Below, one piece after another: positions 1-64,000 of a DNA stretch of 64,000 bases. Position numbers and translations under genes: made by a program. The stretch comes from Microbacterium sp. LWS13-1.2. GTDB taxonomy: Bacteria > Actinomycetota > Actinomycetes > Actinomycetales > Microbacteriaceae. The notes beneath the pieces were generated by a model, which saw nothing but the letters and a program-made list of their open reading frames with translations, was not told the DNA's origin and searched no databases. The stretch covers positions 620,001-684,000 of the forward strand of contig NZ_CP151632.1 of the NCBI RefSeq assembly GCF_040144835.1, in the 5' to 3' direction. Numbering within the stretch: position 1 is the first letter of the stretch; each line of letters starts with the position of its first letter.

Positions 1-1
1 G

Positions 2-3599
<3,598 letters not shown>

Positions 3600-3607
<8 letters not shown>

Positions 3608-5066
3608 CCCGAAAGGCTTTCTCAAGGTCACCGAGCGCGAGCTGCCCTCGCGGCGGCCGGTGCCGGTGCGCATCATGGACTGGAAAGAGGTCTATGAGCC
3701 GGGCGACGGTGCGGTGCTCCGGCGCCAGGCCGGGCGCTGCATGGACTGCGGCGTGCCGTTCTGCCACAAGGGCTGCCCGCTCGGCAACCTGATCCCGGAG
3801 TGGAACGACCTCACGTGGCGCGGCGAAGGCCGTGCCGCCAGCGAGCGTCTGCACGCGACGAACAACTTCCCGGAGTTCACGGGACGCCTGTGCCCGGCGC
3901 CCTGCGAGAGCTCGTGCGTCCTGGGCATCAACCAGCCGGCCGTGACGATCAAGCAGGTCGAGGTGTCGATCGCCGACGAGGCGTTCGCGAACGGCTGGAT
4001 CGAGCCCGAGCCGCCGGGGCGCCTGACCGGCAAGACGGTCGCGGTCGTCGGATCCGGTCCCGCCGGACTCGCCGCCGCGCAGCAGCTCACCCGCGCCGGT
4101 CACACCGTGGCCGTGTTCGAGCGCGACGACCGCATCGGCGGACTCCTGCGCTACGGCATCCCGGACTTCAAGATGGAGAAGAAGCACCTCGAGTCGCGTC
4201 TTCGCCAGATGCAGGACGAGGGCACGCGGTTCCGCGCCGGTGTCGAGATCGGCCGCGACATCTCGTGGGCCGACCTCCGTGCCCGCTACGACGCGGTCGT
4301 CATCGCGACCGGCTCGACGGTGCCGCGCGAGCTGGCCATCCCCGGGCGTGACCTCGCCGGCGTGCACTTCGCCATGGAGTACCTCGTCGAGTCGAACAAG
4401 GCCGTCGCCGGCGATGCCGTGCCGAACCAGATCACGGCCGAGGGCAAACACGTCGTCGTGATCGGCGGCGGTGACACGGGCGCCGACTGCATCGGCACGG
4501 CCCACCGTCACGGCGCGCTGAGCGTGACGAACCTCGCGATCGGCCGCCGCCCTCCCGGCGAGCGTCCCGAGCACCAGCCGTGGCCGATGGACCCCCTCGT
4601 GTTCGAGATGCAGTCGGCTCACGAAGAGGGCGGCGAGCGCACCTACCTCGCCTCGACCGTCGAGTTCCTCGCGAACGGCGCGGGCGAGGTGCGCGCCCTG
4701 CGCGTGGCCGAGACCGAGTTCGTCGACGGCCGCCGCGTGCCCAAGAGCGGCACCGAGCGCGAGATCCCCGCCGACCTGGTGCTCATCGCGATGGGCTTCA
4801 CCGGTCCCGAGCGCGCGCTCCTCGAGGAGCAGCTCGGCGCCCGCTTCACCGAGCGGGGCAACGTGCGCCGCGAGGACGACTACCAGACGACCGCCCCGGG
4901 CGTGTTCGTGGCCGGCGACGCCGGCCGCGGGCAGTCGCTCATCGTGTGGGCGATCGCCGAGGGACGTGCCGCCGCAGCCAGCGTCGACCGCTTCCTGATG
5001 GGGGAGACGGAGCTGCCTGCTCCGGTCCGCCCGACCGATGTCGCCATCGGCTTGCAGCCCGCGTAG
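3600..5066 (+). CDS. gltD: Glutamate synthase small subunit
   Basis: This is the electron-input subunit of glutamate synthase, passing electrons from NADPH through FAD and Fe-S clusters to GltB. It has 488 residues, normal for the family. N-terminal cysteines occur at about 47, 50, 55 and 59, and at 98, 102 and 106, as expected for the two 4Fe-4S clusters. An FAD-binding GSGPAG motif lies near residue 151 and a second nucleotide-binding GGGDTG near residue 300. The GTG start at 3600 lies inside the last codons of gltB. No promoter is evident in the overlap, so it is expected to be co-transcribed with gltB. Confidence 0.97.
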
Positions 5067-5070
5067 GCTT
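5065..5070 (+). promoter_or_regulatory. Putative -10 box of pyk
   Basis: TAGGCT occurs just after the gltD stop and about 43 bp before the pyk ATG. It resembles the -10 hexamers seen elsewhere in the window, here giving a leadered transcript. No clear -35 element is visible. Confidence 0.35.
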
Positions 5071-5113
5071 GCCGAGGCACTCGCCACCTTCAACCCACCC
5101 GGAGATACCACGG

Positions 5114-6562
5114 ATGAGACGCGCCAAGATCGTCGCCACCCTTGGGCCCGCCACGTCGACATATGAGATGGTCCGCGCGATCATCGATGCCGGCGTCGAC
5201 GTCGCCCGCTTCAATCTGAGCCACGGGGACTACTCGGTCCACGACAACAACTTCGCCAACGTGCGCAAGGCCGCCGACGACGCGGGGCGAGCGGTCGCGA
5301 TCCTCGTCGACCTGCAGGGTCCGAAGATCCGCCTCGGCAAGTTCGAGAACGGACCGCACGAGCTCGCGGTCGGCGACATCTTCAAGATCACCACCGACGA
5401 CATCCTGGGCACCAAGGAGATCGTCAGCACCACGTTCAAGGGCCTCCCGAACGACGTCAAGCCGGGCGACTTCCTCCTGATCGACGACGGCAAGGTGCGC
5501 GTCGAGGTCGTCGAGACTGACGACACCGTCGTCACCACCAAGGTGATCGTCGCCGGCCCGGTCTCCAACAACAAGGGCATCAACCTCCCCGGCGTCGCCG
5601 TGAACGTGCCGGCGCTGTCCGAGAAGGACGAAGCCGACCTCCGCTGGGGCCTGCGCGCCGGCGCCGACCTCATCGCGCTGTCGTTCGTCCGCGACGCGAA
5701 GGACGTCCAGCGCGTCCACGTCATCATGGCCGAGGAGGGACGACACGTCCCGGTCATCGCCAAGATCGAGAAGCCCCAGGCGGTCGACAATCTCGAGGAG
5801 ATCATCGACGCGTTCGACGGCATCATGGTCGCCCGTGGCGACCTGGGCGTCGAGCTGCCGCTCGAGGCCGTCCCGATCGTGCAGAAGCGCGCGGTGGAGC
5901 TCTGCCGCCGCATGGCGAAGCCCGTCATCGTCGCGACGCAGATGCTCGAGTCGATGATCGAGAACCCGGTCCCGACCCGCGCCGAGACGAGTGACGTGGC
6001 CAACGCCGTGCTCGACGGCGCGGACGCGGTCATGCTCTCGGGCGAGACCAGCGTCGGCAAGTACCCGGTCGGCGTCGTCGAGACCATGGCGCGCATCGTC
6101 GACTCCACCGAGGAGCACGGCCTGGACCGCATCCTGCCGCTCACGACGAAGCCGCGCACCCAGGGCGGCGCCATCACGCTGGCCGCGATGGAGGTCGCGG
6201 AGTTCGTCGACGCGAAGTTCCTCTGCATCTTCACCGAGTCGGGCGACACCGCCCGTCGCATGTCGCGGCTGCGCCCGCGCATCCCGATGATCGGCTTCGC
6301 ACCCGAGCCGGCGATCCGTCGTCGCATGGCGATCACGTGGGGCGTGCAGTCGACGCTCGTCGAGCATGTCGCGCACACCGACCTGATGTTCATCCAGGTC
6401 GACGACTACCTGCTGTCGAACGACCTCGCGAAGGTCGGCGACAAGGTCGTCGTGATCTCGGGATCGCCTCCCGGGATCATCGGCTCCACGAACGACATCC
6501 GCATCCACAAGGTGGGCGATGCGGTGCACGGCAAGGCGCCGATCTACAAGACACGGGACTGA
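5114..6562 (+). CDS. pyk: Pyruvate kinase
   Basis: Pyruvate kinase converts phosphoenolpyruvate and ADP to pyruvate and ATP in the last step of glycolysis. The protein is 482 residues, normal for the bacterial enzyme. It begins MRRAKIVATLGPAT, the typical N terminus. The catalytic lysine region IEKPQAVDNLEEI and the metal-binding MVARGDLGVE signature follow. The ATG at 5114 was chosen because the open frame upstream runs antigenic-like sequence inside gltD that has no family similarity, and because GGAGA lies 8-9 bp before this ATG. A 16-bp perfect hairpin follows the stop. Confidence 0.97.
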   Translation: MRRAKIVATLGPATSTYEMVRAIIDAGVDVARFNLSHGDYSVHDNNFANVRKAADDAGRAVAILVDLQGPKIRLGKFENGPHELAVGDIFKITTDDILGTKEIVSTTFKGLPNDVKPGDFLLIDDGKVRVEVVETDDTVVTTKVIVAGPVSNNKGINLPGVAVNVPALSEKDEADLRWGLRAGADLIALSFVRDAKDVQRVHVIMAEEGRHVPVIAKIEKPQAVDNLEEIIDAFDGIMVARGDLGVELPLEAVPIVQKRAVELCRRMAKPVIVATQMLESMIENPVPTRAETSDVANAVLDGADAVMLSGETSVGKYPVGVVETMARIVDSTEEHGLDRILPLTTKPRTQGGAITLAAMEVAEFVDAKFLCIFTESGDTARRMSRLRPRIPMIGFAPEPAIRRRMAITWGVQSTLVEHVAHTDLMFIQVDDYLLSNDLAKVGDKVVVISGSPPGIIGSTNDIRIHKVGDAVHGKAPIYKTRD

Positions 6563-6576
6563 CACCTCCCTCCACC

Positions 6577-6612
6577 GGACGGCTGCGACCACTACTGTGG
6601 TCGCAGCCGTCC
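6577..6612 (+). terminator. Hairpin after pyk
   Basis: A perfect 16-bp stem (6577-6592 with 6597-6612) closes a TACT loop 14 bp after the pyk stop. The T-run behind it is poor (CATTTCTTC), so termination is likely but not of classic form. Confidence 0.7.
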
Positions 6613-6640
6613 CGGCATTTCTTCGAGAAAGGTGGCGCCG

Positions 6641-7030
6641 ATGTTCTTCGGTGACTTCTGGTGGTTCCTGCTGTGGAGCTTCTACTTCATCGCCTACCTG
6701 TACGTGGTGATCGTGATCATCACGGACCTGTTCCGCGACGAGAACCTCAACGGCTGGCTCAAGGCGCTGTGGATCATCGCCCTCGTGTTCGTGCCGTTCC
6801 TCACGGCGATCGTCTACATCATCGCCCGCGGCAAGGGGATGGCCGCCCGTGCCCAGGCCGCCCGCGGGGGAGTCGTGCCCGAGTCCGACGACTACCACCC
6901 GGCCGCATCGTCGAGCCCGGCGGAGGACATCGCGAAAGCGAAGGCCCTCCTCGACGCCGGCACGATCTCTCAGGGCGAGTTCGACGCCCTCAAGAGCAAG
7001 GCGCTCGGCCACCAGTACTTCGGCGCGTAA
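6641..7030 (+). CDS. Small membrane protein with PLDc_N-like and SHOCT domains
   Basis: This is a 129-residue protein of unknown function. Two hydrophobic segments near residues 5-28 and 40-60 flank a short loop with FRDENLNGWLKALWII, the pattern of the PLDc_N membrane domain. A polar linker follows. The C terminus (AKALLDAGTISQGEFDALKSKAL) is a SHOCT domain, a short oligomerisation motif found at the ends of many bacterial membrane proteins. The ATG at 6641 is preferred over the GTG at 6632 because GAAAGG sits at a better distance from it. It lies between the pyk hairpin and a convergent hairpin, so it is probably monocistronic. Confidence 0.85.
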   Translation: MFFGDFWWFLLWSFYFIAYLYVVIVIITDLFRDENLNGWLKALWIIALVFVPFLTAIVYIIARGKGMAARAQAARGGVVPESDDYHPAASSSPAEDIAKAKALLDAGTISQGEFDALKSKALGHQYFGA

Positions 7031-7042
7031 GCCCGCAACGCC

Positions 7043-7081
7043 AGCAGAGCGGATGCCTCAGGTCGAGGCATCCGCTCTGCT
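7043..7081. terminator. Bidirectional terminator hairpin, copy A of a shared family
   Basis: Perfect 17-bp arms (7043-7059 and 7065-7081) close a 5-base loop. The hairpin lies between convergent genes. The core GAGCGGATGCCTC recurs in hairpins at 9528 and 10346. Confidence 0.75.
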
Positions 7082-7102
7082 GTGTGTGCGGCGGGTACAG
7101 GC

Positions 7103-7873
7103 TCAGCTGATCTTCTTGCGATAGATCGACATCGAGATCACGTAGCCGACGACCAGGATGCCGACCAGCCACGCCATCGCGACCCAGATGTCGCTGCCGA
7201 CGGGCTCACCCGCGAACAGTGCGCGCATCGTGTCGACGATCGAGGTCACCGGCTGGTTCTCGGCGAACCACTGCACAGGTCCCGGCATGCTCTCGGTCGG
7301 GACGAAGGCGGAGCTGATGAACGGGAGGAAGATGAGCGGATACGAGAACGCACTCGCGCCGTCCACCGTCTTCGCCGACAGTCCCGCGATCACCGCGAGC
7401 CACGTGAGCGCCACCGTGAACAGGACGAGCATGCCGATGACCCCCAGCCAGGCGCCGAAGCCGGCGCCCGTGCGGAAGCCCATGAGCAGCGCCACGCCGA
7501 TCACGACGGCCAGGGAGACCATGATCGACACGAGCGAGGTCAGCACATGCGCCCAGAGCACTCCCGACCGTGCGATGGGCAGCGACTGGAAGCGCTCGAA
7601 GATCCCGCCCTGCATGTCGAGGAACAGCCGGTACGCCGTGTACGCGATGCCGGAGGCGATCGTGATGAGCAGGATGCCGGGCAGCATGTAGTCGATGTAC
7701 GACCCCGTGGTGAGGGTGCCCGTGTCGATCGCCCCGCCGAAGACGTAGACGAACAGCAGCATCAGGGCGATCGGGGTGACCGCGGTGGTGATGATGGTGT
7801 CGGGGCTGCGCAGGATGTGCCGCAGCGACCGGCTGGTCAGAACCGCGGTGTCGCGGATGGTGTGAGCGGTCAT
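7103..7873 (-). CDS. ABC-2 type exporter permease (DrrB-like)
   Basis: This is the membrane subunit of an ABC exporter, 256 residues with about six hydrophobic segments typical of the ABC-2/DrrB family. Members export drugs, lipids or other hydrophobic compounds; the substrate here is unknown. The ATG at 7873 lies in a TCAT overlap with the stop of the ATPase gene, so the pair is translationally coupled. It is the last gene of the PadR-DUF1048-ATPase-permease operon and ends close to a bidirectional hairpin. Confidence 0.93.
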   Translation of the reverse strand: MTAHTIRDTAVLTSRSLRHILRSPDTIITTAVTPIALMLLFVYVFGGAIDTGTLTTGSYIDYMLPGILLITIASGIAYTAYRLFLDMQGGIFERFQSLPIARSGVLWAHVLTSLVSIMVSLAVVIGVALLMGFRTGAGFGAWLGVIGMLVLFTVALTWLAVIAGLSAKTVDGASAFSYPLIFLPFISSAFVPTESMPGPVQWFAENQPVTSIVDTMRALFAGEPVGSDIWVAMAWLVGILVVGYVISMSIYRKKIS

Positions 7874-8685
7874 CGTCCTTCCTTCCGTGTCGTGGGAGCG
7901 CCGGCCTCGGCGTCTCCGGGTTCTGCGGGCTCTTCCTCGCCGGTCAGCGCGAAGTACACGTCCTCGAGGCTCGGCTGCTTCTCGACGTACTCGACCTTCG
8001 CGGGCGGCAGCAGCTTCTTGAGCTCCTGCAGGGTGCCGTTGACGATGATGCGCCCCTTGTGGAGGATCGCGATGCGGTCGGCGAGCTGCTCGGCCTCGTC
8101 CAGATACTGCGTCGTCAGCAGCACGGTCGTGCCGCCGCGGGTGAGCTCCTTGACGGCGTCCCACACTTCGATGCGCGCCGCCGGGTCGAGGCCGGTCGTC
8201 GGCTCGTCCAGGAAGATCACCGGCGGGTTGCCGATGAGGCTCATCGCGATGTCGAGCCGGCGGCGCATGCCACCGGAGTAGGTCGACGCCCTGCGGGAGC
8301 CGGCCTCGGTGAGCGAGAAACGGGCGAGGAGCCCGTCGGCGATCCCGCCGGGGTCGGGGAGGTGCCGCAGCTGGGCGATGAGCACCAGGTTCTCGCGTCC
8401 GGTCAGGACCTCGTCGACAGCGGCGAACTGGCCGGTGAGGCTGATGGTCTCACGCACCTTCTGCGCCTGGGCGACGACGTCGAACCCCGCGACGGCTGCC
8501 GTGCCGGCATCCGCCTTGAGAAGCGTCGCCAGGATCCGCACGACCGTGGTCTTGCCGGCGCCGTTCGATCCGAGGAGCGCGAAGATGCTTCCGCGCGCCA
8601 CCTCGAAGTCGACGCCGCGCAGCACGTGCAGGTCCTTGTACGATCTCTCGAGCCCCTGGACCTTGATGGCGGTGTCGGTAGTCAT
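7870..8685 (-). CDS. ABC transporter ATPase (DrrA-like)
   Basis: This is the nucleotide-binding subunit of the exporter. The 271-residue protein has a Walker A GSNGAGKT near residue 40, the ABC signature YSGGMRRRLDIA, the Walker B region VIFLDEPTTGLD, and the C-terminal extension typical of the daunorubicin-resistance (DrrA) subfamily. Both ends overlap neighbouring genes by 4 bp. The PadR regulator upstream suggests that export is induced by a small ligand, as in other PadR-controlled efflux operons. The actual ligand and substrate cannot be read from the sequence. Confidence 0.95.
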   Translation of the reverse strand: MTTDTAIKVQGLERSYKDLHVLRGVDFEVARGSIFALLGSNGAGKTTVVRILATLLKADAGTAAVAGFDVVAQAQKVRETISLTGQFAAVDEVLTGRENLVLIAQLRHLPDPGGIADGLLARFSLTEAGSRRASTYSGGMRRRLDIAMSLIGNPPVIFLDEPTTGLDPAARIEVWDAVKELTRGGTTVLLTTQYLDEAEQLADRIAILHKGRIIVNGTLQELKKLLPPAKVEYVEKQPSLEDVYFALTGEEEPAEPGDAEAGAPTTRKEGR

Positions 8686-9050
8686 TTCCCTTCTCCCTTC
8701 TCTGCCTCGTCGATCGCCTTGTTCAGGCGAGCGCGCTCCTTGTCGATCCACTGCTTGCCGGAGTACGCGGCGGTGAAGTCCTCGGCGAATGTCGAGGGCT
8801 CGTCGCCGACGATGTCGCGCACGGGCGTGCCGTCTGCTGCGGCGCGCTCCCAGAGATCCGCCGAGTCGCTGAGCATCTGCATCATCGTGTCGCCGTCGGT
8901 CATCCCGCCGGAGTACATGAAGTACCGATCCAGCGCCTTGGCGGCTGCGCGGTAGGGCTCGGGGAGAGCCTCGATGCGCGCCTTGTACTGCCGGTACTGC
9001 TTCTTCTGCTCGAGCGAGCCGGTGACGATCTCGTACCACTTGGCGGCCAT
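8682..9050 (-). CDS. DUF1048 family protein
   Basis: This is a 122-residue soluble protein of the DUF1048 family. It is helical and rich in charged residues, starting MAAKWYEIVTGSLEQKKQYR. DUF1048 genes are commonly found beside PadR regulators and ABC exporters, as here, but have no assigned biochemical role. Its stop overlaps the ATPase start (ATGA), and it begins 2 bp after the PadR stop, so it is an integral member of the operon. It may help assemble or sense the exporter, but this is only inferred from context. Confidence 0.88.
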   Translation of the reverse strand: MAAKWYEIVTGSLEQKKQYRQYKARIEALPEPYRAAAKALDRYFMYSGGMTDGDTMMQMLSDSADLWERAAADGTPVRDIVGDEPSTFAEDFTAAYSGKQWIDKERARLNKAIDEAEKGEGK

Positions 9051-9052
9051 GA

Positions 9053-9415
9053 TCAGTTCTCTTCCTTCAGGTTGTGGGGTTCGTTGTCTGCGTTCTGGTG
9101 GTGGAGCTGTTCGATGCGTTCTGCGAGGAAGCTCCATGTCCTCCAGAACTCCGCGAGCTGCTCGCGGCCCTGCGTGTTGAGGGAGTACACCTTTCGCGGC
9201 GGACCCTTCTCCGAAGGGACCTTCTCGACGTCGACGAGGCCGCGCTGCTCGACCCTGACCAGCAGGGCGTACACCGTGCCTTCGGCGATGTCTGAGAAGC
9301 CCTGGTCGCGCAGCCACGAGGTGATCTCGTACCCGTAAGCGGACCGGCCGGACAGGATCGCCAGGACGATCCCCTCCAGCGTGCCCTTGAGCATCTCGGT
9401 CTCCTGCTTGCCCAT
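9053..9415 (-). CDS. PadR family transcriptional regulator
   Basis: This is a 120-residue PadR-type winged-helix repressor. The N-terminal DNA-binding region shows the family pattern LEGIVLAILSGRSAYGYEIT, then GTVYALLVRVEQRGLV and PPRKVYSLNTQGREQL; the C terminus is a dimerising helix. It heads the exporter operon and probably represses its own promoter. A strong AGGAGG site lies just upstream. An imperfect inverted repeat at 9436-9467 is the likely operator. Confidence 0.94.
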   Translation of the reverse strand: MGKQETEMLKGTLEGIVLAILSGRSAYGYEITSWLRDQGFSDIAEGTVYALLVRVEQRGLVDVEKVPSEKGPPRKVYSLNTQGREQLAEFWRTWSFLAERIEQLHHQNADNEPHNLKEEN

Positions 9416-9435
9416 CTCGCACCTCCTCAGTACTC

Positions 9436-9467
9436 AGTGTTGTTGACTACTGGTAGACAGTAACACT
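9436..9467. promoter_or_regulatory. Putative PadR operator
   Basis: An imperfect inverted repeat, AGTGTTGTTGACTAC and GTAGACAGTAACACT, has 12 of 15 positions matching and a 2-base centre. It lies about 20 bp upstream of padR in an AT-richer stretch. Placement suggests autorepression of the exporter operon. Confidence 0.6.
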
Positions 9468-9527
9468 AGGTACCGGTACTTAGCAACACCGAATACCAAA
9501 CTTCCTCGAAGGCGCCGCGAACGCAGA

Positions 9528-9561
9528 AGAGCGGATGCCTCGCGATCGAGGCATCCGCTCT
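9528..9561 (-). terminator. Hairpin after tRNA-Leu(CAA), copy B of a shared family
   Basis: Perfect 15-bp arms (9528-9542 and 9547-9561) close a CGAT loop. It lies 16 bp beyond the 3' end of the tRNA and carries the same core, GAGCGGATGCCTC, as the hairpins at 7043 and 10346. Confidence 0.7.
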
Positions 9562-9576
9562 GCGGGATGTTGGAGG

Positions 9577-9659
9577 TGCCGGTGGTGGGAGTCGAACCCA
9601 CACGCCCTTGCGGGCAACCGAGTTTGAGTCGGTCGCGTCTGCCATTCCGCCACACCGGC
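9577..9659 (-). tRNA. tRNA-Leu, anticodon CAA
   Basis: The minus strand folds as a class II tRNA. The acceptor arm GCCGGTG pairs with CACCGGC and the discriminator is A. The anticodon stem CCGA/TCGG has loop CTCAAAC (anticodon CAA), followed by a long variable arm and a T-loop GTTCGACTC. The CCA end is not encoded. It decodes UUG. Confidence 0.95.
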
Positions 9660-9697
9660 CCGCGCGGCATGCCGCGCGTCCGCGAACGACCATACCG

Positions 9698-9703
9698 TAG
9701 GAT
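9698..9703 (+). promoter_or_regulatory. -10 box for leaderless pdtaR transcript
   Basis: TAGGAT ends 6 bp before GTG 9710, so transcription would start on that codon. An ATG at 9707 is in frame 3 bp earlier. Confidence 0.55.
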
Positions 9704-9706
9704 TCA

Positions 9707-10330
9707 ATGGTGACTGAGCAGGAGCAGCCCGCCGCATCGACGGCATCCACCCCCCGCCGCGTCGTGGTCGCCGAGGACGAGTCGCTCATCCGACTCGACA
9801 TCGTCGAGATCCTCCGCGACAACGGCTTCGACGTGGTCGGAGAGGCAGGAGACGGTGAGACCGCGGTGGCGCTGGCCACCGAACTGCGCCCCGATCTGGT
9901 GATCATGGACGTGAAGATGCCGCAGCTCGACGGCATCTCGGCCGCTGAGAAGCTCAGCAAGAACCACATCGCCCCGGTCGTGCTGCTGACCGCCTTCAGC
10001 CAGAAGGAGCTCGTCGAGCGCGCGAGCGAGGCGGGCGCCCTCGCCTACGTCGTCAAGCCGTTCACGCCGAACGACCTGCTGCCGGCCATCGAGATCGCCC
10101 TCGCCCGCTACGAGCAGATCATCACGCTCGAGGCCGAGGTCGCCGACATGGTCGAGCGCTTCGAGACCCGCAAGCTCGTCGACCGGGCCAAGGGCCTGCT
10201 CAACGAGAAGATGGGGCTCAGCGAGCCCGAGGCCTTCCGCTGGATCCAGAAGGCCTCGATGGACCGCCGCCTCACGATGCAGGACGTCGCCAAGGCGATC
10301 ATCGAGCAGCTCGCGCCCAAGAAGGGCTGA
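9707..10330 (+). CDS. pdtaR: ANTAR-domain response regulator (PdtaR-like)
   Basis: This is a two-component response regulator with an RNA-binding ANTAR output domain, 207 residues. The receiver domain has the acidic pair VVAEDES near residue 22, the phospho-acceptor Asp in LVIMDVKMP, and the switch lysine in VVKPF. The C-terminal ANTAR helices (AKGLLNEKMGLSEPEAFRWI) bind terminator/antiterminator RNA loops in known homologues. In mycobacteria PdtaR acts with the kinase PdtaS and its gene also lies near polA, as here. The start could be ATG 9707 or GTG 9710; the -10 spacing favours a leaderless start at the GTG. Confidence 0.93.
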   Translation: MVTEQEQPAASTASTPRRVVVAEDESLIRLDIVEILRDNGFDVVGEAGDGETAVALATELRPDLVIMDVKMPQLDGISAAEKLSKNHIAPVVLLTAFSQKELVERASEAGALAYVVKPFTPNDLLPAIEIALARYEQIITLEAEVADMVERFETRKLVDRAKGLLNEKMGLSEPEAFRWIQKASMDRRLTMQDVAKAIIEQLAPKKG

Positions 10331-10345
10331 CCACACACCTCTTGC

Positions 10346-10379
10346 AAGAGCGGATGCCTCGATCGAGGCATCCGCTCTT
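10346..10379. terminator. Bidirectional terminator palindrome, copy C of a shared family
   Basis: A perfect 34-bp palindrome lies between convergent pdtaR and the thioesterase gene. It has the same core, GAGCGGATGCCTC, as the hairpins at 7043 and 9528. Confidence 0.75.
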
Positions 10380-10380
10380 C

Positions 10381-10815
10381 TCATGTCGCCGGCGACAGCG
10401 CCTTGATGTGGTTCGTGATGCGCACGGTCGAGCAGCGGCGGCCCTGATCGTCGGTCATGACGATCTCGTGGACGGTGAGGCTGCGACCGAGGTGGATCGG
10501 CGTGCACACGCCCGTGACGTAGCCGGAGGTCGCCGAGCGCGTGTGCGTGGCGTTGATGTCGACGCCCACGGCGAGGCGTCCCGGACCGGCATGGAAGTTC
10601 GCGTGCATCGATCCGAGCGACTCGCCCAGCACCACGTAGGCGCCGCCGTGGAACAGACCGACGGGCTGCGTGTTGCCCTCGACCGGCATGCGGGCCACGG
10701 CGCGCTCGGGCGTGAACTCCAGCCATTCGAAGCCCATCTTCTCGGCGAGAGCGCCGATCCCACGGCCCAGCGCCCATTCGACTCCGTCGACCGCGGCGGG
10801 GGAGTGGTCGGGCAT
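10381..10815 (-). CDS. Hotdog-fold thioesterase (PaaI/MenI-like)
   Basis: This is a 144-residue cytoplasmic acyl-CoA thioesterase of the PaaI/4HBT family, predicted to hydrolyse an aromatic or acyl-CoA thioester. The family pattern QPVGLFHGGAYVVLGESLGS (helix 1 with HGG), then GVDINATHTRSATSGYVTG, is clear. A GAAGGTGAG ribosome site precedes the ATG. It runs divergently from polA. The physiological substrate cannot be told: a menaquinone-pathway DHNA-CoA hydrolase and a phenylacetate-type thioesterase are both possible. Confidence 0.9.
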   Translation of the reverse strand: MPDHSPAAVDGVEWALGRGIGALAEKMGFEWLEFTPERAVARMPVEGNTQPVGLFHGGAYVVLGESLGSMHANFHAGPGRLAVGVDINATHTRSATSGYVTGVCTPIHLGRSLTVHEIVMTDDQGRRCSTVRITNHIKALSPAT

Positions 10816-10883
10816 GGCTCACCTTCGGATCGGGTCGGCAGTGGGGCGCCGCGACGCGGAAATCGACTGTCGTCGGCCCTGAC

Positions 10884-10889
10884 TAGGCT
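10884..10889 (+). promoter_or_regulatory. -10 box for leaderless polA transcript
   Basis: TAGGCT ends 6 bp before the polA GTG at 10896. There is no Shine-Dalgarno site. Confidence 0.6.
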
Positions 10890-10895
10890 TGCAGG

Positions 10896-13553
10896 GTGAC
10901 GGACTCCGCAAAGCCTACCCTTCTCGTCGTTGACGGCCATTCGCTGGCATATCGGGCGTTCTACGCACTCCCGGTCGACAACTTCTCGACGAGGGACGGG
11001 CAGCACACGAACGGGATCTACGGGTTCCTCGCGATGCTGATCAACCTGATCAAGGCCGAGAAGCCGACGCACCTCGCGGTCGCCTTCGACACGTCGCGCC
11101 AGTCCTTCCGCACCCGCGAGTACACCGAGTACAAGGCCAATCGCTCCGAGACGCCCTCCGAGTTCAAGGGCCAGATCCCGCTGCTGCAGGACTGCCTCGC
11201 GGCGATGAGCATCCGAGTGCTCCAGCAGGAGGACATCGAGGCCGACGACATCCTCGCCACGCTCGCCACGCAGGGCGTCGCCAACGGCTTCCGCGTGCTC
11301 GTGTGCTCGGGCGACCGCGACACCATCCAACTCGTCAACGACGACGTCGTCCTGCTTTACCCGAACGTGCAGGGCGTCTCGCAACTGAAGCGCTACGACC
11401 GCGACGCGGTCATCGAGCGCTACGGCGTGCCGCCCGAGATGTACCCCGACGTGGCGGCGCTCGTCGGCGAGACCAGCGACAACCTGCCGGGCGTGCCGAA
11501 GGTGGGCGAGAAGACCGCCGTGAAGTGGCTGAACCAGTTCGGCTCGCTCGACGCCCTCCTCGACGGCGCGGACGCCATCAAGGGCGTCGTCGGCGGCAAT
11601 CTGCGAGACCACATCGAAGACGTCCGCCGCAACCGCCGTCTCAACCGCCTCATGACCGACGTCGAGCTGCCGCTCGGCCCCGACGACCTCGAAGTCCAGC
11701 CGATGGACGCGCAAGCGGTGCGCGACATCTTCTCGCGGCTCGAGTTCAAGACGCTGATCCCGCGCGTCGCCGAGCTCGCCGGCATCGAGCAGCAGATGGC
11801 CGCGGTCACCTCGGCCGCGGCCGAGCTCGCGCCGATCGCGACCGAGCTCGCGCCGGCAGACTTCGCCGCGTGGCTCGCGAACCGCGACGGCGAGGTCGGC
11901 GTGACCATCGCCGTCGAGGGCGGTCTGCCGGCACGCATCGGCGTGGCGACGGCGGATGCCGCGGCCGAGGCGCCGTGGAGCGCGGAACTCGCCGCCGAGC
12001 TCGAGCCCTGGCTGGGGTCCGACGCGCCGAAGGCGTTCGCCGACGCGAAGCCCCAGGTGAAGGCGCTCCGCCGCGCCGGCCTGCGAGTGGGCGGCCTGGC
12101 CTTCGATGTGATCATCGCCGGCTGGCTGCTGCGGCCGAGCTTCCCCGACAAGACGCTCGCCGATCTGGTCGACCGCTACCTCGACGAGAAGCTGCCCGAG
12201 GCCGACCCCGCACAGCTCGTGCCAGAGACCGAGGGCGCCACCACCGGCCAGTTGTCGTGGTACCTGGTGCGCGTCGTACGCGCGGTGCGGGCCGAACTGC
12301 CCGACAGCGTCGCGGCCGTGCTCACCGACATCGAACTGCCGACCCTGCACACGCTCGCCGACATGGAGCTCGCCGGCGTCGCCGTCTCGCACGAGAGGCT
12401 GTCGGCGTTCTCCGGCGAGCTCGGCGCGCGTGCGGACGCCCTCGCCCTGCAGGCGTACGCCGCCATCGGCCGCGAGGTCAACCTCGGCTCGCCGAAGCAG
12501 CTGCAGGAGGTCCTGTTCGACGAGCTGCAGCTGCCGAAGACGCGCAAGACCAAGACCGGGTACTCGACGGATGCCGCAGTCCTGGCCGACATGCAGGAGA
12601 CCAACCCGCACCCGTTCCTCGATCTGCTGCTCCAGCACCGCGAGGCGACGAAGCTGCGCCAGATCATCGAGTCCCTCGACAGTGCGATCGGCGGTGACCG
12701 CACCACCGGCGCGGACGGACGCATCCACACCACGTACGTGCAGACCGGCAGCCAGACCGGCCGGCTCTCGAGCACCGACCCGAACCTCCAGAACATCCCT
12801 ATCCGCACTGAGGAGAGCCGCCGCATCCGCTCCGCGTTCATGGTGGGCGAGGGGTACGAGACGCTGCTCACCGCCGACTACTCGCAGATCGAGATGCGCA
12901 TCATGGCGCACCTCTCAGAGGATCCCGGCCTGATCGAGGCGTTCAACTCGGGCGAAGACACGCACCGGTTCGTGGGCTCGCGGGTGTTCGGGGTCGCTCC
13001 CGAAGACGTCACCCCGGCGATGCGCACGAAGGTGAAGGCGATGTCGTACGGCCTCGTCTACGGCCTCTCCGCGTTCGGGCTCTCGAAGCAGCTGCGCATC
13101 GAGCAGGCCGAGGCGAAGCAGCTGATGATGGAGTACTTCGCCCGCTTCGGCGCCGTACGGGACTACCTCCGCTCGTCGGTCGAGCAGGCCCGCATCGACG
13201 GCTACACCGAGACGATCTTCGGACGCCGGCGCCCGTTCCCCGATCTCGCCAGCCCCAACCGCGTGCTGCGCGAGAATGCGGAGCGCGCCGCGCTCAACGC
13301 CCCGATCCAGGGCAGCGCGGCCGACATCATGAAGATCGCACTGTTCCACATCCACGACGACTTCGCGGATGAGCAGCTGCGGTCCCGGGTGCTGCTGCAG
13401 ATCCACGACGAGCTCGTGATCGAGGTGGCACCGGGGGAGTGGGATGCCGCCGAGCACATCGTCCGCACGCGCATGGGCGATGCGGCGCAGCTGTCGGTGC
13501 CGCTCGACGTGCAGATCGGCCGCGGCGACGACTGGAACGCCGCCGGCCACTGA
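10896..13553 (+). CDS. polA: DNA polymerase I
   Basis: DNA polymerase I fills gaps and removes RNA primers in replication and repair. The 885-residue protein has an N-terminal 5'-3' exonuclease domain (to about residue 300; LLVVDGHSLAYRAFYALPV and EADDILATLA). A middle 3'-5' exonuclease fold lacks the catalytic acidic residues, so proofreading is not expected. The C-terminal polymerase domain has motif A DYSQIEMR near 664, motif B ending in YGLVYGLSAFG near 715, and motif C QIHDELVIEV near 835. The GTG start at 10896 fits the leaderless -10 spacing. In mycobacteria polA also neighbours pdtaR. Confidence 0.97.
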   Translation: MTDSAKPTLLVVDGHSLAYRAFYALPVDNFSTRDGQHTNGIYGFLAMLINLIKAEKPTHLAVAFDTSRQSFRTREYTEYKANRSETPSEFKGQIPLLQDCLAAMSIRVLQQEDIEADDILATLATQGVANGFRVLVCSGDRDTIQLVNDDVVLLYPNVQGVSQLKRYDRDAVIERYGVPPEMYPDVAALVGETSDNLPGVPKVGEKTAVKWLNQFGSLDALLDGADAIKGVVGGNLRDHIEDVRRNRRLNRLMTDVELPLGPDDLEVQPMDAQAVRDIFSRLEFKTLIPRVAELAGIEQQMAAVTSAAAELAPIATELAPADFAAWLANRDGEVGVTIAVEGGLPARIGVATADAAAEAPWSAELAAELEPWLGSDAPKAFADAKPQVKALRRAGLRVGGLAFDVIIAGWLLRPSFPDKTLADLVDRYLDEKLPEADPAQLVPETEGATTGQLSWYLVRVVRAVRAELPDSVAAVLTDIELPTLHTLADMELAGVAVSHERLSAFSGELGARADALALQAYAAIGREVNLGSPKQLQEVLFDELQLPKTRKTKTGYSTDAAVLADMQETNPHPFLDLLLQHREATKLRQIIESLDSAIGGDRTTGADGRIHTTYVQTGSQTGRLSSTDPNLQNIPIRTEESRRIRSAFMVGEGYETLLTADYSQIEMRIMAHLSEDPGLIEAFNSGEDTHRFVGSRVFGVAPEDVTPAMRTKVKAMSYGLVYGLSAFGLSKQLRIEQAEAKQLMMEYFARFGAVRDYLRSSVEQARIDGYTETIFGRRRPFPDLASPNRVLRENAERAALNAPIQGSAADIMKIALFHIHDDFADEQLRSRVLLQIHDELVIEVAPGEWDAAEHIVRTRMGDAAQLSVPLDVQIGRGDDWNAAGH

Positions 13554-13619
13554 TCGGGCGGCGCGGCGCGATCCGCGATCGGACCGGGATTCTCGTTTGT
13601 CGGCATCGCGTCTCATGCC

Positions 13620-13625
13620 TAGGCT
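13620..13625 (+). promoter_or_regulatory. -10 box for leaderless DUF885 gene
   Basis: TAGGCT ends 7 bp before ATG 13633. Confidence 0.55.
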
Positions 13626-13632
13626 CGGAGCC

Positions 13633-15306
13633 ATGACAGACGAAACCCGCACGCCCACGCAGATCGACAAGATCGCTGATGCGTGGGTCGACACCCTCGC
13701 CGAACTCGAGCCGACGCTCGCGACCTACATCGGCCGGTCCGAGTACAACGACCGATTCGGCGACTACAGCCCGGCCGGTCAGGAGCGCCTCGTGGAAGAG
13801 GGACGCAAGACGCTGGCCGCCCTCGAGGCCTCGGCCGTCGCCGACGACGTCGACGCCGTGACGAAGGACGACCTCTCGCGAGAGATCCAGCTGGAGCTCG
13901 ACCTGCACGATGCGAAGTGGCATCTGCGCGACATCAACGTGATCGCCTCGCACGCGCAGAACATCCGTTCCGCGTTCGATCTCATGCCGACCGCCACCCC
14001 CGACGACTGGTCGGTGATCGCCACGCGTCTCGGCGCGGTCTCCGGTGCGATCGACGGATACATCGCCACCCTCCGCGAGGGGATCGACCAGGGCGTCGTG
14101 CCCGCGCGGCGCCAGGTGGTCGAGGTCGCCACGCAGATCGCCCGCTACACCGCCGACGGCGGATTCTTCGCGACGTTCGCGGCCGAGGCGGCTCCCGAGG
14201 AGGGTCAGCTCCCGGCATCCCTCGCCCGCGAACTGGCCGACAACGCCAACGCCGCGCGGGTCGCCTACGACGAGCTCGCGTCGTTCCTGAGCGGTGAGCT
14301 GGCACCGACGGCGGGGGAGAAGGACGCGGTCGGCCGCGAGCTTTACGCGCTGCACTCGCGCCGGTTCCTCGGAGCGACGATCGACCTCGATGAGACATAC
14401 GAGTGGGGTGTCGAAGAGCTCGCCCGCATGGTCGCCGAGCAGGAGTCGATCGCCGACGAGATCAAGGCCGGCGCCACGGTCGAAGAGGCCGTCGCATTCC
14501 TCGAAGAGGACGCGAGCCGCAAGCTCTACGGCACGGACGCGCTGCAGAAGTGGATGCAGGAGACCAGCGATCGCGCGATCGCCGAGCTCGGCAAGACCCA
14601 CTTCGACATCGCCGAGCCGATCCGCAGCCTCGAGTGCATGATCGCGCCGACGAAGGAAGGCGGGATCTACTACACCGGCCCGACCGACGACTTCTCGCGC
14701 CCCGGCCGCATGTGGTGGTCGGTGCCGGAGGGCGTCGAGGAGTTCGACACGTGGCGCGAGCTCACGACGGTGTACCACGAGGGCGTCCCGGGACACCACC
14801 TGCAGATCGCGCAGGCCGTGTACAACCGCGCGCAGCTGAACACCTACCGCCGCCTCCTCGCCGGGACCTCGGGGCACGCCGAAGGCTGGGCCCTGTACGC
14901 GGAGCGGCTCATGGAGCAGCTGGGCTATCTCTCCGATCCCGCAGACCGGCTCGGCATGCTCGACGGCCAGCGCATGCGCGCGGCCCGCGTCGTGCTCGAC
15001 ATCGGCGTGCACCTCGAGAAGCAGCGCCCCGACGGTCAGGGACCGTGGGACGCCGACTTCGCGCTCGAGTTCATGCTGCGCAACGTCAACATGCCCGATG
15101 AGTTCGTCCGGTTCGAGGTGAACCGCTACCTCGGCTGGCCGGGTCAGGCGCCGTCCTACAAGGTCGGCCAGCGCATCTGGGAGCAGCTGCGCGACGAGGT
15201 CGCCGAGCGCGAGGGCGCCGACTTCTCCATCAAGCAGTTCCACAAGCGCGCGCTGGATCTCGGCGGAGTAGGACTCGACACGCTGCGCATGGCGCTCTCG
15301 CGCTGA
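13633..15306 (+). CDS. DUF885 family metallopeptidase
   Basis: This is a 557-residue soluble protein of the DUF885 family, putative zinc metallopeptidases. The diagnostic motif HEGVPGHHLQ is near residue 382, followed by GHAEGWALYAERLM, which supplies further likely zinc or catalytic residues. No signal peptide is present, so it should act in the cytoplasm, perhaps on peptides. The ATG at 13633 was chosen for the upstream -10 at 7 bp spacing; the longer open frame overlaps polA and has no family similarity. A REP-like repeat follows the stop. Confidence 0.92.
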   Translation: MTDETRTPTQIDKIADAWVDTLAELEPTLATYIGRSEYNDRFGDYSPAGQERLVEEGRKTLAALEASAVADDVDAVTKDDLSREIQLELDLHDAKWHLRDINVIASHAQNIRSAFDLMPTATPDDWSVIATRLGAVSGAIDGYIATLREGIDQGVVPARRQVVEVATQIARYTADGGFFATFAAEAAPEEGQLPASLARELADNANAARVAYDELASFLSGELAPTAGEKDAVGRELYALHSRRFLGATIDLDETYEWGVEELARMVAEQESIADEIKAGATVEEAVAFLEEDASRKLYGTDALQKWMQETSDRAIAELGKTHFDIAEPIRSLECMIAPTKEGGIYYTGPTDDFSRPGRMWWSVPEGVEEFDTWRELTTVYHEGVPGHHLQIAQAVYNRAQLNTYRRLLAGTSGHAEGWALYAERLMEQLGYLSDPADRLGMLDGQRMRAARVVLDIGVHLEKQRPDGQGPWDADFALEFMLRNVNMPDEFVRFEVNRYLGWPGQAPSYKVGQRIWEQLRDEVAEREGADFSIKQFHKRALDLGGVGLDTLRMALSR

Positions 15307-15315
15307 GTCCGCGTC

Positions 15316-15436
15316 CCGGTCGTTGAGCGAGCTTGCGAGTCGAAACGCAGAGACGATTCGCCCCAGACCCGGCGCAGCCCGTCGGCCTGATGCGTTTCGT
15401 CTCGGTCGCTGTGGCGCTCCCTCGCTCAACGACCGG
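15316..15436. repeat. REP-like inverted repeat, copy 1
   Basis: This is a 121-bp element with perfect 16-bp outer arms (15316-15331 and 15421-15436, containing CGGTCGTTGAGCGAG). Inner matches are CGAAACGCA (15341-15349) and TGCGTTTCG (15391-15399). It sits between convergent genes. A related element with the same words is at 49188-49282. It resembles intergenic REP/BIME-type elements; whether it is mobile or only a terminator is unknown. Confidence 0.7.
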
Positions 15437-16058
15437 AACCGGCGGCGCCCAGCAGTCGCAGCACCTCACGGTCGCTCGTCTGACCGAAGTGGTCGTAGTA
15501 TTCGCCCACGGCCCAGAAGTCGGATTCGCGGTGGGGGCACACGAAATCGTCGACGGCGTCCGCCGGTGCGATGAAACGCTCGGGCGCGACGGGGACGGCG
15601 AGCACGACCCGGTCCGGATGGCGAGCCCGCACCGCCCGGCAGGCGGCGACGGCGCTCGCGCCCGTCGCCACGCCGTCGTCCACCACGAGGGCGGTCCGCC
15701 CCGTCAGGTCCACGACGCGAGACCCATAGACATCCGTCCGCCGCGCCAGCTCGTCGCGCTCTGCCGCCTCGACCCGCTCCAGATCCGTCTGTGACATGCC
15801 GGCCCAGCGCAGGGCGTCGGGCGTGACGATCCGTACACCTTCGGCGATCGCTCCGACGGCGAACTCCTCGTGCCCGGCCGCTCCGAGCTTGCGCACGACG
15901 ACGGCATCCAGCTCCAGTCCCAGCGCTTCGGCGACCGCCGCGGCGACGACGACGCCCCCGCGAGGGATGCCCAGGACCACAGCATCCGTTCCTCGCCACT
16001 CCACGAGCGCAATGGCGAGCTCTCGTCCGGCGGCGCGGCGATCCGCGAAGAGGGCCAT
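15426..16058 (-). CDS. Phosphoribosyltransferase family protein
   Basis: This is a 210-residue type I phosphoribosyltransferase-fold protein. The PRPP-binding loop VVDDGVATGAS is near residue 120 and the N-terminal GIPRGGVVVAAAVA loop is typical of the group often called predicted phosphoribosyltransferases (COG1926-like). These are usually orphan enzymes or regulators without a known base substrate. The ATG at 16058 is supported by a TAGCGT hexamer 7 bp upstream. The gene's 3' end overlaps the REP-like repeat, whose right arm encodes its last residues. Confidence 0.88.
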   Translation of the reverse strand: MALFADRRAAGRELAIALVEWRGTDAVVLGIPRGGVVVAAAVAEALGLELDAVVVRKLGAAGHEEFAVGAIAEGVRIVTPDALRWAGMSQTDLERVEAAERDELARRTDVYGSRVVDLTGRTALVVDDGVATGASAVAACRAVRARHPDRVVLAVPVAPERFIAPADAVDDFVCPHRESDFWAVGEYYDHFGQTSDREVLRLLGAAGSGR

Positions 16059-16065
16059 GCCCACC

Positions 16066-16071
16066 ACGCTA
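16066..16071 (-). promoter_or_regulatory. -10 box for leaderless phosphoribosyltransferase gene
   Basis: TAGCGT on the minus strand ends 7 bp before ATG 16058. Confidence 0.5.
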
Positions 16072-16149
16072 CGCTCGCCGCGGCCGTGCGTGTCGGGGAA
16101 TGCCGTAGCCGCGTCGCAGGTTCATGCAAGCGAATAGAAGGAGAGGGCC

Positions 16150-17193
16150 ATGACTTCCATCGACCCCGCGAGCCTCGAGCTCGGACTCGACACCTTCGGC
16201 GACGTCACGCGCGACGTCTCCGGCGAGATGATCAGCGGCGCGCAGACGATCCGCAACGTCGTCGAGCAGGCCGTCCTGGCCGATCGCGTCGGCCTGTCTT
16301 TCTTCGGGGTGGGGGAGCACCACCGCCGCGAGTTCGCCGTCTCCAGCCCCGAGATCGTGCTGGCCGCCGCAGCCGCGCGCACCGAGCGGATCCATCTCGG
16401 CACAGCCGTCACCGTGCTCTCGAGCGACGACCCGGTGCGCGTGTTCGAACGGTTCTCGACGCTCGATGCGGTGTCGAACGGCCGAGCCGAGGTCATCCTC
16501 GGGCGGGGATCGTTCATCGAGTCGTTCCCGCTGTTCGGCTACGACCTGCGCGACTACGAGGCGCTCTTCGACGAGAAGCTCGACCTCTTCTCGCAGCTGC
16601 TGACCGAGAAGCCCGTCACGTGGAGCGGCACTTTGCGCGCTTCGCTGGACGCCGCGGATGTGTTCCCCAAGACGGAGAGCGGACTGCGCGCGTGGGTCGG
16701 TGTCGGTGGCACGCCCGAGTCGGCCGTCCGCGCCGCCCGGTACGGATACGGACTCATGCTCGCCATCATCGGCGGTCCCGCCGCTCGCTTCCGGCCGTTC
16801 GCCGACCTCTATCGCCGGTCGCTCGACACCTTCGACCAGCCGCAGCTTCCGGTCGGGGTGCACTCACCGGGCCACATCGCCGAGACCGACCAGCAGGCGT
16901 GGGACGAGGCATACGAGGGTTTCGAGGCGATGAACAATTCGATCGGCCGCGAGCGCGGCTGGCCGACCTATAACCGCCTTCGCTTCCAGCACGACGTCGG
17001 CCCCGAGGGCGCGCTGTACGTCGGCTCACCGGAGACGGTCGCCCGCAAGATCGCCGACACCGTGCAGACGCTGGGCGCGTCGCGCTTCGACATGAAGTTC
17101 TCGACGGGAACGCTGTCGCACGAGAAGATGCTTCGCTCGATCGAGCTGTTCGGCACCGAGGTCGCACCGCGCGTCCGCGACATGCTGTCGTAG
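16150..17193 (+). CDS. LLM class flavin-dependent oxidoreductase
   Basis: This is a 347-residue luciferase-like monooxygenase-family protein, predicted to use reduced flavin (FMN or F420) to oxidise an unidentified substrate. Family features are the N-terminal LADRVGLSFFGVGEHHRREF segment, the LGTAVTVLSSDDPVRVFE region and the C-terminal VGSPETVARKIAD. A strong GAAGGAGAG ribosome site precedes the ATG, in contrast with the leaderless neighbours. It appears monocistronic. Confidence 0.92.
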   Translation: MTSIDPASLELGLDTFGDVTRDVSGEMISGAQTIRNVVEQAVLADRVGLSFFGVGEHHRREFAVSSPEIVLAAAAARTERIHLGTAVTVLSSDDPVRVFERFSTLDAVSNGRAEVILGRGSFIESFPLFGYDLRDYEALFDEKLDLFSQLLTEKPVTWSGTLRASLDAADVFPKTESGLRAWVGVGGTPESAVRAARYGYGLMLAIIGGPAARFRPFADLYRRSLDTFDQPQLPVGVHSPGHIAETDQQAWDEAYEGFEAMNNSIGRERGWPTYNRLRFQHDVGPEGALYVGSPETVARKIADTVQTLGASRFDMKFSTGTLSHEKMLRSIELFGTEVAPRVRDMLS

Positions 17194-17206
17194 CGCCCAC
17201 TCGGGC

Positions 17207-17244
17207 TCCGGCATCCGTAGCATGACGCTATGACGGATGCCGGA
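17207..17244. promoter_or_regulatory. Inverted repeat straddling promoter and start of an MFS gene
   Basis: Perfect 12-bp arms (TCCGGCATCCGT at 17207-17218 and ACGGATGCCGGA at 17233-17244) enclose the -10 box and the ATG at 17230. It could be an operator or an RNA structure. Confidence 0.45.
17218..17223 (+). promoter_or_regulatory. -10 box for leaderless MFS transporter gene
   Basis: TAGCAT ends 6 bp before ATG 17230. Confidence 0.5.
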
Positions 17245-18579
17245 ACCCGCACGTCGACGCTCTCGGAGCGGCTCGACCGACTGCCGTTCACCCGCGTGCA
17301 CCTGCGCGTGCTCACCGGTTCGGGGATCGGCTGGGCGCTGGACGCGATGGACGTCGGCCTCATCTCGTTCGTGATCGCCGCACTCGCCGCGCAGTGGAAC
17401 CTGGTTCCGAGCGAGACGGCGTGGATCGCGTCGATCGGCTTCGTCGGCATGGCCATCGGGGCGAGTGTCGGCGGTCTCCTCGCAGACCGCTTCGGGCGAC
17501 GACAGGTGTTCGCGCTGACGCTTCTCGTCTACGGCGTCGCGACGGGCGCGAGTGCGCTGGTCGGCGGTCTCGCGGCGCTCCTGGTGCTTCGCTTCCTCGT
17601 CGGGCTGGGCCTCGGCGCCGAGCTGCCGGTCGCGAGCACCTACGTCAGCGAGTTCGCCCCCGCCCGAATGCGCGGCCGGCTCATCGTGATCCTCGAGGCG
17701 TTCTGGGCGGTCGGCTGGACGCTCGCGGCACTCATCGGCTACTTCGTGATCCCGGCGTCCGAGAACGGGTGGCGCTGGGCGTTCGCGCTCGGGGCGATCC
17801 CGGCGGTGTACGCGCTCATCGTGCGCTGGGGGCTGCCCGAATCGGCGCGCTGGCTGGAGCGTCGTGGCCGCTTCGCCGAGGCCGAGTCCGTGGTCCGGAC
17901 GTTCGAGGTGGCGGCGGGCTCCTCCGCGGCGGCAGCGCCGGCACGCGCCGATGTGCCCCCCGCGGCGGCGACCTCCCTTCGACAGCGCCTGGGCGCGCTG
18001 TGGGCCCGCGAGTTCCGCGTGCGCACCGCGTGCCTGTGGCTCGTCTGGTTCTGCGTCAACTTCTCGTACTACGGCGCCTTCATCTGGATCCCCTCGATCC
18101 TGGTGGCGCAGGGGTACGACCTCGTGCGCTCGTTCGGCTTCACCCTGGTGATCACGCTCGCTCAGCTGCCGGGGTACGCGGTGGCCGCCTGGCTGATCGA
18201 GGTGTGGGGGCGGCGGCTCACGCTCTCGGTGTTCCTCGTCGGCTCGGCGGTGTCGGCCGTCTTCTTCGGCACCGCCGCGGGGCCGGGGGCGATCATCGCG
18301 GCGGGTATGGCGCTGTCGTTCTTCAATCTCGGCGCCTGGGGCGCGCTGTACGCCGTGACACCGGAGATGTACCCCACCTCGCTGCGGGCGACCGGCACGG
18401 GATTTGCTGCGGGTGTCGGACGCATCGCGTCCATCGTCGCGCCGCTCGTCGTGCCGCCGCTGCTGCTCGCCGGCGGTGCCCCCGTGCTCTTCGTCGTGTT
18501 CGCCGTCTTCTTCGCCATCGCGGCCGCAGCCGCGTGGGGACTCGTCGATCGTCGCGGCGTCGCGCTCGACGACCGGTGA
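17230..18579 (+). CDS. MFS transporter (sugar/aromatic-acid porter type)
   Basis: This is a 449-residue major facilitator transporter with about 12 membrane segments. The region GWALDAMDVGLISFVIAAL in TM1 and the loop 2-3 motif GGLLADRFGRRQVF are typical of the sugar porter and NiaP/aromatic-acid:H+ symporter branches. The central loop carries PESARWLERRGRFAEAE. The substrate is not predictable from sequence alone; no catabolic operon is attached. An inverted repeat spans its promoter and start codon. Confidence 0.92.
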   Translation: MTDAGTRTSTLSERLDRLPFTRVHLRVLTGSGIGWALDAMDVGLISFVIAALAAQWNLVPSETAWIASIGFVGMAIGASVGGLLADRFGRRQVFALTLLVYGVATGASALVGGLAALLVLRFLVGLGLGAELPVASTYVSEFAPARMRGRLIVILEAFWAVGWTLAALIGYFVIPASENGWRWAFALGAIPAVYALIVRWGLPESARWLERRGRFAEAESVVRTFEVAAGSSAAAAPARADVPPAAATSLRQRLGALWAREFRVRTACLWLVWFCVNFSYYGAFIWIPSILVAQGYDLVRSFGFTLVITLAQLPGYAVAAWLIEVWGRRLTLSVFLVGSAVSAVFFGTAAGPGAIIAAGMALSFFNLGAWGALYAVTPEMYPTSLRATGTGFAAGVGRIASIVAPLVVPPLLLAGGAPVLFVVFAVFFAIAAAAAWGLVDRRGVALDDR

Positions 18580-18608
18580 CCGTGGCCGGACGCTCGCTCG
18601 GCCGGCCG

Positions 18609-18614
18609 TAGGCT
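18609..18614 (+). promoter_or_regulatory. -10 box for leaderless SGNH hydrolase gene
   Basis: TAGGCT ends 7 bp before GTG 18622. Confidence 0.55.
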
Positions 18615-18621
18615 GGAGCCC

Positions 18622-19386
18622 GTGGCATCCGTTCGATACGTCGCAATCGGCGACTCCTTCACCGAAGGTGTGGGCGACGAGCTCCCCGACGGGCACGTGC
18701 GCGGCTGGGCCGACCTTGTGGCACAGGGCTGGGCCGACGCCGCAGGCGAGCCGATCGAATACGCCAACCTGGCGATCCGGGGCAAGCTCGTGTGGCCGAT
18801 CGTCGAGCAGCAGCTGGAACCGGCGCTCGCCCTGAAGCCGACCCACCTGTCGTTCAACGGCGGTGGCAACGACATGCTGCGGCCACGGACGAGCATCGCG
18901 CACGTCCTCGCCGCGTTCGAGACGGTGGTCCGCCGGTGCGATGAGGAGGGCGTGCACCTCATCGTCCTGTCGGGCGCGAATCCCACGGGGCAACTGCCGC
19001 TGCGGCGGGTCATCCAGCGGCGCGGCGACCTGCTGTCTCACGCCGTCGAGAAGCGCCTCGCATCGCGCACCGACGTCGTTCAGGCGTACAACTGGTTCGA
19101 CGAGGAGCTCGCGACTCCGCCGTACTGGTCGGAGGATCGCCTGCACATGAACGCGCGTGGCCATCATCGCGTCGCCGCCCGCGTCCTGGACGCGCTGGGC
19201 GTGGAGCCCGTCCCGCGGGAATGGTGGTCGCTGCCACCGTTGCCACCCCGGGGCACCCGTGGCGCGGCGTACTATCGCGAGCACGTCGGCCCCTGGGTGC
19301 GCCGTCGCCTGACCGGCACGTCGTCGGGCGATGGCCGCGAGGCGAAGTTCGGGCAGTGGACCGAGTTCGCACCCCGCGCGCACTGA
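18622..19386 (+). CDS. SGNH/GDSL family hydrolase
   Basis: This is a 254-residue SGNH-fold esterase or lipase. Block I is AIGDSFTEGVGD (catalytic Ser), block III NGGGND (oxyanion Asn) and block V EDRLHMNARGHH (catalytic Asp and His). No signal peptide is visible, so it is probably cytoplasmic and acts on an acylated small molecule. A paralogue with the same block I sequence is at 57651-58541. The two may differ in substrate; neither has an operon partner that reveals one. Confidence 0.92.
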   Translation: MASVRYVAIGDSFTEGVGDELPDGHVRGWADLVAQGWADAAGEPIEYANLAIRGKLVWPIVEQQLEPALALKPTHLSFNGGGNDMLRPRTSIAHVLAAFETVVRRCDEEGVHLIVLSGANPTGQLPLRRVIQRRGDLLSHAVEKRLASRTDVVQAYNWFDEELATPPYWSEDRLHMNARGHHRVAARVLDALGVEPVPREWWSLPPLPPRGTRGAAYYREHVGPWVRRRLTGTSSGDGREAKFGQWTEFAPRAH

Positions 19387-19435
19387 CCGACAACGCGACT
19401 CACCAGTGCGGCGGGCTCTGCGCAGCGCCCCTTGC

Positions 19436-20005
19436 TCAGGCCGCCTTGCCGGTCACCGCGTAGGTCAGCTCGGCGAAGGCACCGGCCTGGCGCACCGACG
19501 TCAATTCGAGGCGGTCCGGGCGCAGGTTGCGGGGAAACAGCGGCTTGCCCGAAGACAGGGTCGCCGGCGCGACGGAGACCCGGATCTCGTCGAGCAGGCC
19601 CGCGTCGGCGAACTGGCCGGCGAGATCGCCGCCGCCCACGACCCAGACATCAAGCTCACCCGCCGCCTCGCGGATCGCCGGCCAGACGTCGCGGACCTCT
19701 CCGGAGGCGAAACGGATGTCGACGCCCGGCACCACCGGCTGCTCCTTGCGGGAGAACACCCATGTCGGCCGGCTGCCGTAGTACGACGGCCATTTCTCGG
19801 GGTGTGCCACGAGGTCCTCGTGCTCCAGCACCCAGCGGTAGGTCGACGAGCCCTGCACGAGCACACCGATGCCCGAGAGGAAGCGCTGGAAGCCGTCATC
19901 ACCGCCTTCGCCGCCCGGTGCGGCGAAGAGCCACTCGAGCGAGTCCTGATCGTCGGCGAGGAAGCCGTTGAGCGTAGTGGCGGTGTAGAAGATCACTCGG
20001 GGCAT
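19436..20005 (-). CDS. RibD/DHFR-fold reductase family protein
   Basis: This is a 189-residue protein of the dihydrofolate-reductase-like RibD C-terminal family, predicted to bind NADPH and reduce a pterin- or pyrimidine-like substrate. The start MPRVIFYTATTLNGFLAD and the DVWVVGGGDLAGQF loop are characteristic. It is divergent from an ArsR-SRPBCC pair, a combination seen repeatedly in actinobacteria. A TACGGT hexamer lies 6 bp upstream of its ATG. Confidence 0.92.
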   Translation of the reverse strand: MPRVIFYTATTLNGFLADDQDSLEWLFAAPGGEGGDDGFQRFLSGIGVLVQGSSTYRWVLEHEDLVAHPEKWPSYYGSRPTWVFSRKEQPVVPGVDIRFASGEVRDVWPAIREAAGELDVWVVGGGDLAGQFADAGLLDEIRVSVAPATLSSGKPLFPRNLRPDRLELTSVRQAGAFAELTYAVTGKAA

Positions 20006-20011
20006 GCCGTC

Positions 20012-20017
20012 ACCGTA
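20012..20017 (-). promoter_or_regulatory. -10 box for leaderless RibD-like gene
   Basis: TACGGT on the minus strand ends 6 bp before ATG 20005. Confidence 0.45.
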
Positions 20018-20038
20018 CTCGCCACCTCGGACAGATTG

Positions 20039-20081
20039 TTGACACGTATTCAACCGTTCGGTATTGTACTGATTAGTTGAA
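20039..20081 (+). promoter_or_regulatory. Consensus promoter and putative operator of the arsR-SRPBCC operon
   Basis: TTGACA (20039-20044), a 17-bp spacer and TATTGT (20062-20067) form a near-consensus sigma-70 promoter, unlike the usual promoters here. TTCAAC (20049-20054) and GTTGAA (20076-20081) form an inverted repeat around the -10 box, a likely ArsR-type operator. AAGGAGG at 20083-20089 is a strong ribosome site. Confidence 0.65.
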
Positions 20082-20093
20082 CAAGGAGGCGAG

Positions 20094-20483
20094 ATGACGG
20101 ACGCACTGAGCCTGACGTTCTCGGCGCTTGCCGATCCGACGCGGCGGGCGATCCTCGCCCGGCTGAGCGAAGGCGAGGCCACGGTGGGGGAGCTCGCCGC
20201 ACCGTTCGACATGACTTTCGCCGCCGTGTCGAAGCACCTGCGTGTGCTGGAGGGAGCGGGGCTGGTCACGCGGGGCCGCAACGCCCAGTACCGGCCGGCT
20301 CGGCTCGACGCACGTCCGCTGGCGGCGGCATCCGATTGGATCGGCGGCTACGCGCAGTTCTGGGAAGACAGCCTGGGCGCCCTCGATCACTATCTCAACG
20401 CCCTGCAGCAGCTGGGCACCCGTACCGACACTCCGACAGGCGGCGACGCCGCACCCACCGAGAAGGAGAACGACCATGACTGA
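20094..20483 (+). CDS. ArsR family winged-helix regulator
   Basis: This is a 129-residue ArsR-type regulator. The winged helix reads LADPTRRAILARLSEGEATV, then ELAAPFDMTFAAVSKHLRVL and AGLVTRGRNAQYR. There are no metal-binding cysteines in the recognition helix, so this is the non-metal type usually paired with SRPBCC genes. The next gene starts 8 bp inside its 3' end. It probably autoregulates from the promoter at 20039. Confidence 0.93.
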   Translation: MTDALSLTFSALADPTRRAILARLSEGEATVGELAAPFDMTFAAVSKHLRVLEGAGLVTRGRNAQYRPARLDARPLAAASDWIGGYAQFWEDSLGALDHYLNALQQLGTRTDTPTGGDAAPTEKENDHD

Positions 20484-20922
20484 GTACTTCACCGTCACGC
20501 GCACACTGCAGGCGCCGCGCGAGCTCGTGTTCGAGACGCTGACGAAGCCCGAGCACTTCGCCGTATGGTTCGGCACGGCGGCCGTCGAGGTGCCGCAGGA
20601 CACTTTGACGATGGACGTGCGCCCGGGCGGCGCCTTCCGTGCGGTCATGCTGCTGCCGGACGGCAACCGGATCGACTGGGCGGGGGAGTACCAGGTGGTC
20701 GAACCGCCCTCGCACCTGGCGATGACGCTCACCGACCAGCCGGGCGACGACGCCGGACTGCCCGTGCTGTTCGACCTGGAAGAGACAGGCGACGGCACCG
20801 TGCTGACCATCCGTCAGGACCGCAGCGACTTCTCGGACGAGCAGGTCGCTGCCACCATCGCCGGCTACAACGCGTTCATCGACGACATCGAGGACGTGCT
20901 GGCGCAGCTCCAGAGCGTCTGA
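20476..20922 (+). CDS. SRPBCC/AHSA1 domain protein
   Basis: This is a 148-residue START-like helix-grip protein of the AHSA1 (activator of Hsp90 ATPase homologue) family. It has the typical APRELVFETLTKPEHFAVWF N-terminal part and the GEYQVVEPPSHLAMT strand pair. Such proteins bind hydrophobic ligands; those paired with ArsR regulators have no proven ligand. An AAGGAG site precedes the ATG at 20476. Co-transcribed with arsR. Confidence 0.9.
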   Translation: MTEYFTVTRTLQAPRELVFETLTKPEHFAVWFGTAAVEVPQDTLTMDVRPGGAFRAVMLLPDGNRIDWAGEYQVVEPPSHLAMTLTDQPGDDAGLPVLFDLEETGDGTVLTIRQDRSDFSDEQVAATIAGYNAFIDDIEDVLAQLQSV

Positions 20923-20938
20923 GGCCACAGCGCCCGGA

Positions 20939-21775
20939 TCAGAGTGCGCCCGGACGGCGCAGTGCGCTCATCGCGAGCGCGCTGCCCGCCCGGGCGCACT
21001 CGCATGCGTCGGCGCCGCCGAGCGCCGCTACGATGTAGCCTGCCGCGAAGGCGTCCCCGGCTCCGGTCGAGTCCAGCACGTCATCGGCTCGCTCGACGGC
21101 CACAGCGTGCGACTGCCCGTCCACGCGGACGAGCACCGGTTGGGCGCCGCGCTTCACCACGTACACACCCTCCGGCTCGACACCGAGTTCGGCCGTCAGG
21201 CGTGCCTCATCCTCGTTGGCGAAGACGACATCGGGGCGGACCTGCGCGAGGATGCCCTGCAGCTCCGCGCTGCCGAGATCCCGCAGCGTCGCCACGCTCG
21301 ACAGATCGAGACTGACACGGGCGCCATCGGCAGCGGCGCGCGTCGCGGCATCCGTCACCGCGTCTCGAGAGCGTGGCGATGCGAAGCCGTACAGCGGCAG
21401 ATGAACCCACTCGGCGCCGGCCGTCCACGCGGGATCGACCGGGCCGAGCTCCGCCGCCGCACCGCGGTCGGTGATCATCGTGCGCTCGCCGGCGGCATCG
21501 ACGAGAACGACGATCGAGCCGGTGCGGCCCCCGCGCTGCACCTTGACGTCGATGTCCGCGGCCACGAGCTCGCCGACGAGCGCGTGCCCGAGCGTGTCGT
21601 CTCCCACGCAGCCGATGAAGCGCGACGGATGCCGCGGCGCCGCGGCAGCGGCGACGTTGGCGGCGCTGCCTCCTCGCGTGAGGCGCACCTCGGCAGGATT
21701 GTCGGTGCCGCGCTCGAGCGCCGCCCCGCCCAGCACGATCAGGTCGGCGACGAGGTCGCCGATCACCACGATCAT
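20939..21775 (-). CDS. psuK: PfkB family kinase, probable pseudouridine kinase
   Basis: This is a 278-residue ribokinase-fold kinase. The N-terminal MIVVIGDLVADLIV and GGSAANVA motifs bind the sugar and DSTGAGDAFAAGY is the ATP-binding and catalytic signature. It directly follows a pseudouridine-5'-phosphate glycosidase and overlaps it by 4 bp, so the likely reaction is phosphorylation of pseudouridine. The family assignment as a kinase is firm, the substrate is inferred from context. Confidence 0.87.
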   Translation of the reverse strand: MIVVIGDLVADLIVLGGAALERGTDNPAEVRLTRGGSAANVAAAAAPRHPSRFIGCVGDDTLGHALVGELVAADIDVKVQRGGRTGSIVVLVDAAGERTMITDRGAAAELGPVDPAWTAGAEWVHLPLYGFASPRSRDAVTDAATRAAADGARVSLDLSSVATLRDLGSAELQGILAQVRPDVVFANEDEARLTAELGVEPEGVYVVKRGAQPVLVRVDGQSHAVAVERADDVLDSTGAGDAFAAGYIVAALGGADACECARAGSALAMSALRRPGAL

Positions 21776-22695
21776 CTGGTGGTGTCCGCGAGGGCCAGTG
21801 CGATGCGCGCACCGAGACCCACGTTGCCTCGGTACACCTCCACGTTGACGTCGAGGCTGCGACCACCGGTCTCGCGCTGGAGGAAGTCGAGCAGGAACGG
21901 CGTCGTGTCGTGGCCGGAGACGCCGCTCGCATTCGCGGCGGAGAGCGCGCGCGCGAGCACATCGTCGTGCAGGGCCGGATCCAGCTGGCGCTCGGCGGCG
22001 ACGGGGTTGGCGACGAGCAGCGTGGACGAGATGCCGAGGCCGTCGCGCACACGCGCGATGGCCGCGATCTCGGCGGGGGAGTCGACCGAGTACTCGATGT
22101 CGTGCCCCGAGTCGGCGATGTAGAAGCCGGGATAGTCGGTGGTGCGGTAGCCGACGACGGCGAGGTTGAGCGTCTCGAGCCGCTCGAGTGTGAGCGGGAT
22201 GTCGAGGATCGACTTGACGCCTGCGCTGACGACCACGAGCGGCAGGCCCGCCAGGGTCAGCAGATCCGCGGACTCGTCGAAGGTCTGCGGGGCACCGCGG
22301 TGGACGCCGCCGAGGCCCCCCGTCGCGAAGACGCGCAGACCGGCGCGCGCCGCGAGGTATCCGGTCGCTGCAACCGTGGTGCCGGCGCTCAGCCCCTTCA
22401 CGGCGACGACGGGGATGTCGCGGACGCTCGCCTTGACCACGTCGTCCGCGGTCGAGAGCTGCTCGATCTCGTCGGGGGACAGCCCCACGGTGGGGCGGCC
22501 GTCCACCACCCCGATGGTCGCCGGCACGACGCCGAACGCGCGCACACGCGCTTCCGCTTCGAGGGCGACGTCCAGGTTCCGCGGGCGGGGAAGCCCGTGC
22601 GTGAAGATCGTGGACTCGAGCGCGAGAACCGGCTCACCGGCCGCGATAGCCTCCCGGACCTCTGCGGCGATGAAGAGGGGAGCGGACACGGGCAT
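21772..22695 (-). CDS. psuG: Pseudouridine-5'-phosphate glycosidase
   Basis: This enzyme splits pseudouridine 5'-phosphate into uracil and ribose 5-phosphate. The 307-residue protein has the family N-terminal signature LALESTIFTHGLPRPRN and the following GVVPATIGVVDGRP segment, plus the GGLGGVHRGA loop. The ATGA overlap with psuK couples the two steps of pseudouridine catabolism. The ATG at 22695 is the natural start with AAAGG close by. Confidence 0.95.
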   Translation of the reverse strand: MPVSAPLFIAAEVREAIAAGEPVLALESTIFTHGLPRPRNLDVALEAEARVRAFGVVPATIGVVDGRPTVGLSPDEIEQLSTADDVVKASVRDIPVVAVKGLSAGTTVAATGYLAARAGLRVFATGGLGGVHRGAPQTFDESADLLTLAGLPLVVVSAGVKSILDIPLTLERLETLNLAVVGYRTTDYPGFYIADSGHDIEYSVDSPAEIAAIARVRDGLGISSTLLVANPVAAERQLDPALHDDVLARALSAANASGVSGHDTTPFLLDFLQRETGGRSLDVNVEVYRGNVGLGARIALALADTTR

Positions 22696-22795
22696 CCTTT
22701 CGATCCGGACCAGCTGCGGACCCGGACAAGGTCACAGTACCGATCTGACGCCGCGACTCGCCGAGACGTTCTGTTCGACATCGCGCCGGAAGCGG

Positions 22796-24136
22796 TCAGC
22801 GCCGACGACGCGGCGCGCGGGGCGGCACCAGCCCGAGCCGGATACGGGTGCGCTTGCGCTCGATCACGATGAACGTGCCGCCGAGGAGCCACAGCGGCAC
22901 CTGCATCAGGAAGGCGATCCGGAAGGCGTCGAGGTTATAGGTCGCCGGCGTGCCGGCGCCCTGCAGGTCGAGCGCGAGGCCGATGAGCAGGATCGCCAGC
23001 AGTGCGGCGAGGAAGCCGCCCGCGTTCGTCACACCTGTGGCGGTGCTGAGGCGATGCGATGGGTTGTGGGTGCGCGCGTGGTCGAACGCGATCATGGAGG
23101 CGGGTCCGCCGGTCGCCAACGCGACCGCCAAGGCGAGCAGCAGCCAGAGCGGCGCCGGTCCCGGATACGCGATCACCGCGAGCCAGGCGACGGCCTGCAC
23201 GGCCACCGTCGGCAGCACGAGGGCGCGCGAGCGCAGGTGCGGCACTCGGCGCGAGATCTCACCCATGATCGGTCCCAGCGCCATGCCCACCACGACGTAC
23301 AGCGACATGATCGAGGCGGCCTCTGCCGTCGTGCGCCCTTCGCCCGCGGTGAGGAACGGCATGCCCCACAGCAGCACGAACGCGGTGCCGGCGAACGGAG
23401 TCGTGAAGTGCGACCAGAACGCGAGTCGCGTGCCCGGGTGAGCCCAGGCGGCACGGATGCCGACCCCGGTGTCGACGGACGATGTCACGACCCGTATCGC
23501 ACCGGTGTCGGTGTCGACCGACACGTCCTCGTCGCGGTCGGGTGGGTGATTGCGGATGAGGAGGAACACGAGGATCGCGAACAGCACGCCGAGACCGGCG
23601 ATGCTGCCGAACGTGATCGTCCACGACGTGGCGTGCAGCAGCGCGGCGAGGGGGATCAGCGCGACCAGCTGGCCGGACTGCCCGACGATGCCGGTGAGCT
23701 GCACCATGATGGGTCCTCGCTGGGCGGGGAACCAGGTGGCGATGAGACGCAGCACGCCAGGGAAGATCGCGGCGTCGCCGGCGCCCAGCAGCATGCGCGC
23801 CAGGATCGCGACCCCGACGCTGGGGGAGATGGCCATGGTGAGCTGGCCCACCGCCATCAGCAGCATCCCCACCGTCATTATCGGGCGCGCGCCATAACGG
23901 TCCAGCAGCACCCCGATGGGGATCTGCATGCCGCCGTAGACCGCCAGCTGCACGACAGCGAACAGTGACAGGGTGGCCGCGTCGGCGTCGAAGCGGGCGG
24001 CCGCGTCGACGCCGACCGCGCTCAGTGACGAGCGGTTGGTGATCGCGAGGACGTACGCGGCGACCCCGACCGTCCAGATCGCCCAGGCTCGCAGTCCCGG
24101 CCCCGTCGCTCGGGGACGGGACAGACTGTGCACCAT
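22796..24136 (-). CDS. MFS transporter
   Basis: This is a 446-residue major facilitator protein with about 12 membrane segments. The first part (TNRSSLSAVG in TM1, then QIPIGVLLDRYGARPIMTVG in loop 2-3) resembles the anion:cation symporter/nitrate-like branch. It ends in a very basic tail. It lies 100 bp upstream of psuG on the same strand, so it could import pseudouridine or another nucleoside, but no sequence feature proves this. The start may be ATG 24136 or GTG 24133; a TACTGT hexamer lies 6 bp before the GTG. Confidence 0.88.
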   Translation of the reverse strand: MVHSLSRPRATGPGLRAWAIWTVGVAAYVLAITNRSSLSAVGVDAAARFDADAATLSLFAVVQLAVYGGMQIPIGVLLDRYGARPIMTVGMLLMAVGQLTMAISPSVGVAILARMLLGAGDAAIFPGVLRLIATWFPAQRGPIMVQLTGIVGQSGQLVALIPLAALLHATSWTITFGSIAGLGVLFAILVFLLIRNHPPDRDEDVSVDTDTGAIRVVTSSVDTGVGIRAAWAHPGTRLAFWSHFTTPFAGTAFVLLWGMPFLTAGEGRTTAEAASIMSLYVVVGMALGPIMGEISRRVPHLRSRALVLPTVAVQAVAWLAVIAYPGPAPLWLLLALAVALATGGPASMIAFDHARTHNPSHRLSTATGVTNAGGFLAALLAILLIGLALDLQGAGTPATYNLDAFRIAFLMQVPLWLLGGTFIVIERKRTRIRLGLVPPRAPRRRR

Positions 24137-24139
24137 TCC

Positions 24140-24145
24140 ACAGTA
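24140..24145 (-). promoter_or_regulatory. -10 box for leaderless MFS gene
   Basis: TACTGT on the minus strand ends 6 bp before GTG 24133 (3 bp before ATG 24136). Confidence 0.45.
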
Positions 24146-24341
24146 GTCACCGCCGTGGATGCCGCGATCGAGACCGAGCGGCTCGGACAGCGCACGCGGA
24201 ACCGCTGTCACACCAGGGGACGCATCCGTCGTCTGTCAACCCCCTCTTCCGTCACGCGCCGATGCGCCAGCGTGGGGGGTGGGACAACGCGTCCCGAGCT
24301 AGGGGAGGGCTGATCGCCGCGCCCCGGAAAGGACACCTCGC

Positions 24342-24605
24342 ATGAGTATCGGAGCAGGCATCGCCCTCTTCGCCATCGGCGCGATCCTCGCGTTCGCGGT
24401 GAACGTCGAAGTCGAGTGGGTGAATCTCGACATGATCGGCTACATCCTCATGGGTGCCGGAGCCGTCATCTTCATCGTCGGCATCGTTCTGCTGGCCCGC
24501 CGCCGCCGGTCGGACTCCGTCACGCACACGGCGGTCGACCCGACCGTCAACGAGCGTGTGACCCGCCAGAGCACGAGCACGACGGACGACGCAGCCGGAC
24601 TCTGA
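24342..24605 (+). CDS. DUF6458 family small membrane protein
   Basis: This is an 87-residue protein with two hydrophobic segments (about residues 3-22 and 30-49), the pattern of the actinobacterial DUF6458 family. The short polar loop EVEWVNLDMIGYILM between them is the family hallmark. The C terminus is polar. GGAAAGGA gives a good ribosome site. Its function is unknown. Confidence 0.85.
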   Translation: MSIGAGIALFAIGAILAFAVNVEVEWVNLDMIGYILMGAGAVIFIVGIVLLARRRRSDSVTHTAVDPTVNERVTRQSTSTTDDAAGL

Positions 24606-24644
24606 CGGACACGCCTGACCGCGGGCGCGATGGCGCGCCCGCGG

Positions 24645-25352
24645 TCAGTGCTGTCCGGCCCCCGCGCCGGGTGGGACTGGCTCCAGCTGTGCCCGGAGGC
24701 CCTCTATCCCGTGAAGCTCGACAGCGGCGCCCAGGCGCTCGGTGTGGTCCGACCGAACGGACTCCCATCGCTCGCGCGACATGACATAGCGATTGTGAAC
24801 GACGGCGGCGCCTTCACGGGCCACGTGGAACGCGCCATCCCGGTCGTAACCCACACGCTTGGAGACCGCGTTCGAGGCACCGTTGTCTACGAACGCCCCC
24901 GACATCGCCTCGCGCGCATCGAGCCCCTCGAAGGCCAGGTGCAGCGCCAGCATCCGCATCCGGGTGCCGATGCCGCGTCCCTGGTGGGCGCGGCCGAGCC
25001 ACGATCCCGTCGTGACGCTCCGCAGCACCGGCCAGTCCTGAGCGGTGAGCCCCTGGATCCCCACGGGCACCCCGCCGTGCAGGACGGCCAGTTCGAGGAC
25101 GAAGGCCTCCGGCGAGATCCGATTGCGGATTCCCCATTGGTAGGCGAGCACGCTGCGCGCGATCTCGTCCGCCGAGCCACGCGACCACGGGTGCTCGAAC
25201 GGCATCGCCTCGGGATCATGGATGCCGCGCCCGGCCAGGTCGGCGAGCTCGAGCAGGAGGTCGTCATCGATCCAGCGCAGCTCGAGGTCGCCGGCACTCA
25301 CGCGAACGGCGGACGCGGGCCAGAGACGGGTGAGGATGTCGGGGTGCGGCAT
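24645..25352 (-). CDS. GNAT family N-acetyltransferase
   Basis: This is a 235-residue acyltransferase of the GNAT family, predicted to acetylate an amine using acetyl-CoA. The acetyl-CoA binding motif HQGRGIGTRMRML is near residue 133, followed by NAVSKRVGY. The ATG at 25352 has CAGACT 6 bp upstream, matching the leaderless pattern; the extra upstream open frame is not family-like. Substrate unknown. Confidence 0.87.
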   Translation of the reverse strand: MPHPDILTRLWPASAVRVSAGDLELRWIDDDLLLELADLAGRGIHDPEAMPFEHPWSRGSADEIARSVLAYQWGIRNRISPEAFVLELAVLHGGVPVGIQGLTAQDWPVLRSVTTGSWLGRAHQGRGIGTRMRMLALHLAFEGLDAREAMSGAFVDNGASNAVSKRVGYDRDGAFHVAREGAAVVHNRYVMSRERWESVRSDHTERLGAAVELHGIEGLRAQLEPVPPGAGAGQH

Positions 25353-25358
25353 CCCGGA

Positions 25359-25364
25359 AGTCTG
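25359..25364 (-). promoter_or_regulatory. -10 box for leaderless GNAT gene
   Basis: CAGACT on the minus strand ends 6 bp before ATG 25352; the first base departs from TANNNT. Confidence 0.35.
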
Positions 25365-25508
25365 CCAGACGGCGCCTCCTATGATCGGCCGGCATCCCTC
25401 CCGGCCCCCTGGAGTGGGTCTCCTCCCGTGCAGCCGGTGACGCATCCACGCAGTATCGACGCGTCTCGGCCCCGGGCGCTTGCGTGGAGTACCGGCCCCG
25501 CGGCGTGT

Positions 25509-26471
25509 TCAGCGGACGGATGCCGGCGAGCGCCCGCGGTACGCCTTGCGGAATCCGCCGACGGCGTCGAGCACGGTGGCACCCACGATGATGTATGGAA
25601 TGATCCGAAGGAACACCTCCAGCAGCGGCATCACGTCGGCGAACACCTCGCGGAATTGCGCGCTGAGCAACTGATCGGTCACCACGAGCATCACCGCCGG
25701 CACGGCGAACGCAAGATTGAGCAGGACGTTGACCCACGCCAGGGCCCAGGTCCAGCGGCCGACCGCGTACAGCGTGAGGGCGAACGCCATCTCGAGTACT
25801 GCGAGAACGATGAACCAGGGGAGCCAGAACGACCACAGGGCCGGATCAAGCAGCGGAATCGCTGTGCCACCCGCCGATTCGACGACCCAGATGTTCTGCT
25901 GCCACACGATCAGACCAATGATCAGCAGGTAGGCCAGAAGGGCGAAGATCGTCTCACCCAGCCCCACCCGTGCCATCGGCAGCTCGGGAAGGTCCGCGGG
26001 ATTCCATGTGGTCGGCGTCCGCCGCCGGCCCCCCGACATCCGGTCGATCACCGCGAAGGCGACCGTCATCCAGAACGCTACCTGCACCGCCACCGTGACG
26101 GCGACCGTGAGCGCGGAGAGCAGCGCCCTCCAGAGGTCCGTCCCGGCCATCGCCTCCACGAGCAGCAGAGCGCCGAAGACACTCGGCGTCACCGCGGACA
26201 GAACGATGATCAGGATGCGGCGGTAGTCGAAGAAGTAGGCAGGGCCGATCAGGTACCCCGGTCGCCCGGACGCCTCGGCGGCACGACGATCGGGGTCGCC
26301 GAGGTCGGTGATCGCGGCCGTCTCAGCGGTTCGCGCGTCCGCACCGGCCGCACGTCTGCCCGCGACGTTCGCCGCAACGTCTGCACGCAGCTGTTCGCCG
26401 ACGTCCTTCCGGCGGTCATGCGGAACCCCGCGGGTCACCGCCCACACGTAACGGTCGGTCAGCGTGTCCAT
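25509..26471 (-). CDS. Multi-pass membrane protein with HAAS-like cytoplasmic N domain
   Basis: This is a 320-residue protein with a helical cytoplasmic region (DRYVWAVTRGVPHDRRKDVG, about residues 5-75) followed by roughly six hydrophobic segments. The N-terminal pattern matches the permease-prefix/HAAS group, often controlled by PadR regulators, though no PadR gene is adjacent here. AAGGAGGG just before the ATG at 26471 decides the start. Function unknown. Confidence 0.8.
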   Translation of the reverse strand: MDTLTDRYVWAVTRGVPHDRRKDVGEQLRADVAANVAGRRAAGADARTAETAAITDLGDPDRRAAEASGRPGYLIGPAYFFDYRRILIIVLSAVTPSVFGALLLVEAMAGTDLWRALLSALTVAVTVAVQVAFWMTVAFAVIDRMSGGRRRTPTTWNPADLPELPMARVGLGETIFALLAYLLIIGLIVWQQNIWVVESAGGTAIPLLDPALWSFWLPWFIVLAVLEMAFALTLYAVGRWTWALAWVNVLLNLAFAVPAVMLVVTDQLLSAQFREVFADVMPLLEVFLRIIPYIIVGATVLDAVGGFRKAYRGRSPASVR

Positions 26472-26634
26472 GACGCCCTCCTTCCACGCCGCCGCAGAGA
26501 CGTCGACGCTCACAAGCTAGTGCGGGGACCGTCGCGGTGACAGAGTCTTTGGACCCACGACGATCGTTCACCCAGAGCCCGCGCCGCGGTTGCCAGGGTC
26601 TTCCTGGCTCGACGCGGCGCAGCCCGCCGGGCCG

Positions 26635-27042
26635 TCACGAGGACGGCCATTCGGCGAGGACGCTCCGCGCCCTGCCCGCCACGGTGTTGAGCAGCCGCTC
26701 TGCCGCCGCCACGTCGCTCGCCGGAAGGTCGCGCCAGATCGGCGCCGCCGCCGAGTCGACCCTGGCGCGGAGATCATCGAGCAGGGTTTGCCCCGCCGGG
26801 GAGAGACGATTGCCGGTGATGAGCCCCCGGGCGGTGAGCGAAGCCACGATCCGCTCGGCGTCGGCGGAATGCGCGCGATCGGCGATGAACCCGACCAATT
26901 CGGCCCGGCCGTCGTTCTGGCCGGCAAGGCGGAGGGTGACCCATTGCTGTTCGGTGAGGCCGGTGCTGTCGAGGACGCGGGCGAGCACGGCGCCGAGGGC
27001 CTTTTCCGTCTCGCCCAGCAGCTGTGGTCCGAAAGGCGTCAT
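26635..27042 (-). CDS. MarR-like winged-helix regulator
   Basis: This is a 135-residue regulator of the MarR superfamily, with DSTGLTEQQWVTLRLAGQND forming the first helices and SLTARGLITGNRLSPAGQTLL the recognition wing. GAGGAG precedes the ATG at 27042. It is divergent from a second MarR gene; two GTTGG-N5-CCAAC sites lie in the 75-bp gap and could serve both genes. The regulated target is not evident beyond this pair. Confidence 0.85.
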   Translation of the reverse strand: MTPFGPQLLGETEKALGAVLARVLDSTGLTEQQWVTLRLAGQNDGRAELVGFIADRAHSADAERIVASLTARGLITGNRLSPAGQTLLDDLRARVDSAAAPIWRDLPASDVAAAERLLNTVAGRARSVLAEWPSS

Positions 27043-27057
27043 GAGTGCTCCTCTTTC

Positions 27058-27072
27058 GTTGGGTTTCCCAAC
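27058..27072. promoter_or_regulatory. Putative MarR operator, site 1
   Basis: The perfect inverted repeat GTTGGGTTTCCCAAC contains the pattern GTTGG-N5-CCAAC. Its centre is 25 bp from that of site 2. Confidence 0.65.
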
Positions 27073-27080
27073 GATATCCA

Positions 27081-27099
27081 TTGTTGGCCATTCCAACAA
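27081..27099. promoter_or_regulatory. Putative MarR operator, site 2
   Basis: Perfect 7-bp arms TTGTTGG and CCAACAA with a 5-base centre contain the same GTTGG-N5-CCAAC pattern as site 1. It lies next to the -10 box of the rightward MarR gene. Confidence 0.65.
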
Positions 27100-27103
27100 C
27101 CCC

Positions 27104-27109
27104 TATGCT
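27104..27109 (+). promoter_or_regulatory. -10 box for leaderless MarR gene
   Basis: TATGCT ends 7 bp before GTG 27117. Read this way, the in-frame ATG at 27105 lies inside the promoter. Confidence 0.45.
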
Positions 27110-27116
27110 GGATCGC

Positions 27117-27542
27117 GTGCTGACTCGAGTCGTCGACCTGCCCACCTGGCTGCTCAGCCGAGCGAACGCGCGCGCGCAGGAGCTCCTGCAGCGCGCCTTC
27201 GCACCCTTCGAGCTGCGGCCCGTGCACTACCGCACGCTGGCGGTGCTCGACGAGCACGGGGGAGTGAGTCAGGTCGAGATCGGTCGCCATCTCGATCTCG
27301 ACCGCAAGGACGTCGCTGTCGCACTGGACAACCTGTCGGCCCATCAGCTGGTCCGACGTGAGCCGGATCCGGCAGACGGGCGCCGCAACATCGTCAACGT
27401 GACCGATGCGGGCCGAGAACTCCTGCCGCGGCTGGAGGAAGCACTGGCAGCTGCACAGCGGGACGTCGTCGCGCCGCTGTCCGGCGAAGAGGGGGAGAGG
27501 CTGGTCGCGCTACTCAGGAAGCTGCAGCCCTCTGCGAGGTAG
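27117..27542 (+). CDS. MarR family transcriptional regulator
   Basis: This is a 141-residue MarR-type repressor. The winged helix is well conserved: FELRPVHYRTLAVLDEHGGV, EIGRHLDLDRKDVAVALDNL, and the wing REPDPADGRRNIVNVTDAGR. GTG 27117 is preferred because TATGCT lies 7 bp upstream; an in-frame ATG at 27105 would add four residues. It is divergent from the MarR-like gene at 26635. MarR proteins usually respond to aromatic or oxidant ligands. Confidence 0.92.
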   Translation: MLTRVVDLPTWLLSRANARAQELLQRAFAPFELRPVHYRTLAVLDEHGGVSQVEIGRHLDLDRKDVAVALDNLSAHQLVRREPDPADGRRNIVNVTDAGRELLPRLEEALAAAQRDVVAPLSGEEGERLVALLRKLQPSAR

Positions 27543-27894
27543 TCGCCGCCCGGGTCGCAGGCGACCTCGCAGACCCCGCAACAGGGGCGACCACGTCGAG
27601 CGATGCTGTGGTGGAAGCTCGCGGTTCTCACGCGCTGCTGGCTCAGCTTCGACGGAGCGGATGCGCTGCTCGCCGCGATGATGCAGCAGCCGGCATCCTC
27701 CGGTATGTTGCCCAGTTGCCTAGATGTTGCTCGCCAGCCAGGAGATTCGAGGGGAGCGGTGGACGGTACCCGTGTCCGATCTATGTGCGAATTCCGCACG
27801 TAGGATCTGTTCAAGCTGACATAATGTGCATTATCGGCACATGAAGGAAGTCCAGCCCATTGCGCCCCTTCCGGCCCGGCACTAGAGATAGGCC
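27543..27894. other. 352-bp gap with two palindromes and no recognisable gene
   Basis: Neither strand encodes a protein I recognise; the short open frames look random. GTGCG-AATTC-CGCAC (27785-27799) and ATAATG-TG-CATTAT (27821-27834) are perfect inverted repeats upstream of the DUF899 gene. TAGGAT occurs at 27801. The stretch is less GC-rich than its surroundings and may be a regulatory region. Confidence 0.5.
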
Positions 27895-28668
27895 ATGACA
27901 GAAACCCCTTCCGGCGCCCGGCCGCTGCCGGAGACCACCGACCGCGCCGAGTGGCAGAGCCGACTCGATGACCTGCTTGTAAAAGAAAAGGCGCACACGC
28001 GCGCCGGTGACGAACTCGCTGCAGAACGTCGCCGGCTGCCGATGGTCGAGGTCGATCCGACGACGCCGGTGATCGGCGCCGATGGTCCGATCCCGCTCAT
28101 CGAGGTCTTCGAGGGGCGTTCCCAGCTGATCGCGTACTTCCACATGTGGCATGACGGGAAGCCTGCGGCCCGGCAGTGTGTCGGGTGCACGTTCTCGACC
28201 AGCCACATGAACGAGTTGTCGTATCTGAACTCGCGCGACATCACTTACGCGACGTTCTGCGAGGGCCCCTACGAGGCGAGCTCGCGCTACCGGGACTTCA
28301 TGGGCTGGACGATGCCCTGGTACGCCGTGCCCGTGGAGTCGCTCGACCAATTGGTCGCCGGGCGGGATTTCGGGATGCTGGTCTGCTACCTGCGCGACGG
28401 CGACCGCGTCTACGAGACGTACTGGACGACCGGTCGCGGCAACGAGCGCATGGCACCGTCATACGCGCTGATGGACCTCACCGTGTACGGCAGGCAGGAG
28501 TTCTGGGAGGACTCCCCCGCCGGCTGGCCGAAGCAGTTCGACACACGCGGACAGCAGATGAGTCTCAAGGGCCGTCCGACGGCGCAGTGGCCCCGTATCC
28601 GCGCCGGCCACGGCGACGATCTCGGCGAGGCGGCGGAGAGCTCCCCGGAGCACGCTCATCACCACTGA
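27895..28668 (+). CDS. DUF899 thioredoxin-like family protein
   Basis: This is a 257-residue DUF899 protein with a thioredoxin-like fold. The conserved segments are LIAYFHMWHDGKPAARQCVG, CTFSTSHM and the SSRYRDFMGWTMPWYAV block. The two cysteines in CVGC lie in the position of the thioredoxin active site, so a redox role is possible. Function unproven. The C terminus has a short histidine run (HAHHH). TAGAGAT lies a few bases before the ATG. The palindromes upstream may control it. Confidence 0.87.
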   Translation: MTETPSGARPLPETTDRAEWQSRLDDLLVKEKAHTRAGDELAAERRRLPMVEVDPTTPVIGADGPIPLIEVFEGRSQLIAYFHMWHDGKPAARQCVGCTFSTSHMNELSYLNSRDITYATFCEGPYEASSRYRDFMGWTMPWYAVPVESLDQLVAGRDFGMLVCYLRDGDRVYETYWTTGRGNERMAPSYALMDLTVYGRQEFWEDSPAGWPKQFDTRGQQMSLKGRPTAQWPRIRAGHGDDLGEAAESSPEHAHHH

Positions 28669-28714
28669 CATCCGGTGGCCGATGCCCGAGGACCATCCGC
28701 CGCCGAGGTCCCGC

Positions 28715-29161
28715 TCAGACCACCCAGGCACCGTCCCGCATGAGGACGCGTCCGGCCAGCTCGTTCGACTCGCGCCACGCCTGGATGCGCGTCGGTCGCA
28801 GGACGAGGAACACGTATCCGGCGAGTCCGCGCGGATCCCAGTCGGCCTGTGCCGCGTACGCGCCGCCCAGCGACTCGTCGTCGACACCCGCCGACCGCTC
28901 GAGTACGGCGTCGATCATCGCGACGTCGCGGGTGGGTCCGATCGCCAGGCGAGCTATCCCTGATACCGCGATGTTGCGGGCCGTCACCGAACGCTCCTCG
29001 AGCGCGATGACCGCACGGTCGTCGATCCACGCGAGCGACAGCGGAACGAGGTGCGCCGCCGCGTCCGGCGACGCGGTCGCCACCCAGACATCGGCTGCCG
29101 GCGCTGTCAGCGCGGTGAGCAGATCGACCTTGCGGGTCGCGCGGTCACGGGGTTCAGGCAT
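28715..29161 (-). CDS. Pyridoxamine 5'-phosphate oxidase-like (split-barrel flavin) protein
   Basis: This is a 148-residue split beta-barrel protein of the PNPOx-like group, predicted to bind FMN or F420. The pattern WVATASPDAAAHLVPLSLAW then TARNIAVSGIARLAIG is typical. In actinobacteria such proteins often use F420 or haem; the cofactor cannot be told here. AAGGGAG gives the ribosome site. Confidence 0.85.
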   Translation of the reverse strand: MPEPRDRATRKVDLLTALTAPAADVWVATASPDAAAHLVPLSLAWIDDRAVIALEERSVTARNIAVSGIARLAIGPTRDVAMIDAVLERSAGVDDESLGGAYAAQADWDPRGLAGYVFLVLRPTRIQAWRESNELAGRVLMRDGAWVV

Positions 29162-29237
29162 CCATGGCTCCCTTGGTTCGGCGCGTGCCAGTCTGTCAGA
29201 CGGCGACGCGCGATTGGCACCCGAGAGAACGATTTCC

Positions 29238-29243
29238 TAGGCT
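29238..29243 (+). promoter_or_regulatory. -10 box for leaderless AEC transporter gene
   Basis: TAGGCT ends 6 bp before ATG 29250. Confidence 0.6.
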
Positions 29244-29249
29244 CGGACC

Positions 29250-30170
29250 ATGCTGGAGTCGCTCACCGGGTTCGTCGTGGTGGGCGTGGCGATCCTCGTC
29301 GGGTGGATCCTGGGCCGCATCGACCTCCTCGGCGAGCACGCGCGGCCGGTGCTCGCGCGGCTGACGTTCTTCGTGCTCTCGCCTTTCCTGCTGTTCGTCG
29401 TGCTGGCGCAGGCGGATGTGAAGACCCTCTTCTCGGCGCTGCTGCCCGTGTCGGCGATCGCCGCCGTGGCGGTGATCCTCGCGCACGCCTTCATTGCGCG
29501 CATCGCCTGGCGGCGCTCGGTCGGCGAGACCGTGATCGGCGCACTGAGCGCCGGCCAGGTGAACTCCAACAACATCGGCATCCCGCTGTCGCTGTACCTG
29601 CTCGGCAGCGCCGCATATCCGGCGCCGGTGATCCTGATGCAGCTCCTCGTGTTCACCCCCATCACGATGGCGATCCTGGATGCCGTCACCACCGCCCGCG
29701 CGTCGCTGTGGCGCGCCATCGCGCGCGTAGCCACGAACCCGATCGTGCTCGGCTCCGTGCTCGGCACCCTCGTCTCGGTCTCGGGCATCGAGCTGCCGCC
29801 GATCGTGATGGAGCCCACGGTGCTCATCGCGAACGCGTGCGTGCCGATCCTCCTGATCGCCTACGGCATCTCGCTGCACGGGCAGCGCGTGCTGGCGCCC
29901 TCGGGCCGCCGGCGCGACATCGTGCTCGCCAGCACCCTGAAGCTCGTGGCGATGCCGGTCATCGCCTGGGCCGTGGCGGAGTTCGTCTTCGGCCTCTCCG
30001 CGCACGACGTACTGGTGGTCACGGTGCTCGCCGCCCTGCCGACAGCGCAGAACGTGTTCAACTACTCGCAGCGCTACGACGTGGGCGAGACGATCTCGCG
30101 CGACACCGTCTTCCTGACGACGATCGGCTGCGTCCCCGTCCTCATTCTCGTGACGCTGCTGCTGGGTTAG
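29250..30170 (+). CDS. AEC family transporter (auxin efflux carrier type)
   Basis: This is a 306-residue membrane transporter with about ten segments. The GQVNSNNIGIPLSLYLLGSAAYP block in the middle and the ALPTAQNVFNYSQRY block near the end are family signatures. Bacterial members carry small organic acids such as malate or malonate, or unknown substrates. It is monocistronic with a leaderless start. Confidence 0.92.
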   Translation: MLESLTGFVVVGVAILVGWILGRIDLLGEHARPVLARLTFFVLSPFLLFVVLAQADVKTLFSALLPVSAIAAVAVILAHAFIARIAWRRSVGETVIGALSAGQVNSNNIGIPLSLYLLGSAAYPAPVILMQLLVFTPITMAILDAVTTARASLWRAIARVATNPIVLGSVLGTLVSVSGIELPPIVMEPTVLIANACVPILLIAYGISLHGQRVLAPSGRRRDIVLASTLKLVAMPVIAWAVAEFVFGLSAHDVLVVTVLAALPTAQNVFNYSQRYDVGETISRDTVFLTTIGCVPVLILVTLLLG

Positions 30171-30188
30171 CGTGCGCTGATCGCCGGA

Positions 30189-30458
30189 TCAGGGGCGGAC
30201 GATCTCGTGCAGGGTTCCCACCACGAGCCGCACCCCGCCCTCGTGCCGGAGCACGGTGAACAGCGTGTGCGTGCAGGTGCGGCAGCGCACGATGGCCGCC
30301 GCCTCATCGATCTCGACGATCGCCTCGGCGACCGGGGCGCCTTCCCGACATCCGCCGCATACCGCGATCAGAGCCGTGACGTCGGCCTCGAACACATCCC
30401 ACAGCAGCCCTGCGGCCGCATTGCCGTCGACCGTGCTGGTCGCGATCTCCGCGCGCAT
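30189..30458 (-). CDS. Small four-cysteine protein (DUF6510-like)
   Basis: This is an 89-residue protein with two CxxC motifs, CGGC (Cys34, Cys37) and CRTC (Cys59, Cys62), consistent with a zinc ribbon or a rubredoxin-like iron site. It resembles the actinobacterial DUF6510 family. The ATG at 30458 overlaps the stop of the flavin reductase gene (ATGA), making it the third gene of a coupled redox operon. It might carry electrons between the other two, but this is a hypothesis; a structural zinc site is equally possible. Confidence 0.82.
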   Translation of the reverse strand: MRAEIATSTVDGNAAAGLLWDVFEADVTALIAVCGGCREGAPVAEAIVEIDEAAAIVRCRTCTHTLFTVLRHEGGVRLVVGTLHEIVRP

Positions 30459-31183
30459 CACGCACCTCCGAAACGTTCGGTCCTGATCCGGGCAGGCGGA
30501 TGCCCCAGCCCGACGAGCGCGTCCGCGACGTGCTCGACGAAACCCGTCGGGCCGCACACGTAGACGATCGGCTCCCGACCCGGCTCCCACGTGGCGGCAC
30601 GGAGCACGTCATCGTCGACACGTCCCACGCGTCCCTGCCAGCCGCCGGGTGCGCCGCGCGTGTACCTCCAGGTGAGGGCCACTCCCCCGTTGCTCGCCTG
30701 GCGCTCCAGCTCGTCGCGATATATCGCGTCTTCCGCCGTGCGCACCGAATACAGGAGCCGGACAGATGCCGCGGCTCGGGCATCCGTCGCCGCCCGTACG
30801 ATCGCCATCAGCGGCACGATGCCCGAGCCGCCCGCGATCAGCTGCACCGGCTCCGCTCCCCCGGGCCGCCAGACGAAGTAGCCGCCGAGCGGACCCTTGA
30901 CTTCGAGCTCGTCGCCGGGCAGCACGTCGCGCACGAGGTAGGGCGACACCTCTCCGTCGGGGATCTCGTCCACGGCGAGCTCGATGGTCTCGCCGGGTCC
31001 GTACGAGCCGATCGAGTACGACCGCACGGCCTGATAGCCGTCCTCGGCCGTGAGCCGGATGTCGACATGCTGTCCGGCCTCGTTCCCGGGCCAACCGGGA
31101 ACCTGGAGATGCAGCAGGCGCGCGGACGGCGTCGTACCGACGGCCTCGACCACACGAGCCGGCTGCCAGCCTCCCACCGTCAC
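30458..31183 (-). CDS. FAD/NAD(P)-binding ferredoxin reductase-type protein
   Basis: This is a 241-residue flavoprotein of the ferredoxin-NADP reductase superfamily. The FAD motif RSYS is at residues 54-57, GGSGIVPLMAI near 117 binds NAD(P)H, and CGPTGFVEHVADAL is the C-terminal signature. There is no 2Fe-2S domain, so electrons must pass to another protein. The GTG at 31183 forms a GTGA overlap with the upstream molybdopterin gene, making it the obvious reductase partner for that enzyme. Confidence 0.9.
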   Translation of the reverse strand: MTVGGWQPARVVEAVGTTPSARLLHLQVPGWPGNEAGQHVDIRLTAEDGYQAVRSYSIGSYGPGETIELAVDEIPDGEVSPYLVRDVLPGDELEVKGPLGGYFVWRPGGAEPVQLIAGGSGIVPLMAIVRAATDARAAASVRLLYSVRTAEDAIYRDELERQASNGGVALTWRYTRGAPGGWQGRVGRVDDDVLRAATWEPGREPIVYVCGPTGFVEHVADALVGLGHPPARIRTERFGGA

Positions 31184-31773
31184 CAATATCGCTCCTCGGT
31201 CCAGGGGTCACCGTGCATGTTGTAGCCGTTCTGCTCCCAGAAGCCGGGTTCGTCGTCGTCCATCAGTGTGAGTCCGCGCACCCATTTCGCGCTCTTCCAG
31301 AAGTAGAGGTGCGGCACGAGCAGTCGCGCCGGGCCGCCGTGCTCGGGGTCGAGCGGTTCGCCGTCGAACTCGAACGCGACCCACGCCCGGCCCTCGCGCA
31401 GCTCGTCGAGCGGGATGTTCGTCGTGTAGCCGCCGTACGAGTGCGCCATGGCGTAGGCCGCATCCGTCTCGACCTCGTCGAGGAGGGTGTCCAGCGACAC
31501 GCCCCGCCACGACGTGCCGAGCTTCGACCAGCGCGTGACGCAGTGGATGTCGGTGTCGACGTCCTCGATGGGCAGCGCCTGGAACTCCTCCCACGTCCAG
31601 CAGGTCTCCGCGCCTCCCTCGGTGCGGATGCCGAACCGCCACTCCCCCAGGTCGATACGGGGCGTGGGCCCCGCCGACAGCACCGGGAAGTCCTCGGTCA
31701 GGTACTGGCCGGGCGGCAGTCGCGGATCGCTTTCGCGACGCCGTGCTCCGAAACCCCTCGACACGACGGCCAT
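31180..31773 (-). CDS. Molybdopterin-dependent sulfite oxidase-like oxidoreductase
   Basis: This is a 197-residue single-domain protein of the sulfite oxidase/YedY (MsrP) molybdopterin fold. DIHCVTRWSKLG holds Cys78, the expected molybdenum ligand. It lacks a Tat signal and a dimerisation domain, so it should work in the cytoplasm, unlike periplasmic MsrP. It heads an operon with a flavin reductase and a four-cysteine protein joined by 4-bp overlaps. The reaction could be reduction of an S- or N-oxide or oxidation of a small substrate; the direction is unknown. GGAGGAGGG sets the start. Confidence 0.9.
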   Translation of the reverse strand: MAVVSRGFGARRRESDPRLPPGQYLTEDFPVLSAGPTPRIDLGEWRFGIRTEGGAETCWTWEEFQALPIEDVDTDIHCVTRWSKLGTSWRGVSLDTLLDEVETDAAYAMAHSYGGYTTNIPLDELREGRAWVAFEFDGEPLDPEHGGPARLLVPHLYFWKSAKWVRGLTLMDDDEPGFWEQNGYNMHGDPWTEERYW

Positions 31774-31912
31774 CGAAACCCTCCTCCTGCGCTCCGAACG
31801 GACGCGCATGATCACGGATACGCTCCGCTCACGGTAGCGCGGTGCGGCCCGTCGGGGCGATGGGCATCCGGCAACACACGTTCACGGTCGCCTGCATGTT
31901 CGACAAGGGGTC

Positions 31913-31918
31913 TAAGCT
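31913..31918 (+). promoter_or_regulatory. Putative -10 box of the HdeD-like gene
   Basis: TAAGCT lies about 40 bp before the ATG at 31959. A short leader with AGAAAGG follows. Confidence 0.35.
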
Positions 31919-31958
31919 TTAGCCGCACCACGTACAGGGAACTCTCAGAAAGGCGCCC

Positions 31959-32516
31959 ATGTCCACTGCATCCGAAGCCGAGAAGTCGGCCGTCAACGGG
32001 ATCCGCACGGCGCTCGGCGTCGGCGGCGTCCTCGCACTCATCGTCGGCATCCTGATCCTGGTCTGGCCGGGAAAGACCGCCGCCGTGGTCACCGTCATCA
32101 TCGCGATCTACGCGATCGCCGCCGGGCTCGTCTACGCCGGTCTCGGGATCTTCTCGAAGACGAAGGGCGGGTGGGCGCGTGTCGGCCACATCGCCCTCGG
32201 CATCCTGTTCATCATCGCCGGCGTCGTGGCGCTGTTCAACATCGGTCAGACGACCGCGTGGCTCGCGCTGTTCCTCGGCATCCTCATCGGAATCATGTGG
32301 ATCGTCGAAGGCATCGTCGCGCTGTCGACACTCGGTGACGCCGCCTCGAAGGGCTGGTCGATCTTCTTCGCCATCCTGAGCATCATCGCGGGCATCATCG
32401 TGCTGTTCTCGCCGATCTGGGGCGTCATCGTGCTCTGGTGGATTCTGGGCATCTCGCTCATCGTCCTCGGCATCATCAACATCGTCCGCGCTTTCACCTT
32501 CAAGGGCGACATCTGA
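31959..32516 (+). CDS. HdeD-like (DUF308) membrane protein
   Basis: This is a 185-residue protein with six hydrophobic segments in three repeated pairs, the DUF308/HdeD pattern. In E. coli HdeD is linked to acid resistance, but the role in actinobacteria is not established. Repeats of the type ALGVGGVLALIVGILILVWP are visible. It is monocistronic and ends at a 40-bp palindromic terminator. Confidence 0.9.
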   Translation: MSTASEAEKSAVNGIRTALGVGGVLALIVGILILVWPGKTAAVVTVIIAIYAIAAGLVYAGLGIFSKTKGGWARVGHIALGILFIIAGVVALFNIGQTTAWLALFLGILIGIMWIVEGIVALSTLGDAASKGWSIFFAILSIIAGIIVLFSPIWGVIVLWWILGISLIVLGIINIVRAFTFKGDI

Positions 32517-32530
32517 TCCGAGCCCGATCA

Positions 32531-32570
32531 GACGCCGGCCCCGGGAGCGATCGCTCCCGGGGCCGGCGTC
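32531..32570. terminator. 40-bp perfect palindrome, bidirectional terminator
   Basis: A perfect palindrome of 40 bp (20-bp arms, GACGCCGGCC at each end) lies between convergent genes, 14 bp after one stop and 16 bp from the other. TTCT follows on the plus strand. Confidence 0.75.
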
Positions 32571-32586
32571 TTCTGTACGACCTTGG

Positions 32587-34572
32587 TCAGTCGACCGGCA
32601 GATGCCGGCGCCACCAGTCGAGCACAGCGTCGAAACGCTCGATGCGGTGGCGCGGCCGTCCTGAGCGCGTGAGCTCGTGGTTCTCGCCGGGGAACACCAG
32701 CAGCTCGGCTTCGGTGCCCTGGCGCTTGAGCGCCGAGTAGTACCGTGTCGCCTGCTCGAGCGGGCAGCGGAAGTCGAGTTCCGAGTGCATCACGAGCGTC
32801 GGCGTCTTCACCTGGCCGACGACCGCCATCGGGCTCTGTCGCGCGATGTCGTCGGCCGAGATCCCGACGTACTCGTCGCCGAAGAACGAGCCGATGTCGC
32901 TCGTCCCCTGGAATGACAGCGGCTCGAGGAAGCCGCGCTCCACGATCGCGCCGGCGAAGCGGTGGTCGTGCGCGATGACCCAGGCGGTGAGGTAGCCGCC
33001 GTACGAGCCGCCCATCACGCCGACCCGCTCGCCGTCCAGACGTGCGTCGTCGGCGATGGCTCCGTCGAGGAAGTCGATGACGTCGGCGAAGTCGACGGTG
33101 CCCATCTGCTGGCGGATGCTGCGACCGTGCGCTCGTCCATAGCCCGCCGAGCCGCGGGGGTTCGAGTAGACCACCGCATAGCCGGCATCCACGAGCACCT
33201 GCGTCTCGTCGAACAGGTGCACCCCATACGACGCGAACGGTCCGCCGTGGATCTGCAGGATGACCGGGAACGGTCCTTCGCCCTCGGGTGCGGCGATCCA
33301 GCCGTGCACCGGGTAGCCATCGCGACCCGCCACGGTCAGCTCGCGCGGAAGAGCGATGCCGGATGCCGCGGCAGGCGCTCCGAACGCGGTCAAGGTGCGG
33401 GCGGCGCCGGCCTCGACGAGCACGAGCTCGCCGAACGAGTCGGGGCGCACCACGGCGGCGACGACGTGGTCACCTGCGGCGGCGTGACCGGTCACTTCGA
33501 CGTCGCCGCCGAGGACCTCGGAGAGGGCGCCGTCGCGGCCGACGCGGATCAGCCGCACGCGGCCACGTGTGCGGTCCTGCACCAGGAATCCGTCGCCGAC
33601 CGCCGTGATGTGGCTGCCGGCCTCACCGAGGTCGATCGTCTCGGCATCCGTGATCCGGACCGGACCGCCCTCTTCCAGCAGCCACAGGCCGACAGCCGGT
33701 GCGACGAAGTCGACGCCGTCGCCGACCTCGTTGGCGAGCAGTGCGATGGTGCCGTCGTCGGCGACATCCAGCCCCGATAGCGAGAGACCGGCGTCGGCTG
33801 ACAGCAGCTCACGCTCACCCGAGCCGTCGACGGAGATCGCCAGGAGGCGGTTGCGCAGGTCGCGGCGGTCCGCCTCGATGTCGTCGGGGACGGTCAGCAC
33901 CTCGCGGCCGTCGGCGGTGAACGCCAGACCGCCGTGGGACGCCGCGCCTTCGGTCAGTGCACGCGCCTCTGCGGCCACCACGATCTGCTTCGGCGGCGTC
34001 GCATCGTCGGGGCGCACGGCCGCGGCGGGCTCGTAGAACGGCTCGGAATCCGGCTCCGGGGCCGCGATCACGAAGACGTGCGCGGGCCGGTCGCCGATGT
34101 AGCCGAGACCGTTCGCGTGCCAGCGGATGCCCGTGATGTGACGCGGCGCCTCGGCCGCGGCATCCAGCCCCTCCACGCTGCCGTAGCGGCCCTTCTCGGG
34201 CACGCGCGCGAGGTAGGCGATCGTGGCGCCGTCGGGCGACCACGCGAAGTCCTCGACGCCGAGCGTCGCGTCGGTGGCCTGCACCGGCTCGCCGCCGCCC
34301 GCCGCCACGACGTGGACCTGCGCCTTGCCCTTGGCGTCGGCGCGCACGAAGGCGATGCGGGAGTCGTCGGGCGAGAGCTTCGGAGAGCCGTCGGCGACGC
34401 CGCGCGTGAGGCGGCGCGGGGCGCCGTCGGGAAGGTCGACGCGCCAGAGCTGGCCGACGGCCCGGTTCGCGGCGATGTCGGGGCGCGAGGACGCGAAGAC
34501 GGCGAACGAGCCGTCAGCGGCGATCTCGGGGCGTCCGACGGAGACGAGGGTCTCGATGTCCTGAGCCCGCAT
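32587..34572 (-). CDS. S9 family prolyl oligopeptidase/acylaminoacyl peptidase
   Basis: This is a 661-residue serine peptidase. The N-terminal part (to about 400) is a WD40-like beta-propeller (repeats such as SPKLSPDDSRIAFV and DFAWSPDGATIAYL). The C-terminal alpha/beta-hydrolase domain has GVMGGSYGGYLTAW (nucleophilic Ser), HSELDFRCPLEQ (Asp) and ENHELTRSG (His). No signal peptide, so it likely degrades peptides in the cytoplasm. It follows an SDR gene with only 3 bp between them. Confidence 0.94.
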   Translation of the reverse strand: MRAQDIETLVSVGRPEIAADGSFAVFASSRPDIAANRAVGQLWRVDLPDGAPRRLTRGVADGSPKLSPDDSRIAFVRADAKGKAQVHVVAAGGGEPVQATDATLGVEDFAWSPDGATIAYLARVPEKGRYGSVEGLDAAAEAPRHITGIRWHANGLGYIGDRPAHVFVIAAPEPDSEPFYEPAAAVRPDDATPPKQIVVAAEARALTEGAASHGGLAFTADGREVLTVPDDIEADRRDLRNRLLAISVDGSGERELLSADAGLSLSGLDVADDGTIALLANEVGDGVDFVAPAVGLWLLEEGGPVRITDAETIDLGEAGSHITAVGDGFLVQDRTRGRVRLIRVGRDGALSEVLGGDVEVTGHAAAGDHVVAAVVRPDSFGELVLVEAGAARTLTAFGAPAAASGIALPRELTVAGRDGYPVHGWIAAPEGEGPFPVILQIHGGPFASYGVHLFDETQVLVDAGYAVVYSNPRGSAGYGRAHGRSIRQQMGTVDFADVIDFLDGAIADDARLDGERVGVMGGSYGGYLTAWVIAHDHRFAGAIVERGFLEPLSFQGTSDIGSFFGDEYVGISADDIARQSPMAVVGQVKTPTLVMHSELDFRCPLEQATRYYSALKRQGTEAELLVFPGENHELTRSGRPRHRIERFDAVLDWWRRHLPVD

Positions 34573-34575
34573 CGA

Positions 34576-35349
34576 TCACTCCGTCCCGAACGACGAGACG
34601 TCGCCGACCAGACGCGTGTTGTCGGCGGGCACCGGCTCGAGCGCGGCGAGGGCGACCTCGGCCGCGAACTCGGAGACGTTGTAGAGCTTGCCGGCGTCTT
34701 CGCGGCGGGCGGCGATCGCGCCCGGGTTCGCACGCTCGAGCAGTGTTGCGGTGATGGTGCCCTCGATCATGTCGCCCGAGACGACCACGAACTCGACACC
34801 GCGCTCGGTCAGCGCAGGGATCCGCTCGCGCAGCGCGTCCTCGCCGGCGCGCTTGGAGAGGGCGACCGGCTCGTACTCGGGCATCGTCGGCGTCGTCCGG
34901 ATGAAGTGGGCCTGGTGGCTCGTGACGAACACGACCCGCGAGCCTTCACCGAGAAGCGGCAGGGCGGTCTCGAGCACGCTCACCTGCGCGTCGCGGTTGA
35001 GCAGCAGCGCGTAGTCCTCGGCCATGCCGGACTCCATGCCGCCCGAAGCGTTGAGCACGAGGACGTCGAGTGCTCCGAACGTGCGGGCGACCTCGTCGAA
35101 CATCGCCTGGACGGATGCCGGGTCGGTGAGATCCGCGCCGACGACGAGGACCTGCACCCCGAGTTCACGCAGCTGGGTCGCGAGTTTCTCGGCCCTCGGA
35201 GCCTTGTTGCGGTAGTTGATGACGACGTTCGCGCCGGCCTGTGCGAGGTAGCGCGCGGTGTCGGCGCCGATGCCGCGCGACGAGCCCGTCACGAGTGCGG
35301 TCTTGCCGCTCAGGGAACTCTCGGGAAGCGGGGTGGATGTCTCAGTCAC
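34576..35349 (-). CDS. Atypical short-chain dehydrogenase/reductase
   Basis: This is a 257-residue SDR-fold protein. The cofactor motif TGSSRGIGAD is at 21-30, NAGG-like NASGG near 100, and Ser144 is present. The usual Tyr-x3-Lys catalytic pair is not: the aligned segment reads VALSK (Lys166 kept, Val162 in place of Tyr), with a tyrosine seven residues before the lysine (Tyr159). It may use Tyr159 or may be a non-canonical enzyme. It is transcribed from a leaderless promoter back-to-back with nfeD and precedes the S9 peptidase. Confidence 0.88.
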   Translation of the reverse strand: MTETSTPLPESSLSGKTALVTGSSRGIGADTARYLAQAGANVVINYRNKAPRAEKLATQLRELGVQVLVVGADLTDPASVQAMFDEVARTFGALDVLVLNASGGMESGMAEDYALLLNRDAQVSVLETALPLLGEGSRVVFVTSHQAHFIRTTPTMPEYEPVALSKRAGEDALRERIPALTERGVEFVVVSGDMIEGTITATLLERANPGAIAARREDAGKLYNVSEFAAEVALAALEPVPADNTRLVGDVSSFGTE

Positions 35350-35355
35350 GTGTAG

Positions 35356-35361
35356 ACCCTA
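35356..35361 (-). promoter_or_regulatory. -10 box for leaderless SDR gene
   Basis: TAGGGT on the minus strand ends 6 bp before GTG 35349. Confidence 0.55.
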
Positions 35362-35366
35362 CCTGC

Positions 35367-35372
35367 TAGGTT
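35367..35372 (+). promoter_or_regulatory. -10 box of nfeD
   Basis: TAGGTT lies 19 bp before the nfeD GTG and only 5 bp from the -10 box of the divergent SDR gene. A GAGGAGG site follows. Confidence 0.5.
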
Positions 35373-35391
35373 CGAGCTGAGGAGGCGCACC

Positions 35392-35886
35392 GTGGAGCTC
35401 ATCGAGACCGTCGAGCAGTGGGCGTGGATCGGCTGGCTGGTGCTGATCCTGGTGTTCCTCGTGATCGAGATGCTCACTCTCGATTTCACCTTCCTGATGC
35501 TCAGCATCGGCGGTCTGGCCGGTCTGATGACGGACCTGCTGGGCGCCCCGATCTGGCTTCAGGTGATCATCGCCGCCGCCGTCGCCGCGATCCTCGTGCT
35601 GGTCCTGCGGCCACCCTTGCTGCGCCGCCTGCGGCGCGGCGAAGATCCGACGCCCTCCAACGTCGACGCCCTCATCGGGCTGCGCGGCACCGTCGTCTCG
35701 TCGGTGGGCGCCCACGCCGGGCAGGTCAAGCTCGCCAACGGCGACATCTGGACCGCCCGGACCGAATCCGGCGACCTCGACCCGGGCACGCCGGTGCGCG
35801 TGAGCCGCATCGACGGCGCGACCGCGGTGGTCCGCTCCGACTTCCCCACTCCCCTGCCCCCGGCATCTGAGGACCCGCTCGCATGA
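35392..35886 (+). CDS. NfeD family membrane protein
   Basis: This is a 164-residue short NfeD protein with about three hydrophobic segments, then a soluble OB-fold domain (IGLRGTVVSSVGAHAGQVKL, then GDIWTARTESG). Short NfeD proteins partner with the SPFH protein whose gene follows with an ATGA overlap, and are thought to help organise membrane microdomains. GAGGAGG gives a strong ribosome site, and the GTG at 35392 is the start. Confidence 0.93.
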   Translation: MELIETVEQWAWIGWLVLILVFLVIEMLTLDFTFLMLSIGGLAGLMTDLLGAPIWLQVIIAAAVAAILVLVLRPPLLRRLRRGEDPTPSNVDALIGLRGTVVSSVGAHAGQVKLANGDIWTARTESGDLDPGTPVRVSRIDGATAVVRSDFPTPLPPASEDPLA

Positions 35887-36881
35887 ACGACATCAGCTCG
35901 GCCATCCCGACCGCGATCGGCTGGATCCTCGCGATCGCGGTCTTCATCTTCGTGCTGGTCGTGATATTCCGCTCGATCCGCATCATCCCGCAGGCCAATG
36001 CCGGCATCGTCGAGCGTCTTGGCCGCTACCACAAGACCCTCATGCCGGGCCTGAACCTGCTGGTCCCCTTCATCGACCGGCTGCGTCCGCTCATCGACAT
36101 GCGCGAGCAGGTCGTCTCATTCCCGCCGCAGCCCGTGATCACCGAGGACAACCTGGTGGTGTCGATCGACACGGTCGTGTACTTCCAGGTCACCGACGCG
36201 CGTGCCGCCACGTACGAGATCGCGAACTACCTCGGTGCGGTCGAGCAGCTGACGACGACCACCCTCCGCAACGTGGTCGGCGGGCTGAACCTCGAAGAGG
36301 CACTCACCAGCCGCGACAACATCAACGGTCAGCTGCGCGTGGTGCTCGACGAGGCCACCGGCAAGTGGGGCATCCGCGTCTCCCGTGTCGAGCTGAAGGC
36401 CATCGACCCGCCGCACTCGATCCAGGACTCGATGGAGAAGCAGATGCGTGCCGAGCGCGAGCGTCGCGCGACGATCCTGACCGCCGAGGGCTCGAAGCAG
36501 TCTCAGATCCTCGAGGCGGAGGGCCGTCGGCAGGCCGAGATCCTCAAGGCCGAAGGCGACAAACAGGCCGCGGTGCTGCGGGCGCAGGGCGAGGCCGAGG
36601 CGATCCAGACCGTGTTCGACGCGATCCACTCCGGCAACCCCGACGACAAGCTGCTGGCGTACCAGTATCTGCAGACGCTCCCCAAGATCGCCGACAGCGC
36701 ATCGAGCAAGCTCTGGATCATCCCGAGCGAGTTCACCGAGGCGCTCAAAGGTCTGACCGGCTCGTTCGCCGGTGTGATGACGGATGCCGCGGCCAAGGGT
36801 CGCGCGCAGAGCACGGGCACCGCCTCAGGCGGCTCCGCACTGGGCGGCCCGCCGCCCGCAGTCACCCCGCCCACCCCGTGA
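35883..36881 (+). CDS. SPFH/Band 7 (stomatin-like) membrane protein
   Basis: This is a 332-residue SPFH protein with one N-terminal hydrophobic segment, then the Band 7 domain (GIVERLGRYHKTLMPGLN, LLVPFIDRLRPLIDMREQVV) and a helical region rich in EAEGRRQAE-type coiled-coil repeats, ending in a Gly/Pro-rich tail. It probably forms a membrane-associated oligomer with NfeD. Its last codons overlap the GDPD gene (GTGA), so the three genes form an operon. Confidence 0.95.
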   Translation: MNDISSAIPTAIGWILAIAVFIFVLVVIFRSIRIIPQANAGIVERLGRYHKTLMPGLNLLVPFIDRLRPLIDMREQVVSFPPQPVITEDNLVVSIDTVVYFQVTDARAATYEIANYLGAVEQLTTTTLRNVVGGLNLEEALTSRDNINGQLRVVLDEATGKWGIRVSRVELKAIDPPHSIQDSMEKQMRAERERRATILTAEGSKQSQILEAEGRRQAEILKAEGDKQAAVLRAQGEAEAIQTVFDAIHSGNPDDKLLAYQYLQTLPKIADSASSKLWIIPSEFTEALKGLTGSFAGVMTDAAAKGRAQSTGTASGGSALGGPPPAVTPPTP

Positions 36882-37654
36882 CCCACCCGTGGTTCAGCGG
36901 CGTCGCGACGCCGCGCATCCTCGCGCACCGCGGGCTCGTGACATCGGATGCCGCCCGCGGCGGCATGGTGGAGAACTCCTTCGCCGCGGTGGCCGCTGCC
37001 CACTCCGCCGGGGCGCACTACGTCGAGTCGGACTGCCACCTCACTGCGGACGGCGTGGTGGTGCTGTTCCACGACGACGACCTGTCGCGCGTCACCGGTG
37101 ACCCTCGCAAGGTCGCCGACGTCCCCGTGCGCGAACTCGAAGACCTCATGAAAGGTCGCGGCGGGCTCATCACGCTCGCCCAGGCGCTGGACGCGTTCCC
37201 GGCGACGAGGTTCAACCTCGACGTGAAGGCGACGGCTGCCGCGTCCGCCGTCGGCAGGACGGTCGCGTCCTTCGGCGATCGCGTGCTGCTGACCAGCTTC
37301 TCCGACGCGCGGCGGCGTGCCGCCCTCGATGCCGCCGCGGCGATGGGCCGAGGCGTTCGCCCTGCGACGTCTGCGGGCCGCAGCACCATCGGGCGCGTGC
37401 TGACCGCCGTGGCGTCACGGTCGGACCGGCTGCTGGCCCGGGCGCTGGCGGGCATCGACGCCCTGCAGGTGCCCGAACGTCAGGGGCGCCTCCGCATCGT
37501 CACGCCTCGACTCGTCGCCGCCGCGCACCGGCACGATGTCGAGGTCCACGTATGGACGGTGAACGAGCCCGACGACATGAGGCGTCTCGTCTCGATGGGC
37601 GTCGACGGCATCGTCACCGATCGCGCCGACGTCGCGCTCTCCGCACTGACATAG
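36878..37654 (+). CDS. Glycerophosphodiester phosphodiesterase
   Basis: This is a 258-residue GDPD-family enzyme that hydrolyses glycerophosphodiesters to an alcohol and glycerol 3-phosphate. The family motifs are AHRGL near residue 15, VENSFAA, HYVESDCHLTADGVVVLFHDD and the C-terminal VWTVNEPDDMRRLVSMGVDGI. It lacks a signal peptide and should be cytoplasmic. The start is the GTG at 36878 in a GTGA overlap with the SPFH gene. Confidence 0.93.
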   Translation: MTHPWFSGVATPRILAHRGLVTSDAARGGMVENSFAAVAAAHSAGAHYVESDCHLTADGVVVLFHDDDLSRVTGDPRKVADVPVRELEDLMKGRGGLITLAQALDAFPATRFNLDVKATAAASAVGRTVASFGDRVLLTSFSDARRRAALDAAAAMGRGVRPATSAGRSTIGRVLTAVASRSDRLLARALAGIDALQVPERQGRLRIVTPRLVAAAHRHDVEVHVWTVNEPDDMRRLVSMGVDGIVTDRADVALSALT

Positions 37655-37724
37655 CACGCCCATGTGACCGACCGCGAGTCCCGCTGTGCATCCACTGTGA
37701 AAGGTCGATGAACAGGGCTCCTTC

Positions 37725-37750
37725 GGATGATCCGCACAGGTCACTTCGTT
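37725..37750 (+). promoter_or_regulatory. Candidate sigma-R-like promoter of rbpA
   Basis: GGATG (37725-37729), 18 bp and GTT (37748-37750) resemble the GGAAT-N18-GTT promoter of sigma-R type factors, which control rbpA in Streptomyces. The -35 match is imperfect. Confidence 0.35.
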
Positions 37751-37780
37751 ATACCTGTACAGCGACGAGAGGACCACAAA

Positions 37781-38164
37781 ATGGCAGACCGCAGTCTGCG
37801 CGGCATCCGACTCGGCGCCCAGAGCCTACAGAGCGAAGAGGGCGTCGTGTTCCATGAGCGCGCACAACACATCTACACGTGCACGTCGTGTGGACGTGAC
37901 ACGACTTTGACCTTCGCGGTTGACGCCGAGGTTCCGCCCGCCTGGGAGTGCCGCACGTGCGGTGCCGAGGCGCTGCTGCGGGTGGGCGACGGCACCGCGA
38001 CCGTCGATCACTCGGGCGACAAGACCCCGCGCAGCCACTGGGACATGCTCCTGGAGCGCCGCACCCTTCCGGAGCTCGAAGAGCTTCTGGAGGAGCGTCT
38101 CGCCTACATCCGCGCCCGCCGCGGAGCCGGTGAGAGCGTCACGGCGGACAAGCTCAGCGCCTGA
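37781..38164 (+). CDS. rbpA: RNA polymerase-binding protein RbpA
   Basis: RbpA binds RNA polymerase and the principal sigma factor and stabilises the open complex; it is specific to actinobacteria. The 127-residue protein starts MADRSLRGIRLGAQSL and has two CxxC motifs (CTSC and CRTC) in the zinc-binding core. The C-terminal sigma-interaction helix includes KTPRSHWDMLLERRTLPELE. GAGAGG precedes the ATG at 37781. A convergent intrinsic terminator follows. Confidence 0.96.
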   Translation: MADRSLRGIRLGAQSLQSEEGVVFHERAQHIYTCTSCGRDTTLTFAVDAEVPPAWECRTCGAEALLRVGDGTATVDHSGDKTPRSHWDMLLERRTLPELEELLEERLAYIRARRGAGESVTADKLSA

Positions 38165-38179
38165 CCCGCATCCGCGCGA

Positions 38180-38205
38180 CGCCGGCCCTACGGGGCCGGC
38201 GTTTT
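38180..38205 (+). terminator. Intrinsic terminator after rbpA
   Basis: A 9-bp stem (38180-38188 with 38193-38201) closes a TACG loop and is followed by TTTT. Its left arm touches the stop of lnt on the other strand. Confidence 0.8.
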
Positions 38206-39753
38206 CGCGTTCCCCGGGCGCAGGCGGCCGAGCACGCCCAGGCAGACGAGGGCGATCACTCCGCCCCATACGAGCAGCAGCTGGATCGCACCCCCGAAGG
38301 TGACAGCGGGCGTGAGCCCGGTGCGCAGCGGCACGTCCTCCAGCATGTGGCCGGCGGTGTCCGCGGGGATCCCGGCGATCTCCGACCCGTCGGGGGCGAT
38401 GATCTGGCTCGTCCCGACCGTCGAGATGTTGACGACCGAGCGTCCCGTCTCGACTGCGCGCATGCGGGCGAAGGCGAGCTGCTGGAGATTCTCGTCGGTG
38501 CCGCGGAAGTCCGCGTTGTTCGTCTGGAACATGTAGATCTCGGCGCCGTCCTGCGCGCCGTCCCAGATCACGTCGTCGTAGATGACGTCGAAGCAGATCG
38601 CCAGGCCGACGCCGACGCCGTCCACGTCGAAGAACGGGCGGGAGCCGCCCTGCGTGTACTGCCGCTGCACCAGATCGATGAGATCCGGCGCGAACAGCCG
38701 GTAGAGCCAGCGATCGGGGACGTATTCGCCGAACGGCACGGGATGCCGCTTGTCGTACACGTCGACCGGATTCTCGGCATCCTGCTCCCACAGCAGGGAT
38801 GAGTTGAAGTACTCGTCACCGCGCTGCGTGACCGCCGCGACGACGAGTGGCGCATCGAGCCGACCCGCCAGCGCATCCAGCGTCGCGGCGGTGCTCGCAT
38901 TCGCTGTCGGATCGGAGTCGACGCCGCCCTCCGGCCACAGCAGCACGTCGAGATCCTCGCCGAACAGCGGAGCCGTGGCCTGCAGCTGGGCGTTCAGCAC
39001 GTCGTTCCGGCCGCGCTCGTCGAAGTAGCCCGCCGGTCCGTTGCCCTGGACCGCCCCGACGCGCATGGTGCCGGCGTCCGTCGTAGGGAACTGCGGCAGC
39101 GCGAACAGCAGGATCGCGACGACGGCGACAGGGAGAGCCGTGCGGAGGTCGCGGTACCGGCGCATCCGCGCCCACTCGACCGCACTCGCGCACACCATGA
39201 CGACGAAGAACGACAGCCCCGCGACGCCCACCCAGGACGCGACGCTCGCAAGCGGGCTGTCGGCCTGCGAGATGCCGACACGGCCCCACGGGAACCCTCC
39301 GTACGGCCACGTGCCGAGCAGCTGCTCACGCAGCACCCACAGGGCGGCCACGATCGCGGGGAGGGCCACCAGGCGCGCCCAGGCGCCCGTCCGCACGCGC
39401 GGGAGCCACCGGTAGGCCAGCGCGATCGGCACGGCCGTCACCGCCGTGAGGAGCGCCTCGAGGGTCGCAAGAGCGATCCACGGGACAGGGCCGAGATACC
39501 GCGCGGTGAACGACACGTTCACCAGGAAGAACGCCAGTCCGAAGACCAGCCCGACCAGGACGGCGCCCCAGACCCGCCGGCCGATGAGGCTGATCAGTGT
39601 CAGCGGGATCGCCACGAACACCATCGGCCACCACGCCAGCGCCGGGAAGGCCGTCGTGAGGGCGAGTCCGCCGACGGCCGCCGCGATGACCGCCGCCCAC
39701 AGGGGCAGGAGCGGGCGCGGCAGCGGTGGGCGGGACGGCGCGTCGGGTGGCAC
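38188..39753 (-). CDS. lnt: Apolipoprotein N-acyltransferase
   Basis: Lnt adds the third acyl chain to the N-terminal cysteine of lipoproteins at the membrane. The protein is 521 residues with about six N-terminal membrane segments, then a nitrilase-like domain with LLWPEGGVDS (catalytic Glu), YDKRHPVPFGEYVPDR (Lys) and GLAICFDVIYDD (nucleophilic Cys). GTG 39753 is 7 bp from TAGGGT; an in-frame GTG at 39762 is possible. In many actinobacteria a polyprenol-phosphate mannosyltransferase gene neighbours lnt and rbpA; none is present here. Confidence 0.93.
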   Translation of the reverse strand: MPPDAPSRPPLPRPLLPLWAAVIAAAVGGLALTTAFPALAWWPMVFVAIPLTLISLIGRRVWGAVLVGLVFGLAFFLVNVSFTARYLGPVPWIALATLEALLTAVTAVPIALAYRWLPRVRTGAWARLVALPAIVAALWVLREQLLGTWPYGGFPWGRVGISQADSPLASVASWVGVAGLSFFVVMVCASAVEWARMRRYRDLRTALPVAVVAILLFALPQFPTTDAGTMRVGAVQGNGPAGYFDERGRNDVLNAQLQATAPLFGEDLDVLLWPEGGVDSDPTANASTAATLDALAGRLDAPLVVAAVTQRGDEYFNSSLLWEQDAENPVDVYDKRHPVPFGEYVPDRWLYRLFAPDLIDLVQRQYTQGGSRPFFDVDGVGVGLAICFDVIYDDVIWDGAQDGAEIYMFQTNNADFRGTDENLQQLAFARMRAVETGRSVVNISTVGTSQIIAPDGSEIAGIPADTAGHMLEDVPLRTGLTPAVTFGGAIQLLLVWGGVIALVCLGVLGRLRPGNAKTPAP

Positions 39754-39760
39754 GGAATCC

Positions 39761-39766
39761 ACCCTA
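39761..39766 (-). promoter_or_regulatory. -10 box for leaderless lnt transcript
   Basis: TAGGGT on the minus strand ends 7 bp before GTG 39753. Confidence 0.5.
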
Positions 39767-39801
39767 GGCGAGCCGGACGACGATGCTCTTCGGCCGCGGG
39801 G

Positions 39802-42324
39802 TCAGACGGCCGAATAGGCGACGATGCCGCGGCGGACGGCATCCAGCGCCTTGCGGGCGGTGCCGGCTATCGGCTGGTCGGCGACGATCGACAGCTGGTC
39901 GAGCAGGTCGATCGTCTGCTTCGCCCAGCGGACGAAGTCGCCCGCCGCCATATCGGCCTCGGTCAGCACGCGATCGAGCATGCCGCCGCGCGCCCACGTG
40001 TGCATCGCCTGCGCCAGGCCCGCAGAGACGGGCTCGGATCCTGGGAGCCGGTGCTCGCGCTCGAGATCGTCGAGTTCCTGCCACAGCGACGTCGTCGCCT
40101 CGAAGGCGGACCGGAACGCTCCGCGCGGCAGTCCGCGCTCCCCCGGCCCGGCGTCGTCGCGGCGCGGCTCGTAGACCAGCGAGCAGGCGAGAGCGGCGAG
40201 GGACGCGGCATCCAGGTCCTTCCAGATCCCGCGGCGCAGCGACTCGGCGACCAGCAGGTCGCGCTCCCCGTAGATGCGCCGCATCGTACGTCCGGCAGGA
40301 GTGAGCGTCGTGACTCCGTCGTCGGCGATCGCCACGTATTCGAGTGCCCCCAGCACGTCGACGACGCGGTCGAAGATCCGCGCCACTGTTCCGGTGCGGG
40401 TGTCGATCTGGCGCCGCATCTTGTCGATCTCGCGCTTGAGCTTCCAGTAGCGCTCGGCCCAGCGGGCGTGGTGCTCGCGGTCGGGGCACTGATGACACGG
40501 ATGCCGCTGCATGCGCTTGCGCAGACTCGAGATCTGGCGCTGCCGCTCGTCGCGCGTGCGCCGCGCGGCGCTGACATCCTTGCGGTTCACCTTCTCGAGA
40601 TCGCTCAGCTCGCGGCGGATGCCCGAGTACTCCGCGAAGTCGCCCCGGTCGCACGTCATCGCCTTCTCGTATCCCGCGAGCGATTCCTCCTGCTCGCGGA
40701 CCTGGCGGGCAAGGCCCACCACCGCGCGGTCCGCCTGGAACTGGGCGAACGACGACTCGAGGATCTCGCGCGCCCGCGCCCGGCCGAACTGGTCGATGAG
40801 GTTGACGGCCATGTTGTAGGTCGGTCGGAAGCTGGAGTTCAGCGGATACGTGCGCCGCGACGCCAGGGCGGCGACCGCCTGCGGGTCGAGCGCCTCGGTC
40901 CACTGGATCACGGCGTGGCCCTCGACGTCGATGCCGCGACGCCCCGCCCGCCCGGTGAGTTGCGTGTACTCCCCCGACGTGATCGCGACGCGCGCCTCGC
41001 CGTTGAACTTCTCGAGCTTCTCGAGGACCACGGTGCGGGCGGGCATGTTGATGCCGAGTGCGAGGGTCTCGGTCGCGAACACCACCTTCACGAGCTTGCG
41101 CTGGAAGAGCTCCTCGACCACCTCTTTGAAGGCCGGCAGCAGACCCGCATGGTGGGAGGCGACACCCCGCTCGAGGTTCTCGCGCCACTCCCAGAAGCCC
41201 AGGACGGCGAGATCCTCCTCGAGAAGGGTGCGGGTGCGCTCTTCGATCACGGCGCGGATCTCGCGTCGTTCCTCGTGCGACGTCAGGCGCACGCCGGCAC
41301 GCCGGACCTGCTGCACGGCTGCGTCGCAGCCCACGCGGCTGAAGATGAAGAAGATCGCCGGCAGCAGGTTCGCCCGCGACAGCAGCTCGACGACGTCCGG
41401 GCGATCGAGGCGCTCGATGCGCTGCACGTTCGCCGAGCGCACCGGTCGCGTCCCGCCCCGGCTCGGACGACGGCGGGATGCCTCGTACCCGCCGCCCGCG
41501 TAGTGAGCGCGTTCACCGCGGTCGCCGCTGCGCAGCTGCTGCGCGCGCCTGTTGTTCTCGAAGTTCGGCCCCTTGAACGACCGGATGCGCATGAGCTCCT
41601 GGTTGACCTGCGCCGTCGCGATGCCGGCGCGGTCGTCGAACAGGGGCAGGAGGTCCCCCCGCACCAGCACGTGCTGTTCGAGGGGCACCGGGCGGGTCTC
41701 GGAGACGATCACCTCGGTGTCGCCGCGCACGGTGTCGAGCCAGTCGCCGAACTCCTCGGCGTTCGACACCGTCGCCGACAGCGACACCAGTCGCACGCTG
41801 GGCGCGAGGTGGATGATGACCTCTTCCCACACGGCGCCACGGAACCGGTCGGCGAGGTAGTGCACCTCGTCCATCACCACGTACCGGAGGCCGCGCAGCG
41901 CCGGAGAGTCGGCATAGAGCATGTTGCGCAGCACCTCGGTCGTCATGACGACGATGCGCGCGTTGCCGTTGATGTTCGTGTCGCCGGTGAGAAGACCGAC
42001 CTCATCGGCGCCGTAGACGTCCTGGAGCTCCCGGAACTTCTGGTTCGACAGCGCCTTCATCGGCGTCGTGTAGAACGCCTTGTCGCCGGGCGTCTGCATC
42101 GCCAGATGCACGGCGAACTCGCCGACGATCGTCTTGCCCGCGCCGGTGGGCGCGGCGACCAGGACGCTCCGGCCGTCCTCGAGCGAGCGGCATCCCTCGA
42201 TCTGGAATGGGTCGAGGGTGAATCGCTGGGACGCCGCGAACGCGGCGGTGAGGGGGTGGGTGCGATCGAGCCGAGCGGTCTCGCTCGCTCGTGCATAGCG
42301 CTCGGCAGGAGCGGGGTCGCTCAC
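39802..42324 (-). CDS. helY: HelY-type superfamily II (Ski2-like) helicase
   Basis: This is an 840-residue DExH helicase of the Ski2/HelY group, predicted to unwind RNA or nucleic-acid hybrids. Motifs: LVAAPTGAGKT (I), MDEVHYLADRFRG (II), SLSATVSN (III), HHAGLLPAFK, and GRAGRRGID (VI). The C-terminal part contains CHQCPDREHH and a DSHCT-like region. The GTG at 42324 makes a GTGA overlap with the tatC stop. In mycobacteria helY also follows tatA-tatC. Confidence 0.95.
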   Translation of the reverse strand: MSDPAPAERYARASETARLDRTHPLTAAFAASQRFTLDPFQIEGCRSLEDGRSVLVAAPTGAGKTIVGEFAVHLAMQTPGDKAFYTTPMKALSNQKFRELQDVYGADEVGLLTGDTNINGNARIVVMTTEVLRNMLYADSPALRGLRYVVMDEVHYLADRFRGAVWEEVIIHLAPSVRLVSLSATVSNAEEFGDWLDTVRGDTEVIVSETRPVPLEQHVLVRGDLLPLFDDRAGIATAQVNQELMRIRSFKGPNFENNRRAQQLRSGDRGERAHYAGGGYEASRRRPSRGGTRPVRSANVQRIERLDRPDVVELLSRANLLPAIFFIFSRVGCDAAVQQVRRAGVRLTSHEERREIRAVIEERTRTLLEEDLAVLGFWEWRENLERGVASHHAGLLPAFKEVVEELFQRKLVKVVFATETLALGINMPARTVVLEKLEKFNGEARVAITSGEYTQLTGRAGRRGIDVEGHAVIQWTEALDPQAVAALASRRTYPLNSSFRPTYNMAVNLIDQFGRARAREILESSFAQFQADRAVVGLARQVREQEESLAGYEKAMTCDRGDFAEYSGIRRELSDLEKVNRKDVSAARRTRDERQRQISSLRKRMQRHPCHQCPDREHHARWAERYWKLKREIDKMRRQIDTRTGTVARIFDRVVDVLGALEYVAIADDGVTTLTPAGRTMRRIYGERDLLVAESLRRGIWKDLDAASLAALACSLVYEPRRDDAGPGERGLPRGAFRSAFEATTSLWQELDDLEREHRLPGSEPVSAGLAQAMHTWARGGMLDRVLTEADMAAGDFVRWAKQTIDLLDQLSIVADQPIAGTARKALDAVRRGIVAYSAV

Positions 42325-43142
42325 GGCGCCTCGGGCGGGAGGAGCGTGGCCGCGCGCTTCGCCTTGCGGCGGTCGAAGAGCATGGACAGCCCGACCGCGG
42401 CGAAGTACAGCACGCACAGGATCCCCGCGAGAAGCAGCATCGAGGTGACATCGGCGGCGGGAGTCGCCGCGGCGGCGAAGACGGTGATGATGATGATCGC
42501 GACGCGCCAGCCCTTGAGGATGTCGCGGCCCGACACCACGCCCGCGAGGTTGAGGGCGACGAGGAACACCGGAGTCACGAAGGACACGCCGATCACGAGC
42601 AGCAGCTTGAAGACGAAGTCGTAATACGTGGCGTAGTCGTAGAACTGCGCGATGCCCTGGTCGTTCGGCACGAAGTTCGACATCAGCACGACCATGTGCG
42701 GCATGATCAGCCAGCCGACGTAGAGGCCCGCCATGAAGAGCGGGATCGCCGCGGCCAGGAAGCCGACGGTGTACTGGACCTCCTTGCGCGTGAGCCCGGG
42801 CATGATGAACGCCCAGATCTGCCACAGCCACACCGGCGCCGAGATGAGAAGGCCGATCGCAAAGGCGATGCGCATGTGCAGATCGAAGCCGCTCGAGACG
42901 GTCGTGAAGTTCAGGGCGATGTACTGGTCGCCCCGCTCCCCCGCGATCTCCACGATCGGCTGCGAGAGCAGATCGATCACCCAGCCGCTGATGAGGAACG
43001 CGACCACCATGCCGACGACGAGACCGGCCGCCGCGATGAAGAATCGCTTCCGCAGCTCGCGCAGATGCCCGCCGAGGGACATCCGCTTATCGCGCCGAGG
43101 CTGCTCGGGCTCCTCGATGCGCGGTGGATCCGTGGTGACCAC
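42321..43142 (-). CDS. tatC: Sec-independent (Tat) protein translocase subunit TatC
   Basis: TatC recognises twin-arginine signal peptides and exports folded proteins. The 273-residue protein has six membrane segments. Signature residues include MSLGGHLRELRKRFF at the N terminus and YTVGFLAAAIPLFMAGLYVG in the middle. It starts with GTG 43142, 6 bp after the tatA stop. Operon: pafC, tatA, tatC, helY share the strand. Confidence 0.96.
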   Translation of the reverse strand: MVTTDPPRIEEPEQPRRDKRMSLGGHLRELRKRFFIAAAGLVVGMVVAFLISGWVIDLLSQPIVEIAGERGDQYIALNFTTVSSGFDLHMRIAFAIGLLISAPVWLWQIWAFIMPGLTRKEVQYTVGFLAAAIPLFMAGLYVGWLIMPHMVVLMSNFVPNDQGIAQFYDYATYYDFVFKLLLVIGVSFVTPVFLVALNLAGVVSGRDILKGWRVAIIIITVFAAAATPAADVTSMLLLAGILCVLYFAAVGLSMLFDRRKAKRAATLLPPEAP

Positions 43143-43148
43143 GCCGGG

Positions 43149-43394
43149 TCAGGAGGACGGGTCTGCGGTGCTGCTCGAGCTCGCCGGAGTATCGGCCTTC
43201 GGAGCATCCGACGACACGTTCTCGGCCTTGGACTTGGCCGAGGAGTCGTCCTCCTTCATCGCCTTCATCTCACCCTTGAACACCCGGGCGGACTGACCGA
43301 GGCTCTTGGCGAGAGCCGGCAGCTTTGCAGCCCCGAAGAGGAGCAGGATCACCGCGAGGATGATCAGAAGATGCGGCCATCCGAATGCGCCCAT
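43149..43394 (-). CDS. tatA: Tat translocase subunit TatA
   Basis: TatA forms the export pore of the Tat system. The 81-residue protein has one N-terminal membrane segment (WPHLLIILAVILLLFG), the hinge AAKLPALAKSLGQSARVFK amphipathic helix, and a polar Ser/Lys-rich tail. AAGGAGA 9 bp before the ATG gives a clear ribosome site. A TACACT hexamer at 43428-43433 could be its own -10 box. Confidence 0.95.
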   Translation of the reverse strand: MGAFGWPHLLIILAVILLLFGAAKLPALAKSLGQSARVFKGEMKAMKEDDSSAKSKAENVSSDAPKADTPASSSSTADPSS

Positions 43395-43427
43395 ACGGAG
43401 TCTCCTTGTCGGTGCGGATGTGGCTCC

Positions 43428-43433
43428 AGTGTA
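43428..43433 (-). promoter_or_regulatory. Putative -10 box of tatA
   Basis: TACACT on the minus strand lies about 33 bp before the ATG, giving a short leader containing AAGGAGA. Confidence 0.4.
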
Positions 43434-43461
43434 ACCCTGTGACGATGACTCGGAGTCGCCC

Positions 43462-44424
43462 TCAGCGGTATTGCGCCAAGCCGGCTTCAGCCCACTCTGC
43501 CACAGCCTTGCGCGCGCCGGCGGGCTCGAGCACCTCGACGGCGCCTCCGCGGCGTGCCGCGAGACGGCGCAGGCTCAGTTCGTCGGCGACCCGCATGGTG
43601 GCGATCGTGACGCCGCCGGAGGTCTCGAGCGTCGCGCGGTCGAGGTAGTCGCCGAGCAGTGGTGCGACCTCTTCGGGGAAGCGGATGCGGGCGACGATGT
43701 CACCGGCGTCGGTGTCGAACCAGTCGGGCGCCTGCTCTCCCGCGTGCGTGCTGGGGATGCTGGTGAGCTCGAGGTCGCTGACGCGGTCCAGGTGGAAGGT
43801 GCGCATCGCCTCGCGCAGATGGCACCAGCCCTGCAGATACCACTGCCCGCTCGCGATGTGCACCTTGACCGGATCGACGGTGCGGGTCGTGGGTGCGGCG
43901 TCGGGCGCCTTGTAGGTGAACGAGACGGCGACGCCGCGACGCAGCGCGTCGGCGACGAGGTCGCGCACGGCGTCGACCGGCTCAGGAGCCAGGATCACCT
44001 CTGCCGGCGTGGCGGACGCTCCGCGTGCCAGCTTGGCCAGCAGCCCTGAGTAGAGCTCGGTGTCGCCCACGCCCGGGATGGAACGCGCCAGCTGCAGACC
44101 CGCGAGCAGCGCGGCGGCTTCGCGGGCCGTCAGCTTCGGCGACCGCTCCAGGCCGACCGAGTTCGTGATGACGATCAGGTCGCGTTCGTCGAGGAGGTCC
44201 CAATCGATGTCGAACAGGTCGTTCGACATCTGCCAGTAGCCCCGGTCGCCGGGAAGGCCGATGACCGTCAGCTTCTCGACCATCGACCGCATCTGCTCGG
44301 GCGCGACGTCGAACTCGTCGGCGGCCTCGGCGAGCGAGACCTCGCCCTTGCCGATGAGGTACGGCACGAGTTGCAGCATGAGGGCGGCGCGGTCCGTCGC
44401 CACCAGTGGCCTGCGCGCCGTCAT
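43462..44424 (-). CDS. pafC: WYL-domain regulator PafC
   Basis: PafC is one half of the PafBC activator of the mycobacterial DNA-damage response. The 320-residue protein has an N-terminal winged helix (GKGEVSLAEAADEFDVAPEQ), then a WYL domain with SGQWYLQGWCHLREAMRTF, and a C-terminal WCX extension. The ATG at 44424 overlaps the pafB stop (ATGA), as in other actinobacteria, where the pair often acts as a heterodimer. Confidence 0.93.
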   Translation of the reverse strand: MTARRPLVATDRAALMLQLVPYLIGKGEVSLAEAADEFDVAPEQMRSMVEKLTVIGLPGDRGYWQMSNDLFDIDWDLLDERDLIVITNSVGLERSPKLTAREAAALLAGLQLARSIPGVGDTELYSGLLAKLARGASATPAEVILAPEPVDAVRDLVADALRRGVAVSFTYKAPDAAPTTRTVDPVKVHIASGQWYLQGWCHLREAMRTFHLDRVSDLELTSIPSTHAGEQAPDWFDTDAGDIVARIRFPEEVAPLLGDYLDRATLETSGGVTIATMRVADELSLRRLAARRGGAVEVLEPAGARKAVAEWAEAGLAQYR

Positions 44425-45437
44425 GACTGGCTCCTCGCGTTGGTCGACGCTGCCTCGTGCAGGTCGCGTGTGGCCGCGAGGCGGTCGATCACGCGGTCCC
44501 GCAGCTCCGCCGGAGCGACGACACGCACCTCGGGTCCGTAGGAGGCGAGCTCGTCGGCGAAGATGTGGGCGTCGACGTACGGCACGCGGATGCCCTGCTC
44601 GGCAGGCTGCGCCCGGCGGGCGAGCCGGAGCGCGGCCTCGGTGCCGGGGTTGACCTCGAGGAGGGCCGAGTTCCGGGCGGCGACCTCGTCGAGGCCGGCC
44701 AGCGCCCGCTCTCCTGCGCCCTCGCGCAAGGCCGGGTCGAACGAGGCGCGTGCGAGGGTGACGGGCCCGACGATCCGCTGGAGGAGGAACGTGCGATCGG
44801 CCCGCACGTCGAGATCGATGCCGAACACGTGCCAGCGGCCCTCGTACTCGATGAGGGCCAGGGGCTGCACCCGGCGCGTGCGAGGAGCCTCCTCCCCCGG
44901 CTTGAGGTACGGGAAGGTGACGACGCGGCTCGACTCGATCGCCTGCTGCAGCCCCGGGAAGGCGGGATCGTGCATGCTGAGGCGCGGCGAGAATCCGATG
45001 ATGGGCTCGTCGACGAGGTCGCCGAGCGCGCGGATCTTCCGCAGACCGCTGCGGGCATCGTCCGACATCGAGCTCTGGCTCCACACGCCTCCGGCAAGTG
45101 TGAGGAGCGCCTGCTCGGCCGGGGTGAACTCGATGTCCTCGGGCAGCTCGTACTCGGCGCTCGGCACGCGATAGCGCGCCTCGCGCAGGTCGTCGGGATC
45201 GGCCCAGTCGCCGATCGTCTCGATCGGCACGCCGAGGCCGCGCAGCGACTCCTTGTCGCGCTCGAACATCTTCTCGAGCGCGTCTTTCGACGCGCCCGCC
45301 TCGCTCTGCTCGCGGTAGCCGGCGACCGAGGTCAGGATCGTGTCCTTCGTCAGCCCCTGGTCGGTCGCGATGAGGGCCACCACGAGGTTGACAAGGCGCT
45401 CCTCGGGCGGGATCTTCGCGGCGGCAGTGGCAGGCAC
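44421..45437 (-). CDS. pafB: WYL-domain regulator PafB
   Basis: PafB is the partner of PafC. The 338-residue protein has a winged-helix region (ERLVNLVVALIATDQGLTKD, near residues 12-31) and a WYL domain with the segment YEGRWHVFGIDLDVRADRTF. A TAAGAT hexamer 6 bp before GTG 45437 indicates a leaderless transcript for pafBC. In mycobacteria pafBC lies with the Pup ligase gene pafA; here the upstream neighbour is an FKBP lipoprotein instead. Confidence 0.93.
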   Translation of the reverse strand: MPATAAAKIPPEERLVNLVVALIATDQGLTKDTILTSVAGYREQSEAGASKDALEKMFERDKESLRGLGVPIETIGDWADPDDLREARYRVPSAEYELPEDIEFTPAEQALLTLAGGVWSQSSMSDDARSGLRKIRALGDLVDEPIIGFSPRLSMHDPAFPGLQQAIESSRVVTFPYLKPGEEAPRTRRVQPLALIEYEGRWHVFGIDLDVRADRTFLLQRIVGPVTLARASFDPALREGAGERALAGLDEVAARNSALLEVNPGTEAALRLARRAQPAEQGIRVPYVDAHIFADELASYGPEVRVVAPAELRDRVIDRLAATRDLHEAASTNARSQS

Positions 45438-45443
45438 CCGCCT

Positions 45444-45449
45444 ATCTTA
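45444..45449 (-). promoter_or_regulatory. -10 box for leaderless pafB transcript
   Basis: TAAGAT on the minus strand ends 6 bp before GTG 45437. Confidence 0.55.
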
Positions 45450-45456
45450 GGGCAGC

Positions 45457-45474
45457 CCGCGACCCGGGTCGCGG
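45457..45474. terminator. GC-rich palindrome between FKBP gene and pafB
   Basis: An 18-bp perfect palindrome (CCGCGACCCGGGTCGCGG) lies 8 bp beyond the FKBP stop. No T-run is present, so a terminator role is uncertain. Confidence 0.35.
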
Positions 45475-45481
45475 AACCCGG

Positions 45482-46447
45482 TCACTCCGCCGGCGGGACG
45501 TCGACGCCGAGGATGTCGATGACGTAGACGAGCGTCGAGCCGGGCGGGACGGCGCCGTTGGCGTCGTCGCCGTAGCCCTGGTCGGGCGGGACGACGACCA
45601 GCACCTGCGAGCCGACGCTCTGGCCCTCGAGCGCCTTCGCGAAACCGGGGACGACCGCGTCGGCCGTGACCGACGCGGGCTGATCGCCCCATGTGCTGTC
45701 GAACGTCTCGTCCTCGCCCCAGACGACACCGCTGTAGTGGACGCGCACCGGCTGGTCGCCGGTCACCGTCTCTCCGGTGCCCTTCTTCAGGGTCTGGACG
45801 ACGAGGTCGGTGGGCGGGGCGCCGTCGGGGATGATCAGGCCCGGCTGGCCGTCGGGCGCACGCACGACGGTGGGCAGGCCGAAGCCGCTGTTGAACTGGT
45901 TCTGCCCGTCGGCGGCGGGGAGATACACCTTGCGCAGGTCGATCACCGCCACGACGGTGTCCTCCTCGTCCAGGCCGAAGCCGACCGAGACGTCGGGCGA
46001 CATGTCGTCCGGCGACATCGCGACTGCGACGCGCGAGCCCTCGGTGGCGCACTGCAGGGACTCTTCGAAGCCGGGGAAGTTCGTCGTCCACTGATCCGGC
46101 GACGAGACGCGCGACAGGTCGCCGTCGTACGCGGTCGCCACGATCGGCTCACCGGTCGTACCGCTGAAGAGCGCGACGTCGACCACCATGAGCTGGTTCT
46201 GCGCGGTGATCGGCGTGCCGTCGCCCGAGACGACGTCCTCGAAGGCGAGGTGCGGCGCGTGCAGCGGCGTGTACACGTCGACCTCGGGCTGGTCCTCGGT
46301 GTCGCCGGTGACTTCGATGAGGTCCATGACGTCGGCGTCGGACACGGCAGGACGGGAGCAGTCTGACGACGAGCCGGGCATCGAGCATCCGGCCAGGCCG
46401 ACGGTCACCAGTCCCAGGACGGCGAGGGCAGCGGGGATCTTGCGCAC
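45482..46447 (-). CDS. FKBP-type peptidyl-prolyl isomerase lipoprotein
   Basis: This is a 321-residue secreted lipoprotein. The signal peptide ends in the lipobox LAGC (Cys at about 21). The C-terminal domain (from about 215) is a typical FKBP: VRVHYSGVVWGEDETFDST, then FAKALEGQSVGSQVLVVVPP and GYGD. A weaker FKBP-like segment precedes it. It probably catalyses prolyl isomerisation of exported proteins outside the membrane. In related genomes FKBP genes sit beside pafB. TAGACT lies 6 bp before GTG 46447. Confidence 0.93.
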   Translation of the reverse strand: MRKIPAALAVLGLVTVGLAGCSMPGSSSDCSRPAVSDADVMDLIEVTGDTEDQPEVDVYTPLHAPHLAFEDVVSGDGTPITAQNQLMVVDVALFSGTTGEPIVATAYDGDLSRVSSPDQWTTNFPGFEESLQCATEGSRVAVAMSPDDMSPDVSVGFGLDEEDTVVAVIDLRKVYLPAADGQNQFNSGFGLPTVVRAPDGQPGLIIPDGAPPTDLVVQTLKKGTGETVTGDQPVRVHYSGVVWGEDETFDSTWGDQPASVTADAVVPGFAKALEGQSVGSQVLVVVPPDQGYGDDANGAVPPGSTLVYVIDILGVDVPPAE

Positions 46448-46453
46448 CGCAAC

Positions 46454-46459
46454 AGTCTA
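46454..46459 (-). promoter_or_regulatory. -10 box for leaderless FKBP gene
   Basis: TAGACT on the minus strand ends 6 bp before GTG 46447. It overlaps the end of trmI. Confidence 0.5.
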
Positions 46460-47482
46460 GGCGGTGCCGTCGGGCTCGCCCGCGCGTCCCGACGCCTGAC
46501 GGGCGCCCTCCGCCGCGCGCTCGGCCTCGCGGACGCGCTTGCGCAGGTTCTTGTCGGTGATCTGCCGGTCGCCGACCGCGCCCGGCGTCCACAGCTCGAC
46601 GTCCTCGTCGCCGTAACTGGACTTCGAGGCCCGGCGCTTGACCTCCGGTGCGATGGCGCCGGGTGCCAGGCGGCGCGCCCAGATCAGGAAGCCCGTGTGC
46701 GCGACCATGCGGTGGTCAGGACGCACGGCGAGGCCTTCGACGTGCCAGCCGCGCACCATCGTCTCGTTCGCGTCGGGCTCGGTGAACAGGCCGGTGCCGC
46801 GGATGTACTCCGCGACGCGGCTCAGCTGCGTCGCGGTCGCGACGTAGCAGACGACGACGCCGCCGGGCGTGAGGGCCTCGGCGACGACGTCGATGCATTC
46901 CCACGGCGCCAGCATGTCGAGGACGATGCGGTCGACGGATGCCGGAGCCACGGTGTCGGTGAGCTCCTCGGCCAGGTCTCCGACGACCACGTCCCAGTTC
47001 GCGGGGACCTCGCCGATGAAAGTCTCGACGTTCGCGCGGGCGACGGCGGCGAAGTCGTCACGGCGCTCGAACGACACCAGGCGTCCGTAGCCGCCGATCG
47101 CCCGCAGGAGCCACAGTGACAGGGCTCCCGATCCGACCCCGGCCTCGACCACGGTGGCGCCCGGGAAGATGTCGGCCTCGGCGAGGATCTGGGCGGCATC
47201 CTTCGGGTAGACGATGGCGGCGCCGCGCGGCATCGACATCACGAAGTCCCGCAGCAGCGGCCGCAGCGCGAGGTACTCGTGGCCGCCGCTGTTGGCGACG
47301 ACGGACCCGTCCGGCTGGCCGATCAGCTGCGTGTGCTTGAGGACGCCGTGGTGCGTGTGCAGCTCGCCGTCCGCGCGCAGCGTGATGGTGTGGAGCCGGC
47401 CCTTGGGACCGGTGAGCTGGACGCGGTCACCGAGGCGGAAGGGACCACTCGGTCGTTCGGCGGCGGCGAGGTTGTCGGTCAT
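46457..47482 (-). CDS. trmI: tRNA (adenine-58-N1)-methyltransferase TrmI
   Basis: TrmI methylates adenine 58 in the T-loop of tRNAs. The 341-residue protein has an N-terminal beta-rich domain, then the Rossmann methyltransferase fold with PGATVVEAGVGSGALSLWLL (SAM motif I) near residue 110 and the DRIVLDMLAPWECI motif. It has a longer, charged C-terminal tail than mycobacterial TrmI. The ATG at 47482 overlaps the stop of the HAD gene (ATGA). In mycobacteria trmI lies near mpa, the first gene of the Pup-proteasome locus. Confidence 0.95.
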   Translation of the reverse strand: MTDNLAAAERPSGPFRLGDRVQLTGPKGRLHTITLRADGELHTHHGVLKHTQLIGQPDGSVVANSGGHEYLALRPLLRDFVMSMPRGAAIVYPKDAAQILAEADIFPGATVVEAGVGSGALSLWLLRAIGGYGRLVSFERRDDFAAVARANVETFIGEVPANWDVVVGDLAEELTDTVAPASVDRIVLDMLAPWECIDVVAEALTPGGVVVCYVATATQLSRVAEYIRGTGLFTEPDANETMVRGWHVEGLAVRPDHRMVAHTGFLIWARRLAPGAIAPEVKRRASKSSYGDEDVELWTPGAVGDRQITDKNLRKRVREAERAAEGARQASGRAGEPDGTA

Positions 47483-48186
47483 CGGGCGATCTCCTCGGCC
47501 GGGTCGGAGGCGTGGACGCGTGCGCGGTGCGCCGCGTGGAAGGCGATGACGTCGTCGGCGGTGCGTCCGTCGAGCGTGTCCCAGAGGATGTGCGCGCCGG
47601 CGCCGGTGAGCGAGACCATGAGCGGCACGCCGATCACGGCGGCGCCGGAGGCCACGGCCGAACGCAGGCCGTTCGGGGAGTCCTCGATCGCCACCGTCTC
47701 GTGCGGAGCGACGCCCAGTACCTCGCACGCCTGCAGGTACGGGTCGGGGAAGGGCTTCGGGCGCGTCGCGTCGTCGCCCGCGATCACGACGTCGAACGCC
47801 TCGAAGTCGATGAGGTCGACGACCGTCTGCGCCATGCGCCGCATCGACATCGTCACCAGGCCCGTCTTGATGCCGGCATCGCGAAGGTCCGCGAGCAGCT
47901 CGCGCGCGCCGGGACGGAACGGCACCCCGGTGACGTTCAGCTGGCCCATGACGTCGTCGGTGAGGTGATCGATGATGGCGTCGGTGCTCATGCGCACCCC
48001 GGTCCCCTGCAGGATGCGCGCGGAATCCTCAAGTCCGAGGCCCACCAGGCCGAGCGCCTGCTCGTGCGACCACGTCCCGCCGAAGCTCTCGATGAGCGGC
48101 GTCTCCGCCGCCATCCAGTACGGCTCGGTGTCGACGAGGGTGCCGTCCATATCCCACAGGACGGCCGAGAGGCGGGGCTCATTCAC
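47479..48186 (-). CDS. HAD-superfamily phosphatase
   Basis: This is a 235-residue HAD hydrolase of the beta-phosphoglucomutase/phosphatase type. Motif I is LWDMDGTLVDTEPYW (nucleophilic Asp), motif III involves the Lys in DATRPKPFPDPYL, and EDSPNGLRSA gives motif IV. A small helical cap lies between. The substrate is unknown. GTG 48186 has TAGGAT 6 bp upstream. It heads the trmI operon. Confidence 0.93.
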   Translation of the reverse strand: MNEPRLSAVLWDMDGTLVDTEPYWMAAETPLIESFGGTWSHEQALGLVGLGLEDSARILQGTGVRMSTDAIIDHLTDDVMGQLNVTGVPFRPGARELLADLRDAGIKTGLVTMSMRRMAQTVVDLIDFEAFDVVIAGDDATRPKPFPDPYLQACEVLGVAPHETVAIEDSPNGLRSAVASGAAVIGVPLMVSLTGAGAHILWDTLDGRTADDVIAFHAAHRARVHASDPAEEIAR

Positions 48187-48192
48187 CGTGCA

Positions 48193-48198
48193 ATCCTA
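48193..48198 (-). promoter_or_regulatory. -10 box for leaderless HAD phosphatase gene
   Basis: TAGGAT on the minus strand ends 6 bp before GTG 48186. Confidence 0.55.
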
Positions 48199-48233
48199 CG
48201 AGAGGGCTCCGGCCCTCCGTGGAGAGGGGGGCA

Positions 48234-48239
48234 TATCCT
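48234..48239 (+). promoter_or_regulatory. Putative -10 box of the PAC2 gene
   Basis: TATCCT lies 38 bp before GTG 48278, leaving room for a leader with the GGAGGGGG ribosome site. An ATG at 48242 is too close to the hexamer to be the start of a leaderless message. Confidence 0.4.
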
Positions 48240-48277
48240 GGATGGAGCCCGCGGACGATGCGGGCGGAGGGGGTCCC

Positions 48278-49153
48278 GTGGACGGACTGGGTCGTCGTGT
48301 TCTCGTCGCCGCATTCGATGGATGGAACGACGCTGGCGAAGCCGCGTCGTCCGCCATCACGCAACTGCGCGAGGGCGGATCGTACGAGACCGTCTTCTCG
48401 GTGGATCCCGAGCTCTACTTCGACTACCAGTACACGCGCCCGCACATCGCCGCGGACGGCGACGGACGACGCACGCTCCGCTGGCCGGAGGCCTCGCTGC
48501 TGCGCCCGGCACGCACGACCCGCGGCACGCAGCTGTGGCTGCTCACGGGAGTCGAGCCGGCCCGCGCGTGGCAGGCCTTCTCGTCCGAGTTCATCGACAT
48601 GGCGCTGCGGGAGGACATCACGGGCTTCGTCGCGATCGGCTCCATGATGTCGGACGTGCCGCACACGCGCCCGATCTCCGTCTTCGCGGGCAGCGACAAC
48701 GAGAACCTGCGCGGTGCCCTCGAGCTGGAGCGTAGCTCGTACGAGGGGCCCGTCGGCATCCTGAGCGTGCTCGGCGACGCGGCGGAGCGCGCCGGCATCC
48801 CGACGGCCAGCCTGTGGGCGAGCGTCCCGCATTACGTCGCCGGACACACGCCGTCGCCCAAGGCGACGCTCGCGCTCCTCGACAAGCTCGAAGACCTCAC
48901 CGGCGCGCCGGTCCCCCGCGGCGATCTGGCCACCGAGGCGGCGGCCTGGGAGGCCTCCATCGACGCGGCCGCGGCCGACGACGAGGAGATGACGGAGTAC
49001 ATCCACCAGCTCGAGCGCACGCGCGACACATGGGACTCCCCCGAGGCGTCGGGCGATGCGATCGCACAGGAGTTCGAGCGCTATCTGCGCCGCACCGACG
49101 GAAAGCCGGGCGACGGCCCCAGCAAGCCCGGCCGCGACGACCCGCGCCGCTGA
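48278..49153 (+). CDS. PAC2 family protein
   Basis: This is a 291-residue protein of the PAC2 (proteasome assembly chaperone 2-like) family, widespread in actinobacteria and of unknown function there. The core reads RRVLVAAFDGWNDAGEAASS, then FGAIGSMMSD-like FVAIGSMMSDVPHTRPI, and ends in an acidic-basic tail. GTG 48278 was chosen for the GGAGGGGG site; the upstream frame is not conserved-looking. No proteasome subunit genes are seen in the window. Confidence 0.88.
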   Translation: MDGLGRRVLVAAFDGWNDAGEAASSAITQLREGGSYETVFSVDPELYFDYQYTRPHIAADGDGRRTLRWPEASLLRPARTTRGTQLWLLTGVEPARAWQAFSSEFIDMALREDITGFVAIGSMMSDVPHTRPISVFAGSDNENLRGALELERSSYEGPVGILSVLGDAAERAGIPTASLWASVPHYVAGHTPSPKATLALLDKLEDLTGAPVPRGDLATEAAAWEASIDAAAADDEEMTEYIHQLERTRDTWDSPEASGDAIAQEFERYLRRTDGKPGDGPSKPGRDDPRR

Positions 49154-49187
49154 GCGGCATCGTCCGTCGCGCGGTCGCTGAGGCCGG

Positions 49188-49282
49188 GTCGTTGAGCGAG
49201 CGAGGAACGAGCGAGACGAAACGCCACGGACTCACGATCAGCGCGGATCGGCGACGTTTCGTCTCGCAAGCTCGCTCGACGA
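49188..49282. repeat. REP-like inverted repeat, copy 2
   Basis: This 95-bp element starts GTCGTTGAGCGAGCGAGG and contains GAGACGAAACG and, inverted, CGTTTCGTCTC and GCTCGCTCGACGAC. The words match the repeat at 15316-15436. It lies between convergent genes. Confidence 0.65.
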
Positions 49283-49293
49283 CGGACTGAAGG

Positions 49294-50115
49294 TCAGGGG
49301 TTGATGACGCCCATGCTGAGCAGTACGAGGAGCAGCGAGCCCAACGCGACGCGGTACACCACGAACGGCAGGAAGCTGTGCTTGGAGATCCAGCTCATGA
49401 AGAACGCGATCACTCCCAGCGCCACGATGAACGCGACGCCCGTCGCCACGGCGGTCTCGCCGAGCGTGAACACGCCCGGCTCGTCGAGGCTCTTGAAGAG
49501 CTGGAAGAAGCCGCTGCCGAACACGGCGGGGATCGCGAGCAGGAACGCGTAGCGGGCGGCGGCCGCGCGCTCGTATCCCATGAAGAGACCGGCCGTGATG
49601 GTGCCGCCCGACCGCGACACGCCGGGGATGAGCGCGAGCGACTGGGCGAAGCCGTAGATCACGCCGTGGCCGATCGTGATGTCCTGGAGCTTGCGCTTCT
49701 TGGCTCCGACGTGATCGGCGATACCGAGCAGCACGCCGAAGAAGATCAGCATGCCGGCGGTGATCCACAGCGACCGCAGCACGGTCTCGATCTGGTCCTG
49801 GAAGAGAAGACCGAGCACGACGATCGGGATGCTGCCGATGATGATGAGCCAGCCGAGTTTCGCGTCGGGGTCGTTGCGCGGGATCCGGCCGAACAGGGCG
49901 CGGAACCAGTGTCCGATGATCCTCACGATGTCGCGCCAGAAGAACACCACGACCGCAGCCTCCGTGCCGATCTGCGTGATCGCGGTGAACGCGGCGCCGG
50001 GATCCTGCGCCGACGGCAGGAACTCGCCGAGGATGCGCAGGTGGGCGCTCGAGGAGATCGGCAGGAATTCGGTCAGTCCCTGGACGAAGCCGAGGATGAT
50101 CGCTTCGAGAAGCAT
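49294..50115 (-). CDS. uppP: Undecaprenyl-diphosphatase
   Basis: UppP (BacA) removes a phosphate from undecaprenyl diphosphate to recycle the lipid carrier of cell-wall synthesis. The 273-residue membrane protein has about eight segments. The glutamate-rich motif [15 protein letters not shown] is near residue 15 and the catalytic [14 protein letters not shown] near 165. GAAAGG precedes the ATG at 50115. It is the first gene after the M20 peptidase on this strand. Confidence 0.96.
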
Positions 50116-50173
50116 GGGCGCCTTTCAGACGGGCCTGACGGATGCCGCGCAGTCGCGGCGCCCGACGGGGACT

Positions 50174-51475
50174 TCAGTAGGTGCGGAGCAGGTCGGTGAG
50201 CACAGCTTGGCCGAAGACCAGCGCGTCGATCGGGACGCGCTCGTCGACGCCGTGGAACATGCCGGTGAAGTCGAGATCGGCCGGGAGGCGGAGCGGGGCG
50301 AAGCCGTAGCCCGAGATGCCGAGCGCGGCCAGTGCCTTGTTGTCGGTGCCGCCGCCCATGAGGTACGGCACGACCGGCGCGCCGGGGTCGTGGCGGCCCA
50401 GCGCCGCCACCATCGCGTCGACGAGGTCTCCCGAGAACGGGACCTCGAGACCGATATCCTGGTGGACCACCTCGACGTCCACGCCGTCGCCGACGATGCG
50501 GCGGATGTCGGCGAGGGCGGCCTGCTCGGTGCCGGGCAGCACGCGGACGTCGACCAGCGCCTCGGCGCGGTCGGGGATCACATTGTGCTTGTAGCCGGCG
50601 ATCAGTCCGGTCGGATTCGTCGTGGTGCGCAGCGTCGAGCGGAGGAATCCGGATGCCGCACCCGCAGCAGCCGCGACAGCGTCGGGGTCACCGGCGGGCT
50701 GGCCCGTGAGCTCCGCCAGTCGCGCGGTCATCTCGCGGGTGGTGTCGGTGAGCGTCACCGGCCACGCGGTGCGGCCGAGGGCCGCGACGGCCTCGGCGAG
50801 GCGTGTCACCGCGTTGTCGGAGTGGAAGCTGGAGCCGTGGGCCGCGCGGCCGCGGGCGACGAGCCGGATCCACACCAGGGCCTTCTCCCCCACCTGGAGG
50901 AGGTACGCGTGACGATCACCGAGCGGGATGGAGTAGCCGCCCACCTCGCTGATCGCCTCCGTCGCACCCTCGAACCAGCCTGGGCGGTCCTCGACGACGA
51001 GCGCGGACCCCTCGACGCCGCCGTTCTCTTCGTCGGCGAAGAACGCCAGCACGAGGTCCCGCTCCGGCTGCCCGCCGGAGCGGAGGATGTCGGCGACCGA
51101 GGTCAGGATCATGGCATCCATGTCCTTCATGTCCACCGCACCGCGGCCCCACAGCATCCCGTCGCGGACGACGCCCTCGAACGGGTCGACGCTCCAGTGC
51201 TCGGCGATGGCCGGGACGACGTCGAGGTGGCCGTGCAGCACGAGCGCCGGCTTGTCGCGATTGCGCCCCGGCACGCGCGCCATGACGTTGGTGCGGCGCG
51301 GGATCGGCTCGTAGTACTCCGGGGCCAGTCCGAGGTCCGACAGGTACGCGCCGACGTACTCCGCGGCCTCGCGCTCCCCCGCGGCGCGCCCGCCACCGTG
51401 GTTCGTCGTGTCGAAGCGGATCAGATCCCGTGCCACCGAAGCGACTTCGGGGAGGCCGAGATCGGGTGAGGGCAT
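50174..51475 (-). CDS. M20/M28-type zinc peptidase
   Basis: This is a 433-residue member of the M20 family (dipeptidase, ArgE/DapE-like). Zinc and catalytic residues appear in LHGHLDVVP (His, Asp), GRGAVDMKDMDAM (Asp), and ADEENGG (Glu pair), with a central dimerisation domain. It likely cleaves dipeptides or an N-acyl amino acid in the cytoplasm. The ATG at 51475 has TAGGTT 7 bp upstream. The specific substrate cannot be read. Confidence 0.92.
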   Translation of the reverse strand: MPSPDLGLPEVASVARDLIRFDTTNHGGGRAAGEREAAEYVGAYLSDLGLAPEYYEPIPRRTNVMARVPGRNRDKPALVLHGHLDVVPAIAEHWSVDPFEGVVRDGMLWGRGAVDMKDMDAMILTSVADILRSGGQPERDLVLAFFADEENGGVEGSALVVEDRPGWFEGATEAISEVGGYSIPLGDRHAYLLQVGEKALVWIRLVARGRAAHGSSFHSDNAVTRLAEAVAALGRTAWPVTLTDTTREMTARLAELTGQPAGDPDAVAAAAGAASGFLRSTLRTTTNPTGLIAGYKHNVIPDRAEALVDVRVLPGTEQAALADIRRIVGDGVDVEVVHQDIGLEVPFSGDLVDAMVAALGRHDPGAPVVPYLMGGGTDNKALAALGISGYGFAPLRLPADLDFTGMFHGVDERVPIDALVFGQAVLTDLLRTY

Positions 51476-51482
51476 GCGGACA

Positions 51483-51488
51483 AACCTA
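51483..51488 (-). promoter_or_regulatory. -10 box for leaderless M20 peptidase gene
   Basis: TAGGTT on the minus strand ends 7 bp before ATG 51475. Confidence 0.5.
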
Positions 51489-51562
51489 CCCGACCGTGTG
51501 ACCGACGCGCTTCCGGGCGGTCGCCTGTCGCGCCGCCCCGAAACCACCTCGCGCGTCGCCGC

Positions 51563-52105
51563 TCAGTGCACGACATACATCGCGCCACCCACGACGAACG
51601 TCAGCAGGGTCGTCCACGCGACGATCGCCAGGCCCTGCCAGAAGAGGATGCGTGCGGTCTTCACGCCCGCACCGGCGAGCATCGTCGCCGTGAACTGTGT
51701 GGGCAGCAGCAGCGGTCCGAGCAGGCTGACGCCGGGAACGCCGTAGCGCTCGAGCGCCCGCTGGAACTTGGCCTTGCGCGCCGAACCGCGCTCATCGCCG
51801 ACGGGAGGCGACGAGACGTCGGCGATATAGCCTCCACCGGCCGCGACGAGCCGGCGCGTGCGGGTGCGTGTGACGACCGCCGAGCGTGTCCGCGCCGTCA
51901 GCAGCACGAGCACGGTGACGCACACGAAATTGCCGACGATGCCGGCCGCGGCGGCGATCGCAGGATGGATGCCGCCGATGATTCCGATCACGGCCGCGCC
52001 CTCGCCCTCGATGAACGGGACGGCGCCCGCTGCGGCGACGATGAGCGGCTGGACGAGGTCGGGCACCTGGGCGACGAGGTCCTGGAAGGTGTCGACGAGA
52101 CTCAT
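51563..52105 (-). CDS. Small multidrug-export-like membrane protein
   Basis: This is a 180-residue protein with about four hydrophobic segments, resembling the putative small multi-drug export family (related to YqxL/YgaM-type membrane proteins). Landmarks are AAGAVPFIEGEGAAVIGIIG near residue 25 and SLLGPLLLPTQFTATMLAG in the second half. AGGAGC precedes the ATG at 52105. The transport role is family-based only. Confidence 0.83.
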   Translation of the reverse strand: MSLVDTFQDLVAQVPDLVQPLIVAAAGAVPFIEGEGAAVIGIIGGIHPAIAAAAGIVGNFVCVTVLVLLTARTRSAVVTRTRTRRLVAAGGGYIADVSSPPVGDERGSARKAKFQRALERYGVPGVSLLGPLLLPTQFTATMLAGAGVKTARILFWQGLAIVAWTTLLTFVVGGAMYVVH

Positions 52106-52270
52106 GATGTGCTCCTGATGGTCGATGCGGGCCGATCCTGATGGCGACGGTGCCCGGGGTTCCTCCGTCGCAAGACCAGTCCATCGGCGCACCGCGGATG
52201 CCGGAAGTGCCGGGCTGTCACCGCTTTCCGGACGGTTCGCACGCCCCGGCCATGACATGTGTCATGGACC

Positions 52271-52276
52271 TAGGGT
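52271..52276 (+). promoter_or_regulatory. -10 box for leaderless histidine kinase gene
   Basis: TAGGGT ends 7 bp before ATG 52284. Confidence 0.5.
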
Positions 52277-52283
52277 GGGACCC

Positions 52284-53495
52284 ATGAGCACCTCCCCCGT
52301 GCCGGCGGCGGACACCGAGACGGCGGCGCAACGACACGGACGGCTGCGCCTGTCGCGCGGGATCACCGCTACCTGGTGGTACACCGTTTCGGCGGTCGTG
52401 TTCCTGGAGTTCATGATCGTGGTCGTCTGGACCGGCGCGCTCGTCGAGGCGGGCCGAGCTGCCGCCACGGTGGCGACGGTCGGCCTCAGCGGGCTCGTGT
52501 GGTGGCTCTCGACGTTCCTCCTGCTGCACGACTACCGGCAGCGGACCGAGCAGAGTCCGCTCGCGCGGTGGCCGAGGGCGCTCGCGCCGCTGCTGGTCGC
52601 CGGGTGCTTCGGTCTGCTCGCGGGTCTGGTGTCGGGGCTGTGGCTGATGGGCGTCCTTCCGCTCATCCAGGCCCTGGTGCTCCTCAACTGGCCGGCTGGA
52701 GTCCGGGGGCGCGCCGTGATCGCCGCGACGGCGCTCCTCGCCGCCCTGTGGTTCGTCGACAGCCGTGCGACCATGCCTCCCGACGCGAGCTCGACCTGGT
52801 GGCTGCTCGGGTTCTTCTCCGTCACTCTCCCCGGCATGACGGTGTTGTCGCTGTGGTGGTGGGACGTTCTCATGACAGTCGACCGCGCCCGCGCCTCCGA
52901 GTCCCGCCTCGCAGCGACGCAGGAGCGGCTGCGCGTCGCCACCGACGTCCACGACCTTCAGGGTCACCACCTGCAGGTGATCGCACTCCAGCTGGAACTC
53001 GCCGAACGCCTCATGCCGAACGATCCGGATGCGGCCCTCACCCAACTGCGGGCCGCGCGGCAGAGCGTCGACGAGGCGCGCCAGGGCACGCGAGACCTCG
53101 CTCTGCGCTTCCGCTCCGTGCCCTTGACGGTCGAGATCGCGAACGCCGCAGATCTGCTGCGCGCGGCGGGCACGTCGGTGCAGGTGACGGTGCATGCTGA
53201 CGCGGACCGGGCTCCGGCATCCGTTCTCGGTCCCGTCATCCGTGAGACCACCACCAACGCGCTGCGCCACGGTGGCGGCCGGTGGGCGCGCCTCTCGCTG
53301 ACGCGCGACGCGGACGCCTGGCGCTACGAGATCGAGAACGATGCCGCGGATGCCTCGCCCAGTGCCGACGGCGCGGGGCTGGAGGGGATCGGCCGTCGGG
53401 TCGAGGACGGCGGCGGGTCCGTCGAGATACGGCGCCGCCCGCAGGAGTTCGCCGTCGCCGTGCGCGTCCCTGTGTCGACGGAGGAGTCCCGGTGA
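52284..53495 (+). CDS. Sensor histidine kinase (DesK type)
   Basis: This is a 403-residue membrane sensor kinase with about five to six N-terminal hydrophobic segments and no large external domain, as in membrane-fluidity sensors. The dimerisation domain contains DVHDLQGHHLQVIALQ (phospho-acceptor His) near residue 235, typical of the HisKA_3/DesK group. The ATPase domain has IRETTTNALRHGG and GLEGIGRRVEDGGG. It is followed by its regulator through a GTGA overlap. The signal is unknown. Confidence 0.93.
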   Translation: MSTSPVPAADTETAAQRHGRLRLSRGITATWWYTVSAVVFLEFMIVVVWTGALVEAGRAAATVATVGLSGLVWWLSTFLLLHDYRQRTEQSPLARWPRALAPLLVAGCFGLLAGLVSGLWLMGVLPLIQALVLLNWPAGVRGRAVIAATALLAALWFVDSRATMPPDASSTWWLLGFFSVTLPGMTVLSLWWWDVLMTVDRARASESRLAATQERLRVATDVHDLQGHHLQVIALQLELAERLMPNDPDAALTQLRAARQSVDEARQGTRDLALRFRSVPLTVEIANAADLLRAAGTSVQVTVHADADRAPASVLGPVIRETTTNALRHGGGRWARLSLTRDADAWRYEIENDAADASPSADGAGLEGIGRRVEDGGGSVEIRRRPQEFAVAVRVPVSTEESR

Positions 53496-54094
53496 TCCGG
53501 GTGCTTCTCGCGGACGACGAGGCGATGATCCGCTCCGCTCTGGCCGCCCTCCTGCGCCTCGAGCCCGACATCGAGGTCGTCGCGGAGTGCGCCGACGGAG
53601 ACGAAGCGGTGAGCGCAGCACTGCGCCTCTCCCCCGACGTCTGCCTGCTCGATCTCGAGATGCCGGGCCTGGACGGCGTCGAGGTCGCCGCACGGGTGAC
53701 GCGCAGCGTCGCCACGCGCTGCATCGTGGTGACGCGGCACGCGCGCCCCGGCGTACTGCGGCGAGCACTTGCGTCGGGCGTGTCGGGGTTCATCCCCAAG
53801 TCTCGCGGGGCCGACGAGGTGGCGGAGGTCATCCGACGAGTCGCGGCCGGCGGACGCTACGTCGACCCCGAGGTCGCCGCCGACGCGCTGAGCGACGAAC
53901 GCTGCCCGCTGACCGACCGCGAACTCGACGTTCTGCGCGCCGGACGGCGCGGAGAGACCACCGGGCAGATCGCTCGCACGCTCTCGCTCGCGCCCGGAAC
54001 CGTGCGCAACCACGTGTCGGCGGTGCTGAGCAAGCTCGCCGTGAGCACGCGCCAGCAGGCCGTCCTGCTCGCCGAGGAGCGCGGCTGGATCTGA
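53492..54094 (+). CDS. Response regulator, NarL/LuxR (DesR) type
   Basis: This is a 200-residue response regulator. The receiver domain has LLADDEAMIRS, the phospho-acceptor in LLDLEMPGLDG and the KSRGADEVAEVI region. The C-terminal LuxR helix-turn-helix reads LTDRELDVLRAGRRGETTGQ, then SLAPGTVRNHVSAVLSKL. The GTG start at 53492 overlaps the kinase stop, so the pair is translated together. Targets are unknown; none lies next to it. Confidence 0.94.
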   Translation: MIRVLLADDEAMIRSALAALLRLEPDIEVVAECADGDEAVSAALRLSPDVCLLDLEMPGLDGVEVAARVTRSVATRCIVVTRHARPGVLRRALASGVSGFIPKSRGADEVAEVIRRVAAGGRYVDPEVAADALSDERCPLTDRELDVLRAGRRGETTGQIARTLSLAPGTVRNHVSAVLSKLAVSTRQQAVLLAEERGWI

Positions 54095-54114
54095 ACCGGC
54101 CGGCGCGCCTCCGC

Positions 54115-54150
54115 AACGACGAAGGCCCCCGTTCGGGGGCCTTCGTCGTT
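54115..54150 (+). terminator. Terminator after the two-component operon
   Basis: A perfect 16-bp stem (54115-54130 with 54135-54150) closes a GTTC loop. The minus-strand tRNA begins 3 bp later, so it may serve both strands. Confidence 0.75.
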
Positions 54151-54153
54151 CTG

Positions 54154-54238
54154 TGCGCGAGGGGGGACTTGAACCCCCACGCCCTATACGGGCACTAGCA
54201 CCTCAAGCTAGCGCGTCTACCTATTCCGCCACCCGCGC
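54154..54238 (-). tRNA. tRNA-Leu, anticodon GAG
   Basis: The minus strand folds as a class II tRNA. The acceptor GCGCGGG pairs with CTCGCGC with one G-T pair. The anticodon stem CTAGC/GCTAG has loop TTGAGGT (anticodon GAG), followed by a long variable arm and the T-loop GTTCAAGTC. CCA is not encoded. It decodes CUC and CUU. Confidence 0.95.
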
Positions 54239-54319
54239 AAGTGGTTTCCGGTTTCGCAACCGAGGAATGACATTACCACGTCACCCGAGGTTCAACGAAT
54301 CGCTCGGCACCCGGGCGCG

Positions 54320-55408
54320 TCACCCCATCGAGACGCCGAAGAGCAGCCCGAGGAGGTACGTGACGGCGGCGGCGCCGAATCCGATGGCCAGCTGCCGCAG
54401 CGCCCGGCGGAGCGGCGGAGCGCCTGACAGCAGGCCCACCGCTGCGCCGGTCGACATGAGAGCGATTCCGACGAGCACCAGCGCGACAATGACGGCGGCG
54501 AGGCCCGAGAGCCCGAAGATCCAGGGCAGCACCGGGATGATCGCGCCGGACGCGAAGAAGAGGAAGCTCGACACCGCCGCGGCCCACGCGCTGCCGACGA
54601 CCTCGCCGTGATCGGCGACGACGATCGGCCCGGTGTCCGCGCTGCCCCGCCCGGCGGACCGCGCCGCCTCCACGACGCGCCTCGCGCGAGCGAATGCTTC
54701 GGCCTCCGGCATCCCGCGCGTCCGGTACACGAGCGCCAGCTCGTTGGCGTCGATGTCGAGATGCGGGATCCCGCTGTCGGCGAAGTCGCTCGGTTCGGCG
54801 GCGGCCAGGAGCTCGCGCTGCGACCGCACCGAGACGAACTCGCCCGCGCCCATCGACAACGCGCCCGCGAGGAGGCCGGCGATGCCGCTGAAGAGCACGA
54901 ACTGGCTCGATACGCCGGTCGCTCCGATGCCCATCACGAGGGCGAGGTTCGACACCAGGCCGTCGTTCGCGCCGAAGACCGCCGCCCGGAAGGTCCCCGA
55001 CAGACGGCGGCGGCCGCGCGCGGCGAGGCCGCGCACGACCTCGTGGTGCACCTTCTCGTCCGCCGCCATCGTGGCGGTCGCGAACGGCTCGTCGTCGTAC
55101 GGCGAGCGCGCCTCGGCGTTCTGCGCGAGGGCCAGCACGAAGATCGACCCGAAACTCTTCGCCATCCAGCCGAGCAGTCGCGTGCGCACGTCGGGTCGCG
55201 GCAGCCGGGCGGGCTCCGCCCCCAGCAGCCCGAGCCAGTGCGCCTCGTGGCGGCCCTCCGCCTCGGCGAGCGCGAGGAGGATCTCGCGCTCCTCGCCGGT
55301 GCGCCGACCCGCGAGCTCGCGGTACACGCGTGCCTCGGCGCGCTCGTTGACGAGATACGTCGCCCAGCGGCGCCGATCGCGATCGGTGGGTGCGGCGGGC
55401 GTGCTCAC
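54320..55408 (-). CDS. Rubrerythrin-like/VIT1 fusion, putative metal transporter
   Basis: This is a 362-residue protein with an N-terminal soluble helical domain (about 1-140) rich in Glu and His pairs such as GRHEAHW and DEKVHHEVV, resembling a rubrerythrin/ferritin-like diiron fold. The C-terminal part is a VIT1/CCC1-type membrane domain with GANDGLVSNLALVMG and ALSMGAGEFVSVRSQ. The combination resembles the MbfA iron exporter group. GTG 55408 fits a GGAGGC site; a TAGCGT hexamer at 55440-55445 is the probable -10 box. Confidence 0.87.
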   Translation of the reverse strand: MSTPAAPTDRDRRRWATYLVNERAEARVYRELAGRRTGEEREILLALAEAEGRHEAHWLGLLGAEPARLPRPDVRTRLLGWMAKSFGSIFVLALAQNAEARSPYDDEPFATATMAADEKVHHEVVRGLAARGRRRLSGTFRAAVFGANDGLVSNLALVMGIGATGVSSQFVLFSGIAGLLAGALSMGAGEFVSVRSQRELLAAAEPSDFADSGIPHLDIDANELALVYRTRGMPEAEAFARARRVVEAARSAGRGSADTGPIVVADHGEVVGSAWAAAVSSFLFFASGAIIPVLPWIFGLSGLAAVIVALVLVGIALMSTGAAVGLLSGAPPLRRALRQLAIGFGAAAVTYLLGLLFGVSMG

Positions 55409-55439
55409 GGAGCCTCCAGTCGAGGTGCGGGACCCGTCA

Positions 55440-55445
55440 ACGCTA
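55440..55445 (-). promoter_or_regulatory. Putative -10 box of the VIT1-fusion gene
   Basis: TAGCGT on the minus strand lies 31 bp before GTG 55408. It implies a short leader with the GGAGGC site. Confidence 0.35.
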
Positions 55446-55587
55446 GCCATCGTTCCGAGGGCGTCCGCGCCGAAATCGAGGATTGCCAGCATTTCGGGGC
55501 TCCGAACGGCTGCGTGATCGGCCCGTGCACGCGCGCTCGGCACGGGTCCACCCGGGATGGGGCTGGTGGTGCGGGCGGGCGCCCGCG

Positions 55588-57534
55588 TCAGGAGCGGACG
55601 CGCTTGCGCAGCACGTCGATCCGCGACTGCAGCTGCGCGACAGTGGCGTGCGACACCGCGGGGCCGCCGCAGATGCGCCGCAGCTCGGCGTGCACCAGCC
55701 CGTGCGCCTCGCCGGTCTGGCGGGCATAGAGGCCGACGAGGCTGTTGAGCAGCTGCCGCTGCTCCTTGAGTGTGCGGTGCAGGGCCTGAGGCAGAGCGGG
55801 CTGCTCCGGAGCGCCTTCCGACCCCGCCTGCTCAGCCTGGCGATCATGCGCTTCACGGGCGTGGCGGTGGCGGGTCTGGCGGGACTGCCGCTGCATGAGC
55901 AGCTCGTGCACGTGTTCGGGTTCGAGCAGGCCGGGGATGCCCAGGAACTCCTCCTCCTCGGGCGTGCCGGGAACGGCGAGCTGACCGAACTCCTTGCCGT
56001 CGAACAGCACCCGGTCGAAGTGTGCGAGCGAGCCGAGCGCCTGGTACGTGAACTCCTCGGTGAGCGCGTCCGACGCCTTGTCTTCGCGCTCGGCCGCGTC
56101 CATCAGGTCTTCTTCGGCGTTCCATTCGTCCTCGCCGGCACTGTCGCGGTCGAGCGCGTGATCGCGATGCCGCTCCATCTCGTTGGCGAGGCCGAGCAGC
56201 TGCGGCACGTTGGGAAGGAACACGCTCGCGGTCTCGCCACGGCGGCGGGCGCGCACGAAGCGGCCGATCGCCTGGGCGAAGAAGAGCGGAGTCGACGCGC
56301 TCGTGGCGTAGACGCCGACGGCGAGGCGGGGCACGTCCACGCCTTCCGACACCATCCGCACAGCGACCATCCACCGGCTCGTCGAGGCGGAGAACTCCTC
56401 GATGCGGCTCGACGCCTCGGCCTCGTCCGACAGCACCACCGTCGGAGCCTCGCCGCTGATCTCGCGCAGGATCGCGGCGTACGCGCGCGCGGCGGTCTGG
56501 TCCGTCGCGATCACCAGTCCGCCGGCATCCGGCACGTGCTCGCGCACTTCGGTGAGGCGCCGGTCGGCCGATCGGAGTACCGCGGGAATCCAGTCGCCCT
56601 CCGGGTCGAGCGCGGTGCGCCAGGCCTGCGAGGTGATGTCCTTGGTGTTGTCCTGCCCGAGATGCGCCTCCATCTCGTCGCCGGTCTTGGTGCGCCACCG
56701 CATGTGGCCCGCGTACACGAGGAAGATCACAGGGCGGACCACGCCGTCCTCGAGCGCGCGGCGGTAGCCGTACGCGTAGTCGCTGCGCGAGACCCGGATG
56801 CCCTTGGGATCAGGGTGGTACTCGACGAACGGGATCGGCGCGGTGTCGCTGCGGAACGGTGTTCCGCTGAGGAGCAGACGCCGGGTCGCGCGTGCGTAGG
56901 CCTCGCGCAGCGCGTCGCCCCAGCTCAGCGCGTCGCCGCCATGGTGCACCTCGTCGAGGATCACCAGCGTGCGCGCGTCCATCGTCAGACGCTGATGGAC
57001 GGATGCCTTCACCGCGACCTGCGCGTACGTCACGGCGACGCCGTGGTACTGGCGTGCCGGGGCGACGTGACGGTTGCTGAAGGCGGGGTCGAGGCGGATG
57101 CCGACGCGGGCCGCGGCATCCGCCCACTGGGTCTTGAGGTGCTCGGTCGGCGCGACCACGACGACGCGGTTGACGATGCGGCGCCGCAGGAGCTCGCTCG
57201 CCAGGCGCAGGGCGAACGTCGTCTTGCCGGCGCCCGGCGTCGCCGCCGCGAGGAAGTCGCGCGGACCGCCGCCGGGTCCGTCGGGGCCGTCCATCCCGAA
57301 GTACAGGTCGAGCGCCTCGGCCTGCCAAGCACGCAGGCGCTGGGCGGTGCCCCACGGTGCGCGCTGCGGGTAGGTCGGCGACAGGTGCTCGGCTGCGAAG
57401 CTGCCGATGTGCGGCTCGGCGATGTGCGGCTCGGCGCTGTGCGGCTCGGCGCTGTGCGGATCGGCGCTGTGCGGATCGGCGATCGGGGTCGAGGGGGACG
57501 CGACGTGCGCTTCGATCGTCGTTTCGTCCGTCAC
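55588..57534 (-). CDS. DEAD/DEAH-box superfamily II helicase
   Basis: This is a 648-residue helicase related to the SSL2/RAD25-like COG1061 group. Motif I is AAATPGAGKTTFALRL, motif II ILDEVHHGGD, motif III LLSGTPFRSD, and motif VI QAIGRFVRARR. The N terminus has five pentapeptide repeats (ADPHS, AEPHI types) from five tandem 15-bp units. GGGAGG seven bases before GTG 57534 sets the start. The role may be in DNA repair or restriction-type transactions; nothing nearby narrows it. Confidence 0.9.
   Translation of the reverse strand: MTDETTIEAHVASPSTPIADPHSADPHSAEPHSAEPHIAEPHIGSFAAEHLSPTYPQRAPWGTAQRLRAWQAEALDLYFGMDGPDGPGGGPRDFLAAATPGAGKTTFALRLASELLRRRIVNRVVVVAPTEHLKTQWADAAARVGIRLDPAFSNRHVAPARQYHGVAVTYAQVAVKASVHQRLTMDARTLVILDEVHHGGDALSWGDALREAYARATRRLLLSGTPFRSDTAPIPFVEYHPDPKGIRVSRSDYAYGYRRALEDGVVRPVIFLVYAGHMRWRTKTGDEMEAHLGQDNTKDITSQAWRTALDPEGDWIPAVLRSADRRLTEVREHVPDAGGLVIATDQTAARAYAAILREISGEAPTVVLSDEAEASSRIEEFSASTSRWMVAVRMVSEGVDVPRLAVGVYATSASTPLFFAQAIGRFVRARRRGETASVFLPNVPQLLGLANEMERHRDHALDRDSAGEDEWNAEEDLMDAAEREDKASDALTEEFTYQALGSLAHFDRVLFDGKEFGQLAVPGTPEEEEFLGIPGLLEPEHVHELLMQRQSRQTRHRHAREAHDRQAEQAGSEGAPEQPALPQALHRTLKEQRQLLNSLVGLYARQTGEAHGLVHAELRRICGGPAVSHATVAQLQSRIDVLRKRVRS
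57406..57480. repeat. Five tandem 15-bp repeats in the helicase gene
   Basis: Five units of 15 bp (GATGTGCGGCTCGGC and variants with GCTGTG or GGATCGGC) lie end to end. In frame they encode a pentapeptide, A-D/E-P-H-S/I, repeated five times in the N terminus of the helicase. Confidence 0.9.
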
Positions 57535-57610
57535 CGAATGCACCTCCCCCGTAGACAACGAGTCACCACGATAGACGACCGGCACGACATCGAGGGTCGG
57601 CGACCGGGGG

Positions 57611-57616
57611 TAGCCT
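57611..57616 (+). promoter_or_regulatory. Putative -10 box of the second SGNH hydrolase gene
   Basis: TAGCCT lies 34 bp before ATG 57651. A purine-rich GAGGAACGGAAGA follows. Confidence 0.35.
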
Positions 57617-57650
57617 GATTCTCGGTCACGAGCCGAGGAACGGAAGACGG

Positions 57651-58541
57651 ATGCCCACGACAGAAGATCCCCGCGCTCCCTACGCCGAGAACGCCGAGAC
57701 GCACCCCTGGCGGCGCTATGTCGCCCTGGGCGACTCGTTCACCGAGGGGGTGGGCGATCGCGAGCCGGCGGCGCCGAACGGCGTCCGGGGGTGGGCGGAC
57801 CGGGTCGCCGAGGTGCTGTCGGAGCAGGTGGACGACTTCGCGTACGCCAATCTCGCCGTCCGCGGGCGCCTCATCTCGCAGATCGTCCACGAACAGGTGG
57901 AGCCGGCCATCGCCCTCAAGCCCGACCTCGTGACGTTCTCGGCGGGCGGCAACGACGTCATCCGCCCGAACGGCGACCCCGACCGGGTCGCGCAACTCTT
58001 CGAGGACGCCGTCGTGCGGCTCTCGCGCGACCACGCCACGGTGGTCGTCTTCACGGGCATCGACACCGCGTTCACGCCGGTCTTCCGCGGTATCCGGGGC
58101 AAGGTCGCCATCTACAACGAGAACATCCGTGCGATAGCCGACCGGTACGACTGCATCGTGGCGGACCAGTGGGCGCTGAAAGAGGTGCAGGACATGCGCT
58201 TCTTCGATGACGACCGTCTGCACTACAACACCCTCGGCCATCACGAGGTGGCGCGCATGGTGCTGCGGGCGCTGAACGTCCCGAACGACCTGCAGCCGAT
58301 GCAGCCCGACCCGCTCCCCCTCCGCACGTGGCGCGAGGCGCGCGCGGTCGACCTGGTGTGGGCGCGGGAGTACTTGGTGCCGTGGGTGCTGCGGCGCGTG
58401 CGTCACCAGTCGTCGGGCGATCATGTGACGGCCAAGCGCCCCGACCCGCTGCCGGTCATCACGCTGGCGCCCGGGCAGCAGGGTTCCCGTTCGGCGCCCA
58501 CGGGCGACGCGGACCTCGCGGACCGCCCCGAGGAGGTCTGA
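57651..58541 (+). CDS. SGNH/GDSL family hydrolase
   Basis: This is a 296-residue SGNH esterase or lipase, paralogous to the protein at 18622-19386. Block I is ALGDSFTEGVGD, block III is SAGGNDVIRP, and block V is DDRLHYNTLGHH. It has a longer C-terminal extension with a basic, Gly/Ala-rich tail than its paralogue. No signal peptide. Its neighbour downstream is an SDR gene starting 1 bp after the stop, so the two are co-transcribed. Confidence 0.92.
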   Translation: MPTTEDPRAPYAENAETHPWRRYVALGDSFTEGVGDREPAAPNGVRGWADRVAEVLSEQVDDFAYANLAVRGRLISQIVHEQVEPAIALKPDLVTFSAGGNDVIRPNGDPDRVAQLFEDAVVRLSRDHATVVVFTGIDTAFTPVFRGIRGKVAIYNENIRAIADRYDCIVADQWALKEVQDMRFFDDDRLHYNTLGHHEVARMVLRALNVPNDLQPMQPDPLPLRTWREARAVDLVWAREYLVPWVLRRVRHQSSGDHVTAKRPDPLPVITLAPGQQGSRSAPTGDADLADRPEEV

Positions 58542-58542
58542 G

Positions 58543-59232
58543 GTGGCGACCCATCTCGTCACCGGAGCGGGATCCGGGATCGGTGCGGCGCTCGCCGAGC
58601 GGCTCGCCGAGCGCGGTGACGACCTCTGGCTGCTCGTGCGCGATGCCGGTCGCGCCGTACAGCTGCGCGAACGCTTTCCCGACGCGCAGACTCTCGTGGG
58701 CGACCTCTCCGACCCGGCACGCCTGTCGTGGGCGTTCAGTCACCAGAGCGTGCCGCCGCAGCTCGACTCGCTGATCCACGTGGCCGGCGTCGTCGAGCTC
58801 GGCGCCGTCGGCGAGACGCCCGTCGCGACCTGGCAGCATCAGCTGAACGTGAACGCCGTCTCGCCCGCCGAGCTGACGCGGCTGATGCTTCCCGCCCTGC
58901 GCGCCGCGCGCGGGCGCGTGGTATTCGTGAACTCGGGCGCCGGGCTGCGGGTGAGTCCCGAATGGAGCTCGTACGCCGCGAGCAAGTTCGCGGTCCGCGC
59001 CATCGCCGATGCGCTCCGTGAGGAGGAGCGCGCCCACGGCGTGCGCGTGACGACGGTGTACCCGGGACGCACGGCGACGCCCATGCAGGAGAAGGTGCAC
59101 CAGCAGGAGGGCGCGGATTATGACGCCTCCCAGTGGATCGAGCCGGCGTCGGTCGTCTCCGCGATCCTCGCAGCGCTGGATCTGCCACGGGATGCGGACC
59201 TCACCGAGCTGACGATCCGCCCGGGCGCCTGA
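58543..59232 (+). CDS. Short-chain dehydrogenase/reductase
   Basis: This is a 229-residue classic SDR. The cofactor site is TGAGSGIGAALAERLAERG near the start, the catalytic Tyr and Lys lie in SSYAASKFAVRAI, and the PGRTATPM loop follows. It is co-transcribed with an SGNH hydrolase and starts from GTG 58543. Substrate unknown. Unlike the SDR at 34576, it has a full active site. Confidence 0.93.
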   Translation: MATHLVTGAGSGIGAALAERLAERGDDLWLLVRDAGRAVQLRERFPDAQTLVGDLSDPARLSWAFSHQSVPPQLDSLIHVAGVVELGAVGETPVATWQHQLNVNAVSPAELTRLMLPALRAARGRVVFVNSGAGLRVSPEWSSYAASKFAVRAIADALREEERAHGVRVTTVYPGRTATPMQEKVHQQEGADYDASQWIEPASVVSAILAALDLPRDADLTELTIRPGA

Positions 59233-59273
59233 GCGGACGCCGCCCCGCCGGCGTGACCTCGGCGCGACGCAGG

Positions 59274-60077
59274 TCAGCGCGTCCGCAGCTCCCACAGCGC
59301 GACCGCGCTCGCCGCAGCCACGTTGAGCGAGTCCACGCCCGCGGTCATCGGAATCGTGACGACCGTGTCGGCGACCTGGAGCGCGCTGCGGGACAGGCCG
59401 TTCCCCTCAGCGCCCAGCATCAGCGCGACCCGCTCGGGCCGCCGAGCGCTGAACTCGTCGAGCGCGACGGCGTCGTGGGCGAGCGCGAGGGCTGCGAGCG
59501 TGAACCCGGACTCGTGCAGCACGGCACCCGCTTCTCTCCACTCGGGCAGCCTCGTCCACGGCACCTGGAACACCGTCCCCATGCTCACCCGCACACTGCG
59601 CCGGTACAGCGGGTCGGCGCAGCGCGGGCTGACGAGCACCGCATCGGCGCCGAGCCCGGCGGCCGCGCGGAAGATGGCGCCGACATTGGTGTGGTCGACG
59701 ATGTCCTCGAGCACGACGACGAGCCGTGCGCCGGCGACAACCTCGGCGACGGTCGGCAGCTCCGGCCGATGCATCGACGCGAGGGCGCCCCGGTGCACGG
59801 CGTAGCCGGTGAGGGCTTCGGCGATCTCCGGAGCGACGACGTAGACCGGCACCGCTGTGTCGGCGAGCACCTGCTCGATATCGCCGAGCCACTTCTCCTG
59901 CACGAGCACCGATCGCGGGCGATGCCCCGCCCGGAGCGCGCGCGCGATGACCTTGGCGGACTCGGCGATGTACAGGCCGCCTTCGGGCTCGAGCACGCGC
60001 CGGAGCGCGACATCGGTGAGATCGCGGTAGTCCGCGAGTCGTTCATCCGCGGCGTCGGTGATGTGGATCGCGTGCAT
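59274..60077 (-). CDS. SpoU/TrmH family RNA 2'-O-methyltransferase
   Basis: This is a 267-residue SPOUT-class methyltransferase for a rRNA or tRNA ribose. The N-terminal substrate-binding domain (SAKVIARALRAGHRPRSVLV) is followed by motif 1 EDIVDHTNVGAIFRAAAGLG, SMGTVFQVP, motif 2 GAEGNGLS and motif 3 IPMTAGVDSLNVAAASAVAL. The ATG at 60077 has a weak GACGAT 7 bp upstream. Its RNA target is not predictable. Confidence 0.93.
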   Translation of the reverse strand: MHAIHITDAADERLADYRDLTDVALRRVLEPEGGLYIAESAKVIARALRAGHRPRSVLVQEKWLGDIEQVLADTAVPVYVVAPEIAEALTGYAVHRGALASMHRPELPTVAEVVAGARLVVVLEDIVDHTNVGAIFRAAAGLGADAVLVSPRCADPLYRRSVRVSMGTVFQVPWTRLPEWREAGAVLHESGFTLAALALAHDAVALDEFSARRPERVALMLGAEGNGLSRSALQVADTVVTIPMTAGVDSLNVAAASAVALWELRTR

Positions 60078-60106
60078 CGGGTCCCATCGTCGCACGCGCC
60101 GACGGC

Positions 60107-60880
60107 TCAGACGCGCGTGCCGACCGCCGTCCAGGCCCGAGCCGTCACCGCGAAGGGCCCGTCGCCGAGCTCCTCGCGCAGGGCGCGCTCCAGCCGGGCC
60201 ACGCCGACCGCATCGAGTGTCGCGACATAACGCCCCGCCGGCCCGACGCCGAGGAGGAAAGGCTGCCACCAGTCGTCGAAGCCGCGCAGCGCCACGGTGC
60301 TCTCGACGACCGTCTGCGTCACGTCCCCGAGGCCCGCGCGCTCGAAGATCTCGACCAGCTGTCCTTCGGCGGCACCGCTGAGGGAAGCCTCGCCGCGTAC
60401 ACCGGCGTCGAGACGGCGCGCGATGCGCCAGAAGTCCGAGAGGGGCCCACCGCCCCCGGCGTGATCCCACACGCACGCCGAGACACGTCCGCCGACGGCG
60501 GTCACGCGCGCCATCTGACCGACGCCCCGCACCGGATCGGTCATGAAGTGCACGACGAGCTGCGCGAGCGCTGCCCCGAACTCCCCGTCGCCGAACGGGA
60601 GGTCCTCGGCGGCGGCCACGCGCACATCCGCGCCGGGGCAGGCCTCGGCGGTCGCCGCTGCGAACACCGGCTCGGGATCCACCGCGCTCACTGCCGCCGC
60701 TCCCCGGCGTCGCGCGAGCTCGAGCGTGAGCATGCCCGGTCCGCAGCCGACGTCCAGCACACGTGTCCCGGGGTGCACGCCTTCGAGCCCCACCGTGGCG
60801 AACGACACGGCCAGCGGCGCAGAGAAGCGGCCCATGAACCGCGCGTATGACTCCGCGCTGACACCGCCGAAGCTGCCCAC
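60107..60880 (-). CDS. Class I SAM-dependent methyltransferase
   Basis: This is a 257-residue Rossmann methyltransferase. SAM motif I is VLDVGCGPGMLTLEL near residue 50, followed by AVDPEP and AEDLPFGDGEFGAALAQ. It resembles the ubiquinone/biotin-type small-molecule methyltransferases. GTG 60880 has CAGGAT 6 bp upstream. Substrate unknown. Confidence 0.92.
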   Translation of the reverse strand: MGSFGGVSAESYARFMGRFSAPLAVSFATVGLEGVHPGTRVLDVGCGPGMLTLELARRRGAAAVSAVDPEPVFAAATAEACPGADVRVAAAEDLPFGDGEFGAALAQLVVHFMTDPVRGVGQMARVTAVGGRVSACVWDHAGGGGPLSDFWRIARRLDAGVRGEASLSGAAEGQLVEIFERAGLGDVTQTVVESTVALRGFDDWWQPFLLGVGPAGRYVATLDAVGVARLERALREELGDGPFAVTARAWTAVGTRV

Positions 60881-60886
60881 GCGCTC

Positions 60887-60892
60887 ATCCTG
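60887..60892 (-). promoter_or_regulatory. -10 box for leaderless methyltransferase gene
   Basis: CAGGAT on the minus strand ends 6 bp before GTG 60880; the first base departs from TANNNT. Confidence 0.35.
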
Positions 60893-60935
60893 GCACGCGG
60901 GGGGCCGCCGTAACATCCCGGAAAACCGAGAGGCC

Positions 60936-60941
60936 TACACT
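60936..60941 (+). promoter_or_regulatory. Putative -10 box of the sirtuin gene
   Basis: TACACT lies 20 bp before GTG 60962, with an AAGGGGGTG ribosome site between. Confidence 0.4.
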
Positions 60942-60961
60942 CGACGCGAAGGGGGTGCGCC

Positions 60962-61816
60962 GTGACGACGATTTCGCCCGGACTGGACGCCCGGACGACG
61001 GATGCCGTGGCTGAGGCGATCGCCACGCTCTCGGGCCGCCGCATCGCGGTGCTGACCGGCGCCGGCGTCTCCACGGATTCCGGCATCCCCGACTATCGCG
61101 GCGCGGGCGCACCGGTTCGGACGCCAATGACGGTCGAGCAGTTCCTCTCCAGCGACACCTCTCGGCGGCGGTACTGGGTGGGCAGCCACCTCGGCTGGAA
61201 GGCGTTCGCGGCGGCCGAGCCCAACCCCGGTCATCGGGCGATCGCCGGCCTCGAGGCGCGCGGACTCGCCACCGGTGTCGTCACGCAGAATGTCGACGGC
61301 CTTCACGTCCGGGCCGGCAGCCGGCGCGTGGTGGAGCTGCACGGCACGATGCGCCGCATCTTCTGCACGCACTGCGGGCAGGTGTTCGACCGCCGCGACC
61401 TCGCCCGCCGCGTCGAAGACGACAATCCGTGGATCCGCGTCCCCGAGAACGTCGCGCTGGGGCCTGACGGCGACGTGCTCCCCGAGAGCACCGAAGGATT
61501 CCGCATCCCGGCCTGCAGCGTGTGCGGCGGGATGCTGAAGCCCGACGTCGTCTTCTTCGGAGAGTTCATCCCGGCAGAGAAGTTCCGGGAAGCCGAACAG
61601 CTGGTACACACGAGCGGAGCCCTCCTCATCGCCGGTTCCTCGCTCGTCGTGAACTCCGGCATCCGACTCCTCGAGCGTGCGCGCCGCCGGCGCCTGCCGG
61701 TCGTGATCGTGAACCGCGGCGTCACCCGGGCCGACGCCCGAGCGTCGGTCAAGATCGACGCCGGCACGAGTGAGGTCCTCCGGGCACTGGCCGACGGCCT
61801 CCCGTCCCTCGCCTGA
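60962..61816 (+). CDS. Sir2 family NAD-dependent deacylase
   Basis: This is a 284-residue sirtuin that removes acyl groups from lysine using NAD. The NAD-binding motif TGAGVSTDSGIPDYRG is near residue 29, the catalytic region TQNVDGLH near 107, and four zinc cysteines occur in CTHCGQ and CSVCGG. GSSLVVNSG follows. AAGGGGG precedes GTG 60962. It is a single gene with unknown targets. Confidence 0.95.
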   Translation: MTTISPGLDARTTDAVAEAIATLSGRRIAVLTGAGVSTDSGIPDYRGAGAPVRTPMTVEQFLSSDTSRRRYWVGSHLGWKAFAAAEPNPGHRAIAGLEARGLATGVVTQNVDGLHVRAGSRRVVELHGTMRRIFCTHCGQVFDRRDLARRVEDDNPWIRVPENVALGPDGDVLPESTEGFRIPACSVCGGMLKPDVVFFGEFIPAEKFREAEQLVHTSGALLIAGSSLVVNSGIRLLERARRRRLPVVIVNRGVTRADARASVKIDAGTSEVLRALADGLPSLA

Positions 61817-61842
61817 CGCATCTCGCGTTCAGGCGGCCCGGG

Positions 61843-61848
61843 TAGGGT
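61843..61848 (+). promoter_or_regulatory. -10 box for leaderless histidine phosphatase gene
   Basis: TAGGGT ends 6 bp before ATG 61855. Confidence 0.55.
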
Positions 61849-61854
61849 CGTCGC

Positions 61855-62478
61855 ATGACCGCTCTCACCCTGATCCGCCACGGCGAGACCGACTGGAACC
61901 GCGATCGGCGGATCCAGGGTGCGACCGACATCCCCCTCAACGACACGGGCCGCTCGCAGGCCCGCGCCACCGCGGCCGTGCTGCGCGAGCGCCTCGGCGG
62001 TGTTGATCGACGGGCGGGGGTCGTGCCGGCGACGATCGTCTCGAGCGATCTCGCCCGTGCCCGCGAGACGGCCGAGATCATCGCCGCCGAACTGGACCTC
62101 GCCGCACCGCGGACCTATCGCGGACTGCGCGAGCGCTCGTACGGAGAGGCAGAGGGCATCGACGTGGAGGAGTTCCGCACCCGCTGGGGCGACTGGCACA
62201 GCGCCGAGGTTCCCGGAGCCGAGCCGTGGCCGGACCTGCGCAGGCGGGGCATCGCGGCTCTCGGCCGCGTGGTCCGCGATCATCGCCGCGAGACGGCGCC
62301 TGGGGCCGCGAACCTCATCGTCGTGAGTCACGGCGCGCTGATCCGGGAGCTGCTCCGCCACGCCACGGCCGGCGAGCTGCCGCCGGCGGGCGAACGCCTC
62401 GCCAACGGGTCGACGCACGACTTCGTCTACGAGCGCGACCACCTGCGGCTCATCGCCTACGCGGGTCTCGCGGTCTGA
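61855..62478 (+). CDS. Histidine phosphatase family protein
   Basis: This is a 207-residue member of the phosphoglycerate mutase-like histidine phosphatase superfamily. The catalytic RHGETDWN motif is near residue 8, followed by ERSYGEAEG, and the second histidine lies in VVSHGALIREL near 160. The exact substrate (phosphoglycerate, adenosylcobalamin phosphate or a broad range) is unclear. Leaderless start. Confidence 0.93.
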   Translation: MTALTLIRHGETDWNRDRRIQGATDIPLNDTGRSQARATAAVLRERLGGVDRRAGVVPATIVSSDLARARETAEIIAAELDLAAPRTYRGLRERSYGEAEGIDVEEFRTRWGDWHSAEVPGAEPWPDLRRRGIAALGRVVRDHRRETAPGAANLIVVSHGALIRELLRHATAGELPPAGERLANGSTHDFVYERDHLRLIAYAGLAV

Positions 62479-62496
62479 CGCCGACGGCGTCGCGAC

Positions 62497-63306
62497 TCAG
62501 CCGTCCGCGCGCGCGAGCAGCGCGCGGGCGTGCCGCAGCACGGGCTCGTCGACCATGCGCCCCTCGTACGAGAACACCCCGCGCTCGTGCTCGGCGGCGG
62601 CGAGCACGGCGCGCGCCCACGCCACCGTCTTCTCGTCGGGCTGATAGGCGGCCCGGATCACGGCCACCTGGCTCGGGTGGATGCACGCCGTCGCGCGGAA
62701 TCCGGATGCCGCGGCATCCGCCGCCTCGATGCCCAGGCGCTTCGCGTCGTCGATGTCGAGGTGCACCGCGTCGATCGCCGCCTTGCCGCGTGCGCCCGCC
62801 GCGACCAGCACGTGCGAGCGGGCGTAGCGCGCGATGTCGCGATAGCGGCCGTTCGGCTTGCGGCTGGATGTGCCGGCGAGGCTGGCGACCAGGTCCTCCG
62901 CGCCCCACATCAGCGCGCCCACGTTGTCGAGCGCCGCGATCCGGTCGGCCTGGGCGACTCCCTTCGCGGTCTCGCACAGCGCGATGACCTCGAACCGGGC
63001 GTCGATGCGCTTGATGCGCTTGGGCGACTCGGACTTGGCGACCATGATGCGCCGGTAGTCGGTCTGCGAGAGGGTGGCGAGATCGGCGGCGAACGCGTCG
63101 GTCTCGGGCGGATTGACGCGCACGATGACGCGGGCCGGGTCCAGCTCGGACTCGATGAGGTGACCCCGGGCCGCCGTCTTGTCGGCGGGCGTCACCGCGT
63201 CCTCCAGGTCGAGGATGACGGCATCCGCACGGTCGAACGCCTTCGCGTACCGCTCTGGCCGGTCTGCGGGGCAGAACAGCAGCGCGGGGCCGAGGTCGAA
63301 GCTCAT
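62497..63306 (-). CDS. HpcH/HpaI family CoA-ester lyase
   Basis: This is a 269-residue TIM-barrel lyase of the citrate lyase beta/malyl-CoA lyase type. Conserved blocks include LLFCPADRPERYAKA, DAVILDLEDAVTP (metal-binding acids), RVNPPETDAFAADL, and GVAQADRIAAL near the centre. The MaoC gene upstream overlaps it by 4 bp, suggesting a shared acyl-CoA pathway. Its substrate is unknown. Confidence 0.92.
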   Translation of the reverse strand: MSFDLGPALLFCPADRPERYAKAFDRADAVILDLEDAVTPADKTAARGHLIESELDPARVIVRVNPPETDAFAADLATLSQTDYRRIMVAKSESPKRIKRIDARFEVIALCETAKGVAQADRIAALDNVGALMWGAEDLVASLAGTSSRKPNGRYRDIARYARSHVLVAAGARGKAAIDAVHLDIDDAKRLGIEAADAAASGFRATACIHPSQVAVIRAAYQPDEKTVAWARAVLAAAEHERGVFSYEGRMVDEPVLRHARALLARADG

Positions 63307-63827
63307 GGGGTCCTCTCGGGGGTCTGCGGCGCGCACCACATCAGGGCGGTCCGCGTGGCCACCGCGACGACGTCGCCGCGCTGGTTGCGTCCGGTGTGAC
63401 GAAGCGTCACGATGCCCTGCCCGGGCCGCGAGGCTGAGAGCCGCTTGTCGAGGACCTCGGTCTCGGTGTACAGCGTGTCGCCGTGGAACAGGGGCGCCGG
63501 GAACGAGATGTCGGTGAGGCCGAGCTGGGCGACGAGCGTGCCCTGCGTGATCTGCGAGACGGATGCCCCGACCATCGTCGCCAGCGTCCACATCGAGTTC
63601 ATGAGGCGCTGACCGAACGGCTGCGACTCGGAGAACGCGGCATCCAGGTGCAGCGCCTGCGTGTTCATCGTGAGCGAGGAGAACAGCACGTTGTCCGCCT
63701 CGGTGGCCGTGCGACCGGGGCGATGCAGGTACGTCGCACCCATCTCGAGCTCGTCGTACCAGAGCCCCCGCTGCACGATCTCGGCGGAGCCGCCGGCGGC
63801 GGGGTCGTCGGCAGCGTCGGGCGTCAC
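63303..63827 (-). CDS. MaoC family dehydratase/hydratase
   Basis: This is a 174-residue hotdog-fold hydratase of the MaoC family, which adds or removes water across acyl-CoA double bonds. Motifs include GRTATEADNVLFSSLTMN near residue 38 and FPAPLFHGDTLY near 112. It couples to the CoA-ester lyase through an ATGA overlap. GTG 63827 has TAGCGT 7 bp upstream; GTG 63836 is an alternative. Confidence 0.9.
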   Translation of the reverse strand: MTPDAADDPAAGGSAEIVQRGLWYDELEMGATYLHRPGRTATEADNVLFSSLTMNTQALHLDAAFSESQPFGQRLMNSMWTLATMVGASVSQITQGTLVAQLGLTDISFPAPLFHGDTLYTETEVLDKRLSASRPGQGIVTLRHTGRNQRGDVVAVATRTALMWCAPQTPERTP

Positions 63828-63834
63828 GTCTGTC

Positions 63835-63840
63835 ACGCTA
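63835..63840 (-). promoter_or_regulatory. -10 box for leaderless MaoC gene
   Basis: TAGCGT on the minus strand ends 7 bp before GTG 63827. Confidence 0.45.
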
Positions 63841-63843
63841 CCC

Positions 63844-64000
63844 TCACGCCACGCCCAGTGCCCGGGCGATGACGAGCAGCTGCACCTCGTTCGTGCCCTC
63901 GCCGATCTCGAGGATCTTCGAGTCGCGGTAGTGGCGTGCGACCGGGTACTCGTTCATGAACCCGTTGCCGCCGAACACCTGCGTCGCGTCGCGCGCGTTG
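63844..64000 (-). CDS. Acyl-CoA dehydrogenase, C-terminal end (cut by window edge)
   Basis: This is the last 51 residues or so of an acyl-CoA dehydrogenase; the rest lies beyond the window. The visible end reads NARDATQVFGGNGFMNEYPV and then DSKILEIGEGTNEVQLL, typical of this family's C-terminal domain. It is upstream of maoC and the CoA-ester lyase on the same strand, forming an acyl-CoA degradation segment. Confidence 0.9.
   Translation of the reverse strand, partial: NARDATQVFGGNGFMNEYPVARHYRDSKILEIGEGTNEVQLLVIARALGVA

Follow-up and report, generated by a model that had tools for sequence, protein, structure and literature searches.

In Microbacterium sp. LWS13-1.2, three overlapping genes very likely code for a molybdenum enzyme of the cytosol, a flavin reductase of its own that is driven by NAD(P)H, and a small helper protein resembling a zinc ribbon. 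They lie on the minus strand of the window, by which we mean the whole analysed stretch of 64,000 nucleotides; the genome is a single contig of 4,326,447 bases. Below, MOCO denotes the molybdopterin-domain protein (PF00174), FNR the ferredoxin-reductase-type flavoprotein and DUF6510 the PF20120 protein. The gene order is MOCO, FNR, DUF6510, and the features are as follows.

31180..31773 (stop included), minus strand: MOCO (P0003), cytosolic sulfite-oxidase-family molybdopterin protein of 197 residues, from the PF00174 match (122 bits), the translation and the Cys loop alignment.
31540..31542, minus strand: codon of Cys78, the expected Mo ligand (HCVTRWS), aligned with the Cys of MsrP RCVEAWS; HCVT.W[ST] in 122/122 rows.
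31222..31224, minus strand: codon of Tyr184, aligned by HMMER with chicken sulfite oxidase Tyr322 (1sox numbering); G[FL][WHYF]E..G[YH] in 122/122 rows.
30458..31183, minus strand, GTG start: FNR, FAD/NAD(P)H flavoprotein of the cytochrome-b5-reductase/flavohaemoglobin-reductase type (PF00970 and PF00175).
30189..30458 (ATG start, 89 residues) or 30189..30461 (GTG start, 90 residues), minus strand: DUF6510 protein, CGGC...CRTC, zinc-ribbon-like (PF20120, 77.5 bits).

The initial annotation had described these three open reading frames, and their positions, Cys78 within HCVTRWS and the CGGC and CRTC motifs are found as it gave them, with Pfam matches above cut-off. It had also joined all three genes by 4-bp overlaps. 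This holds for MOCO and FNR, where GTGA (31183-31180) is the overlap between the FNR start and the MOCO stop. The FNR/DUF6510 overlap is 4 bp with the GTG 30461 start of the 90-residue form, and 1 bp with the ATG 30458 start of the 89-residue form. The dN/dS values against three relatives are 0.13-0.24 for MOCO, 0.21-0.23 for FNR and 0.32-0.50 for DUF6510, so purifying selection appears to act on each of the three. Since this comes together with conserved gene order, the trio is more than a chance arrangement. Close named relatives of the window MOCO are mostly from Microbacterium. Among the matches listed, no curated NCBIfam family scores above cut-off for any of the three proteins. The adjoining genes in the window are FNR, a Mem_trans transporter and DUF308. 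The latter, a membrane protein gene (31959-32516), presumably of the HdeD type, is divergent from MOCO, and a DUF899 gene is located near the trio at 27895-28668.

MOCO and FNR are a conserved pair, which reaches further than the trio, and DUF6510 is missing in many lineages. In the sample of 119 congeneric genomes MOCO is present in 61 (62 copies), FNR in 62 (63 copies) and DUF6510, over cut-off, in 57 (58 copies). By coordinates, FNR lies directly downstream of MOCO in 62/62 copies; DUF6510 follows directly after 58 of the 63 FNR copies, and all 58 DUF6510 genes have FNR directly upstream. MOCO and DUF6510 occur together in 56 genomes, MOCO alone in 5, DUF6510 alone in 1 and neither in 57 (Fisher p 9e-27, kinship ignored). 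One of the five MOCO-only genomes, G315, keeps a 23-position remnant of DUF6510. The DUF6510-only genome is G373, whose locus (L099) is a decaying one, with a partial FNR and DUF6510 left and MOCO not found.

Beyond the genus, DUF6510 scores over cut-off in 22 of 296 genomes of the phylum sample, and with one locus taken per genome all three genes stand in order in 20 of them. The exceptions are L013, which begins inside FNR at a contig end, and L002, where MOCO is followed by DUF6510 without FNR. We also compared 36 phylum loci, 16 picked for DUF6510 and 20 taken as high-scoring MOCO matches without it, with further MOCO matches left out. FNR adjoins MOCO in 30 of them. The six lowest-scoring MOCO proteins (L090-L095) have no FNR; they are 50-56% identical to the window MOCO, with the first 11 or more residues unmatched. 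We call the 30 loci window-type, a boundary set after this result was seen. At 80 named loci an FNR match above 60 bits occurs in 77 and DUF6510 in 62. Of the remaining three, L172 (Rhodococcus ruber) has none, and L119 and L182 break off ahead of FNR or within it; three of the 18 loci without DUF6510 are cut by contig ends. The co-occurrence that the initial annotation proposed to look for is conserved, in the genus sample and at the named loci alike. The loci include metagenome-assembled genomes labelled Chloroflexota, Verrucomicrobiota, Vulcanimicrobiota and Proteobacteria. The record named Planococcus sp. APC 4015 (Bacillota; L105) carries a Microbacterium-like trio with MOCO 83% identical, and is probably misnamed or contaminated.

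When the presence of DUF6510 is mapped as a label on a tree built from 122 MOCO+FNR rows, 14 changes are required, and well-supported branches force no fewer than 8 of them. The tree omits L065, L103, L181 and L184 (short or broken), L073 and L096 (broken frames) and loci without both genes, and 14 fusions, whose neighbours are unseen, were scored on it as without DUF6510. At those pair-only loci that were listed, out of a set of 14, no third gene in place of DUF6510 was seen by eye. Clustering of the remaining neighbours gave a largest group, from 24 loci, that resembles antisense frames of the trio; the groups after it reach 6 of 96 loci. In Gordonia paraffinivorans a glutathione-peroxidase-like frame stands directly after the pair (L170:5326-5799, seen by eye).

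MOCO matches PF00174 with 122 bits against a cut-off of 24. It is signal-less, as the initial annotation stated: it has no hydrophobic N-terminal segment, the 17-residue Kyte-Doolittle maximum near the N-terminus being 0.08, compared with 1.16 for E. coli MsrP. In a profile alignment (E 8e-14) the Cys of HCVTRWS pairs with that of E. coli MsrP RCVEAWS, and the motifs HCVT.W[ST], HG.P.R, WKS.KW and a G.WE..GY-type motif are conserved in 122/122 rows. The HMMER alignment sets query position 186 against 1sox 323, which places Tyr184 opposite Tyr322 of chicken sulfite oxidase, a residue with a catalytic role in that enzyme. MsrP alignments show other residues at this place, so the site is not simply that of MsrP. 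Leu32 aligns with chicken Arg138, which we take, together with its place and surrounding letters in the chicken sequence, to be the oxyanion-binding Arg of sulfite oxidase. Judging from these alignments, the MOCO site combines an MsrP-type loop with a Tyr of the sulfite oxidase type and seems to be without the oxyanion Arg. In the genus moaC is present in all 61 MOCO-bearing genomes, and 0/19 moaC-less genomes carry MOCO or DUF6510 (Fisher p 2e-7, kinship ignored).

MOCO resembles MsrP of the MsrP/MsrQ (YedY/YedZ) system in its sulfite oxidase family, its C-V-x-x-W-S Mo-ligand loop and its small Mo domain, and some copies are found near msrA/msrB. It differs in being cytosolic without a signal segment, and a soluble NAD(P)H flavoprotein replaces the membrane haem protein MsrQ; no MsrQ-type match occurs among the five neighbours scanned in the window. 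The MsrP model is the best NCBIfam match of MOCO, but its 41.5 bits are below the curated cut-off of 207. The best supported reading is that MOCO works like MsrP and is not a member of that family, from which signal, partner and model score set it apart. A second comparison is with the uncharacterised cytoplasmic sulfite-oxidase-family enzymes (group 3 of Kappler; Deinococcus DR_0716), described as single-subunit (PMC7759655). MOCO is likewise cytosolic and short with PF00174 only, and the stand-alone proteins of L090-L095 are its relatives at the identity given above. Unlike group 3, as known from that review description, it has a dedicated FNR, adjacent in every genus copy and fused in some relatives, and often DUF6510.

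FNR matches PF00970 (36.3 bits) and PF00175 (70.1 bits), both above cut-off. Its best solved relatives are MmoC and cytochrome b5 reductase, and flavohaemoglobin-type reductases are also near. The FAD motif R.YS and the motif G[EA]VS are present in 122/122 rows and the nucleotide motif in 121/122. The initial annotation described a flavoprotein lacking its own Fe-S domain, and this stands: the ferredoxin motif C-x4-C-x2-C is absent from all 122 rows, and no Fe-S or haem domain was found in FNR.

The tie between the two proteins is also seen in natural fusions. We searched with the joined window proteins as query and a length filter against single proteins; the best 120 of 895 matches were listed, 119 of them long. 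Among these are at least 17 in-frame MOCO-FNR fusions with both motif sets intact, for example P0251 (Trebonia MAG) and P0289 (Capillimicrobium parvum). They need two origins on the tree, where 14 of the 17 are placed (P0276, P0278 and P0297 were left off). In a Pfam scan P0251, P0289 and P0246 have only PF00174, PF00970 and PF00175. In P0330 (8 member sequences) MOCO is joined in frame to DUF6510, and FNR is lacking. The fusions connect both FNR and DUF6510 with MOCO. The predicted fold of a fused MOCO-FNR chain (pLDDT 91.4, pTM 0.84) suggests that the two domains are held in a fixed arrangement. A fold search with this chain barely probed the Mo half, the 50 matches listed being all of the FNR type.

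L002 and P0330 represent one lineage in which DUF6510 comes after MOCO (L002) or is fused to it (P0330), FNR being absent between the two. Three apparent triple MOCO-FNR-DUF6510 fusions (P0280, P0294, P0306) were rejected, having lost the conserved MOCO tail as in a frame shift. The tail motif is missing in 81 of the 119 long matches listed, many of which resemble frame-shift joins. Such tail-less matches would be expected where sequencing errors join overlapping genes. Since the genes here overlap or almost abut, one frame shift in draft data apparently suffices to produce a false multi-domain fusion in databases.

The window DUF6510 protein, with the motifs CGGC and CRTC, scores well above the PF20120 cut-off of 26.4 bits and looks like a four-cysteine zinc ribbon. 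In an alignment of 74 members, from which the L143 protein (DAN instead of DGN) was left out, all 74 share D11, G12, N13 and the four Cys. The Cys pairs stand 21 apart in 73/74, and Gly follows the first pair in 62 members and the second in 11. The predicted structure (pLDDT 88.9, pTM 0.79) has weak fold matches only and no clear one among solved structures; about half of those listed are beta-tent (Mss4-like) zinc domains. In the beta-tent fold CxxC pairs hold zinc at the apex (PMC4287342, accessible text). Weak Pfam matches of the 74 members are mostly zinc ribbons (best 25 of 116 families). Because of these two sets of matches, structural zinc is the favoured metal, as far as sequence and model comparisons can tell.

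The second trio copy of G334 (L097/L191, C4) raised the question of a link with methionine sulfoxide reductases. It lies in an island with a thioredoxin, two msrA, msrB, a cysS-like gene and a TetR regulator, together with an AhpC/TSA-family gene, moaC, moeA, a ThiF-rhodanese (moeB-like) gene and ABC transporter genes resembling modAB. This trio is almost identical to the Leucobacter chironomi copy (L142), a likeness that we read as recent transfer of the enzyme with its cofactor genes and probable molybdate uptake genes. The question was tested on the 80 named loci, G334 not among them. There msrA together with msrB is found near MOCO in five loci of five genera (L122, L155, L166, L168, L172), while 0.16-0.32 msrA would be expected by chance at the densities tried, which are estimates, the lower two guided by genus and phylum data, with ten families examined. 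L122 has the order MOCO-FNR-DUF6510-msrB-msrA; L172 is without FNR and L168 without DUF6510. In the genus msrA is within 5 kb of 2/62 MOCO copies (G334, G391; both genomes hold more than one msrA), and the matches listed for the phylum sample include a MOCO copy in G280 with msrA immediately upstream.

On plasmids, MOCO relatives of both types pooled occur in 242 of 72,556 records. From these 15 contexts were chosen, not at random: 12 annotated window-type, 2 of the stand-alone type and 1 unannotated. FNR is found in 11 of the 12 window-type contexts, in pieces in L196 and L200 and not detected in L197. Genes for msrA and/or msrB are present in 7/12 (L192, L193, L194, L196, L200, L201, L205), several of which are copies of one element, and in 0/2 contexts of the stand-alone type. 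In L195, L197, L198, L199 and L204 neither is annotated, L199 being a fragment of the L192 element. Recurrent in more than one context are glutaredoxin, OsmC-type, DUF427, glutathione transferase, ergothioneine synthesis and mercuric-reductase-like flavoprotein genes, and the Achromobacter context additionally has chlorite dismutase and a cupin. The plasmids of L192-L194, L199-L201 and L205 carry the pair without DUF6510 in oxidant-repair islands between transposases; their hosts belong to Enterobacter, Comamonas, Pseudomonas, E. coli, Acinetobacter, Aeromonas and Achromobacter.

These islands match the reactive-chlorine neighbourhoods described for chlorite dismutase, so far as the accessible text of that work goes (PMC9751292). 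In the Achromobacter island chlorite dismutase stands with proteins from Table 1 of that work, among them WP_012435588 and WP_011342942. The table has MsrA and MsrB but not the MOCO-FNR pair, and the "MsrP" of its mycobacterial clusters may or may not be of the MOCO type. Near the mycobacterial copies L113 and L114 chlorite dismutase was not seen by eye.

We suggest the following mechanism. MOCO and FNR would form one soluble cytosolic enzyme, in which FAD of FNR is reduced by NAD(P)H. The Mo centre would then be reduced directly by FAD, with neither haem nor Fe-S between them; the existence of MOCO-FNR pairs and fusions without DUF6510 suggests such direct transfer. Mo would in turn reduce a sulfoxide, with methionine sulfoxide, whether free or within proteins, as the most likely one, and the enzyme would serve in repair under oxidative and reactive-chlorine stress beside MsrA/MsrB. 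DUF6510 may be an accessory zinc-ribbon subunit docking on MOCO for assembly, stability or substrate presentation, and would be dispensable in many lineages.

That a cytosolic MsrP-like molybdoenzyme is fed by an NAD(P)H flavoprotein was the proposal of the initial annotation, and the conserved pair, the fusions, the MsrP-type loop and the Msr neighbours of some copies speak for it. As for the function, we lean towards a soluble, NAD(P)H-dependent cytosolic reductase of methionine sulfoxide, or of sulfoxides more broadly, for oxidant stress with DUF6510 as accessory, and hold this somewhat probable; we infer the step from gene neighbourhood to substrate. The msr-adjacent relatives point to a so far uncharacterised intracellular route of oxidised-methionine repair. 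Against this stands the fact that msrA/msrB adjacency is a minority: most copies have no Msr gene seen nearby, and in the window none was found among the neighbour genes scanned. Two window-type loci, L172 and the plasmid L197, are without detected FNR, and the lineage of L002 and P0330 lacks it too. The more specific version, a haem-free and Fe-S-free NAD(P)H-FAD-Mo methionine sulfoxide reductase of the cytosol, spread by plasmids in reactive-chlorine islands and joined in actinobacteria by a DUF6510 subunit, is one we hold tentatively, at a little under even confidence.

The substrate could be another oxidised molecule, because the islands hold many oxidoreductases. The same architecture might act on an N-oxide, an N-hydroxyl compound, nitrate or a chlorine oxyanion, which we think unlikely. 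It would then be a soluble counterpart of eukaryotic assimilatory nitrate reductase, which also combines a sulfite-oxidase-family Mo domain with a b5-reductase-type FAD domain, as the fused bacterial chains do, or of mARC with cytochrome b5 and its reductase, a soluble Mo oxide reductase fed by NADH via a b5-reductase-type flavoprotein. However, Pfam scans here detected neither a haem b5 domain nor a Mo-co dimerisation domain, the Cys loop of the eukaryotic nitrate reductase differs, and mARC has a MOSC Mo fold and a haem carrier. The MOCO loop is of the MsrP type and not CAGNRR, Leu32 occupies the presumed Arg138 position, and msrA/msrB turn up repeatedly in the neighbourhood; in the annotated plasmid contexts examined, nitrate genes were not conspicuous. 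The reverse direction, a dehydrogenase that oxidises sulfite or an organosulfur compound with FNR passing electrons to NAD(P)+, appears improbable. It would agree with the sulfite oxidase family of MOCO, with the YeeE/YedE thiosulfate-transporter-type genes flanking the pair in Sinorhizobium fredii and with a Gordonia "sulfite oxidase-like oxidoreductase", perhaps of another subfamily, that was more expressed on organosulfonates than on sulfate according to the accessible text of PMC7661421. The MsrP-type loop and a Leu in place of the presumed oxyanion-binding Arg argue against it. Flavoproteins of the FNR type, moreover, usually pass on electrons from NAD(P)H.

Returning to the third gene, the initial annotation proposed DUF6510 as a rubredoxin-like carrier. 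An Fe(Cys)4 site passing electrons from FNR to MOCO would fit the four invariant Cys and the Gly after the first pair, and the P0330 fusion without FNR would suit a carrier fed in trans. Two weak Pfam matches have rubredoxin-like descriptions, the "rubredoxin-like zinc ribbon" of ChsH2 in 17/74 members and the "rubredoxin metal binding" of LapB in 13/74. We nevertheless consider this role quite unlikely. The weak matches are mainly zinc ribbons, Gly after the second pair is rare, and the rubredoxin family itself appears neither among the matches of the window protein to E 0.1 nor in the best 25 of 116 families for the 74 members. Rubredoxin is likewise absent among the fold matches listed, an absence that excludes nothing. 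In addition, pairs and fusions occur without DUF6510, and its label needs the many changes on the tree given above. An accessory zinc-ribbon subunit is the role that we prefer.

The initial annotation knew of no described system with these three parts. Literature searches, with subscription papers outside their reach, indeed found no account of the trio and no paper on DUF6510. The Mo protein alone is less new, since cytoplasmic enzymes of its kind already appear in the accessible text of reviews, where they are called uncharacterised. The accessible text of PMC8945050 leaves open whether the Deinococcus enzyme of the cytoplasm can reduce methionine sulfoxide. The locus offers the likely electron donor as a specific gene, which makes the substrate question of the cytoplasmic enzymes directly testable, and it gives DUF6510 a first functional setting. 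Last, window-type relatives with FNR are carried on plasmids of several Proteobacteria, and the system thus bears on survival of hypochlorite and related oxidants.
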